DNA of 39,699 nt, taken from the IMG/VR virus record IMGVR_UViG_3300032360_000023, positions 1 to 39,699 of that record. One strand, given 5' to 3'. Below the pieces are notes generated by a model, which was not told the origin of the DNA, made no database searches, and saw only the letters and a list, made by a program, of their open reading frames with translations. The translations under genes were made by a program, and so were the position numbers. Source of the stretch: a virus. Shown here in pieces: positions 1-39,699 of the stretch; position 1 is the stretch's first letter, and each line of letters starts with the position of its first letter.

Positions 1-68
1 CGCAGGTACCGTCTACATTCTAGATACAGGTACGATTGGGAGTAAATCCTCGGAGCAGCCGATCCACA
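1..68 (+). ncRNA. Folded RNA element, copy 1 (5' end cut by window)
   Basis: This stretch ends with GGAGCAGCCGATCCACA (52-68), which is repeated exactly at 274-290. Inside it, GTACC (6-10) can pair with GGTAC (28-32), and TCTA with TAGA lies within that stem, so it folds as nested hairpins. Copy 2 has the same nested layout with a different stem sequence. The partner of the 3' strand would lie before base 1. No open reading frame covers it. I do not recognise the family. The CCACA end resembles the 3' ends of the tmRNA and of the 21882 hairpin in this window, so a tRNA-like origin is possible but unproven. Confidence 0.4.
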
Positions 69-98
69 CATCAATTAGATATCCTCCATCCGGATAGG

Positions 99-133
99 CC
101 TAATGCTTGGATGGCTCAGTTGAGTGCATTAGG
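99..133 (+). other. Perfect 8-bp hairpin beside tRNA-Gly
   Basis: CCTAATGC (99-106) is the exact reverse complement of GCATTAGG (126-133). The loop holds a second small hairpin (CTCA-GT-TGAG). A further ATCC/GGAT hairpin lies just before it (80-95). No U-tract follows, so it is not a simple intrinsic terminator. It lies between the two copies of the folded element and eight bases before tRNA-Gly, so it may be part of a larger processed transcript. Confidence 0.4.
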
Positions 134-140
134 TCACATT

Positions 141-211
141 GCGAGTATCGTATAGCGGTAATACCCCAGCCTTCCAAGCTGGTGACGTCAGTTCGATTCT
201 GTCTACTCGCT
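141..211 (+). tRNA. tRNA-Gly (UCC)
   Basis: A cloverleaf can be drawn. The acceptor is GCGAGTA/TACTCGC (7 bp). The anticodon arm is CCAGC-CUUCCAA-GCUGG, with U33 and anticodon UCC, reading GGA glycine codons. The T arm is GTCAG-TTCGATT-CTGTC with one U-U mismatch. The 3' CCA is not encoded. Phage tRNAs often supplement the host pool for codons the phage uses heavily. It is the only canonical tRNA I found in the window. Confidence 0.85.
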
Positions 212-216
212 CAGAC

Positions 217-290
217 ATCGGCTAGCTCCGCAGGATCCCGAACATTTATGTCAAAGGGGTAACGATTCCTCGTGGAGCAGCCGATCCACA
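217..290 (+). ncRNA. Folded RNA element, copy 2, closed by a 12-bp stem
   Basis: ATCGGCTAGCTCC (217-229) pairs with GGAGCAGCCGAT (274-285): 12 base pairs with one bulged A. The enclosed bases hold a nested hairpin (TCCC, ACAT, TT, ATGT, GGGG) and a T-arm-like GGGG-UAACGAUU-CCUC. The last 17 bases match 52-68 exactly. The element starts six bases after tRNA-Gly. It does not fold as a normal tRNA, because the long stem uses the bases that would form the D and T arms. Function unknown; possible explanations are a tRNA-derived remnant or part of a large phage RNA. Confidence 0.4.
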
Positions 291-820
291 TCAGGTACAT
301 TTCTTATACAGTTAATATCACTTCTTGATACTAACGGACTACGTAATATAATATAATTCATGGGGATGCTTAATCTATAACAGTAATTCATGGATAGTAA
401 CAGCTATTCATACATACTTGGTCATTAATGACTATGCTAGTGTGACTAACCCCCGATCCTACAGATGTATCCCCCAATACAATATCTGGGATATGCAATT
501 CCTCTAAATACCCTCCCACCCTATTAGAGAGTACCCCGCCTATAGTTATATACGCGCTGGGATGTGTGGTCCCAATACCAGCTACGTAAGCAGCTCCACG
601 CACAAAGTGTAGCATCTTTTTTAATACTTGTAATACGTATAGGCATGAAATATATTATAATGATACTGATCTCTTCTATGCGCGTGTTCGTGTCGACTTT
701 TTCGGCGCGGCGCATACCTCTAAGTGAGCGCTAATATATATGTCATTTTGTCATACTATATATACAATTAGCCCTATGCGCAGAGGCCTAGAGCATTTAG
801 ATCAAGGTGTGGTTTAAGCG
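291..820. other. Non-coding stretch of about 530 bases
   Basis: I see no convincing gene. Short reverse-strand frames at 388-715 have no ribosome-binding site and no recognisable motif, and everything else in the window is on the + strand. The stretch contains AATTCATGG twice, an inverted repeat TATGCGC (675-681)/GCGCATA (708-714), and one copy of a TGTCATTTTGTCAT element at 741-754 that recurs before hsp20. It probably holds control sequences for the genes starting at 821. Confidence 0.4.
741..754 (+). promoter_or_regulatory. TGTCAT-W-TTGTCAT direct-repeat element, copy A
   Basis: TGTCATTTTGTCAT is two TGTCAT units spaced by two bases. The same 14 bases occur at 13321-13334, and a one-base variant occurs at 13300-13313. 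All three copies are in non-coding DNA, which suggests a protein-binding site. It stands about 65 bases before the HTH gene at 821. Confidence 0.45.
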
Positions 821-1123
821 ATGGGACACTATTTGCGGCGGAAGGAGATAGCAGAGCTGCTCTCGGTCAATATCCAGACGGTAGATAGGTGGCGCAGGGA
901 GGATGGACTACCGTTCTATAAGTTTGGAGCGACCACTAACGGTGCTATACGGTTCGTGTTGGACGAGGTTAAGGAGTGGGCAGAGCGGCGCAAGCACAAC
1001 GCTGGCATGCAGAGCTATACGTTACCGAGAACGAGTGGATTCGAGCCCAAGGATCCCCCTGATGAGGATACGGAAGAGTGGCATAGCGGTGATGAGGATT
1101 ACCTACCCCCAGAGATATACTAA
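821..1123 (+). CDS. Helix-turn-helix DNA-binding protein (MerR/excisionase-like)
   Basis: This 100-residue protein has a winged-helix HTH_17-type N-terminal half. Residues 5-28 carry the helix-turn-helix (LRRKEIAELLSVNIQTVDRW), and residues 33-55 give the wing and the IRF-x5-VKEW ending typical of excisionase and small MerR-like proteins. The C-terminal 40 residues are acidic and look disordered. The start is preceded by a weak ribosome-binding site. It is monocistronic, followed by a promoter at 1150. It could be a transcription regulator, an excisionase-like architectural protein or a terminase-small-subunit-like protein. No integrase is nearby, so I favour a regulator. Confidence 0.65.
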   Translation: MGHYLRRKEIAELLSVNIQTVDRWRREDGLPFYKFGATTNGAIRFVLDEVKEWAERRKHNAGMQSYTLPRTSGFEPKDPPDEDTEEWHSGDEDYLPPEIY

Positions 1124-1149
1124 AATAGTTTCATATTTGTTAAAATAGT

Positions 1150-1186
1150 CCTTTCATCTTAAGCGCAGAAGGCTTATATTCTAATA
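1150..1186 (+). promoter_or_regulatory. Phage promoter motif, copy P1
   Basis: CCTTT (1150-1154), then 19 bases, then TTATATTCTAATA (1174-1186). The arrangement recurs at 9498, 15304 and 21945, always just before a gene. P1 and P2 also share the flanks AAAATAGT and ACAAATACAAA. The downstream box could be a -10 element (TATTCT). There is no TTGACA-like -35 box, so a phage-modified or phage-coded sigma specificity is likely. It would drive the AAA+ gene at 1209. Confidence 0.6.
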
Positions 1187-1208
1187 ACAAATACAAAAGA
1201 GGTTACAA

Positions 1209-2387
1209 ATGATCAAATATTACAATCAACCATTACCAGACAATACAAAGGTTGTCACAGTATCTATGCACGGCACACGCTACGTGGCCACAGATGTTGA
1301 CGGTAATAAGGTTAAGGTCCCTGGGCATAGACGCAAAGAGGCCTTTGAGAACAGCTGCGCTATAGCCGAGATAGAAGGCTCTACGGGCAGGAAGTTCTGG
1401 CGTCCCGTACCAATGGACGTATTCAATGCAGCTGCTAATATACCGGTTGCGGTTCCTGCAGTTGAAGTACCCAGCGACCATGCTGAAGTACTTAATTTCA
1501 TACACACTTCCTACAGTCTCAAACCGGGTACCCTGGTGATGAATGAGCTGAAGTGGAAGTACCTCGTCAGATCAGCTGTCAGAGGTAAGAATATTATGAT
1601 GACTGGTCCTGCTGGTTGTGGTAAGACTATGGCTGCTAAGGCCCTGGTTACCGCGATGGACAGACCAGATTTCTATTTTAACCTGGGTGCTACTCAGGAT
1701 CCCCGTGCTACCCTAATCGGTAACACTCATTTCAACAAGGAGTCAGGGACGTACTTCACCGAGAGTACCTTCGTTAAGGCTATTAAAACCCCTAACGCAG
1801 TGATACTTCTGGACGAGCTCTCTAGGGCACATCCAGACGCGTGGAACATCCTGATGACAGTCCTTGACGAAGGTCAGAGATACCTTCGGTTGGATGAGGC
1901 TGAGGGACAGGAAATAATTAAAGTTGCCGATGGCGTAACCTTCGTGGCTACAGCCAATATAGGTAACGAATACACCTCGACCAGAGTGATGGACAAGGCT
2001 CTCGTAGATAGGTTCACACAGATAGAGATGGATGTCCTGGATAAGGCTCAAGAGGGGGGCCTCTTAAGAGCCCTATACCCTGCGGTCGATGAGACTATCA
2101 TAGATAACCTGGCTGAGGTAAGCCATATAACACGTATAGAGAGTCACGGTGATGAGGGCCGCCTAACCACTCACGTTTCTACGCGAACTGCGGTTGAAGC
2201 AGCCTCCCTGCTGCACGATGGATTTAGCTTGGCAGAAGCTGCTGAGGTGACCATCCTCCCACGGTTCGATGCTACTGGTGGTCTAGAGTCCGAGAGGACC
2301 TACGTGAAGCAGGTGCTCCAGAAGTTCACCGATGACGGTGGTTCTGATGATCTGTTCACTGACGCTGAGGTGGAGGCTGAGGGCTAA
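1209..2387 (+). CDS. MoxR/CobS-like AAA+ ATPase
   Basis: This 392-residue AAA+ ATPase has Walker A GPAGCGKT (133-140), Walker B ILLDE (199-203), sensor-1 Asn in TAN (248-250) and an arginine finger in the DRF motif (267-269). The first 100 residues form a separate N-terminal domain, and the C-terminus is acidic. The family resembles the CobS-like and MoxR proteins common in marine T4-like phages. In hosts, CobS is the ATPase part of aerobic cobaltochelatase, and MoxR proteins act as chaperones for metal or cofactor insertion. No CobT/CobN-like partner is visible, so a MoxR-type remodelling role is equally possible. It has a good ribosome-binding site (GAGG) and follows promoter P1. Confidence 0.85.
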   Translation: MIKYYNQPLPDNTKVVTVSMHGTRYVATDVDGNKVKVPGHRRKEAFENSCAIAEIEGSTGRKFWRPVPMDVFNAAANIPVAVPAVEVPSDHAEVLNFIHTSYSLKPGTLVMNELKWKYLVRSAVRGKNIMMTGPAGCGKTMAAKALVTAMDRPDFYFNLGATQDPRATLIGNTHFNKESGTYFTESTFVKAIKTPNAVILLDELSRAHPDAWNILMTVLDEGQRYLRLDEAEGQEIIKVADGVTFVATANIGNEYTSTRVMDKALVDRFTQIEMDVLDKAQEGGLLRALYPAVDETIIDNLAEVSHITRIESHGDEGRLTTHVSTRTAVEAASLLHDGFSLAEAAEVTILPRFDATGGLESERTYVKQVLQKFTDDGGSDDLFTDAEVEAEG

Positions 2388-2410
2388 ATGATTAACTGGG
2401 TATGTAACCT

Positions 2411-2532
2411 CCCCGCCGGGTGTTGGCCTTCGGGCTCCGGCGGGCCACCCGGAAGCTTCTACGGAAGATTCCCCTATAAGTGCTTTCGTGCGGAAATGAC
2501 GGCACTTAAAGGTTTTGTTTAACCGCTCGGGG
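2411..2532 (+). ncRNA. G+C-rich structured RNA of unknown family
   Basis: These 120 bases are far richer in G+C than their surroundings and fold well. CCCCG (2411-2415) pairs with CGGGG (2528-2532) and closes a multi-arm structure. Arm 1 is CCGGGTG/CACCCGG (2416-2422/2446-2452) around a UUCG-capped GCC/GGC hairpin. Arm 2 is CTTC-TACG-GAAG. Arm 3 is AAGTGC/GCACTT with an inner TTTC/GAAA. Arm 4 is GGTT/AACC. CCGCCGG (2413-2419) can instead pair with CCGGCGG (2437-2443), so two exclusive folds compete. Two UNCG-type tetraloops argue for a real RNA. I cannot match it to a known riboswitch or ribozyme. Confidence 0.5.
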
Positions 2533-2582
2533 TAGTTTTCTTGAAACTGAACTTTTGCACTAGGTTTCTTATATATATTAAT

Positions 2583-2612
2583 AAAGGGTTATACCCTTTC
2601 AAAGATTTTTTA
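2583..2612 (+). terminator. Intrinsic terminator-like hairpin
   Basis: AAAGGGT (2583-2589) pairs with ACCCTTT (2593-2599) over a three-base loop. A T-rich tract (GATTTTTTAA) begins five bases later. The gap between stem and T-run is longer than ideal. It would end transcripts carrying the structured RNA before the tRNA-like gene. Confidence 0.5.
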
Positions 2613-2615
2613 ATA

Positions 2616-2698
2616 GCAGTATCTGATCGTACCTCAATTGGGAGGCCATACGCCCGGACGTGCCTGGTGGGTTCGAGTCCTATACGGTCTGATGCTGC
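2616..2698 (+). ncRNA. tRNA-like RNA with a 16-bp closing stem
   Basis: The first 16 bases (2616-2631) pair with the last 16 (2683-2698), with a single U-U mismatch and two G-U pairs. Inside are a D-arm-like CCTC-AATTGG-GAGG (2632-2645) and a perfect T-loop, GGG-TTCGAGT-CC (2669-2680). The middle arm (TACG-CCCGGA-CGTG) has only six loop bases and no U33, so it is not a working anticodon arm in this reading. It may be a decayed tRNA, a tRNA mimic or an unusual tRNA. The stem is too long and continuous for a normal acceptor. Confidence 0.5.
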
Positions 2699-2718
2699 TT
2701 AAGTTTAAGGAGATTGAT

Positions 2719-2835
2719 ATGATTCAAGAATGGTTAAGGAAGACTAGGTCGTTACGACACGATGTCTATGAGGTTTTAATATGGGTTGTTGCCATTGGTG
2801 TGGCTGCCTGCTATATAATAAAGGAGTTGTCATGA
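2719..2835 (+). CDS. Small single-pass membrane protein
   Basis: This 38-residue protein starts at an ATG with TAAGGAGA upstream. An in-frame ATG at 2638 lies inside the tRNA-like RNA and is not a likely start. The N-terminal half is basic, and residues 20-35 (VLIWVVAIGVAACYII) form one membrane helix. It overlaps the next gene by four bases. Function unknown. Confidence 0.6.
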   Translation: MIQEWLRKTRSLRHDVYEVLIWVVAIGVAACYIIKELS

Positions 2836-3029
2836 AATTCAAAGGAATTGATTTTACAGAGATCGTAGATGTCTACGATATACACGGATACGACAGGGAA
2901 GTAGAGATACTTGGCTGCGATCTAGAGACAGGGGCTGAATATTCAGCTGTTGCTATGGAGTCCTGTGGTGAGATAGTTGAGGTGTTTGAGGACACTATAA
3001 CAGAGGAGACTTACGATGCCGTGGACTGA
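2832..3029 (+). CDS. Acidic hypothetical protein
   Basis: This 65-residue protein is strongly acidic and starts at an ATG after AAGGAGTTGTC. It contains no motif I recognise. It looks like one compact alpha/beta domain (the segment FTEIVDVYDIHGYDREVEIL reads as beta strands). It is translationally coupled to its neighbours: four bases of overlap upstream and 14 downstream. Confidence 0.65.
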   Translation: MKFKGIDFTEIVDVYDIHGYDREVEILGCDLETGAEYSAVAMESCGEIVEVFEDTITEETYDAVD

Positions 3030-3108
3030 TATAGCAGTTAGTGTTATAGCGTTAGTATTCTTACTATCAGGTATAGCGTCAATGTATTGGGGGTTAAGAG
3101 ATGAGTAA
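3016..3108 (+). CDS. Very small membrane protein
   Basis: This 30-residue frame starts inside the end of the previous gene and ends in the overlap ATGAGTAA with the next. Residues 5-24 are one hydrophobic helix (IAVSVIALVFLLSGIASMYW), followed by a charged RDE tail. The tight coupling on both sides supports expression. Function unknown. Confidence 0.5.
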   Translation: MPWTDIAVSVIALVFLLSGIASMYWGLRDE

Positions 3109-3595
3109 TCGTGTATACTACAGCTGGGAGGATGTTAATGAATATGTTAATGAGTTATCTAAAAAAATTAAAGAGGGCGACAGTGTCTGTGGTGAGGAGT
3201 TTGTTGGTATCTATGGGGTGCCAAGAGGAGGCGTTATACTCGCTGTTATACTCAGTCACCGTCTTGATATACCCTATCTTACAAGTCTTGATGTTGGTCG
3301 TGGTGGGAATGGTCTGCTTATTGTTGATGACATAGCAGATACAGGTCATACTATTGAGCGGCTTTCACGCGTGTACGATACAGCTACGTTCGCTACGATA
3401 GACTATAATAAAGAGGACAGCGTCGTTGAGCCTACACATTGGATCAACAACAAGGGTACTGACGATTGGATAGTCTATCCGTGGGAGAACACAGATAGCG
3501 AGGAGATACAGGACTATCTTACTGAGCCCATGATGGTCGGCAATGGTAACATTGTCTCTATGCCAGTAAGGATAAAGAGGAATGAAGGGGTATAG
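3101..3595 (+). CDS. Phosphoribosyltransferase-fold protein
   Basis: This 164-residue protein has the type I PRTase core. The PRPP-binding loop is VDDIADTGHT (75-84), with the hydrophobic strand LLIV before it. GVPRGGVILAVILS (39-52) supplies the pyrophosphate loop. The family transfers ribose-5-phosphate between PRPP and a base or amide. The hood region that sets the base is too divergent to assign. The C-terminal WIVYPWE motif is common in xanthine/hypoxanthine-type PRTases. In a phage it probably serves nucleotide salvage. It overlaps genes on both sides. Confidence 0.8.
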   Translation: MSNRVYYSWEDVNEYVNELSKKIKEGDSVCGEEFVGIYGVPRGGVILAVILSHRLDIPYLTSLDVGRGGNGLLIVDDIADTGHTIERLSRVYDTATFATIDYNKEDSVVEPTHWINNKGTDDWIVYPWENTDSEEIQDYLTEPMMVGNGNIVSMPVRIKRNEGV

Positions 3596-3857
3596 CAGCC
3601 AGAACAATAGAGTAGAGTGGCTGTTTAAGCTTTGCCAAAAGCTTGGCACAAACGGCACTATACCAGCGATGGAAGCTATGGCATTTATGTTAGAACTAGA
3701 TAAGCACAGAGGAGAATTTAGAGAGGGCTTGCTGACCAAGGATGGTATGCAGAGCTGTAACACTATACTGAAATATATTAGATCAAAGTGTAAACGTTCT
3801 GTCATATACAGAGAGGCACCAAACGTATTCAAGGAAGAGTTTAAGATTGAAACATAA
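3582..3857 (+). CDS. Hypothetical protein, mostly helical
   Basis: This 91-residue protein overlaps the end of the PRTase gene by 14 bases and has a ribosome-binding site inside it (AAGAGGA). The sequence is basic at both ends, with two Cys (C18 and a later one) and no recognisable motif. Predicted from sequence to be mainly alpha-helical. Confidence 0.6.
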   Translation: MKGYSSQNNRVEWLFKLCQKLGTNGTIPAMEAMAFMLELDKHRGEFREGLLTKDGMQSCNTILKYIRSKCKRSVIYREAPNVFKEEFKIET

Positions 3858-4071
3858 AGAATCAGAGTATTACAAAGAATTAAAGCGGGGATGGGCAAGT
3901 GACTACTGGACTTGGGAAAGAATTCATAAGATGGGTAGGAACTCTGCTGACGGAGGTGTTAGAATGCTGTGTGAGAAATTAGCTGTTAAGGTAGCTAAGA
4001 AGATACCACTGCTAGATAATGATGTTAGCACACTGAATAGGTTAAGGAAGAGTACGAATGAAACTAGATAG
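3847..4071 (+). CDS. Hypothetical basic protein
   Basis: This 74-residue frame starts at TTG (3847), overlapping the previous stop by 11 bases and preceded by AAGAGTT. It is rich in Lys, Arg and aromatic residues (WASDYWTWERIHKMGR). No family recognised. The start is less sure than for its neighbours because no ATG is available near the overlap. Confidence 0.5.
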   Translation: MKHKESEYYKELKRGWASDYWTWERIHKMGRNSADGGVRMLCEKLAVKVAKKIPLLDNDVSTLNRLRKSTNETR

Positions 4072-4315
4072 GGCATACTTTAAAGAGAAGCATAGCGGAA
4101 AGAAGGCAGATACACAGTATACAGAGTGCTGTAATGCTGATAGGGATAGATACATCTTGAATAAGAATAACAAGGATGACTGGGAATTAATGGAGGAATA
4201 CTGTGAGAAGTCTCTTACTACACACTCATCAGTAGAGAGTATGCAGATTAAGTGCTGTAAGAAGTGTGGCAGGCTGATCAGCTATATCAGCATTCTAAAG
4301 AGGAACAAGATTTAA
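4058..4315 (+). CDS. Cys-rich hypothetical protein
   Basis: This 85-residue protein has two CC pairs and a C-terminal CCKKCG, a possible metal-binding site (C24-C25 with C-C-x2-C near residue 70). It is very basic. It overlaps the previous gene by 14 bases and abuts the next. A small zinc-binding protein is my guess; function unknown. Confidence 0.55.
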   Translation: MKLDRAYFKEKHSGKKADTQYTECCNADRDRYILNKNNKDDWELMEEYCEKSLTTHSSVESMQIKCCKKCGRLISYISILKRNKI

Positions 4316-4771
4316 GTGATACGAATAAAGAGAATATACCCAACGCTGAACGACAAGTATAAGTACGGAGTCGATATGGGACAGAAGGAACTAGCTAACG
4401 ATAGTGCTGCAGTGTACGGAATATACGTCGACGATGAGCTGATGAAGTGGGGTGCTAGTAGGCACGTCAAGGGACGTATGAACGACTATAGAGGCCACAA
4501 CTACGGCAATGATATGTTCGTACGGGAGCAAATACAAGAGGCCCTGAAACAGGGACGATCGGTGTACATAGAGGTATACCTATTCCCAGACTCTAGGATA
4601 AAGGTAGAACAGATGGAGATACACGGCAAGACGCACGACGTAGCGTATATAGACGGCGACTCAACATCCCTAGAGCGTGCGCTTCGAAGCATATCCATCA
4701 GCGAGGGCATGGAAGAACCTTGGGAGAAACAGCCCCGCGGAGATGTTATGTACAGGGATAAAAGGAAATAG
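4316..4771 (+). CDS. GIY-YIG-like protein
   Basis: This 151-residue protein starts at a GTG directly after the previous stop. VYGIYVDDELMKWGAS (33-48) fits the GIY-x10-YIG core in diverged form (GIY at 35-37, KWG at 44-46), followed by conserved-type arginines (R49, R54) and a Tyr. That is the start of a GIY-YIG nuclease fold. A catalytic Glu is not obvious: E109 and E116 are candidates. It could be a homing-type or repair nuclease, or an inactive relative. Confidence 0.5.
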   Translation: MIRIKRIYPTLNDKYKYGVDMGQKELANDSAAVYGIYVDDELMKWGASRHVKGRMNDYRGHNYGNDMFVREQIQEALKQGRSVYIEVYLFPDSRIKVEQMEIHGKTHDVAYIDGDSTSLERALRSISISEGMEEPWEKQPRGDVMYRDKRK

Positions 4772-4804
4772 ATTTAATAGATATGTATTGGTAAGGAGAT
4801 AGTT

Positions 4805-5107
4805 ATGGATTATAATGAGTTGATTACACCTGGGCTTTTGCTGCTCGGTGGATATATACTGGGTAAAATTTCGAACCGCTGGCGAGTGGTTAAGTTGAGT
4901 TTGGAGAGGGACAAGATTAAACAAGAATTAGAAGACAGAAAGAATATACCTCTACCCGATATAGAGGAACTAAGTATTAGTGACCCTACGTTAGCTGAAC
5001 TAGAGCATGTGTTCTTTGTTCTACGTAAAGGAATGAAGCCGCGGTGGGCACCTGAAGACTGGGAGGAAGAAGACTTTCCATTAGATAAACCAGATGCAGA
5101 GGCATGA
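4805..5107 (+). CDS. N-terminally membrane-anchored hypothetical protein
   Basis: This 100-residue protein has AAGGAGATAGTT before the ATG. Residues 6-20 (ITPGLLLLGGYILGK) form one membrane segment, followed by a basic heptad-like helix (26-45) and an acidic tail. The layout suggests a small inner-membrane protein with a cytoplasmic coiled coil. It overlaps the next gene by four bases. Confidence 0.6.
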   Translation: MDYNELITPGLLLLGGYILGKISNRWRVVKLSLERDKIKQELEDRKNIPLPDIEELSISDPTLAELEHVFFVLRKGMKPRWAPEDWEEEDFPLDKPDAEA

Positions 5108-5343
5108 AAGAGAATGTTACATATAATAGACCTAACAACTCTGTTATGGTACGAACTAACGGAGATGAGATATTTGTAATATGCGAGAAGGAAGAACAAA
5201 TGGATAGGGTTGTTGAGAAACTTACAACAGATACATGCAAACTAGCAGGCTATGAAGAATGGGATGAAGGTGAAGACATGAAGTGGATACTAAAGTTCCT
5301 AGTCATAGATGGTGATTATGAGATCACACCGGAGTATAATTAG
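5104..5343 (+). CDS. Hypothetical acidic protein
   Basis: This 79-residue protein starts in an ATGA overlap with the previous gene and ends directly before the LamG gene. The pattern of short strands (NNSVMVRTNGDEIFVICEKE) suggests a small alpha/beta fold. No family recognised. Confidence 0.6.
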   Translation: MKENVTYNRPNNSVMVRTNGDEIFVICEKEEQMDRVVEKLTTDTCKLAGYEEWDEGEDMKWILKFLVIDGDYEITPEYN

Positions 5344-6066
5344 ATGGCTGGATACGGAGGTACCTCAGGTGTAGTAAGGGATGGTTTAGTATTCGGTGTA
5401 GATGCTGCTGATAAGAACAGCTATCCAGGAAGAATCACAGATTGGGATGACATAGTTGGTTCTAGTCATGGTGATCTTATCGGTGGAGGTGGTCCAACAT
5501 ACAGCAGTAATAACAATGGCTACTACACGTTCGACGGTAATGACGATGAGATAGACTTTACTGCACATAAGTGGACAGCATACGCAGATAATTTCACTAT
5601 AGAGTTCTGGTGTAAGCCAACAACAACACATGAGATAGATACTCAAAGTAATAGTAGTACTACAGGAACAAGTGGACAGAAATACATGTGGTATCCGTAT
5701 CACGCAAGTTCTAACTCTGGCATAGGCATCTCGTTAGGGACAAACGGCATAAGCATCTATGAGCACGGTGATAGCTATATGCCCCCAATTGCAGTCTGGT
5801 CAGGAACAGTTAGCAGTGCCTTATTCTCTCATGTAGTCATTACTTACACAGCAAAGCAAGGAAGGATTTATTTAAACGGTGTCTTAGAACACACTGGACT
5901 AACAAGCACTAAATCAACTGTGTGGCTTGGGATGCAGCAAGCAGGTGAGATGGGTTACGGCGATTGGGCTGGAGATATAGCACTAATAAGAGCTTATAAT
6001 AGGCCGTTGACGCTAGCTGAGATACAATCTAATTTTAACGCACACAGACATAGGTTTGGAATATAA
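5344..6066 (+). CDS. LamG/concanavalin A-like virion protein 1
   Basis: This 240-residue protein begins with a Gly-rich leader, then LVFGVDAADKNSYPG and a LamG-type jelly roll. The features are TFDGNDDEIDF, FTIEFWCKP, HVVITYTAKQGRIYLNGVL and a closing IALIRAYNRPLTLAEIQSNF. Such domains bind glycans and are common on phage tails and decorations. It shares the closing RAYNRPLT.AEI.xNFNA motif with the gene at 7000. It overlaps the next gene by one base (TAATGG). Confidence 0.8.
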   Translation: MAGYGGTSGVVRDGLVFGVDAADKNSYPGRITDWDDIVGSSHGDLIGGGGPTYSSNNNGYYTFDGNDDEIDFTAHKWTAYADNFTIEFWCKPTTTHEIDTQSNSSTTGTSGQKYMWYPYHASSNSGIGISLGTNGISIYEHGDSYMPPIAVWSGTVSSALFSHVVITYTAKQGRIYLNGVLEHTGLTSTKSTVWLGMQQAGEMGYGDWAGDIALIRAYNRPLTLAEIQSNFNAHRHRFGI

Positions 6067-6941
6067 TGGCTATTCATCACGGTCCATATAGCGCCGACAG
6101 AGCTGTAGCTGAAACAAAATGGGTAGGGCTTGGATCAACAGCAGCAAATACTAGCTATTTATCCACAGGGATGAGGCAACATAACTCAAATGTCGAAAAG
6201 TATTCCAAATTTGCCGATCATCTAAAATCTTTCATGTGTGCATTTCATCTAACTAGTTTAGCTAATGATGCTTTACTTGTGAGGAATAATCGTTCCGATA
6301 CCGGACAGAATACTTTAAAAATTAAATCTAATGGATCTATAGAATTAACACTTGTACCACAAGGTTCCGGTGCCATAACATGGACAACTGATGCCGGTAC
6401 TGTTGTAACAGGTAAAAACTATATGATTGTTGTTCAATGTTCTGCTTTTAATTCAAGTATCTTATCTAATACTTCAATGTATTTATGTGAAGGTGGGAAT
6501 ACTGTAACAAATTTAACTTCTGGTATGTCTGATGGTGATGGAATTGCTAATCCTGGAAATGGTGGTTATACAAATGCTTCAGGACAATATTGGAGTAGTT
6601 ATGATAGTGCTTCGGCTTTTGGAGCTTATAATTTTGCAGGCCCGATTGGTATCGTGGCTGGTATTCATTACTGGACTGGTGGAATATTAACATTAGCCGC
6701 CATAACTGCACTTTATAATAGTGGTACTCCATTAACGGATCCAGGTACTGCTTCAGGAGATTACACATCTACATTCGCTGGCTACTATTATGATGGTGGA
6801 GACTTTACTGGTTTAAGCGCTCAAACTATAGCGACAAGTACAGAGCTTAATGACATTTCTAATTTTAATTATTTAGCAGGTAGCGGTGGTCCAGAATGTA
6901 CTATGACTACAAATAATGGTCATTCGATAATACATCCTTAA
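6066..6941 (+). CDS. LamG-like virion protein 2
   Basis: This 291-residue protein starts with MAIHHGPYSADRAV, nearly the same leader as the protein at 7000. The body has the strand pattern of a concanavalin A-like domain (FMCAFHLTSLANDALLVRN, YMIVVQCSAFNSS, GIHYWTGGILTLAAITALYN). It lacks the clear closing NFNA motif of its neighbours and has a divergent C-terminal extension of about 50 residues. Probably a glycan-binding structural protein. Confidence 0.7.
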   Translation: MAIHHGPYSADRAVAETKWVGLGSTAANTSYLSTGMRQHNSNVEKYSKFADHLKSFMCAFHLTSLANDALLVRNNRSDTGQNTLKIKSNGSIELTLVPQGSGAITWTTDAGTVVTGKNYMIVVQCSAFNSSILSNTSMYLCEGGNTVTNLTSGMSDGDGIANPGNGGYTNASGQYWSSYDSASAFGAYNFAGPIGIVAGIHYWTGGILTLAAITALYNSGTPLTDPGTASGDYTSTFAGYYYDGGDFTGLSAQTIATSTELNDISNFNYLAGSGGPECTMTTNNGHSIIHP

Positions 6942-6999
6942 GGGAATATATGTTAATAACAATAGAACAAACAAACAATCATAGGTACGAGGCATAGAT

Positions 7000-7845
7000 A
7001 TGGCTACACATTACGGACCGTATAGTGCTGATCGAGAAGTTGAATATGTCAAAACTAACTTAGTAGCATCATACGATTTTAAAGATGGCGCAGGAAGCTA
7101 TCCAGGAAGTGGAACAACTATAACTGATTTAGCAGGTGATTTTGATATGACAATGGTTAGCGGTCCAACGTACGATTCAAATACCAACGGAGGTATTATG
7201 ATATTTGATGGATCAAACGACTATGCGTACTATGATGAATCAGGAACAACCGATCTAGATATAACAGGTGCAATGTCAAATGAAGTTTGGGTAAAGTCTG
7301 AAAATCCAACTACAAATGATGCTATATTCATGAAGGGTAAGCTTCATACTAGTGGTACAGATTCTTCTATTGCAACATTTGCTTGGACGATAGCAGGTGG
7401 CCACAGTTCCAATACTACAAGCGGCTTTTCTTATAGACACACATGGGCACAATCTCCATCAACTAATAGTGAGTATCGACTTATTAATCTCCTATACGGT
7501 ACTGATCCGGGTGGGACTATTTGGCATGGGTCGTATGCACACACATTAACAGATTGGGCACTCTTGACTGCAACATTTGATGGTACTAATGGTACTAATA
7601 ATCATAAGGTCTACTACAACGGAGTATTAGCACATCAGGGTACAAATAATATTGATAACTATCAACATAATGGGACATTAAAAACAAATAATAAAGACCT
7701 AACCTTTGCATGGTCAGATGGTAGAAGCGCTGGACAATATATGGGTGACAATTCAATTGGCGCAGCAAGAATCTATGACAAAGAATTAACAGCTGCAGAA
7801 GTACTTCAAAACTTCAATGCAGATAAAGATAGGTTTGGCTTATAA
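7000..7845 (+). CDS. LamG-domain virion protein 3
   Basis: This 281-residue protein has the leader MATHYGPYSADREV and a full LamG domain: LVASYDFKDGAGSYPG, MIFDGSNDYAYYD, TATFDGTNG, VYYNGVLAHQG and GAARIYDKELTAAEVLQNF. It is a paralogue of the protein at 5344, with which it shares both ends of the domain, and it shares the leader with the 6066 protein. A short gap of 58 bases separates it from the gene before. Confidence 0.8.
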   Translation: MATHYGPYSADREVEYVKTNLVASYDFKDGAGSYPGSGTTITDLAGDFDMTMVSGPTYDSNTNGGIMIFDGSNDYAYYDESGTTDLDITGAMSNEVWVKSENPTTNDAIFMKGKLHTSGTDSSIATFAWTIAGGHSSNTTSGFSYRHTWAQSPSTNSEYRLINLLYGTDPGGTIWHGSYAHTLTDWALLTATFDGTNGTNNHKVYYNGVLAHQGTNNIDNYQHNGTLKTNNKDLTFAWSDGRSAGQYMGDNSIGAARIYDKELTAAEVLQNFNADKDRFGL

Positions 7846-8009
7846 TGGCACGAGATATATTCGGCAACAGAAGAATAACTAAAGAAGACCTGTATACAAA
7901 GAAGACATTTACATCAGCAGATTCTAGATGGGAGTATTACAAAATGGTCTCGTATATTGTAATAGGCTATTTATACTTCCACTTTATAATAATGGGATGG
8001 TCATATTAA
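7845..8009 (+). CDS. Small membrane protein
   Basis: This 54-residue protein starts in a TAATGG overlap. A basic N-terminal half (residues 1-30) precedes one membrane helix (MVSYIVIGYLYFHFIIMGW). It lies between the LamG genes and the selenoprotein redoxin. Function unknown. Confidence 0.6.
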   Translation: MARDIFGNRRITKEDLYTKKTFTSADSRWEYYKMVSYIVIGYLYFHFIIMGWSY

Positions 8010-8021
8010 AAGGAAAATCAA

Positions 8022-9008
8022 ATGAAGAAATATATTATACCAGAGAACTGGATTCACGGCATGTCATTAGAAAGGAAAGGATTATTGAAGTCACAAATAA
8101 AGAGTAGTAAATCTTATTTGCCTAAGTGGTGGTCTATTGTAGTTTGGACAATTATAGCATTAGCTTTATCACATAGTTCAGTGTTGGGACAAACCTATAC
8201 AGTAGGAGATACTGTAGATAACTTTGGTTCAGAGATATGTGTAAACGGCGAAGATGATTGGAGCTATCACGTAAATGGCACAGGCAAAGTTGTATGGTTA
8301 AACCTATTTACATCTTGGTGACCATCCTGTCAAACGGAGGCTCCGATTTCAGAAAACATTTGGCAAGTATATCAAGAACTACCAGTAGTAGTAATAGCTG
8401 CAGGAAGTGATTGGTCAACGTACACATGTGAAGGATGGGCAGATGCATTTGGAATAACATACCCAATATTAGATGATGATAACAATACTATCTATCCTTT
8501 GTTTGGAACTGGATACATACCGCATAATATTATTATAAGCTCACAGGGAGTAGTCTTATACTCACAGTCTGGATTTAATCAAACTGCTATTATAGCAGTT
8601 ATTACTGAAGCACTAGAAACTGTAGATGAAGATAACGATGGGATCATTAACACTGAAGATAATTGTCCAGAAGACTATAATCCAGATCAAGAAGATGTAG
8701 ATGGTGATGGCATAGGTGATGCTTGCGATCTGTGTAATAATCTAGCATGGATTACAGGTGATCTAGACACTGATATGTCATTAGACATTGATGATGTTTT
8801 ACTTCTTGTAGATATTCTAATATTCGGTGATGGCCCCCAATGTCAGTTAGAAGCAGCAGATATGAATTTCGATAATCTAGTAAATGTATTAGATGTGATA
8901 GTAATAGTCCAGTACGTACTGTATGGCACAGAAGCAGAAGCGATACAGTGGTTGGAAGAGAATACGAAGTACCCTAATTATATTTCTATGAGGAGCATAG
9001 AACTGTGA
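8022..9008 (+). CDS. Secreted TlpA-like redoxin selenoprotein (UxxC) with TSP3 and dockerin-like repeats
   Basis: The frame is 329 codons, with one in-frame TGA at codon 100 (8319-8321) and no other stop before 9006. Around it the protein reads VVWLNLFTSW-U-PSC, matching TlpA/AhpC-TSA redoxins (W-C-x-x-C). U100 therefore replaces the attacking Cys, and C103 is the resolving one. Both sides of the TGA encode one continuous domain (60-200: VGDTVDNF, VVVIAAGSDW, FGITYPILDD, YIPHNIIIS). Residues 36-57 are a signal or anchor helix ending SVLGQ. Residues 202-238 are a calcium-binding thrombospondin type-3 repeat, and 246-302 are two dockerin-like helices (NVLDVIVIVQYVL). It would act outside the cytoplasm on disulfides or peroxides. 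It is coupled to the Fe-S carrier gene by a GTGA overlap. Confidence 0.85.
8319..8352 (+). promoter_or_regulatory. Bacterial SECIS-like element of the redoxin gene
   Basis: After the UGA (8319-8321) a hairpin forms: CTG, AAA and CGG (8327-8337) pair with CCG, TTT and CAG (8343-8352), with a UC bulge and one bulged A. The apical loop is AGGCU (8338-8342). The distance from UGA to the loop is 16 bases, and G is the second loop base. Both fit the published bacterial SECIS rules (loop 3-14 bases, G among the first two, 16-37 bases after UGA). Confidence 0.7.
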
Positions 9009-9325
9009 TAACAATAACAGAACAAGCAAGTAATCATTTGGCAAGTGTAGCAAAGGATATGTCTAACGTAGAGTTTTCAGTAGAAGGCGGTGGATGTAGT
9101 GGTATGAATTATGAGTTAAAGTTTACAGATAGAGAACCAAACGGAACAGATCAAGTAATATACTTTGCTAATGGTGCTATGAAGTTGATTGTGCCATTTT
9201 CTTCTTATGTATATTTAACAGGCACAGAGATAGATTTTTCTGAAGACTTACTTAATGGAGGATTTAAGTTTGGCAATCCACAGGCAAACAGAACGTGTGG
9301 TTGTGGAACTTCTTTTTCTGTGTGA
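9005..9325 (+). CDS. A-type Fe-S carrier (HesB/IscA/ErpA family)
   Basis: This 106-residue protein starts at a GTG that overlaps the redoxin stop. It has the three cysteines of the family: C31 in GGCSGMNYEL, and C98 and C100 in the CGCGTSF ending. Length and motif are those of a complete A-type carrier, which accepts a cluster from a scaffold and delivers it to apo-enzymes. Fe-S carriers of this type are known in marine phages. Its position directly after a selenium redoxin suggests a joint role in redox or metal-cofactor upkeep during infection. No scaffold or desulfurase gene is present. Confidence 0.88.
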   Translation: MITITEQASNHLASVAKDMSNVEFSVEGGGCSGMNYELKFTDREPNGTDQVIYFANGAMKLIVPFSSYVYLTGTEIDFSEDLLNGGFKFGNPQANRTCGCGTSFSV

Positions 9326-9480
9326 AACAAGAACATTTAGTTAAACTACAAGACATAATAGAAACCTCCCTACAAGCACATCAACGTGCTAAGTGGGAAG
9401 ATAGGAAAGCACGTAGCATAATAGCTCGATCTATAGTCAGACGTTTTAAAAATTACTTAGAATTATATGCAAAAAAGTGA
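9322..9480 (+). CDS. Small basic helical protein
   Basis: This 52-residue frame starts at a GTG overlapping the Fe-S carrier stop (GTGTGA). It is highly basic, with a long amphipathic helix (RAKWEDRKARSIIARSIVRR). It ends just before promoter P2, so it closes the 8022-9480 operon. An upstream start at 9295 would overlap the carrier by more and has no ribosome-binding site. Function unknown. Confidence 0.5.
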   Translation: MKQEHLVKLQDIIETSLQAHQRAKWEDRKARSIIARSIVRRFKNYLELYAKK

Positions 9481-9497
9481 AAATAAGTGAAAATAGT

Positions 9498-9534
9498 CCT
9501 TTACTTTGTCGCGAAAAAGGCTTATATTCTAATA
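9498..9534 (+). promoter_or_regulatory. Phage promoter motif, copy P2
   Basis: CCTTT (9498-9502), 19 bases, TTATATTCTAATA (9522-9534). The match to P1 covers the flanks too: AAAATAGT before, AACAAATACAAA and GAGGTTACAA after. It would drive the group starting at 9563. Confidence 0.6.
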
Positions 9535-9562
9535 ACAAATACAAATGAGGTTACAACAATAA

Positions 9563-9658
9563 ATGATTACTTACTTACTTTACACACTAACAATTATGGC
9601 TTATCTTTGGATAGGCATAAAAGATCCTGCGGGATTAATGCCCAAGGGGGCTAAATAA
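9563..9658 (+). CDS. Very small hydrophobic protein
   Basis: This 31-residue frame is the first gene after promoter P2, with GAGG upstream. Residues 3-18 (YLLYTLTIMAYLWIGI) form one membrane helix. It overlaps the next ATG by one base (TAATG). It could be a leader peptide that couples translation, or a membrane microprotein. Confidence 0.45.
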   Translation: MITYLLYTLTIMAYLWIGIKDPAGLMPKGAK

Positions 9659-9897
9659 TGGCCAAGAAAATAAAAGTTAAAAGTGCTGCTATGCAGGCAT
9701 TACTCGATATGCAGAATGATGGAACAACAGTTAAGATTACTGTTGGTGAGGACACTAAAAAATCCAACTGGGTAAACACAGCCCCGGATGACAATTATCT
9801 CGCATACTTAGTAGGGGATATCGATAATACTACAAACGGTTTAGATGAGGTTTCTGATTACGATGATATTGAAGTAGGGGATATGTTTTTAGATTAG
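9658..9897 (+). CDS. Hypothetical acidic protein
   Basis: This 79-residue protein has GGGGG upstream of its ATG. A basic N-terminus (MAKKIKVKSAAMQALLDMQ) is followed by an Asp-rich C-terminal half. No recognised domain. The acidic tail and small size recall phage mimic or inhibitor proteins, but that is only a loose resemblance. Confidence 0.55.
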   Translation: MAKKIKVKSAAMQALLDMQNDGTTVKITVGEDTKKSNWVNTAPDDNYLAYLVGDIDNTTNGLDEVSDYDDIEVGDMFLD

Positions 9898-9899
9898 TT

Positions 9900-10229
9900 A
9901 TGAAAGAAGTAATTTTATCACACGATTATGTTGTTGGAGAAAGCTATCCTGATAAGGATGGGAGAGAAAGAATTAGAAGCGTCAAGCTCGGAGACTTAAT
10001 TAGAAATTGTGGTTTCATAGACGATGTAGAATGGCGCGTAAAGAATAATGAGTATCCTACTGATTTTGCTATCAGATATGAAGATGAAAATGATGAGCTA
10101 GATCTCATAGATATTTATGATGCGGTGACTGGAGAGGTTTACTGGTGGCAGAAAGATCCGAAAGATTGGACAATTATGGATGAGAAATTAGTAACAGATT
10201 TACTTATGTGGGGAGAATTATCATGGTAA
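9900..10229 (+). CDS. Hypothetical protein
   Basis: This 109-residue acidic alpha/beta protein starts two bases after the previous stop. It contains the strand pattern WRVKNNEYPTDFAIRYEDEN and a C-terminal helix that overlaps the ligase start by seven bases. No family recognised. Confidence 0.55.
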   Translation: MKEVILSHDYVVGESYPDKDGRERIRSVKLGDLIRNCGFIDDVEWRVKNNEYPTDFAIRYEDENDELDLIDIYDAVTGEVYWWQKDPKDWTIMDEKLVTDLLMWGELSW

Positions 10230-11539
10230 ACGAACATTCAGATAAACATATTTTTGAGGACATGATGGAGCTGGTGATCAATCTCCAGACATCAAATTCT
10301 ACTAACGATAAGATTGAATGTTTAGAGCCAGTTAGGAATAACCCTGAGCTTCAATCAATATTACATTACATGTACAATCCATACTACCAGTACTACCTAT
10401 CTTGGAAAAATATTAAGAAGCGATCTGATCTAGAAATTGAGTATTCTGGTGATATATGGACGCTGTTAGATATGCTTAAAGAAAGAAGTATTACAGGGCA
10501 CGATGCAATCGGTACTGTTAATGGTTATTTAGCACAGCTTCCTCTAGAATATCACTGGCTTGTAGAGCTTATATTCGAACGTAGCCTTAAGGCACGCGTT
10601 GATACTAGATTAATTAATCGCGTTATGCCTGATTTGATTCCATCATTCAATGTTGCACTTGCTTCTAAGTTTGAAGATGTTGCGCATAGAATTGATTGGA
10701 ATGATGAGTGGTTCTGGTCACGTAAGCTTGATGGTGTTCGTGTTATTGTTCGTATTGAAGATGGTGATATAAAGTTCTTCTCTAGATCAGGCAAAGAATT
10801 TCATACATTAAATAATTTAAAAATTGCGCTTAAAGAAAATATGGTCTATGACAATGTTGTCTTGGACGGTGAACTATGTATTGTTGATGAAAACGGTGAT
10901 GAAGATTTTCAATCGATCATCAAAGAGGTTCGTCGTAAAGATCACACAATTGAAAGTCCTGTATTAAAGATATTTGATATGCTAACAATTGAAGCATTTG
11001 ATAGTGGTGAAAGTACCATTACTTTCAAAGACAGATTAGCTAATATATGTGAATGGAATATTCCAAGCGTAGGAATTGTAGGACTAACAATGCAACCCGT
11101 TATTGATGAAGATCACGTGTATGCACTGTTAGAATCTGCTACTAAGAACGGTTGGGAAGGAATCATGATTCGTAAAGACGCACCGTATAAGGGTAAAAGA
11201 ACTAACGATTTGCTTAAGGTGAAGAAGATGCATGATGAGGAATACGTTGTACAGGACGTAGAGTACGGACCGTTTCGTATCATCGACCCGGGTACAGGAT
11301 TAGAAGCAACTATTGAGACAATGACTAATGTCATTATTGAGCATAAGGGAAATCCAGTATCAGTTGGCTCAGGATTTACAATAGGTCAAAGACAAAAATA
11401 CTTCATGTTTCCTGAATTAATTATAGGTAAGGAAATTACTGTACAGTACTTTGAAGAGTCACAGGATAAGACAGGCAAGTACTCTCTTAGGTTTCCTGTT
11501 TGTAAAACAGTTTATGAAGAAGGTGTTAGAGTGACTTGA
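10223..11539 (+). CDS. ATP-dependent DNA ligase
   Basis: I place the start at 10223 (438 residues) because GGGGAG lies eight bases before that ATG; 10208 has no such site. Motif I is KLDG (168-171), with K168 the adenylated lysine. Motif III is in the segment FDMLTIE, motif IV in WEGIMIRK and motif V in LLKVKK. An N-terminal helical DNA-binding domain (1-150) and a C-terminal OB fold frame the nucleotidyltransferase core. It seals nicks in phage DNA replication and repair, as T4 gp30 does. Confidence 0.9.
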   Translation: MVNEHSDKHIFEDMMELVINLQTSNSTNDKIECLEPVRNNPELQSILHYMYNPYYQYYLSWKNIKKRSDLEIEYSGDIWTLLDMLKERSITGHDAIGTVNGYLAQLPLEYHWLVELIFERSLKARVDTRLINRVMPDLIPSFNVALASKFEDVAHRIDWNDEWFWSRKLDGVRVIVRIEDGDIKFFSRSGKEFHTLNNLKIALKENMVYDNVVLDGELCIVDENGDEDFQSIIKEVRRKDHTIESPVLKIFDMLTIEAFDSGESTITFKDRLANICEWNIPSVGIVGLTMQPVIDEDHVYALLESATKNGWEGIMIRKDAPYKGKRTNDLLKVKKMHDEEYVVQDVEYGPFRIIDPGTGLEATIETMTNVIIEHKGNPVSVGSGFTIGQRQKYFMFPELIIGKEITVQYFEESQDKTGKYSLRFPVCKTVYEEGVRVT

Positions 11540-11559
11540 TAAAAATTAGAAATAAGGCG

Positions 11560-11611
11560 TTTTAACAGGATATATATATATAATATATACAATATTTAAA
11601 GGAGATCAAAG
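11560..11611 (+). promoter_or_regulatory. AT-rich promoter-like gap
   Basis: Between the ligase and the next gene lies an alternating TA run containing TATAAT, then AAAGGAGATC as ribosome-binding site for 11612. The TATAAT box fits a host-type -10 element, but no -35 box stands out. Confidence 0.3.
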
Positions 11612-11773
11612 ATGCCGAGAGCAAAGAAAAAAACAAAGATTGACAAGTCCGCAAGCATAAAACGAGCGGATCAGAGAGAAAAAATAATAGGTAATTTTAG
11701 AGGTTCAGAAGATATTTTCTGGACAAAGATAGTAAGAGGCTTTAAGAAATTTTGTGAACCAGCGTTTAAATAG
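11612..11773 (+). CDS. Small basic protein
   Basis: This 53-residue protein follows a strong AAAGGAG site. Its N-terminal 30 residues are Lys/Arg-rich (MPRAKKKTKIDKSASIKR), typical of nucleic-acid-binding phage microproteins. It has one Cys near the end. Not recognised. Confidence 0.6.
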   Translation: MPRAKKKTKIDKSASIKRADQREKIIGNFRGSEDIFWTKIVRGFKKFCEPAFK

Positions 11774-11782
11774 GAAGATATA

Positions 11783-12373
11783 ATGGTACTAGATAGTTTA
11801 TTAGTAGGTGTAATGTTATTCAGCTCATTCGCTATGAGATCACCAAACCAAAAGCCGAATCCAGATGACTATGAACTTAGCATCGGTATAAGTCACGATA
11901 ATTTTTTGATTAATCGTCAATGGGAACGTGAACTCGGTGAGCCTTATGTTGATGATTTATTTTGGGCAAAGTTAGATGGTGCAGGTGTATATTTTAAACC
12001 TGAGTATATGAACAAACAAAGTCAGGAAGTTAAGTACATGAAGATGGACTGGCGTAGATTGTGGAAGGACGCAACATTTGGTTTTACGACACGTTCTACA
12101 AATGACAATTTAAGCCTATATGAAACGTTTGCTTCTGTTGGTATAAGCAAGAAGAAAAAATACAATAATGACAGGGTAGAAGTAGAAGTATCATTTGATG
12201 GTTATTTGCCACCAGACGAGAGTGGAGAAAACTCTACATTTGAATATGAAGATAAGTTTAAAGTGACATGGATGATTACAAAAAATGTTAAGATTTACAA
12301 TATGGGCGAAGTCGCAAAGCTTAAAGGTATAGACTATTATAAAGCTAAGATAGGAGTTGAGATAAGTTTGTAG
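11783..12373 (+). CDS. Hypothetical beta-rich protein, possibly exported
   Basis: This 196-residue protein opens with a hydrophobic stretch (LDSLLVGVMLFSSFAM) that could be a signal peptide. The rest alternates polar and apolar residues in strands and ends KAKIGVEISL, which would suit a beta-barrel. There is no positive charge before the hydrophobic stretch, so export is uncertain. It overlaps the next GTG by one base. Confidence 0.5.
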   Translation: MVLDSLLVGVMLFSSFAMRSPNQKPNPDDYELSIGISHDNFLINRQWERELGEPYVDDLFWAKLDGAGVYFKPEYMNKQSQEVKYMKMDWRRLWKDATFGFTTRSTNDNLSLYETFASVGISKKKKYNNDRVEVEVSFDGYLPPDESGENSTFEYEDKFKVTWMITKNVKIYNMGEVAKLKGIDYYKAKIGVEISL

Positions 12374-12648
12374 TGAAAATTAAACGCAAACCATTAATAT
12401 ACCATCTAATAGATTTACTAAAGGCAATAACAAATTATCTATCTTATAGATTCACAGGTCATGCTATTGAATGGGATGATATCGCACAAGATATAGATGA
12501 ATCAGATAAAGATAAACCTATGAATTGGGATGATGAACAAGATTATCCGTACAATACAGAATTTGGCGATGGTCTCACTAATGAAGAGATGGAAAAAATT
12601 GATGAAGAAAATAAAAGACTTTATGATGATGAGGCATTAGGTATATGA
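12373..12648 (+). CDS. Hypothetical acidic protein
   Basis: This 91-residue protein starts at GTG in a TAGTG overlap. A basic, aromatic first third (KIKRKPLIYHLIDLLK) is followed by a very acidic tail. It has ATGA coupling to the membrane protein after it, so the two may work together. Confidence 0.55.
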   Translation: MKIKRKPLIYHLIDLLKAITNYLSYRFTGHAIEWDDIAQDIDESDKDKPMNWDDEQDYPYNTEFGDGLTNEEMEKIDEENKRLYDDEALGI

Positions 12649-13001
12649 GTTTATTAGTACAAATGTTTTTATTATTACTTGTGGGAAATATCATAGCATG
12701 GTTTCAGATTCAAGGCCAGTTTATGACTGGTCAGTGGCAGGAGTGGTTATCAAAAGATTGGGTAGTTATTATATTGGGAATTCCAATTGGCTGGATGTTA
12801 TGGAAATCAGCACACTTATCATTTGAGCATTTTGGTGCCGTATGGAATATTAGGATGATTGGTTTTGGATTAGGCACTATGATTTTTGGAGTGATGACGT
12901 GGGCTATATTAGACGAACTCCCAGGATGGCATACAAGCATATCTCTCGTATTAGCTGCTGCAATTATCATGTTACAATTTTCAAATCTTACTTATAAGTA
13001 A
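12645..13001 (+). CDS. Four-helix membrane protein
   Basis: This 118-residue protein has membrane segments near 3-20, 39-53, 71-89 and 96-113. The short polar links include WKSAHLSFEHFGAVWNIR. The size and Trp-rich helices resemble small holin-like or transport-like proteins of marine phages, but no signature allows a call. It is coupled by ATGA to the previous gene. Confidence 0.65.
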   Translation: MSLLVQMFLLLLVGNIIAWFQIQGQFMTGQWQEWLSKDWVVIILGIPIGWMLWKSAHLSFEHFGAVWNIRMIGFGLGTMIFGVMTWAILDELPGWHTSISLVLAAAIIMLQFSNLTYK

Positions 13002-13012
13002 AGGAATAATAG

Positions 13013-13297
13013 ATGAAGCACGAACAGTTATCAGGTTATGCAAAGTTTATTTTATTAGCTGAACAAGCTAGAGGTATATCAGGAAATTTATCTACATATT
13101 TGGCATACAAAGAAGTTCTAAAAATTTTAGAAGAATGTAGTAAGAGTGATACACCATCAGTTCATTGGAAGAATGAACTAATAGAAAAACCAATAACAAG
13201 AATGGAAGCAGTTAGTATTTTAGATAAATTAAAGAATAATAGATGGGATCAGTCCATTAAAAAAATTGCTCATGTCTTTAAAATAGAATTTAGATAG
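13013..13297 (+). CDS. Hypothetical helical protein
   Basis: This 94-residue protein follows AAAGGAATAATAG. It is mainly helical, basic towards the C-terminus (NNRWDQSIKKIAHVFKIEFR), with one Cys. It is the last gene before the hsp20 control region. No family recognised. Confidence 0.55.
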   Translation: MKHEQLSGYAKFILLAEQARGISGNLSTYLAYKEVLKILEECSKSDTPSVHWKNELIEKPITRMEAVSILDKLKNNRWDQSIKKIAHVFKIEFR

Positions 13298-13299
13298 TA

Positions 13300-13334
13300 T
13301 GTCATATTGTCATAAAGCTGTGTCATTTTGTCAT
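13300..13334 (+). promoter_or_regulatory. TGTCAT-W-TTGTCAT direct repeats, copies B and C, before hsp20
   Basis: TGTCATATTGTCAT (13300-13313) and TGTCATTTTGTCAT (13321-13334) stand 21 bases apart, two helical turns, so a protein could bind both on one face. A third copy is at 741-754. They lie 100-140 bases before hsp20, just ahead of a sigma-54-like site. This suits an activator or repressor site. Confidence 0.5.
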
Positions 13335-13344
13335 TAAAAGAGCT

Positions 13345-13361
13345 TTGGCACGGTTTTTTCA
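13345..13361 (+). promoter_or_regulatory. Sigma-54-like promoter site before hsp20
   Basis: TTGGCACGGTTTTTTCA matches the consensus YTGGCACGRNNNTTGCW at every fixed place except one (T for G in the -12 GC). Spacing between the -24 and -12 parts is correct. The mismatch is at an important base, so activity is uncertain. A TATAGT box 4 bases later offers a normal -10 as an alternative. Confidence 0.35.
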
Positions 13362-13437
13362 GTATAGTACTAGAGTACGCCATATTGGATGGGTACTCAT
13401 AAGTTAGTTCATAGAATAACAATAAAGGAGAAATAAA

Positions 13438-13920
13438 ATGAGCTTAGTAGTCAGAAAACAAGGTTTTCCAACAATATCAAGAGAAAACTTCTTAACCCCA
13501 TTCGATCACCTATTTGATAGGTTATTTGAAAACAACTTCCCAGATTTTATGAGCGAAGTTGGTGTAAAACCTTTTGAAGGTTCTGCATATCCGAAGGTCA
13601 ACGTATACGAACATGATGATGCAGTTGGTGTAGTTGCCGAAATTCCAGGCATTGCAAAGGAAGATCTTACAGTTGATGTAGAGGATGGTGTGTTAACAAT
13701 CAAGGGTACGAAACATGGTGCCATAGGAAGAGCTATGGAGGAAAATGCGATTGTAATTCGTAAGGAACTCAAGCATTCAGCTTTCGAACGCAGGTTTACA
13801 TTAGGTGAATCTTTAGATGGTGATAATATCAAAGCCAAGTTTAAGGATGGTATTTTGTCTATTGATATTCCAAAGATAGAACCTGAAAAACCAAAACGTA
13901 ACTTTGTGAAAATATCATAA
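13438..13920 (+). CDS. hsp20: Small heat-shock protein Hsp20
   Basis: This 160-residue protein has an alpha-crystallin domain at about 50-150: NVYEHDDAVGVVAEIPG, the segment EDLTVDVEDGVLTIKG, and the closing FKDGILSIDIPK with the conserved G-x-L. ATP-independent holdase chaperones of this kind are frequent in marine T4-like phages, where they may help fold virion proteins. AAAGGAG precedes the ATG. It stands alone with its own 140-base control region, unlike the packed genes around it. Confidence 0.92.
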   Translation: MSLVVRKQGFPTISRENFLTPFDHLFDRLFENNFPDFMSEVGVKPFEGSAYPKVNVYEHDDAVGVVAEIPGIAKEDLTVDVEDGVLTIKGTKHGAIGRAMEENAIVIRKELKHSAFERRFTLGESLDGDNIKAKFKDGILSIDIPKIEPEKPKRNFVKIS

Positions 13921-13940
13921 TAAAGGTTACAGAATAAATG

Positions 13941-14019
13941 AAATAGGGCTCGGAGCTAAGGCTCAACCGATTTTTAGTCTCCACTATATAACGACTTAAA
14001 AACGAAAGAGCCCTATTTT
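13941..14019 (+). ncRNA. Three-way-junction RNA between hsp20 and 14043
   Basis: AAATAGGGCTC (13941-13951) pairs perfectly with GAGCCCTATTT (14008-14018), 11 bp. Inside are GAGC-TAAG-GCTC (13953-13964) and a 12-position helix between CGATTTTTAGTC (13968-13979) and GACTTAAAAACG with two mismatches. The outer stem is followed by TTTTAT. This is more structure than a terminator needs. It may be a small RNA, a leader that senses something, or a protected 3' end for hsp20 mRNA. Confidence 0.5.
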
Positions 14020-14042
14020 ATAAAGTTTAATAGGGGGCAAAC

Positions 14043-14231
14043 ATGCCACTAACAAAAAAACAATGGTTGAATCAAACAGTAATGTGTGATGAGTGGGGAA
14101 GACCTCCATCATTAGCTGATGTTCCATTAACTTACATGTCACGTGATAAGGCTTTTGAAAAACAAAGTAAAAATACATCAAAAAAAGATATCGACACTTT
14201 ATATAAAAAATATTTAAGTGAAAATAATTAG
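14043..14231 (+). CDS. Small hypothetical protein
   Basis: This 62-residue protein follows AGGGGGCAAAC. It has a charged, probably partly disordered C-terminal half and one Cys. No family recognised. It overlaps the next GTG start by 14 bases. Confidence 0.55.
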   Translation: MPLTKKQWLNQTVMCDEWGRPPSLADVPLTYMSRDKAFEKQSKNTSKKDIDTLYKKYLSENN

Positions 14232-14400
14232 TGTTGGAGATGATAGGTACCTATTGAGAGGGATAATGAAAATCGCCTCAGTTGATAGAGAAGGCACAGA
14301 AGTATGGAAACAGCGATGGAATGCTGACAATGTATTAAGAAATGGCGGTGAATATTACTTTTGTAATAAGATAATTACAGCTGAATATACAGATATTTAA
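14218..14400 (+). CDS. Small hypothetical protein
   Basis: This 60-residue frame starts at GTG inside the previous gene. ATG codons are available later (14267), which would leave a much shorter protein. The sequence suggests a small beta-rich fold (GTEVWKQRWNADNVLRNGGEYYF). Function unknown. Confidence 0.45.
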   Translation: MKIISVGDDRYLLRGIMKIASVDREGTEVWKQRWNADNVLRNGGEYYFCNKIITAEYTDI

Positions 14401-14404
14401 TATT

Positions 14405-15298
14405 ATGAGAAAGAGTTCACGAATATTCCCTTACATAGTTGCATTAAGCGCTATATTAGTAGCTTTTAGTGCAGCTTTCTTTTCAGTATTTGGTCTATCA
14501 AAATTATTCGCCGGTGCACAGATGTCTGTAATTATCATGGCTGGAAGCCTTGAGTTTGCAAAGTTAGTAACTGCATCTTTTCTTTATAGATACTGGGACA
14601 AGGTTCCCATATTTTTAAAGAACTATTTAATCACCGGCACTGTTATCCTTGTATTAATCACGTCAGCTGGTATATTTGGTTATCTATCTAATGCATATCA
14701 GGGAGCAACAACTGAGTTTGAAAAGCAATCTACAATATTAGTATTTAAAACAGATCAGCTAGAACAATTACAGGAAGACAAAATATTTTTAAAGACTGAA
14801 TTAGAAACTGCGATATCAGAGTTGCCAGATAATTTTAGGACAGCAAAAAAGAAATTAAGGGAAGATTATCAACCTCAAATTACAGTACTAAATCAAAAAA
14901 TATTAGATACAAAGCAAGAGATGGGTGAACTGAAAACAAAATTAGTAGACACCGGTGTTGATGTTGGACCTGCTATTTATTTGGCCAGGGTATTTAATAC
15001 TGAAATAGATACAGTTGTAAAATGGTTTATATTCATATTGATATTTGTATTTGACCCATTAGCTGTATCATTAGTTATTGCTGCTAATATGGCATTTGAA
15101 ATAGGCTCGGGTAAAAAAGAAGAAAAATCGGGAGACTGGAAAGAAGCAAATGTAGCTGACTTAGGTAAAAGAGAAGGAAAAAAATGGTGGGAAATTTATA
15201 AGGATAAGAAGCCTGAAGATACAATAACAAACGAAAAATTAAATGAGTTAGAAAAGGGTGGAGTTTCTATGGACGACAATACTCCAAAAAAAATATAA
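14405..15298 (+). CDS. Four-TM membrane protein with a periplasmic-size coiled coil
   Basis: This 297-residue protein has membrane helices near 10-30, 39-60, 74-95 and 203-228. A long coiled coil sits at 104-185 between helices 3 and 4 (QLEQLQEDKIFLKTELETAI and onward). The C-terminal 65 residues are charged and soluble. This layout is seen in DUF4407-like and related membrane proteins, and similar proteins occur in marine T4-like phages. Function unknown; it may remodel the host membrane. Confidence 0.7.
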   Translation: MRKSSRIFPYIVALSAILVAFSAAFFSVFGLSKLFAGAQMSVIIMAGSLEFAKLVTASFLYRYWDKVPIFLKNYLITGTVILVLITSAGIFGYLSNAYQGATTEFEKQSTILVFKTDQLEQLQEDKIFLKTELETAISELPDNFRTAKKKLREDYQPQITVLNQKILDTKQEMGELKTKLVDTGVDVGPAIYLARVFNTEIDTVVKWFIFILIFVFDPLAVSLVIAANMAFEIGSGKKEEKSGDWKEANVADLGKREGKKWWEIYKDKKPEDTITNEKLNELEKGGVSMDDNTPKKI

Positions 15299-15303
15299 AA
15301 AAA

Positions 15304-15341
15304 CCTTTACGCGTATAGCAAAACGTTGTTAGATTCTAATA
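15304..15341 (+). promoter_or_regulatory. Phage promoter motif, copy P3
   Basis: CCTTT (15304-15308), 20 bases, TTAGATTCTAATA (15329-15341). P3 and P4 share ACCTTTACGCGTATA in full. It lies right after the membrane protein and would start the long 15352-20564 group. Confidence 0.6.
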
Positions 15342-15351
15342 TGGAAAATTT

Positions 15352-15516
15352 ATGCGGCAATATTTAAACTGGGGGTTATGGTTTTCATTGGTAGTTTTAT
15401 GGAATTTTTATTATCCTAATGCATTACCTTATGAAGATTGCGTTGTAACGATTGCTTTAGCAATATTTTTCAAAAATTTAGAACAAATATTTTATGTCAA
15501 GAAGAAGATCAGTTAA
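15352..15516 (+). CDS. Small membrane protein
   Basis: This 54-residue frame is the first after promoter P3. It has two hydrophobic stretches (WGLWFSLVVLWNFYY and VVTIALAIFF) and a basic tail. The ATG is so near the promoter that its mRNA leader would be very short. It overlaps the next gene by 23 bases. Confidence 0.45.
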   Translation: MRQYLNWGLWFSLVVLWNFYYPNALPYEDCVVTIALAIFFKNLEQIFYVKKKIS

Positions 15517-15982
15517 GTCAAAAAGGGATTTCGATCCTAACGCAACATTGATAATGACAATGTGCAGTACACCAGGGTGTGGTTTTGAAGAACGCGTTGA
15601 TGATGCTGCTACAGGTATAATCTGTTCTAACTGTGTCATGAAATTATGTATGAATTTATTAAGTGAAAAAGAAAAATTAAAATTATTCGGTGTCACAGGA
15701 AATTCTAGTAAGTCAAATGGTAAACCTCGTGGGTGGAGATGGATGAATGAATTTGTGGATAAGAAAGGAAACGTTCACCACAAGGGTGTGGAGCAGCCAG
15801 AATTAAAAGGTAGTAGGCCAATTACAGATGTTGTTGCCATCAAAGCAAAACAACGTGCTAATAAAGAGAAAAGACTATTATCAGAAGAAAAGAAGCTACT
15901 AAAGATTGCAGCTGAAAAGAAAGAGATCATGAAGGCAATTAAAAAACAAAAAGATTTTTTAGATCATAAGGTTAAGAAATGA
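15494..15982 (+). CDS. Zinc-ribbon-like basic protein
   Basis: This 162-residue protein has C24, C29 (CSTPGC), C44 and C47 (CSNC), a likely treble-clef or ribbon zinc site, then a conserved aromatic block (PRGWRWMNEFVDKKGNVHHKG). The last 60 residues are a long Lys-rich helix. It could bind nucleic acid or RNA polymerase. Similar unnamed proteins occur in marine myoviruses. It has an ATGA overlap with the next gene. Confidence 0.65.
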   Translation: MSRRRSVKSKRDFDPNATLIMTMCSTPGCGFEERVDDAATGIICSNCVMKLCMNLLSEKEKLKLFGVTGNSSKSNGKPRGWRWMNEFVDKKGNVHHKGVEQPELKGSRPITDVVAIKAKQRANKEKRLLSEEKKLLKIAAEKKEIMKAIKKQKDFLDHKVKK

Positions 15983-16164
15983 AAGATAAATGTGTGTCAT
16001 GTGGAACTGAAACGCTATATGATAAAACAGAACATGTAGATTTTAGGTTGGGTTATATTGAGGGCGCTGGACAATTATGCTTAGATTGTTACAGCAAAAT
16101 CTACGGTCATAAGCATATAAATGTTATAAAGAATGAACATAGGCATAGTAGGAAGTCGTCGTAG
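15979..16164 (+). CDS. Small zinc-finger protein
   Basis: This 61-residue protein has CVSC (C5, C8) and CLDC (C34, C37), enough for one zinc site, and a basic His-rich tail. It overlaps the SLOG gene by 32 bases. Function unknown. Confidence 0.6.
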   Translation: MKDKCVSCGTETLYDKTEHVDFRLGYIEGAGQLCLDCYSKIYGHKHINVIKNEHRHSRKSS

Positions 16165-16486
16165 AAAAGATTATTGGAGTGTGTGGGAGCTTGTAGAGAA
16201 TCTCCCAGATAATTCAATCATTATTTCAGGCGGTTGTAAAGGCCCGGATAAGTGGGCAACAGATCATGCTAAAATAAAGGGAAGAAAAATAATAGAATTT
16301 CTTCCGGATCTTCCACCAAGTGGAAGCCCACGATATGAATTTACAAGGGCGTATTATGCGAGAAATAAAAAAATTGCAGAGAATGTGGATGTACTTTACG
16401 CATTCGTGGCACCTGATAGAAAAGGTGGAACTGAAAACACAATAGGGTACGCAGAAGAACTTGGCAAGGAGGTTCACATTGTCTAA
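16133..16486 (+). CDS. SLOG-domain protein (YspA/DUF2493-like)
   Basis: This 117-residue single Rossmann-like domain has GIVGSRRRKDY (4-14) at the first strand, IISGGCKGPDKWA (30-42) as the nucleotide-binding GG-x-G-D loop, and GGTENTIGYA near the end. The SLOG superfamily binds nucleotides or nucleotide-derived signals and includes DprA and LOG. The substrate is unknown. Phages often carry such genes, and some SLOG proteins act in defence signalling, so this could be a ligand sponge or a nucleotide-processing enzyme. Confidence 0.75.
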   Translation: MNIGIVGSRRRKDYWSVWELVENLPDNSIIISGGCKGPDKWATDHAKIKGRKIIEFLPDLPPSGSPRYEFTRAYYARNKKIAENVDVLYAFVAPDRKGGTENTIGYAEELGKEVHIV

Positions 16487-16646
16487 GACAAAAAAGAAAG
16501 TAGGTCAGTTTGATAACTACAAGAAATGGACAACCACTGAAGGATGCACCTTCATGGCTAAAGATAAAGAAGATGCAAAATTGTATCTTAAAAAGGCAGG
16601 AATCACGGATAGTTTTAAAGAAGTAGAGGTAAAAATACTTGACTAG
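16479..16646 (+). CDS. Small basic protein, TTG start
   Basis: AAGGAGG (16466-16472) stands six bases before TTG at 16479, which decides the start over an in-frame TTG at 16461. The 55-residue product is basic at the N-terminus, with a helix-strand end (DAKLYLKKAGITDSFKEVEV). No family recognised. Confidence 0.6.
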   Translation: MSKTKKKVGQFDNYKKWTTTEGCTFMAKDKEDAKLYLKKAGITDSFKEVEVKILD

Positions 16647-17310
16647 ATTTTCATATCATCAACACGACATAATAGATTGTCTTAAGAAGGACAATCCAGT
16701 TATAAATAAAAAACTAAGAAAGGTATCAGTAGATGAAGGACTTCATATCGCAAAAGATTTATTCAACATACTCGCAAAGAGGAAGGATGGCATTGGTCTT
16801 GCTGCTAATCAAGTTGGGATTGACGCCGCTGTTGCTGTGGTTAATGTTCGGGAGCCACTTATTTTAATCAACCCTGAAATTGAAGAACGATGGGATGAGA
16901 TAGATTATTATGAGGGCTGTTTATCATTTCCAAAAAAAGGTGTTCATACTAAACGATATAAAAATGTAATAATAAGAACTGAACAAGAAGAGAGTGGTTG
17001 GTACTTTAGTGGAGCAGGAAGTGGTGAAGAGGGCAAAGGATCATGGGAATCAGACGACAAGAGACAAGATCAAGAACAAAGAATATTAGAAGCAGTTTGC
17101 ATTCAACATGAGATTGATCACTTAAATGGTAAAACTATTATGGACAGAGAAAATAAACCAAAGCCAATAGTAAGTAAAAAGAAGTGGGGAAGAAATGAAA
17201 TCGTCGGAATCACAGATGGTAAGGATTATAAAGAAATTAAATATAAAAAAGCCAAACCACTTTTGGATAGTGGTGAATGGGTAGTATATGTAGGAGGCCC
17301 GATAACATAA
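16639..17310 (+). CDS. def: Peptide deformylase
   Basis: This 223-residue protein has all three metal-site motifs: GIGLAANQ (51-58), EGCLS (92-96) and HEIDH (157-161). It removes the formyl group from new proteins at the ribosome exit. Phage deformylases are known from marine myoviruses. This one is longer than usual: a charged Gly/Glu-rich insertion (about 116-146) sits between motifs II and III, and an extra C-terminal extension follows. The start is TTG, overlapping the previous gene by eight bases. Confidence 0.92.
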   Translation: MTRFSYHQHDIIDCLKKDNPVINKKLRKVSVDEGLHIAKDLFNILAKRKDGIGLAANQVGIDAAVAVVNVREPLILINPEIEERWDEIDYYEGCLSFPKKGVHTKRYKNVIIRTEQEESGWYFSGAGSGEEGKGSWESDDKRQDQEQRILEAVCIQHEIDHLNGKTIMDRENKPKPIVSKKKWGRNEIVGITDGKDYKEIKYKKAKPLLDSGEWVVYVGGPIT

Positions 17311-17642
17311 TGGATGAGCCGCTAGATCTAAATAAAAAGAGAGTGATTCCAGAAGTTACGTACAATGTAGTTGAAAACTTGGGTTGGGATGCTAGAGATA
17401 AAAAGCAGAGGACTATTGGTACAATTACTCAATTACAATTTTTAGACTTACAAGAAGAGGCAGAATTAAAATTGGTTGATGAAAAGACTGGTGAACTATT
17501 ATTAGAATGCAGAGTGGGTGACAAGTATCATCAGCTACTTTTGGAAACTGGATTGAATACAATTTTGGACAAAGTAATGGACTGGAATATTTTCTGGGAT
17601 GGAGAAGCAGATGAACAAAAAAGAGAAGACAAAAAAATCTAA
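17310..17642 (+). CDS. Hypothetical acidic protein
   Basis: The start is the ATG at 17310 in a TAATGG overlap, giving 110 residues. The middle is beta-rich (EEAELKLVDEKTGELLLEC) and the C-terminus acidic. No recognised motif. Confidence 0.6.
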   Translation: MDEPLDLNKKRVIPEVTYNVVENLGWDARDKKQRTIGTITQLQFLDLQEEAELKLVDEKTGELLLECRVGDKYHQLLLETGLNTILDKVMDWNIFWDGEADEQKREDKKI

Positions 17643-17790
17643 AAAAGAAAAACCAAAAAGCAAACCGGTTTTTCATAAAAAATCTGATGCTGGTAAAGGA
17701 GATGTTCCAAGAATGGGGATCTCATTAGAAGAGTGGTCAGATAGATGGGACAAAATTTTTGGTGTTGGAAAACATAGGAAGAAAAAATGA
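17611..17790 (+). CDS. Small Lys-rich protein
   Basis: I choose the ATG at 17611 (59 residues) because GGAG precedes it; 17599 is also possible. The first 30 residues are nearly all Lys, Ser and Pro. The second half (KGDVPRMGISLEEWSDRWD) looks like a short folded motif. GKGDxPR-type motifs occur in many phage proteins of unknown role. Confidence 0.55.
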   Translation: MNKKEKTKKSKKEKPKSKPVFHKKSDAGKGDVPRMGISLEEWSDRWDKIFGVGKHRKKK

Positions 17791-17972
17791 AAAAGTTACT
17801 AACAAAAATTATGGATAGTTGGCGCAATACTGGTGTGCCAAATGATAAATTAGCTGAATTAATATTAGCTTACATGTCTACAAACGGTTGGTACTTAAAT
17901 ATGAACACATGTGATGGATCTCAAGAAGAGAAAGAGAATCTAATAAAATATGCAGAAGGAGAATGGAAATGA
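17787..17972 (+). CDS. Small hypothetical protein
   Basis: This 61-residue helical protein starts in an ATGA overlap. It has one Cys and a mixed charge pattern. It overlaps the next gene by four bases when that starts at 17969. Confidence 0.55.
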   Translation: MKKLLTKIMDSWRNTGVPNDKLAELILAYMSTNGWYLNMNTCDGSQEEKENLIKYAEGEWK

Positions 17973-18406
17973 AATTTGAAACCGTTAAATTAGAGGGAAC
18001 ATATCCAAGTGACTTTGCTCCTTCTACAAAAGTTATAGACATACAAAGGCATTTTGCAGCGTATGATTGGTATGATGGAAGAATGTTGGGATCAAAATTA
18101 GATTACAGCAATAATCATGTTGATGATCTAGTAGTATACAATGCTAATATTATGATGCCATTAGTGGGTAAAGTTCTTTATGGCGATGTAAACTTGACAG
18201 AAGATTATTTGGTATTGAAAGAAATAGCAGAATCACTCAATACAACATTATATGTATTATGGGAAAGTGATGGAAGATTTGGTGAAGAGGATAAGCCACT
18301 GAATGAACTATTAAGTAAAGCAGTATGGAATACTAAGGAAGAAAAGCCAACTAAAAAATGGTATTTAAATAAAAGTAAAAAATTAACATGGGATAAGGTA
18401 ATGTAA
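17969..18406 (+). CDS. Hypothetical protein
   Basis: The start is placed at 17969 because AAGGAG lies seven bases upstream; 17963 would add two residues. The 145-residue alpha/beta protein has a segment LNTTLYVLWESDGRFGEEDK but no family I know. It is followed by a one-base overlap (TAATGG). Confidence 0.6.
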   Translation: MKFETVKLEGTYPSDFAPSTKVIDIQRHFAAYDWYDGRMLGSKLDYSNNHVDDLVVYNANIMMPLVGKVLYGDVNLTEDYLVLKEIAESLNTTLYVLWESDGRFGEEDKPLNELLSKAVWNTKEEKPTKKWYLNKSKKLTWDKVM

Positions 18407-18546
18407 TGGCAAAATCAGTAGGTGGAATATCTAGACCAACAAGTGCTAGAAAGAAACAAAGACAAGGCCAGGGCAGAGGAACAAAATTTAGTACCAGAGT
18501 TGCTAGCAAGAGATTTAAAAAGAAAAAAAGAGGTCAAGGAAAATGA
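18406..18546 (+). CDS. Very basic Gly/Arg/Lys-rich microprotein
   Basis: This 46-residue protein has no acidic residue that I can see and about one third Lys or Arg (MAKSVGGISRPTSARKKQRQ). It resembles small basic proteins found in cyanophage-type myoviruses. It probably binds nucleic acid. It overlaps the genes on both sides. Confidence 0.6.
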   Translation: MAKSVGGISRPTSARKKQRQGQGRGTKFSTRVASKRFKKKKRGQGK

Positions 18547-18827
18547 TACAAATAATTAAAGATGTGTTAGAAGATATGGCTGATGGTCAAATTAATTTGG
18601 CATCTGAAACGGCTCGTAAAACAATTGCAAATTTAATATCAGCAGCATTAAAATCTAAGGGTTGCTATACTGAATATGGTGATGATAAACTAGAAGAGGA
18701 AGCCGCAAAGGCATCTTGGGTATGTTCTATATGCGGAGAATCTTCATGGGAAACCGGTTGGGATTACATTGGATCTGGCACAAATCATTTAGGGTGTGAA
18801 TTAAAAGTTGAAGAGAATGGAATATAA
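18543..18827 (+). CDS. Protein with a C-terminal zinc-finger-like end
   Basis: This 94-residue protein starts in an ATGA overlap. The N-terminal two thirds are helical. The end has C60-SI-C63 followed by H and C (NHLGC), a possible C2HC zinc site, with aromatic filling (SSWETGWDY). Function unknown. Confidence 0.6.
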   Translation: MIQIIKDVLEDMADGQINLASETARKTIANLISAALKSKGCYTEYGDDKLEEEAAKASWVCSICGESSWETGWDYIGSGTNHLGCELKVEENGI

Positions 18828-19260
18828 AGTTTCACTTAATGCAAAGATGTCTACTGTTAGAGAGGCATTTACTGATTTAGACTCTAATCTTATGAATAGG
18901 CTTTTGCCTTTTGGGTGCGGCATACTTAAGTTCAAAGGTATAAGAAGAAGAGCAAAAATTAGTGTGTATACGTGGTTTTTTAAAACATATCATTTTAAAA
19001 TTGCAATGTGTAGCTCAACTGTACAACAATATTATTTTCATATAATCAATGAAGGCAATTTACCATTTGGAATAAAGTTGTGGACTAATAGATACAAGAT
19101 CATTAAAACAAAAGATGGCTGTGAGATTATTAATCAAGTAGAATACACTACAAAAAATATTACTTTAGATAAAATTTTACGTGTATTTATTACTATGATG
19201 TTCCAAATTAGAAAATTAAAGTATAAAGTGTTTTTTCTTTTTAAGAAGCATGGAGAATGA
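18817..19260 (+). CDS. Possible SRPBCC-type ligand-binding protein
   Basis: The ATG at 18817 gives 147 residues. The run of strands (FGIKLWTNRYKIIKTKDG, EIINQVEYTT) followed by a long C-terminal helix is the pattern of START/SRPBCC domains, which bind lipids or other hydrophobic ligands. The match is by fold pattern only. The final segment is very basic and aromatic and may touch membranes. Confidence 0.4.
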   Translation: MEYKVSLNAKMSTVREAFTDLDSNLMNRLLPFGCGILKFKGIRRRAKISVYTWFFKTYHFKIAMCSSTVQQYYFHIINEGNLPFGIKLWTNRYKIIKTKDGCEIINQVEYTTKNITLDKILRVFITMMFQIRKLKYKVFFLFKKHGE

Positions 19261-19501
19261 AATGAGAAAATCGTGGCCAGAAGAAAGACAAGAAATAGCA
19301 ATGTGGCTGTCAGGCTATCTATCAATGTATAAAAAATGGGTTGATAGGATATTAGATAACGATGATCATGACGTAACAAAGAATAAAATTATCGATCTAT
19401 TAACAGAGTGGATAGCAAAGTTAGAAGAAGAAAAACTCAAAATTATGAGAATGTCTGATACCACTCCCGAAGTTAAAGAAAGTGAAAAAGATGATATTTA
19501 A
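19250..19501 (+). CDS. Hypothetical helical protein
   Basis: This 83-residue protein may start at 19250 or at an in-frame ATG at 19262. It is helical, charged, with WLSGYLSMYKKWVDRILD as the most structured part. No family recognised. Confidence 0.55.
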   Translation: MENEMRKSWPEERQEIAMWLSGYLSMYKKWVDRILDNDDHDVTKNKIIDLLTEWIAKLEEEKLKIMRMSDTTPEVKESEKDDI

Positions 19502-19832
19502 TAGTATGCAGAATCTTTTTGAAGTATCTAACAATTCAGGCTACGGTGCAGATGCCGGTGAGCCAGATACTGGGTGGTTACCTGGTGGAGAAGCAAGAAC
19601 ACTGGGGTTTGAATCAGGAAAAGCAGAACCGTGGTATGAACAATTAGAGTTTGAGCAAGTAGATTTTCCTGTTGCTTCATTTATCTTCGGATCTAAAGCC
19701 GAAGATAGAAAACGAATCGCACTTGTCTCAAAACGAATTCCAGTCAGTAATCTTAAAGATACACTCAAGAAAATGGATGTAGAAATTGATGAAATAAAAA
19801 AGAATACTGAATCAATGTATAGGGAAGTATAA
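19482..19832 (+). CDS. Hypothetical protein
   Basis: This 116-residue frame starts at GTG 19482 or at ATG 19491. A Gly-rich first half is followed by beta strands and a C-terminal coiled helix (LKDTLKKMDVEIDEIKK). It abuts the next gene by a TAATG overlap. Function unknown. Confidence 0.5.
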   Translation: MKKMIFNSMQNLFEVSNNSGYGADAGEPDTGWLPGGEARTLGFESGKAEPWYEQLEFEQVDFPVASFIFGSKAEDRKRIALVSKRIPVSNLKDTLKKMDVEIDEIKKNTESMYREV

Positions 19833-20044
19833 TGATTAAAATAGATATTAATGTTGGTGATGAGATACTCACAGGCAAATGGAAAAATAAAAAAATTGTT
19901 GTGAAGGCTATTGGTGTTGATGATCATGGTATGCCAACGATAAATGGCAAAGGGATCACAAAAATTAGAAAAGCAAAAGTCAAACAAACAGAAAAGAATA
20001 GACTTGCTAGACAAGATATTTTAAATACAATGGAGCGAAAATAA
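19832..20044 (+). CDS. Small basic beta-rich protein
   Basis: This 70-residue protein reads as a small SH3-like barrel: VGDEILTGKWKNKKIVVKAI, then a short repeat of strands and a basic helix. SH3-like proteins of this size occur widely in phages. No closer match. Confidence 0.55.
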   Translation: MIKIDINVGDEILTGKWKNKKIVVKAIGVDDHGMPTINGKGITKIRKAKVKQTEKNRLARQDILNTMERK

Positions 20045-20048
20045 TTAC

Positions 20049-20312
20049 ATGAGTATGAGACCGTCTATACTACAAAATAATATTGATGGTGAACCTTCAA
20101 TATTGGATTGGGAGTCACTGTGTTTTGAAGTAAAATATTTTTACCAGACTAACAGAGAGATGTTTGATGCTTTAACTGGCGGTGAAGAAATGTCTGTTGA
20201 TGAGACAGCAGAAGAGGTTTTTGTTGCATTAATATATGATTATGCAATGTCCAAAGCACAGAAACATCAAAATCAAAATATTAAATTAAGTTATCAATTA
20301 GCGGAAGCATAA
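20049..20312 (+). CDS. Hypothetical acidic protein
   Basis: This 87-residue helical, acidic protein contains the segment SLCFEVKYFYQTNREMFDAL. It abuts the gene at 20313. No family recognised. Confidence 0.55.
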   Translation: MSMRPSILQNNIDGEPSILDWESLCFEVKYFYQTNREMFDALTGGEEMSVDETAEEVFVALIYDYAMSKAQKHQNQNIKLSYQLAEA

Positions 20313-20564
20313 ATGAAAGTAAAATTACCCTGGACATTAGATCCAGATAGCACAACAGTAACTAGTATAAATTTCCCACCTTATCCATATTTAGTGACAA
20401 CTAAAAAAGGAGGGTTGAGTCATATGCTTTCTTATGAAGAAATTATTATGCGTTTAGAAGCTGCCGTTGAAGATAAGGATTGGGCAGCAGTTGAGTTACT
20501 AATAGAAGATTTAAGAGCCTCAGAAGAAGATTTGGAACAATGGGCTGAGGGATGGGATGATTAA
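20313..20564 (+). CDS. Hypothetical acidic protein
   Basis: This 83-residue protein is the last of the small-gene run and ends six bases before the tmRNA. A beta-rich first half is followed by acidic, Trp-containing helices (LEQWAEGWDD at the end). A possible internal start is near 20423 after AAAGGAGG, which would give a 46-residue protein. Function unknown. Confidence 0.5.
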   Translation: MKVKLPWTLDPDSTTVTSINFPPYPYLVTTKKGGLSHMLSYEEIIMRLEAAVEDKDWAAVELLIEDLRASEEDLEQWAEGWDD

Positions 20565-20570
20565 AAATAT

Positions 20571-20983
20571 GGGCCCGTCACGGGTATCGACGGATGTATG
20601 TTAGCAATAGAGTGCAGCAGAGATTGAGCAGGTCTCGTATCAAAATGCTCGCAAAAACCAAAATGGCGAAGTATCGCTACAAGGGTTGGAAATCGATTGG
20701 CATTTGGCCGAGTATGATTTCCCGTCGACAGTACATGTCGCCGGCGTTTCGCAACCGACTTTCGCATACGCTTAGGTCCTTGGGTCGTTCAACACCCGAG
20801 CATAAAATAAGTTGGGCACCAAACTCAAATATGAGAGTATAAACTATATCAGTTAAGGAATATGTTCTGAGTAAAAGAAATTCACATGGTTGTTTGCTGG
20901 TTGCCACCAATGGAAACCAGCTAAGCTGTAACGACTCGTTGTTAATCACAGACCGGACGGGGGTTCGACTCCCCCCGGGTCCA
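20571..20983 (+). ncRNA. ssrA: tmRNA
   Basis: The ends form a tRNA-like acceptor: GGGCCCG (20571-20577) with CGGGTCC (20976-20982), 7 bp. The T arm is GGGGG-TTCGACT-CCCCC, and the 5' part has the diagnostic GGTATCGACGG. A pseudoknot PK1 forms from GAGA/TCTC and GAGCA/TGCTC. A-rich bases follow, as before the resume codon in other tmRNAs. Counting from E. coli, the resume codon should be near base 90-95. GGC at 20665 (base 95) opens a 36-codon frame, GEVSLQ to PTFAYA, ending TAG at 20773. A 13-codon frame (GCU 20676 to UGA 20715) is the alternative. With SmpB it rescues stalled ribosomes. CCA is not encoded. Confidence 0.88.
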
Positions 20984-21075
20984 CAATGAAATACAAAAGG
21001 TTTCACATGCAACAAGAACAGGTCAATGGGTTCTACCTATTAAAAATGAATCCAAAATTCAATAGGAGTGACGCG

Positions 21076-21870
21076 ATGAAAACACTAAAAACAATCCTAA
21101 CTGCTATCGTCTTTTTTGGCGGAATTACTTTCGCACAAGAAGCGGTACAAGAAGAGGCTGAAGAAGCCGTAAGTTCTTGGAGCGGGGAGTTTAGTACTGA
21201 TATTACCATGGGTGACACAGTATCTTTTACTTCTCCGTATACAGGAATTTCTTACAGCGGTGAAGGATGGAAACTTACATCGCATCTGTCAGAAGGTGGC
21301 GTGAACGTAGAAGAAGCATATTACAATGTAGATGCTAAATTTACTTCCGTTACACTTGGACAACAGAGGGTTCCTTTTGGTATTGCCAATCATTGGCATA
21401 GACCATCAGGTAATCCATTCGTTAGTGAACCAAGTTCCCAGGCTTATGCCGTAGGACTTGGAGCATCTACCGAATTTGCGGGTGTAGGTATTGCTGGATT
21501 TTACGGCGATGGCGAAGCATATTCCATGAGAACATCTTATGGTTTAGCTGGTCATACTGCTGGGGTTTCTATCAATAGTGATGAAGCACGTTTATTGGAC
21601 GTAAGTGGAGAATTTTCATATGATTCATTTGGTTCAATTACATCTTATTTTGAGTATGACCTTAGTGAAGAAACGAGTGGGGACTTATGGTATAGAGCCG
21701 TAATCTCGCCGTCCTTTACTAAAGGTATCACTGCTCTTGTAGGATACTCATCTGTTGGTGATGACACCGAGACCATGTATGGTGTTGGTTATCATTACAG
21801 CAATTCGTACATTCGTACAGAATTGTCAGCAGATGGAGACGTCTCAGTACGAGTAAGTTATACCTTCTAA
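21076..21870 (+). CDS. Outer-membrane porin-like beta-barrel
   Basis: The start is the ATG at 21076 after AGGAGTGACGCG. The 264-residue protein has a textbook signal peptide (MKTLKTILTAIVFFGGITFA, cleavage before QE), about 12 amphipathic strands and a terminal Phe in RVSYTF, the outer-membrane sorting signal for the BAM complex. Strands include VTLGQQRVPFG and HWHRPSGNPF, as seen in phosphate-selective or general porins. A phage copy could alter uptake or mask the receptor against later phages. It follows the tmRNA by 93 bases. Confidence 0.8.
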   Translation: MKTLKTILTAIVFFGGITFAQEAVQEEAEEAVSSWSGEFSTDITMGDTVSFTSPYTGISYSGEGWKLTSHLSEGGVNVEEAYYNVDAKFTSVTLGQQRVPFGIANHWHRPSGNPFVSEPSSQAYAVGLGASTEFAGVGIAGFYGDGEAYSMRTSYGLAGHTAGVSINSDEARLLDVSGEFSYDSFGSITSYFEYDLSEETSGDLWYRAVISPSFTKGITALVGYSSVGDDTETMYGVGYHYSNSYIRTELSADGDVSVRVSYTF

Positions 21871-21881
21871 GTAAGGATAAC

Positions 21882-21930
21882 GGGCGGGAGACTATAGGTC
21901 GTGAGGGTCAAACCTCCCCCGCCCACAAAA
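21882..21930 (+). terminator. Strong hairpin after the porin gene (terminator or tRNA-like)
   Basis: GGGCGGG (21882-21888) pairs with CCCGCCC (21918-21924). Inside are GAC/GTC and GAGG-GTCAAA-CCTC hairpins. A run of six A and no U-tract follows, so it is not a standard terminator. The 7-bp outer stem, T-arm-like inner hairpin and ACA tail resemble a tRNA without an anticodon arm. It separates the porin from promoter P4. Confidence 0.4.
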
Positions 21931-21944
21931 AATATGAAAAAAAA

Positions 21945-21982
21945 CCTTTACGCGTATACCAAATTGTTATTAGATTCTATTA
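21945..21982 (+). promoter_or_regulatory. Phage promoter motif, copy P4
   Basis: CCTTT (21945-21949), 20 bases, TTAGATTCTATTA (21970-21982). It is nearly identical to P3. It lies 18 bases before the start of the 3D-domain gene. Confidence 0.6.
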
Positions 21983-21999
21983 ACAACAAGGAGCACGCC

Positions 22000-22515
22000 A
22001 TGCTAAACCTATATAAGTACATTTTATCTTTAATTATAATCACTATGGTTAATGGGTATGTGTCAACGTATTTTATGAAACAACATAAAGAAATTTATCA
22101 TAAGCACTATAAGACGCTTATAAATCAGAATGATGATTTAAAAGATCAATTAAGTACTTTCTATGATTACGGAATTAAAGTTAACGTGACGATGTATCAA
22201 CCAACGCGGTATCAAACAGACAACACACCGAATATTACAGCTGATGGAACTAAGATTCGTATTAAGAATGCATCAGAGTATAAATTTGTTGCGCTTTCTA
22301 GAAATCTCTTAAAAAGGTGGGGCGGCCCATTCAATTATGGAGATTTTATTTTACTCAAGGGGGCGGACAATAAGGACGGTGTCTATCAAGTACGGGACAC
22401 AATGAATCCAAAGTTTGTCAACTATGTCGATATTTTGGAATCAAAAAACGTATCACCATATAAGTTTACGGGTTGTGATATTTTTAAATTACCGTGGACT
22501 AAGGAGAATGCATGA
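22000..22515 (+). CDS. Membrane-anchored 3D-domain protein
   Basis: The start is the ATG at 22000 after AAGGAG; longer frames upstream would cross promoter P4. The 171-residue protein has an N-terminal anchor (7-25), a short coiled linker, then a double-psi barrel 3D domain. The three aspartates are D82 (ADGT), D133 (VRDTM) and D144 (YVDIL). The domain is related to lytic transglycosylases (MltA) and resuscitation factors. A role at the cell wall in lysis or entry is likely. It has a four-base overlap with the HD gene. Confidence 0.7.
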   Translation: MLNLYKYILSLIIITMVNGYVSTYFMKQHKEIYHKHYKTLINQNDDLKDQLSTFYDYGIKVNVTMYQPTRYQTDNTPNITADGTKIRIKNASEYKFVALSRNLLKRWGGPFNYGDFILLKGADNKDGVYQVRDTMNPKFVNYVDILESKNVSPYKFTGCDIFKLPWTKENA

Positions 22516-23258
22516 GATTGACTGCAGAGCAGATCAGTGAAAACTGGGCTGGGTTACAAAGCATTATCGATGAGACATTTGATGGTGAGAGATTAGAAAA
22601 AATAAAAGAGTTACATGATCATTTTAAAGATAGAATGATATTAGCGCCAGCATCAGGAACAGGATGGTTTCACAATGCCTTCCCAGGCGGTTATGTCGCA
22701 CATGTGATTAATATAATAGGATGGGCAAAATCTTATTATGAATTATTTAAATCACAGGACATGTTCGTTGATGATATTTCTGAAGAATCAGTAGTATTTG
22801 CTGCATTATTTCATGACTTAGGTAAGGTTGGAAATATGGATGAGGATTATTATTTAACTAATACTGATGAGTGGCGTGCAAAAAAGCTACAACAATATTA
22901 TGTACATAATCCTGCAATTCATTATATGACAGTAACTGACAGGGCAATTTGGATTCTTAATAAATTTAAAATTGATATGTCAGAGTCAGAGTACTTGGGT
23001 CTTAGATTAGCTGATGGCTTATATGAAGAAGCAAATAAGTCATATTATATGGAGGGCGCAGAGTGGAAAGCAATGAAGACAAATCTTCCACATATTATTC
23101 ATTATGCAGATTCATCAGCAGCACGACAAGAAAAAGAGACGTTCATGTTGTCAGGAGATTCTAGAATTGATTTTCCAAAGTACATGAAAGGTGAAACCAA
23201 AGACGAAGAATTAGTAAAGGATTTAGACACAGATAAACTAAAGGATTTATTCAAATGA
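22512..23258 (+). CDS. HD-domain phosphohydrolase
   Basis: This 248-residue protein has metal-binding residues of an HD fold: H64 in YVAHV, and H101-D102 in ALFHDLGK, with a later D (ADSSAA) as the fourth ligand. HD enzymes of this type remove phosphates from nucleotides or nucleotide signals. Marine T4-like phages commonly carry one near gp55. The substrate is unknown. Confidence 0.82.
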   Translation: MRLTAEQISENWAGLQSIIDETFDGERLEKIKELHDHFKDRMILAPASGTGWFHNAFPGGYVAHVINIIGWAKSYYELFKSQDMFVDDISEESVVFAALFHDLGKVGNMDEDYYLTNTDEWRAKKLQQYYVHNPAIHYMTVTDRAIWILNKFKIDMSESEYLGLRLADGLYEEANKSYYMEGAEWKAMKTNLPHIIHYADSSAARQEKETFMLSGDSRIDFPKYMKGETKDEELVKDLDTDKLKDLFK

Positions 23259-23521
23259 TAATTGAAATAGCAGTAGTACTTGGTGTGATCTCTATTGTTC
23301 AACTATATGTTATAGTAAACTTGTACATTAAGTGTGATAACCTCGAACAATGGATTGATTCAACATATCTACAAATACAAAATACGTTACGTGAAATGAG
23401 AGATTTAGATACAATAGGTGCATTTGAATCAGATGATGAGGTTGGTGCTATATTCAAATCATTAGAAGAATCTTTAAACAAATTAGACAATATAACAGAG
23501 GACCCACAAGATGCCGCGTAA
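23255..23521 (+). CDS. Small N-anchored coiled-coil protein
   Basis: This 88-residue protein has one membrane helix (IIEIAVVLGVISIVQLYVIV) and an acidic helical domain. It is coupled by ATGA to the HD gene and overlaps the sigma-factor gene by 11 bases. It could be a spanin- or holin-accessory-like protein, but there is no signature. Confidence 0.6.
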   Translation: MIIEIAVVLGVISIVQLYVIVNLYIKCDNLEQWIDSTYLQIQNTLREMRDLDTIGAFESDDEVGAIFKSLEESLNKLDNITEDPQDAA

Positions 23522-24227
23522 AAAATCAGCAACAAGAATGTACTTTACATTAGATACTGAAGAAGCTATTATTGCTTACAATAATTCTGACGATCATAGA
23601 GAGAAAAATCAAATTTACAATGAGCATATGCGCAAGCCTTTTGAGAAATTAGTAGAAAATATTATTCATACATTTAAATTTTATTATTTTGATATCCCTT
23701 TAGAAGATGTAAAACATGAAGTAATTTCATTTATGATAACCAGATTAGGAAAGTATCAACAGGGTAAGGGAAAAGCATTTAGCTACTTTAGTGTTGTTGT
23801 TAAAAATTGGTTGATTTGTCACAATAATAACAATTACAAAAAGATGAAAACACATAATGATGTTTTAGATCTTAAACATAAGGATGTAAAAAATACAGCT
23901 TATAATGATGAGACTGTAGAAACAGCTGAACAAAGAGCCTTCTTTAATGCTGTTGTTGATTATTGGGAAGACAATATTACAGTTGTATTTAAAAAAGAAC
24001 GCGACATTACAATTGCTCTTTCTATTATAGAGTTGATGAGCCGCGTTGGTTCTATTGAAATTTTCAATAAGAAGGCATTGTACATTTTACTTAGAGAAAT
24101 TTCCGGATATCAAACTCAACACATAACAAGAGTTTTAAATGTTATGAGAACTCATTACAAGAATTTATGGGGTAAATGGGATGGTGAGGGTGATATATTT
24201 ATATCCGGTTCTAAACGATTAAATTAA
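23511..24227 (+). CDS. T4 gp55-like late sigma factor
   Basis: This 238-residue protein has a region-2-like core (LGKYQQGKGKAFSYFSVVVK then NWLICHNNN), as in T4 gp55 and its marine relatives, with flanking helices for RNA polymerase binding. It redirects host polymerase to late promoters, which in T4 are short TATAAATA boxes. It directly precedes the structural genes, after a TATATTTATA box at 24236. It shows that the right third is the late region. Confidence 0.78.
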   Translation: MPRKKSATRMYFTLDTEEAIIAYNNSDDHREKNQIYNEHMRKPFEKLVENIIHTFKFYYFDIPLEDVKHEVISFMITRLGKYQQGKGKAFSYFSVVVKNWLICHNNNNYKKMKTHNDVLDLKHKDVKNTAYNDETVETAEQRAFFNAVVDYWEDNITVVFKKERDITIALSIIELMSRVGSIEIFNKKALYILLREISGYQTQHITRVLNVMRTHYKNLWGKWDGEGDIFISGSKRLN

Positions 24228-24233
24228 TAGTTC

Positions 24234-24248
24234 TCTATATTTATAATC
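24234..24248 (+). promoter_or_regulatory. Possible late promoter box
   Basis: CTCTATATTTATAATC lies in the 34-base gap before the first structural gene, 14 bases before its start. It resembles the inverted or relaxed form of the T4 late box TATAAATA. It is a single example, so this is weak. Confidence 0.3.
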
Positions 24249-24261
24249 AAAGGATGTTTTT

Positions 24262-24636
24262 ATGTCTGCTGATTATGAATTATTTAAAGGAACTTCTCTA
24301 GCCGATCTTTTCAAGAAGATCGATCATAACTCTAATAGAAATAAGATTCAGATTGAAACTCTGATTCAGGAGTTAATGACTTATATTAAAGACCCAAACT
24401 CTGCTATCCAACTATTTCCTATGATTAGTGATTATATGGAGGCAAATATACGAAATGATGAAGTATTAGTTAAGTTGGCAGCGGTTGTTCAAAGGGTTAT
24501 TCAAACAGAATCTAAGTCTGCAGATGGTGAGTTTGGTTTATCTGACGTCGAAAAAGAACAGATCATTGGTAAGCTAGAAGAAGCCACAAAAGACTTACAA
24601 AAAGAAGTAGACGATATAAATTTAAACATAACATAA
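24262..24636 (+). CDS. Hypothetical structural or assembly protein
   Basis: This 124-residue, helical, acidic protein is the first gene of the tail block, with AAAGGA upstream. It ends in a coiled coil (KLEEATKDLQKEVDDINL). Its position suggests a baseplate or tail assembly factor. Not recognised. Confidence 0.55.
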   Translation: MSADYELFKGTSLADLFKKIDHNSNRNKIQIETLIQELMTYIKDPNSAIQLFPMISDYMEANIRNDEVLVKLAAVVQRVIQTESKSADGEFGLSDVEKEQIIGKLEEATKDLQKEVDDINLNIT

Positions 24637-24655
24637 AATAAATGGGAGCTAGTTA

Positions 24656-25894
24656 ATGTCAAACGGCGACTCCGGAGTTGTACAAGATAAGCTTAAATCA
24701 CATAGAAAAAAGCCGCTGCAACTTAGTAGAACTACAGCTGATGAGCATAGAATAAAAGATATTGCTCAATGGCTAATTGATGAGAATGAAACTGTAACAA
24801 TGCAAACAGTAGCAGCAACTGTTGAGCATGTAGTTTATAATGAAGATGACTTCACAGATAAAGAAGATGGCCCGGATATTGAGCATATTGGCTGTATTAA
24901 GGTTGCTACACCTGCTATTGATTTTCCAATATTACCAACGGCAGGTAGCTGGATTCATCCTTTAGACGCACAGGTTAGATCATATCCTATTGTTGGGGAG
25001 ATGGTAGGAATTGTTAATTATGGTGGACAAACATTTTATTTTCAACCATTAAATACACAAAATAAAGTCTCTCATAATATTATGTTGAATTTTAAAGGAG
25101 ACTCATCTGAAACAGGCAAGATAACAACTGATAATATTGATGATATTCTTAATCACTTCGCGTGGAATAAAAAGCCCAGACCTGTTAAACAATATCCAGG
25201 GGATTGGGCATTAAATGGAAGAAATGATCAATCAATAAGATTGGGAACTAATTTTAAAACAGTTGGCGATACTGAACTAAATCCTAATAATGCTGTAATT
25301 AAAATGAGAATTTCTCCTGAGACTACATCAACATCAATACCTGCTGGTACAACACGAATAGAAGATATTGATACTGATAAAGCATCATTTTATATGACAA
25401 GAGACGAAGAAATCAAGTATAAAGTTTCACCAAAGGTTGAGGGAACAACTGATGTACCAACAGCTGGAGCAGCCGCAATTATTCTTGATTCTGATAGATT
25501 AATATTTAATACTAAGGAAAGCTCTGAAACAGGACAAATAAATATATTTGCAGGTAACACAGTAAATATTGTTTCTAAAAATAATGCAAATATTATTGGC
25601 TCAGTGGTAAAGCTAGGTGATACTAATGATGATAATTTACAATCAGCAGTATTGGGAGAGGGCTTAGTAACCTTTCTTGCAGAATTGATTAAAACACTAG
25701 ATAGCTTTGCAGGAAGAATAGCAGGTCTTACTGGCATTGGTAATGTCGGTGGTGGAGTACCAATTCCAGAAGGAATGGCAGCTGGCAATGCATTAGGAGG
25801 ATGGACATCAGTATTGTCTAACGAACAATTTATAAAAACTAGAATATTGAGTAAGAATGTTAAAATATCAAAAATCGCCAAACCCGGATTATAA
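24656..25894 (+). CDS. Baseplate hub/spike-like protein (gp5-type OB fold)
   Basis: This 412-residue protein has an OB-like N-terminal part (IGCIKVATPAIDFPILPTAG then YPIVGEMVGIVNYGG), as in T4 gp5 and spike proteins. Later stretches carry beta-helix-like short strands (INIFAGNTVNIVSKNNANII). No lysozyme domain is present, unlike T4 gp5. It abuts the next gene by one base. Confidence 0.65.
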   Translation: MSNGDSGVVQDKLKSHRKKPLQLSRTTADEHRIKDIAQWLIDENETVTMQTVAATVEHVVYNEDDFTDKEDGPDIEHIGCIKVATPAIDFPILPTAGSWIHPLDAQVRSYPIVGEMVGIVNYGGQTFYFQPLNTQNKVSHNIMLNFKGDSSETGKITTDNIDDILNHFAWNKKPRPVKQYPGDWALNGRNDQSIRLGTNFKTVGDTELNPNNAVIKMRISPETTSTSIPAGTTRIEDIDTDKASFYMTRDEEIKYKVSPKVEGTTDVPTAGAAAIILDSDRLIFNTKESSETGQINIFAGNTVNIVSKNNANIIGSVVKLGDTNDDNLQSAVLGEGLVTFLAELIKTLDSFAGRIAGLTGIGNVGGGVPIPEGMAAGNALGGWTSVLSNEQFIKTRILSKNVKISKIAKPGL

Positions 25895-27354
25895 TGCCAT
25901 TAGACTGTAAAAATATTACAACAATTAAAAGACATCTTCAAGCAAACTCTAGTTTATTGATGGGTGATCAGATTATTGGCGGATCAGCAACTAAAACTGG
26001 TGGTGTAGGGTCTGATTCATCAGGTTTATCTGATGCTGAATTAGAAAAAAATCAGGCAGCAGCACAAGTATTTGGTATAAATTTGAGTATGGAACAAATG
26101 TTTCCTATGGGCTCGCAGTTAGGCGCCGGTGATTTTGTAACAGAAGACGGGTTTACAGCAGATGCTAATGGTGTTGATGTTGTTCATCAAGGTATGGGTG
26201 CTGAAGCAAGAGTATTTGCACCCGGCACCGAAGTAAAAGAAGGTGACCTCATTATAAATGGAAAAATTTTGGATGAAAATGGTAAAGAACATTCTGCACC
26301 CTATACAGTAAATGATTCAAATTCCTCTGTATCAAGTGCTGGTGCAGTTGTTTCTCCAGGAGGCGCAGATAGTGATGATGAGTATTGTAGTTTACAAGAA
26401 TTAGCTGGTACAACGCCAGAATCTCAATCTAGATTAGAAGACATGTTAGATGATTTAGATTTAGAATTAGACATTCCCGGGTTGGATATGACTTGGTGGG
26501 TAGAAATACAAAAAAAGATAAATGAGCTCATGCAACTCACAGGAAAGTTTATTGCAAAGACACAGAATCTAGTAGCATTAGTAGAACTTGATCCTGATAA
26601 GGCCTGTGAATTATTACCTGATGTTTCCAAACTGATAGAAATAATGCAAAAAGTTGTGGCAGCAATTAACAGAATTAATGCTATCATGGCTAAAATTTCT
26701 AAGATAATTAAAAAACTGAAGAAGGCACTAAAACTTTTAATGTGGTTATTTGCACCATTAAAAATGGTACAAACTTTGTTGTTAGCACTTCAAATGATAA
26801 TGGGTATTCCAACTTTAATTGAGATGGCTGTGAGGAGTATGATGGACGCGTCAAAAATATTACCACAATTAATTGCTTTATTGCAAAAAATTATTGCACA
26901 GTGCGCAATGAATCGAGGAGCTGCAGCCGGCTTAAGTCAAGAAGAATGTGAGGCATTGGGTGGTGTTTATGTAGATAGAAGTATTGGAGATTTAGGAGAC
27001 GCTAGCGGTGGCGGAGGTCAACCAAATTTAGACAGTAGCCTAGATTCTAATCTTGGATTTGATGATATGGGGAACGATTATTTTCCACCAGGTATGGATT
27101 TAAATGCTGGTGATGAACTTGGTAGTGGTCAAGCAATAGGTCCAGGAGGATCAGAATTGACAGCTCCTGCAACAATACCATACGATGCTAATGAAGGAGA
27201 TTGGTCTGTTGGAGGGGAAGGCGGTATGGGAACATCTGATAATGCAGATTTAAATGAAGATCAGATTGATGCAATGCTAGACTCACAAATTCTCGATTTA
27301 AGTGAATGTCTAACTGAGTTAGATGATTATACAAAAACAGCAAGCTTTAGTTAA
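25894..27354 (+). CDS. Baseplate-associated structural protein
   Basis: This 486-residue protein has Gly/Asp-rich ends and a central amphipathic or hydrophobic helical block (about 230-330: KLKKALKLLMWLFAPLKMVQ and so on) that could insert into a membrane or pack in a hub. CAMNRGAAAGLSQEECEALG is a Cys-containing motif seen in other marine phage tail proteins. Location suggests the central hub or tape-associated complex. No firm family. Confidence 0.55.
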   Translation: MPLDCKNITTIKRHLQANSSLLMGDQIIGGSATKTGGVGSDSSGLSDAELEKNQAAAQVFGINLSMEQMFPMGSQLGAGDFVTEDGFTADANGVDVVHQGMGAEARVFAPGTEVKEGDLIINGKILDENGKEHSAPYTVNDSNSSVSSAGAVVSPGGADSDDEYCSLQELAGTTPESQSRLEDMLDDLDLELDIPGLDMTWWVEIQKKINELMQLTGKFIAKTQNLVALVELDPDKACELLPDVSKLIEIMQKVVAAINRINAIMAKISKIIKKLKKALKLLMWLFAPLKMVQTLLLALQMIMGIPTLIEMAVRSMMDASKILPQLIALLQKIIAQCAMNRGAAAGLSQEECEALGGVYVDRSIGDLGDASGGGGQPNLDSSLDSNLGFDDMGNDYFPPGMDLNAGDELGSGQAIGPGGSELTAPATIPYDANEGDWSVGGEGGMGTSDNADLNEDQIDAMLDSQILDLSECLTELDDYTKTASFS

Positions 27355-27363
27355 TTATACATA

Positions 27364-27597
27364 ATGGATATATCTATTGAATATTGCATGCAATGAAATT
27401 ACGAACCAAGAGCCCTCAGTTTGAGAGATGAGTTAAGCAAAATGTTTGGAATCAATCCAGAATTAATAGAATCAGGTGGTGGAGTATTTGAGATTAAAGC
27501 AAACGGTCATTTGATTTTTAGTAAAAAACAATTAGGAAGGTTTCCGGAAGATAAGGAAATTTCAAACTTAATTAAAGGAATAGAAGAGGTCACATAA
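27364..27597 (+). CDS. SelW/Rdx-family selenoprotein (CxxU)
   Basis: The frame is 78 codons with one in-frame TGA at codon 11 (27394-27396), so standard gene calling would miss it. The start reads MDISIEYCMQ-U-NYEPRAL. The family consensus is IEYC-x2-C/U-Y-x2-RA-x2-L. The rest matches as well: GGGVFEIKANGHLIFSK and GRFPEDKEI are the hallmark strands of the SelW/SelT/Rdx fold. The length is right for the family. C8 and U11 form the redox pair, likely acting on thiols or glutathione-linked partners. It lies nine bases after a baseplate gene and two bases before another, so it is co-transcribed with tail genes. Confidence 0.9.
27394..27425 (+). promoter_or_regulatory. Bacterial SECIS-like element of the SelW-type gene
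   Basis: CTCA (27415-27418) pairs with TGAG (27422-27425) over the loop GUU (27419-27421), whose first base is G. The loop starts 22 bases after the UGA. This meets the bacterial SECIS rules. The stem is short (4 bp, extendable past one mismatch). Confidence 0.65.
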
Positions 27598-27598
27598 G

Positions 27599-28039
27599 AT
27601 GAAAGCAAACACAATAATGGCACTTAAAAAGGTGATGAAAGAAATGGTAGAAAAAGAAGTCGCCAAACAAATTAATATAGTTATTGATGAAATGAAAAAT
27701 CCAACAATAACAGAAGTTGATGCAGCTGATTATTATACTGGGCCTGAACCAGATAGTCAACAGCTTGCTAAGGATCCAATTTTAAATAAAATTTTAAATG
27801 AAACGAAAGGTGGAATATCTACAGGTGAAGAGTTTGAGGAATATCCTACTATGGGTGGTGGCGCAATTGATTCACCAGAGAAATTCTATGAACAACAAGC
27901 AGTATTAGAAACAGCTACTACCGGACAGCAACGAATAGAAATGGCTCCCAGCACACCAGAATTTTTAAAAAAAGCTTTTAGTGGTCATTCAGCAAAAGTA
28001 GTAAAAGCAATAGAGGATAAACATGGCACTAGAAGTTAA
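27599..28039 (+). CDS. Hypothetical tail-module protein
   Basis: This 146-residue protein starts right after the SelW-type gene. A helical N-terminus (MKEMVEKEVAKQINIVIDEM) is followed by a Gly/Pro-rich middle and a helical end (FLKKAFSGHSAKVVKAIEDK). Probably structural. It overlaps the next gene by 17 bases. Confidence 0.55.
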   Translation: MKANTIMALKKVMKEMVEKEVAKQINIVIDEMKNPTITEVDAADYYTGPEPDSQQLAKDPILNKILNETKGGISTGEEFEEYPTMGGGAIDSPEKFYEQQAVLETATTGQQRIEMAPSTPEFLKKAFSGHSAKVVKAIEDKHGTRS

Positions 28040-28514
28040 TAGACTAGCAAAAAATATATCTAATAGAAAGAACGAGCACACAGCTAAAAATAAATTTCTT
28101 AAGACAAAGCCAAAGATTCAAGAGATGAAACAGAATGTTGATCAGGCTCGGAGAGAAGCTAAAGATTTTCATGATTATGTATCGAGAGCTGAAGTTACTA
28201 TGGGCAGTGGAGGTGGTGGCGTATCTTCTGTTCCACTAATGGAACGAGATTCTTTTACACCACTAATTGAGGCTTTGCAATCTGTATTTAGTGTTGATGC
28301 GCTTGGTAATCCTAATTTGACGCCTATAGAAAGAAGTGTGTTAATAAATGATCTTGAAGACAGTTTAGAAATTGGAATCATAACTACAAATTCAGGACAA
28401 AGATATTTAACTACAAGGGCAAGAGCAAATCAGCTTGGTGGAGCATTTCAGCCAGTTACAAGTACAATGGCTTCACAATTAAGTAAAAACAGTGGTAAAG
28501 GTAAAATTATATAA
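28023..28514 (+). CDS. Hypothetical tail-module protein
   Basis: This 163-residue protein has a basic coiled N-terminal third, a Gly-rich hinge (SGGGGVSS) and a compact helical domain (LTPIERSVLINDLEDSLEIG). It abuts gp25 by one base. Likely a small baseplate component. Not recognised. Confidence 0.55.
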   Translation: MALEVNRLAKNISNRKNEHTAKNKFLKTKPKIQEMKQNVDQARREAKDFHDYVSRAEVTMGSGGGGVSSVPLMERDSFTPLIEALQSVFSVDALGNPNLTPIERSVLINDLEDSLEIGIITTNSGQRYLTTRARANQLGGAFQPVTSTMASQLSKNSGKGKII

Positions 28515-28951
28515 TGGCACTGGAAAATCCAAGAACTGCGTCAACTAGGGCGAGAGATAAGGATCCGGATTCTAAAATCGGAATTGTATTTCCGTTAAGG
28601 AATTCTCAGAACGGATTTTTTGCATCTTCATCAACTATACTTGAGCAAACAAAAACAAATTTAAAAAATTTACTCTTAACAGTCAAGGGTGAAAGATTAG
28701 GACAACCAGAATTTGGAAGTAATATTTTTAATTTATTATTTGAAAATTTTGATCCTGATTTAGAGAAAAAATTAGAAACTAGTATTAAAGATACTGTAGC
28801 AACATGGCTACCACATGTGCATATTATTAATTTAATTATTGATGCACAAGAAGACGAAAATTATCTTAACATATCGATGGGATATGAAATTGAGAATAGT
28901 CATAATGCAACAGATTCAATTTCTCTACGATTAGCAAGGAATATAGTATAA
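28514..28951 (+). CDS. Baseplate wedge protein gp25-like
   Basis: This 145-residue protein has the gp25/GPW fold: TILEQTKTNLKNLLLTVKGE, RLGQPEFGSNIFNLLFENF and a closing strand pair (LNISMGYEIEN). The family joins the baseplate wedge and sheath start in T4 and P2. It is immediately followed by the gp6-like gene, the standard order. Confidence 0.9.
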   Translation: MALENPRTASTRARDKDPDSKIGIVFPLRNSQNGFFASSSTILEQTKTNLKNLLLTVKGERLGQPEFGSNIFNLLFENFDPDLEKKLETSIKDTVATWLPHVHIINLIIDAQEDENYLNISMGYEIENSHNATDSISLRLARNIV

Positions 28952-28952
28952 T

Positions 28953-30950
28953 ATGGCAAGCACAAAATTAAAGCCAAAACAAGTTAACTACTTAAATAAA
29001 AATTTTAATAATTTTAAATCAGACTTAGTGGAGTATGCTAAAACATATTTTCCTAATTCATATGCTGATTTTAATGAAGCATCTCCTGGAATGATGTTTA
29101 TAGAAATGTCGTCTTATATAGGAGATGTATTATCATTTTATGTTGATGAACAATTTAGAGAATCACTTCTTGCTTATGCAGAAGAGAAGAAAACAATATT
29201 TGATATTGCACAATCATATGGGTATAAGCCAACAATTGCCACGCCATCAACTGCAAAATTAGATTTTTACCAAACAGTACCAGCTATCGGTACAGGTGAT
29301 GGCGCAAAACCAAATTATGATTATTCCTATACAATTGATGCGGGAAGCCTTGTAGAATCTAGCCAATATGGTAAGACTTTTAGAACTTTAGATCAAATTA
29401 ATTTTGCATTTTCTAGTTCAATGGATCCCACGACTGTTGAGATATACGATGTAAATGATAGCTCACCTACAAAATTTCTTTTGAAAAAATCAGTAAGGGC
29501 TGTTAGCGGTACAATTGTGACAGAAACATTCTCATTTGGTGATGCAAAAGCATATGATAGAATTTCTTTATCCAATCCTGGTGTATTAGAAGTTATTTCT
29601 GTAACTGACGCAGACGGCAATAAGTGGCATGAAGTTGAGTCATTAGCACAAGATTTAGTATTTGATAATGTAGCAAATACTGCTGAAAATGATCCTAATT
29701 TAGGAGGCTATAATGACACCACACCGTATTTACTTAAGATGACAAGAACAAATAATAGATTTAAAATAAGAATTACAATAGAGGGAAAATCACAATTACA
29801 GTTTGGATCTGGAACATCCACTTCTGCAGATGAAGAAATAATTCCAAACCCGTCAATGATTGGAAATAGTTTTACAAATACAAATTATTTAAATAATGCA
29901 GCAGCATTAGACCCATCAAATTTTTTGAATACCGCTGTTTATGGAGCTGCCCCTGCTAACACGATACTAACTGTACAATATTCTTATGGCGGAGGAGTAT
30001 CTGCAAATGTACCTGCTGGCTCAGTAACATCACTGAGAGGTTTAAATAAATCAATAGCTGTATCAGGTTTAGATAATGCATTAGTAGGAGAAACAGAAGC
30101 TTCACTTGCTGTGACAAACCCAATTCCTGCTACAGGTGGAAGAGGTGAAGAGACGTTAACAGAAATAAAAGAAAATACAAAAGCATATTTTCAAGCACAA
30201 AATAGAGCAGTTTCAAAAGAAGATTATATTACTAGAGTTTATAATCTACCTGCAAAATATGGTAATGTTCAGAAGATTTATATCACTCAAGATGATCAGT
30301 TAGAAACTGGTGCGGGTATTATTCAGGATGGCATAATTGATATGCCAACATTAGAAAAGTTGGGGGGACAAGTTTCTATAGCAGAGCTTATGGGCGAAGG
30401 TGGTCGTGTCACAAATCCGATGGCACTTAATTTTTACGTTTTAGGATACAATCATAATAAAAAACTGACAGCTGTAAATGAAGCAACAAAGAGAAATATA
30501 AAAACTTATCTTGGGCCATATAGAGTTTTAACAGATGCTATCAATATTAAGGATGCGTATGTTATCAATATAGGAATTAGATTTGCGCTATATGTGAAAA
30601 AAGGATACAATAAGAATGAAATATTATTGAAGTGTATACAAAAAGTTAAAGATTATTTTGACATAGATAAGTGGCAAGTGAATCAACCAATTATTTTGCA
30701 AGATGTTTCTTATGAAATGTCGTTAGTTGAGGGTGTTAATAATATTGTTCCGCCACCTGATGAAAATCCTGATAAGGATACTATTGTTGTAACAAATAAA
30801 TTTAAAGAAGAGAACGGATATTCGGGAAATATATATAATATTAAAGATGCAACTTCTAAAGATATTCTTTATCCGTCTCTTGATCCTTCAATATTTGAAG
30901 TTAGGTACCCAAATATAGATATTGTTGGTAAAGTTTTGGGAGATTATTAA
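28953..30950 (+). CDS. Baseplate wedge protein gp6-like
   Basis: This 665-residue protein opens with a gp6/J-type domain: FPNSYADFNEASPGMMFIEM, SYIGDVLSFYVDEQFRESLL and IFDIAQSYGYKP. The late part (AVSKEDYITRVYNLPAKYGN) is the conserved region of marine T4-like gp6. It forms the inner ring of the baseplate. It overlaps the next gene by one base. Confidence 0.9.
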   Translation: MASTKLKPKQVNYLNKNFNNFKSDLVEYAKTYFPNSYADFNEASPGMMFIEMSSYIGDVLSFYVDEQFRESLLAYAEEKKTIFDIAQSYGYKPTIATPSTAKLDFYQTVPAIGTGDGAKPNYDYSYTIDAGSLVESSQYGKTFRTLDQINFAFSSSMDPTTVEIYDVNDSSPTKFLLKKSVRAVSGTIVTETFSFGDAKAYDRISLSNPGVLEVISVTDADGNKWHEVESLAQDLVFDNVANTAENDPNLGGYNDTTPYLLKMTRTNNRFKIRITIEGKSQLQFGSGTSTSADEEIIPNPSMIGNSFTNTNYLNNAAALDPSNFLNTAVYGAAPANTILTVQYSYGGGVSANVPAGSVTSLRGLNKSIAVSGLDNALVGETEASLAVTNPIPATGGRGEETLTEIKENTKAYFQAQNRAVSKEDYITRVYNLPAKYGNVQKIYITQDDQLETGAGIIQDGIIDMPTLEKLGGQVSIAELMGEGGRVTNPMALNFYVLGYNHNKKLTAVNEATKRNIKTYLGPYRVLTDAINIKDAYVINIGIRFALYVKKGYNKNEILLKCIQKVKDYFDIDKWQVNQPIILQDVSYEMSLVEGVNNIVPPPDENPDKDTIVVTNKFKEENGYSGNIYNIKDATSKDILYPSLDPSIFEVRYPNIDIVGKVLGDY

Positions 30951-32053
30951 TGGCTCATTATTTTGTATTTGCTGATAAGGACGCGACACTATTAAGAGGT
31001 AATGATATTGATAGTACTGGTAGCCTGAAGAATCAAGGGTATGATGAATTACTTGAAGTTGGGAAAACATTCAAAGAAAATTCTTCAGACTTTAATACAG
31101 TATGTAGAGCGGTAATTCAATTTCCGCTAACAGAAATTTCCAAGTCTGTTGCTAATGGAGAAATAGGATCTAATGCAAAATTTTATTTGAATTTATATGA
31201 TGCAGGTGCCATTGAAGTAAAAGATTCAACAGTGATATATGCTAATGCAGTATCTCAAAGCTGGACAGAAGGAACAGGTAAATTGATTAATGTTCCGCAA
31301 ACTCAAGATGGTGTATCATGGAAATATAGGACAGCTAGTACAGAATCGCAATATAAGTGGTCGACTGTTGATGATAGATTGGGTGGAACTTGGTATGAGG
31401 CTAGCTCCAGTTCATATGCTTTTGATAAAAATAAATCCTTTGATCCAAAATTTGATGTGACAGGAATTATTAATAGCTGGATAAGCGGAAGTATAAACAA
31501 CGACGGATTTCTTATAAAAAGAGGCAGTAGTGAAGAAACTAGTAGCACAGATTATGGAATGTTTAAATTCTTTTCTTCTGACACACATACAGTATTTCCT
31601 CCAAAATTAGAAGCAGTTTGGGATGATTCAACATGGGACACAGGATCGCTAACAGCACTTACATCTACACAGATTGATCAACTTAAAATTAATTTAGAAA
31701 ACTTTAATCATAAGTACAAGGTTGGTACGTTAACAAAAATTAGAGTTAAAGGAAAAGAAAAATATCCTTCAAAAACTTTTTCAACGACATCTGAATATTT
31801 AACAGTTAATACTTTACCAAGTGCGTCAACATTTTATTCTATAGTTGATGAGAAAACAGAAGATATAATAGTACCTTATGGCGAAGGATCAAAAATAAGT
31901 TGTGATACTATTGGCAATTATTTTAAATTAAGGACGCAAGGAATACAACCTGAAAGATTTTATAGAATAGAATTTAAAATCGAGTCAGGGTCGGGTATTA
32001 ATAAAACAGTACAATACTATGATGGAAAACATCAATTTAAAGTTGTAAGATAA
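30950..32053 (+). CDS. DNRLRE-like tail structural protein
   Basis: This 367-residue protein has a jelly-roll-like N-terminal 220 residues (ATLLRGNDI, VCRAVIQFPL, AKFYLNLYDAGA, WTEGTG, FDVTGIINSWISG) with the pattern of DNRLRE-type carbohydrate-associated domains. The rest is beta-rich, with KTVQYYDGKHQFKVVR at the end. It probably decorates the baseplate or tail and binds glycans. Confidence 0.6.
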   Translation: MAHYFVFADKDATLLRGNDIDSTGSLKNQGYDELLEVGKTFKENSSDFNTVCRAVIQFPLTEISKSVANGEIGSNAKFYLNLYDAGAIEVKDSTVIYANAVSQSWTEGTGKLINVPQTQDGVSWKYRTASTESQYKWSTVDDRLGGTWYEASSSSYAFDKNKSFDPKFDVTGIINSWISGSINNDGFLIKRGSSEETSSTDYGMFKFFSSDTHTVFPPKLEAVWDDSTWDTGSLTALTSTQIDQLKINLENFNHKYKVGTLTKIRVKGKEKYPSKTFSTTSEYLTVNTLPSASTFYSIVDEKTEDIIVPYGEGSKISCDTIGNYFKLRTQGIQPERFYRIEFKIESGSGINKTVQYYDGKHQFKVVR

Positions 32054-32352
32054 TGCCCTATACAAACAAAGAATTACTAGCAAACGAACATTACACGGAT
32101 TTAAAGGCACGTGATGAAGGTAAGTACAATGCAAATATTAATAATGTTAGAAAAGTATTTACTGATCGTGGAGGGGAATATTGGGACACACTTAGAAATT
32201 CTGTTGATGTAATTCAATTATATGAAAAGATTTCTGACGGTACATCACACGATGATCCAAATCAAAAATTATATGTTGAATTGTACAAAAGGAGGTACCG
32301 TACAAAAATAGAGGCAAAAGATATTTTTGATAGAGATTTTAAAGAGTTTTAG
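32053..32352 (+). CDS. Small baseplate-region protein
   Basis: This 99-residue protein starts in a TAATG overlap. It is helical and charged (NNVRKVFTDRGGEYWDTLRN). Proteins of this size occur at this place in marine myoviruses, between the DNRLRE-like and the giant tail gene. Function unknown. Confidence 0.55.
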   Translation: MPYTNKELLANEHYTDLKARDEGKYNANINNVRKVFTDRGGEYWDTLRNSVDVIQLYEKISDGTSHDDPNQKLYVELYKRRYRTKIEAKDIFDRDFKEF

Positions 32353-32354
32353 AC

Positions 32355-35300
32355 ATGGCTGCAAAACAAAACACCAATAATTATGGACCGAATGGGGCTG
32401 ATAGCGCTACATCTGCAAGGAATGCCCGAGCACAAGAGCCTACAAAGAAGCCGCATATAGAATTAGATTTTGATTTAAAACATAGTTTAATAGATCAAAA
32501 ATTAAATAGAGATGTAGATATACCTGAAAAAATTTACAATCTAATTAGACGTCCTGATACACTTGATTATAAGTCATTTAGAGATGTTGAGTTTTACGAC
32601 CAATTAAAAAATGAGCAATATAATTCTTCAAAGTGGCCTGATCTTGCATTTGGTGCAGATAAAGCTGATTTAATTAGAGTATGTGTTTATGGAAATGATG
32701 GTGGGGTAATTTCATCTAAATATTTTACAAATGATAAAATTGATTCATATGTTAATCAGGCTATACCAGGAAAACCTGCTATCACAGAATTAAATGCAGG
32801 GAATATGTTGCGTGAGCTTGGTTTTAGAAGAGGAAGATTCACAGTTAAATTTGATTTTCTAAGATTACAAGCTGGAAGTCCTTTTCCAATTTTGGTTAAT
32901 GAAGATGATAAAATATTTAATGGAAACTATAATAAACATACAAATGGTTATTTTTACGCTTGGCAAGATGATGAAGATTCAAATACAGTACAGGGAGATA
33001 AACTTTTTGTCAGAGAAAATAAATTTATTCTACAAAAGATTTCTGGAGACAGAACTGAAGTTATTCTCTCACCTGCATTTATTAATGATGAAAAATATTT
33101 AGAAGATTTTAGAACAGCTGCATACAATTGTATGAATTGGTTTTCAGATGAAGATCCACCACCAAATGCAGTATTTGGAACATTAGGTTCTAACGTACTT
33201 TCGTTTGGCACTGAAAATAATATGCCAATGACATTCATGAACGGCATGATTAGAATTAATAATGCTTATTTTATGGGTAAGAGAATAATTGATGAGGTCA
33301 GGGAAGTAGAATCATTTGAGCCGTCAACAGATATTTTTCAACTAACCCCTAATTTACTCAAGGGCAGAACAATGGATTCTTTATTTGGTTGGAGATCTGG
33401 TGGAAATTGGCCAAATGATGGAGTAATAGTTTTTAGTGGCGATCCTGTAGAGGTTGATGATAAAAAGGCACTCCGGCTTGAGCCAGTTTTGGAACCAAAT
33501 CCATCTGGACAATTTGCGATAAAAGCAATATTTCAAAATCCTATAAATTTTGATACAACGTATTCAACTACACTAAGAGCAGATGGAGGTGGCGCTAGCA
33601 ATGAAAATACTCCGTTTCCTCAATCATCCGCAGTGCATGGTAATATGCAATTTCAAACAATCCCATATTTTGCACTACCCGCTGGAGTAATAGCAGAAGG
33701 TTATACAATGACATATAGTTGCTATTTAAAAGGTGCAGCAGGAGAGAAATTAAGATTTCTGGCACATGCAGAACCGTGGGGTGTGTCAGGATCAACCAAG
33801 TATTCTCAATGGTTTGTAATGACAGGTGAGTGGCAAAGAGAATTTTTTACATTTACATTGACGGATACAAATTTAAGTCAGAAAATGATGATGAGAATTA
33901 TATGGGATCCAAGATCGGAATGGGATCCATCTGATTCAAGTAATGTTAATGTACGCTCTGTTCTTGCAGCAGGTGCACAATTAGAAGCAGGATCTGTTAT
34001 GACGCCATTTCATAGAGAGGGTGGCGGTGATGAATTATTTACAGAGCAAGCAGTAGATACTATGTTAAAATTTGATGATCCTGATGGGAAAATAATTATC
34101 GGTGAGTTGGCAGATGGCGATGCATTTAATCAGCTGATGATCGGCGGCATTCTCACTTTAAATAAAGCACATCCCATATTAGACTTATCATCTAATTTTA
34201 CAGTATCAGAACTTGAGTCTGAGAATGTTTATGAATGGGATCAACTTGCTACAAATGGTGCAGCTGGCGACCCGACTCAAGGTGGTGAGCTTCTTCTTTC
34301 ATATGAGTACTCTCAAGGAAAAAGAGATGCAGGAGGTAATCCCTTTTATTACCCGCTTATAGACTCTGAATTACACGGACAAGCAATAAGAACTACAAAT
34401 GATATGGATTTTAGACGATGGACGAGTGGTATTAGTTCGTTATCTTGGTCCAGTAATTATGTTGGTACGGGAGATGTGGGTTATCATGCACACTGGCGAG
34501 CAGGTAAGGGTGTTGATGGTGGAGTTGCAATGTGCTATCCAGATCTAAATTATCAAGATTATATTTATGACCAGATTGTTGATCGAAGAAGAGCAGCTGG
34601 TAATGCATTTGGACACGCAATGCCAAGTGAGGATTTGCTTGCCAATAAAGAATCTTTTGCTCACAGGAATTTACAGATTATTACGTATCATACTGATATT
34701 CCAAATGAGAAAAAAGTTGGCATTGGATCATTGGCGTCTTACGGTGTTCGTTCAGGCGACAAAGTAAAAGTTAGTTGGATGCAGAAATCTGATCCTATTG
34801 ATTTTGAGCAAGGCGGAAGAAAAGGATTGTGGGTTGCATTAAATCACTGGACATCAACGGACCTTGCGCCACCTGAGGAATCATTGGGTGTAACAGATGA
34901 AGATGTATGGGCAGAAGATAATGCATTTCATTTATACTTTGGTGGTGATGATGACTTTGCGACATTTAATGAAAGTGAATTTTCAAATGAGGGTGGTCTA
35001 GTAAATAGAATGCCGACTCATTTAGAACCTGACTGGAATGGTAGTGAAGGTCTTATACAAACTTTTCTTCAAACTTACGGTTATGAATATAATACTGCAT
35101 CTGGTGAAGGTGGCTGGTATATAAATACTGGTGGAGGAATAGCTCAGTCTGAAGCGTTCAAGTGGTATTTTGTGGGGTATGGAGATGAAGGATATTGGAC
35201 AACTGCCAGATTAGAAGCAGCACAGTGGCCAGGTGAAGATGATATGAGTCCAAATGGTTTTAGGACAAAAGTAATAGAAGGTGGTAGAACAATTCTGGCA

Positions 35301-38300
35301 TTTGAAGATTGGTACCCTTCTTACGATGTCTATCCAACAAATGTAAATATGTCTAGTGATGGTGTTTTTAAGTGGGATAGAGATCTCATAGATTGGGTTG
35401 CTGTTGGTGAATCCGGTACAATAAATTGGGCATCGTCATACGAAGTTGAGGGTAACAATGTTACATTACATAGAAGAACTTATAGAACAGAAGCACTAGA
35501 TAGCGGACCAAATGCGTATAGATACAAACCGTGTGAAGAATATAATCAATGGGAAAGTGTTGGATTTGATTTTGAAATTACAGATTTTTTTGCACTAGAT
35601 ATGCCTGTTTTTATAGAGACAAGAGGTCACTACGGAAGTTTTGGAACAGTTTGGGCTGATAAGTTTGAAATTACAATTATCAAGTCATCATTACTTCGTC
35701 CGGAAGTTCAAGAAAATGCAGTACTAGACGATTTAGAATTTACAATAACAAATGTCTTTGATGAAAATAGAATTGAAGTTGATAAAACATATGTTGAAGC
35801 ATCATCTGATCAAGGTGGTATTGAGTCAAGTTATAGTTTAAATAAGTTTTCTTCATTTGACACCGGCTTTTCAGTAGACTATATAACACAACCCAGCGGA
35901 TCAGAAAATATTTATGCAAGATATGAAGGAAAAATACTAGATGTTCAGAATGATTTAGAGACACAAAAAAGATTAGTACTTAATAAAACATATGAAGAGT
36001 ACGGAAATGAAATTAATGCTGTAATGACAGGACCAGACGCAATTAATTTATCAACAGCAACATTTGATGATTACTTTATCCGATACAGATCAAAAGATGC
36101 TGATAATTTATACACATATTTAATAGCTGATGATGATTCAAAATCATTAATAATAAATTTCAAACCGGTAAATTCTGAGACATATCCTGGGAGCATAGCT
36201 TATAAATTAATGGAGCCGCTTGCTGCGGGAATTGACACGCTAAATACAGTTTTTATTGTTGATGAAGTTACGCCGACGCTTAGAGAAAAAATTGATCTCA
36301 TTCCATTTATTGAAGAAAAACTCCCAGAAACAGTTTTAAGACAACCTAACTGGTCAGATATAGACATACCAATAAGAGATAGAGCAACAGAATATAGAAC
36401 ACACACAGATTTAATTGGTTCTAAATCAGGTGTTGCAAATCAATTGGAAGATAGAATTTTAAGTGGAAGCTTAGAGAAGGCAAAAATTAATATAGACTAT
36501 TCACAGTATGAAAATTTTATTCATTTTAGTTCTGCAGAAAAGAGAATTGATAATTTTAAAGCAAAAATAGCCAGCATTGAGCAGTATACAGCAAATAGTG
36601 CATCACTAACCGGAACAGGTACTGGTGAGGGGTACTTAGGAAATGCCGAAGGTACAGGTGTAAGTGGATCTACTTCTGAAGCACTTAGGTGGGAAACTAC
36701 AGCTAGAAAAATGATTACTGAGTTTGATGATTTTGAAAACTATATGTACTTTCAAAGTTCTTCTTATGTTACAAGTTCAATAGGAGAATTTTATGACAAT
36801 GCTTTTCCTAAAAAAGCAGGCGATGGAACGTTAATAAATCCCTATGAGTTATATGCTCTCACCAGTTCACAATTTATAACTTGGTATGATAGTTCAATTG
36901 CTAATGCACAACTTTATGATAGAAATAATAAAAATAGATTGGTTAATCTTTTGCCAGAACATATTTCTACTGATAAAGAGAATATAGAATTTTTATATTT
37001 TATGGATATGATGGGTCATCATTATGATATTATTTGGACACACATCAGAGCCTTATCAGATGTTCATGATAGAAGTGAAGATGTAACAAAAGGAATATCA
37101 CAAGCATTGGTTGAACCAGTAGCGAAGTCTCTTGGTTTTGATATGATAGAAGGAAGAGATCTTGTGTCACTTCCTCAATATCATTTAGGCTTAGCAGAAT
37201 CAGGTTCTAGAACCGGAGTTTTTACTATTCGATATACTAAAAAATCCCAAAAGGATGTTACACGAGAAATATGGAATAGAATTTTATCAACTATGCCATA
37301 CATGTTAAAATCAAAGGGAACTAAGCAATCTTTGAAGGCATTGATTGCGGCTTACGGTATCCCAACCTCTATTTTAAGAATACAAGAATACGGCGGCCCA
37401 AGACCAACAGGTAAGCCTGATTATGAAATTAAAAAGAAATTTACAAAGGCATTAGATTTTAAGGGAGGACAATCTATTCAAGTGCCCTGGTATCATACAT
37501 CAAAAGAAAAAGCACCCGATACTATTGAAATGAGATTTAAGGTAGCTAAAGAATCAGATCAAATTTTAGCAAATAAGCTTGATAACAGTAATAAAACAGA
37601 AGCAGCAATTTATCTTAAGACAACAGTTGGCTCTCCTATAAGCAGTGTGACTATGAACGCGGTAGGATCAGATTATTTGCCATTAGAAACTTGGGTGACA
37701 TTTTCTGGTGGGGGAGGAACAGGAGCCACGGGAACGCCGACTGTAAATCCTGCAAATGGTAGAATTACAGGAATCACTGTGACAAATGGTGGTTTTGGTT
37801 ACACTAGCGCGCCTACAATAACAATACATCAGAATATTCCTGACGGCAGTGGTGCAATTGCTACAGCAGTGCTTGGACCTGCTGATCAAGCTATTGATGG
37901 TAAGGGTCAAATTAGCTTTTTCATGAGTGGATCTGACAGTGTGCAAAGTATGAGTATTGCCGATCAGGGAATTTTCAATAATGAGTATTGGTCATTAATG
38001 GTTAGAAGACGAACAGGCTCTATGGATGATGGCTATGCTGATCAATATTTTGATAATGATTTGACTGCTACTACACAAAGTTTTGATATGTTTCTTGGAT
38101 ATTACGATTCAGGAATGGATCGAATTAAAATAAAAGAATCAGGAAGTATGACAGTATCAGGAAGCACTTTAGCAGGTTGGTACACAACAGGCAGCACTAC
38201 AGATAGCAGATGGTATCTTGGCGGAAATACAGCTGGCAGCATAGGCGAACAATTCAGTGGATCCATGATGGAATTTAGATATTGGTCAACACCACTTAAG

Positions 38301-39699
38301 GAAGATGCATTTTGGAATCATGTTGGTGCTCCTAAAGCGGTTAATGGAAATCATGTAAGTTCATCATACTATGATTTAAGTTTTAGATTATCTATGGATG
38401 ATTATATTAATTTAAATTCTAGTCCTAAAGGATTAAAAGATTACACATTTACAGATGGTCAAATATATGTTACTGGATCAGGATTTGCTGATGAAATTAA
38501 TTTTAGCAATGTATCAGATAGACAGAAAGCTTTTGTTCCTAAGATAGGATTTGGTTCGCAAGCTAATAAGATAAGACTTGAAAGCTCTCAATTGAAAACG
38601 CCAGACGGAGCACCTGCACATTTAAGCCCAACAGAGCGAGTAGAAATAAGTTCATTTGACAATGCAGGATTAGATTCAAATAAATTAGGAATATTTTTCG
38701 CACCCACAGATGTTATTAATGAAGATATTATGTTATCATTAGCTGATTTAGATTTTGCTGAATATCTTGGAGATCCTCGTGACATGTATGAGGAAAGGTA
38801 TACACATGGTAACTTGGATGCTGTTACAGACACATATTGGAAAAAATGGACAACAACATCAAATTTCTGGGATTATATTAAATTAATAAAATACTATGAT
38901 CTTAGTCTTTTTGATCACATAAGAAAATTATCACCTGCTCGTGCTAAAAAGAATATTGGCTTATTAATAGAGTCACATCTTTTAGAAAGGCCAAAAGTTG
39001 TTGTAGGGGCACCTCCTGTGTTTAAAGATATTGCAAAATCTGCAGAAATTGATGCGACGTATCCAGAGCCAACCGGTTTATACAAATATTCATCAGCAAC
39101 TGCATCAATTGCTCCAGTACCAGCAAAAGGTTCTTACGAATTTAGAACTGGTGTAGTTTACGATACTTCACTTGCAGGAAAAGTAACATCATCATATTAT
39201 GATTATGCGTCAATAGCATTACAACAGGCTGCCACAATTAAATCTAGTAGAGATGAATATGAGACACAAAAATTTAATTCAGAACTCGGACCAATGACAT
39301 ATATGCCCACATTAAAAGGATTCGAAGCAGATCCGCTTGATGATCCACTAGCAGAGGCTCGTGACTATATTGATACTAAAATTTATATGGGAGGAGGATC
39401 TACTGTATTCTTTGAAAGTTTTCAGCCCATGGTTACTGGTTCTAGAAAATCATTATATAATCAAGAATCATTTCCTTTTTATTCTTCATCGTTAAGTGCA
39501 TCATTAGGATTAGCATACTCATCATCAATGGAATTTAGTGAGTATGAAACTGTTTATCACAACCATACTGGGCTTTTTAGATTAGCATATGAAGGATGTA
39601 AAAATGATGGATCTAGATCACCTGATGGCGTTCTTCAAGCAGTAGAAATTTATGATACAAATCCATATTCAGTCAAAGTTGACAAGAAGGGTGCAAATA
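32355..39699 (+). CDS. Giant multidomain tail protein, truncated by the window end
   Basis: One open frame runs from ATG 32355 off the right edge: at least 2448 residues, no stop seen. Domains: an N-terminal virion-associated part; a CBM-like module at about 410-560 ending GAQLEAGSVMTPF; further beta-rich modules; a P2 gpI-like segment near 1530 (LVNLLPEHISTDKENIEFLY); and a conserved block near 1650 (YMLKSKGTKQSLKALIAAYG) seen in marine T4-like tail proteins. A LamG-like domain follows (about 1690-2020), split by a Gly-rich insertion (37701-37880) with NGGFGYTSAPTITI. It probably forms the distal baseplate or fibre network and binds host glycans. Confidence 0.8.
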   Translation, partial: MAAKQNTNNYGPNGADSATSARNARAQEPTKKPHIELDFDLKHSLIDQKLNRDVDIPEKIYNLIRRPDTLDYKSFRDVEFYDQLKNEQYNSSKWPDLAFGADKADLIRVCVYGNDGGVISSKYFTNDKIDSYVNQAIPGKPAITELNAGNMLRELGFRRGRFTVKFDFLRLQAGSPFPILVNEDDKIFNGNYNKHTNGYFYAWQDDEDSNTVQGDKLFVRENKFILQKISGDRTEVILSPAFINDEKYLEDFRTAAYNCMNWFSDEDPPPNAVFGTLGSNVLSFGTENNMPMTFMNGMIRINNAYFMGKRIIDEVREVESFEPSTDIFQLTPNLLKGRTMDSLFGWRSGGNWPNDGVIVFSGDPVEVDDKKALRLEPVLEPNPSGQFAIKAIFQNPINFDTTYSTTLRADGGGASNENTPFPQSSAVHGNMQFQTIPYFALPAGVIAEGYTMTYSCYLKGAAGEKLRFLAHAEPWGVSGSTKYSQWFVMTGEWQREFFTFTLTDTNLSQKMMMRIIWDPRSEWDPSDSSNVNVRSVLAAGAQLEAGSVMTPFHREGGGDELFTEQAVDTMLKFDDPDGKIIIGELADGDAFNQLMIGGILTLNKAHPILDLSSNFTVSELESENVYEWDQLATNGAAGDPTQGGELLLSYEYSQGKRDAGGNPFYYPLIDSELHGQAIRTTNDMDFRRWTSGISSLSWSSNYVGTGDVGYHAHWRAGKGVDGGVAMCYPDLNYQDYIYDQIVDRRRAAGNAFGHAMPSEDLLANKESFAHRNLQIITYHTDIPNEKKVGIGSLASYGVRSGDKVKVSWMQKSDPIDFEQGGRKGLWVALNHWTSTDLAPPEESLGVTDEDVWAEDNAFHLYFGGDDDFATFNESEFSNEGGLVNRMPTHLEPDWNGSEGLIQTFLQTYGYEYNTASGEGGWYINTGGGIAQSEAFKWYFVGYGDEGYWTTARLEAAQWPGEDDMSPNGFRTKVIEGGRTILAFEDWYPSYDVYPTNVNMSSDGVFKWDRDLIDWVAVGESGTINWASSYEVEGNNVTLHRRTYRTEALDSGPNAYRYKPCEEYNQWESVGFDFEITDFFALDMPVFIETRGHYGSFGTVWADKFEITIIKSSLLRPEVQENAVLDDLEFTITNVFDENRIEVDKTYVEASSDQGGIESSYSLNKFSSFDTGFSVDYITQPSGSENIYARYEGKILDVQNDLETQKRLVLNKTYEEYGNEINAVMTGPDAINLSTATFDDYFIRYRSKDADNLYTYLIADDDSKSLIINFKPVNSETYPGSIAYKLMEPLAAGIDTLNTVFIVDEVTPTLREKIDLIPFIEEKLPETVLRQPNWSDIDIPIRDRATEYRTHTDLIGSKSGVANQLEDRILSGSLEKAKINIDYSQYENFIHFSSAEKRIDNFKAKIASIEQYTANSASLTGTGTGEGYLGNAEGTGVSGSTSEALRWETTARKMITEFDDFENYMYFQSSSYVTSSIGEFYDNAFPKKAGDGTLINPYELYALTSSQFITWYDSSIANAQLYDRNNKNRLVNLLPEHISTDKENIEFLYFMDMMGHHYDIIWTHIRALSDVHDRSEDVTKGISQALVEPVAKSLGFDMIEGRDLVSLPQYHLGLAESGSRTGVFTIRYTKKSQKDVTREIWNRILSTMPYMLKSKGTKQSLKALIAAYGIPTSILRIQEYGGPRPTGKPDYEIKKKFTKALDFKGGQSIQVPWYHTSKEKAPDTIEMRFKVAKESDQILANKLDNSNKTEAAIYLKTTVGSPISSVTMNAVGSDYLPLETWVTFSGGGGTGATGTPTVNPANGRITGITVTNGGFGYTSAPTITIHQNIPDGSGAIATAVLGPADQAIDGKGQISFFMSGSDSVQSMSIADQGIFNNEYWSLMVRRRTGSMDDGYADQYFDNDLTATTQSFDMFLGYYDSGMDRIKIKESGSMTVSGSTLAGWYTTGSTTDSRWYLGGNTAGSIGEQFSGSMMEFRYWSTPLKEDAFWNHVGAPKAVNGNHVSSSYYDLSFRLSMDDYINLNSSPKGLKDYTFTDGQIYVTGSGFADEINFSNVSDRQKAFVPKIGFGSQANKIRLESSQLKTPDGAPAHLSPTERVEISSFDNAGLDSNKLGIFFAPTDVINEDIMLSLADLDFAEYLGDPRDMYEERYTHGNLDAVTDTYWKKWTTTSNFWDYIKLIKYYDLSLFDHIRKLSPARAKKNIGLLIESHLLERPKVVVGAPPVFKDIAKSAEIDATYPEPTGLYKYSSATASIAPVPAKGSYEFRTGVVYDTSLAGKVTSSYYDYASIALQQAATIKSSRDEYETQKFNSELGPMTYMPTLKGFEADPLDDPLAEARDYIDTKIYMGGGSTVFFESFQPMVTGSRKSLYNQESFPFYSSSLSASLGLAYSSSMEFSEYETVYHNHTGLFRLAYEGCKNDGSRSPDGVLQAVEIYDTNPYSVKVDKKGAN

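Follow-up and report, generated by a model that had tools for sequence, protein, structure and literature searches.

By 2019 the only proven viral selenoproteins were the glutathione peroxidases of poxviruses, GPX1 of molluscum contagiosum and GPX4 of fowlpox (PMC6769590), and protein families beyond a few metalloproteins have few or no viral sequences (PMC9402790). For bacteriophages, genes for selenocysteine (Sec) tRNA have been reported in huge phages (PMC10747093), which suggests that phages use Sec, although these are tRNA predictions only and the word selenoprotein is absent from that report; the word phage is likewise absent from a review of the selenoproteome of prokaryotes published in 2026 (PMC13188914). 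SelW-like selenoproteins are the commonest kind in ocean surveys (PMC1088965, PMC2398784), and the kind of protein is therefore already known.

Here we analyse the virus record IMGVR_UViG_3300032360_000023, positions 1-39,699 (the whole stretch, referred to as the window), in which an initial annotation had proposed a SelW-type selenoprotein gene within a baseplate operon. The gene resembles those of the bacterial SelW-like selenoproteins (Rdx, PF10262) in product length, fold, CxxU motif, UGA and a bSECIS element just past the UGA, but differs from them in that the phage copies form a supported separate clade, lie in phage operons and have no Sec machinery that we could find alongside. With the poxvirus peroxidases it would share the general arrangement in which a virus carries an antioxidant selenoprotein taken from its host and relies on host machinery to decode it, while the poxvirus proteins have another fold, a eukaryotic SECIS, animal viruses as their carriers and no homology to SelW. 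In the open-licence literature we found no earlier phage selenoprotein; subscription papers and preprints lie mostly outside that body of work, and priority is thus not proven. Within it, the view that the gene was undescribed holds.

The selW frame and its in-frame UGA

The gene and its UGA are placed as follows.

27364..27597, + strand: selW-like selenoprotein gene, 77 aa, Sec at residue 11, CxxU motif
27394..27396, + strand: in-frame UGA, Sec codon 11; TGA in 13 of 13 distinct phage homologues

Read with TGA as Sec, the frame (78 codons counting the TAA stop) encodes 77 aa, with C-M-Q-U occupying residues 8-11. The coordinates, codon count, position of the TGA, redox motif and a GUU loop 22 nt past the UGA were all as first annotated, and the claimed end-to-end match to SelW/Rdx was borne out by a profile search of the read-through translation: the alignment to Pfam Rdx PF10262 (E=9.4e-20, 71 bits against a cut-off of 22.6) spans residues 3-71, corresponding to positions 2-73 of the 74 in the profile. 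NCBIfam NF041051 (SelT/SelW/SelH; 99 bits, cut-off 88) and TIGR02174 (60.3 bits, cut-off 34.2) also match. The AlphaFold2 model is thioredoxin-like (pLDDT 91.9), with a strand at 3-8, a helix at 14-28 and C8-M-Q-U11 in the first strand-helix loop; its top PDB matches by Foldseek are bacterial SelW-related proteins (TM 0.87 for 2fa8), and mouse SelW is also among the matches. The expectation that gene finders would skip the gene needs softening, since a 58-codon plain ORF begins 3' of the UGA (TTG at 27421), from which a gene finder might call a truncated product instead.

The phage homologues comprise 17 virus records (window included) and the phage-like contig L014, together 13 distinct sequences. 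TGA occupies codon 11 in all nine related loci from IMG/VR, in each of six further copies recovered by a DNA-pattern scan that permitted any TGN at this codon, and in one more copy in the 131-kb record G313. The TGC, TGT and TGG matches of this tolerant scan were all unrelated sequences, and it returned no Cys, Trp or other selW variant; a sense codon unrelated to Cys or Sec, which had been named as the observation that would speak against the gene, thus occurs in none of the 13 phage sequences. The G313 copy (L150, G313:46146-46373) has NYKP for NYEP. Because it escaped the DNA-pattern scan, phage selW genes are probably more numerous than counted here. A tblastn search with the SelW protein gave no match in the 50,697 phage records of INPHARED, and there is therefore no close SelW relative among those sequenced phages. 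In the Calditrichota/KSB1 phylum, by comparison, 43 of 82 genomes have selW, with the in-frame TGA in 42 of these 43, and most matches in 290 wider relatives likewise have it.

The codons past the UGA are under purifying selection, with dN/dS values of 0.42, 0.16 and 0.08 in three pairwise comparisons (synonymous sites were saturated in two further pairs). These values, all below 0.5, argue against a UGA that is a true stop, left by gene decay or by a sequencing or assembly error. A mismatch in the window's hairpin (see below) would fit decay, but the exact TGA is kept in many independent assemblies and in about 40 bacterial genomes, and we give this explanation practically no credence. Genetic-code changes do exist in some phages, and one could imagine TGA being reassigned genome-wide, for instance to Trp; yet 11 of the window's 47 main ORFs end at TGA as an ordinary stop, so that a reassigned code is excluded, and the UGA aligns with Cys or Sec of homologues, the Cys-type ones having Cys at this position. 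Reassignment is accordingly extremely improbable. We are highly confident that uncultured, apparently marine tailed phages carry a phage selenoprotein gene of the SelW (Rdx) family.

A covarying hairpin past the UGA

Just past the UGA lies a hairpin of the bSECIS type.

27413..27427, + strand: bSECIS apical hairpin CCCUCA-GUU-UGAGAG, loop 27419-27421, C-A mismatch at pair 27414/27426

In the window, the loop GUU begins 22 nt past the UGA and the stem has 4 bp plus the mismatch, while most other phage copies have 6 bp. Taken singly, the window's copy is weak: folding 66 nt did not pick the hairpin and was not significant (z=+1.28), the hairpin alone amounts to -2.2 kcal/mol and the 36 nt past the UGA to -3.4 kcal/mol, less stable than any other phage copy folded (these range from -5.8 to -7.2 kcal/mol), and at the Rfam gathering threshold the window has no match to a SECIS family, only a tRNA and a tmRNA. 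That tmRNA match (20571-20986, 75 bits, full length) was not called by ARAGORN.

Since the single-sequence fold was not significant, we turned to covariation. The hairpin can form in all phage homologues and in nearly all aligned bacterial ones, always with a 3-nt loop (GUU, GGU or similar) at 22 nt. Across 11 phages, 98.5% of the cells pair and three of the six pairs have changes on both sides; the covariation score is 0.388 against 0.223 for shuffled alignments, with none of 500 shuffles reaching the observed value, and sliding the partner strand by 1-3 columns lowers pairing to 20-59%. When 19 bacterial sequences are added to the 11 phages, 41 both-side changes are seen against 13.4 after shuffling (0/500). 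Compensated stems include CUCUCA/UGAGAG, CUCUUA/UAAGAG and CUCGUA/UACGAG, with CGGCCA/UGGCCG in bacteria, and G313, found after this test, adds CCCUUA/UAAGGG. The loop G[G/U] and the spacing agree with the published bSECIS model, whose energy criterion of -7.5 kcal/mol or below is failed by the window and the other AT-rich phage stems folded (PMC13188914); we give more weight to the covariation. The SECIS-like hairpin of the initial annotation is thus upheld in its geometry and by covariation, while its copy in the window, with weak folding and a C-A mismatch, would not have convinced by itself.

Probable bacterial origin, decoding and a second candidate selenoprotein

In a tree, the 12 phage SelW rows cluster as a single clade (support 100/98), nested in the group to which the Sec-containing SelW proteins of Calditrichota/KSB1 belong; the latter are the nearest non-phage relatives found (56% identity, with NYEPRALSL common to both). 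The simplest reading would be a single acquisition of selW from a bacterium in or near this group; we are unsure of the exact donor because the alignment has few columns. That the nearest non-phage relatives are bacterial, and that the IMG/VR records are computed, might raise the suspicion of misassembled bacterial DNA. This is hardly conceivable, however, given the separate phage clade, and the flanking of selW by phage genes (gp25, gp6, ssDNA-binding and recombinase-like) in several different gene settings, on records as long as 59-132 kb. A further observation concerns contig L014 (LUQU01000041.1), binned with a SAR86 MAG, which carries a MoxR-like ATPase, a thermonuclease and selW and resembles this phage group; the SAR86 bin holding it is probably contaminated by phage DNA.

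Scans of the phage records, several of which are fragments, revealed neither SelB nor any tRNA-Sec above the Rfam threshold, so that host factors would have to decode the UGA. Two sub-threshold tRNA-Sec-like matches (L073, L074) lie in the 216,422-bp phage record G012 (behind L042), which itself matched only an N-terminal stretch of the redoxin query described below. In the Calditrichota/KSB1 phylum, to which the nearest non-phage relatives found belong, SelB is above cut-off in 57 of the 82 genomes; it passes in 32 of 42 MAGs with SelW-TGA as against 25 of 40 others, a loose tracking.

The initial annotation's single selenoprotein proved incomplete, as it had overlooked a second, likely Sec gene in the window.

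8022..9008, + strand: redoxin/TlpA-like gene with SWUPSC and a TSP3/dockerin-like C-terminal part, second likely selenoprotein gene
8319..8321, + strand: in-frame UGA, Sec codon 100 of the redoxin gene; TGA in 7 of 7 phage records
8335..8345, + strand: redoxin hairpin CGGA-GGC-UCCG, loop 17 nt past the UGA

Read through its TGA, this gene matches Pfam Redoxin (4.6e-10); its scores fall below the cut-offs of NF041054 and NF045500, the latter being matched by the C-terminal part. The hairpin is identical in all seven phage records (local fold -3.3 kcal/mol) and thus offers no variation on which a covariation test could draw. Among bacteria, five relatives of the redoxin domain likewise contain one TGA. 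A single-sequence redoxin search had returned N-terminal matches of 25-47 aa only, which are not redoxins and were discarded; a two-sequence profile found six real redoxins. The gene likely encodes a selenoprotein. Its product would share the Trx fold, UxxC and TSP3/dockerin-like tail of ResA/TlpA-like redoxins and marine UxxC selenoproteins, from which it differs in being phage-borne and in the T9SS sorting tail of some phage copies (one above the model cut-off). This tail suggests an FCB-group host, and phages may export a redox protein via the host secretion system. These phages probably infect a selenocysteine-using bacterium of the FCB group; naming Marinimicrobia, from the T9SS/dockerin style, would be a guess. 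Both selW and the redoxin gene are present in the window, G003 and G313, and in a scan of the phage records for more Sec genes with redox motifs only these two were convincing by eye.

Genomic neighbourhood and possible function

In the window, selW is tightly packed among tail genes.

25894..27354, + strand: upstream gene, 486 aa, weak tail-protein similarity; stop 9 nt before selW
27599..28039, + strand: p146, downstream gene, starts 1 nt past the selW stop; homologues precede gp25 in related phages
28514..28951, + strand: baseplate wedge gp25-like (PF04965 5.2e-11; phrog_261 7e-26)
28953..30950, + strand: baseplate wedge gp6-like (phrog_6 1.1e-18)

This arrangement, found only in the window and the near-identical G001, would probably entail late co-transcription with the tail genes, and it is what favours a virion or baseplate-assembly redox protein, the role of thiol guard or assembly factor that had initially been suggested. 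A conserved position of selW in the baseplate operon is, however, not seen across the related phages. The p146-gp25-gp6 block of G096, G009 and G095 is without selW, as is gp25-gp6 of G313, and in these four records selW lies kilobases away, in unrelated neighbourhoods. Elsewhere (neighbour names beyond tool matches are our own reading of the sequences) it follows a thermonuclease-like gene (G003, G004, L002, L014, G095), with a thyX-like gene adjoining in G003/G004, precedes ssDNA-binding, RecA-like and 5'-nuclease-like genes (G006, G097/G098, G100, L092), or sits among small genes near IscA-like and other host-like genes (G007-G009, G096); chaperone genes are also among its neighbours in related phages. 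A virion role is therefore very unlikely, and the link to the baseplate is not sustained. Retention of a gene in shifting surroundings would be typical of an auxiliary gene acting alone, and selW is best read as a mobile auxiliary gene for thiol redox that derives from a host and depends on selenium. The window also encodes an IscA-like Fe-S protein (9005-9325), HSP20 (13438-13920) and peptide deformylase (16639-17310), each common to several of these phages, a host-like protein-care set.

With regard to mechanism, we infer that Sec is inserted at UGA-11: during infection, host SelB and Sec-tRNA would bind the hairpin just past this codon, yielding a 77-aa CxxU thiol-selenol oxidoreductase. 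An early UGA, followed in the window by a next gene only 1 nt past the selW stop so that translational coupling is possible, might alternatively act as a selenium-sensing switch, giving an inert 10-aa peptide at low selenium while read-through alters downstream translation. Such a switch deserves little credence, as the entire Rdx domain past the UGA is conserved and under purifying selection, and the downstream genes vary among phages.

As a whole, a host-decoded phage SelW selenoprotein acting as a thiol-redox helper is the best explanation, and one we hold with good confidence. That the protein is a soluble general redox helper and no part of the virion is a tentative proposal, to which we would give a little less than an even chance, and any one particular substrate is less probable again. 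It may reduce or deglutathionylate infection-stressed proteins, or may feed electrons to nucleotide-making enzymes. As SelW has been reported to interact with glutathione (PMC1088965), thiol repair or glutathione-dependent reduction would be the most likely chemistry. Support of nucleotide synthesis is attractive but unproven; the idea derives from thyX near selW in two phages and a class II RNR-like gene in others (G097, G098, G313, G006, G309), no such RNR-like gene being found in the remaining phage records, which are mostly fragments. A motif search of the phage records, a weak test, revealed no clear thioredoxin or glutaredoxin gene.

On balance, we lean towards a T4-like marine phage clade with a mobile selenium-redox set, consisting of a cytosolic SelW with or without a secreted Sec-redoxin, which would be a first for bacteriophages. 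If this is true, such phages depend on the selenocysteine machinery and the selenium supply of their hosts, and the host range of a phage can be bound, through one of its genes, to bacteria that decode Sec. Standard gene calling would truncate or miss such genes, and part of the abundant SelW reads of ocean surveys could be viral. Phages would then exploit the 21st amino acid, in a clade with at least one, and sometimes two, Sec genes.
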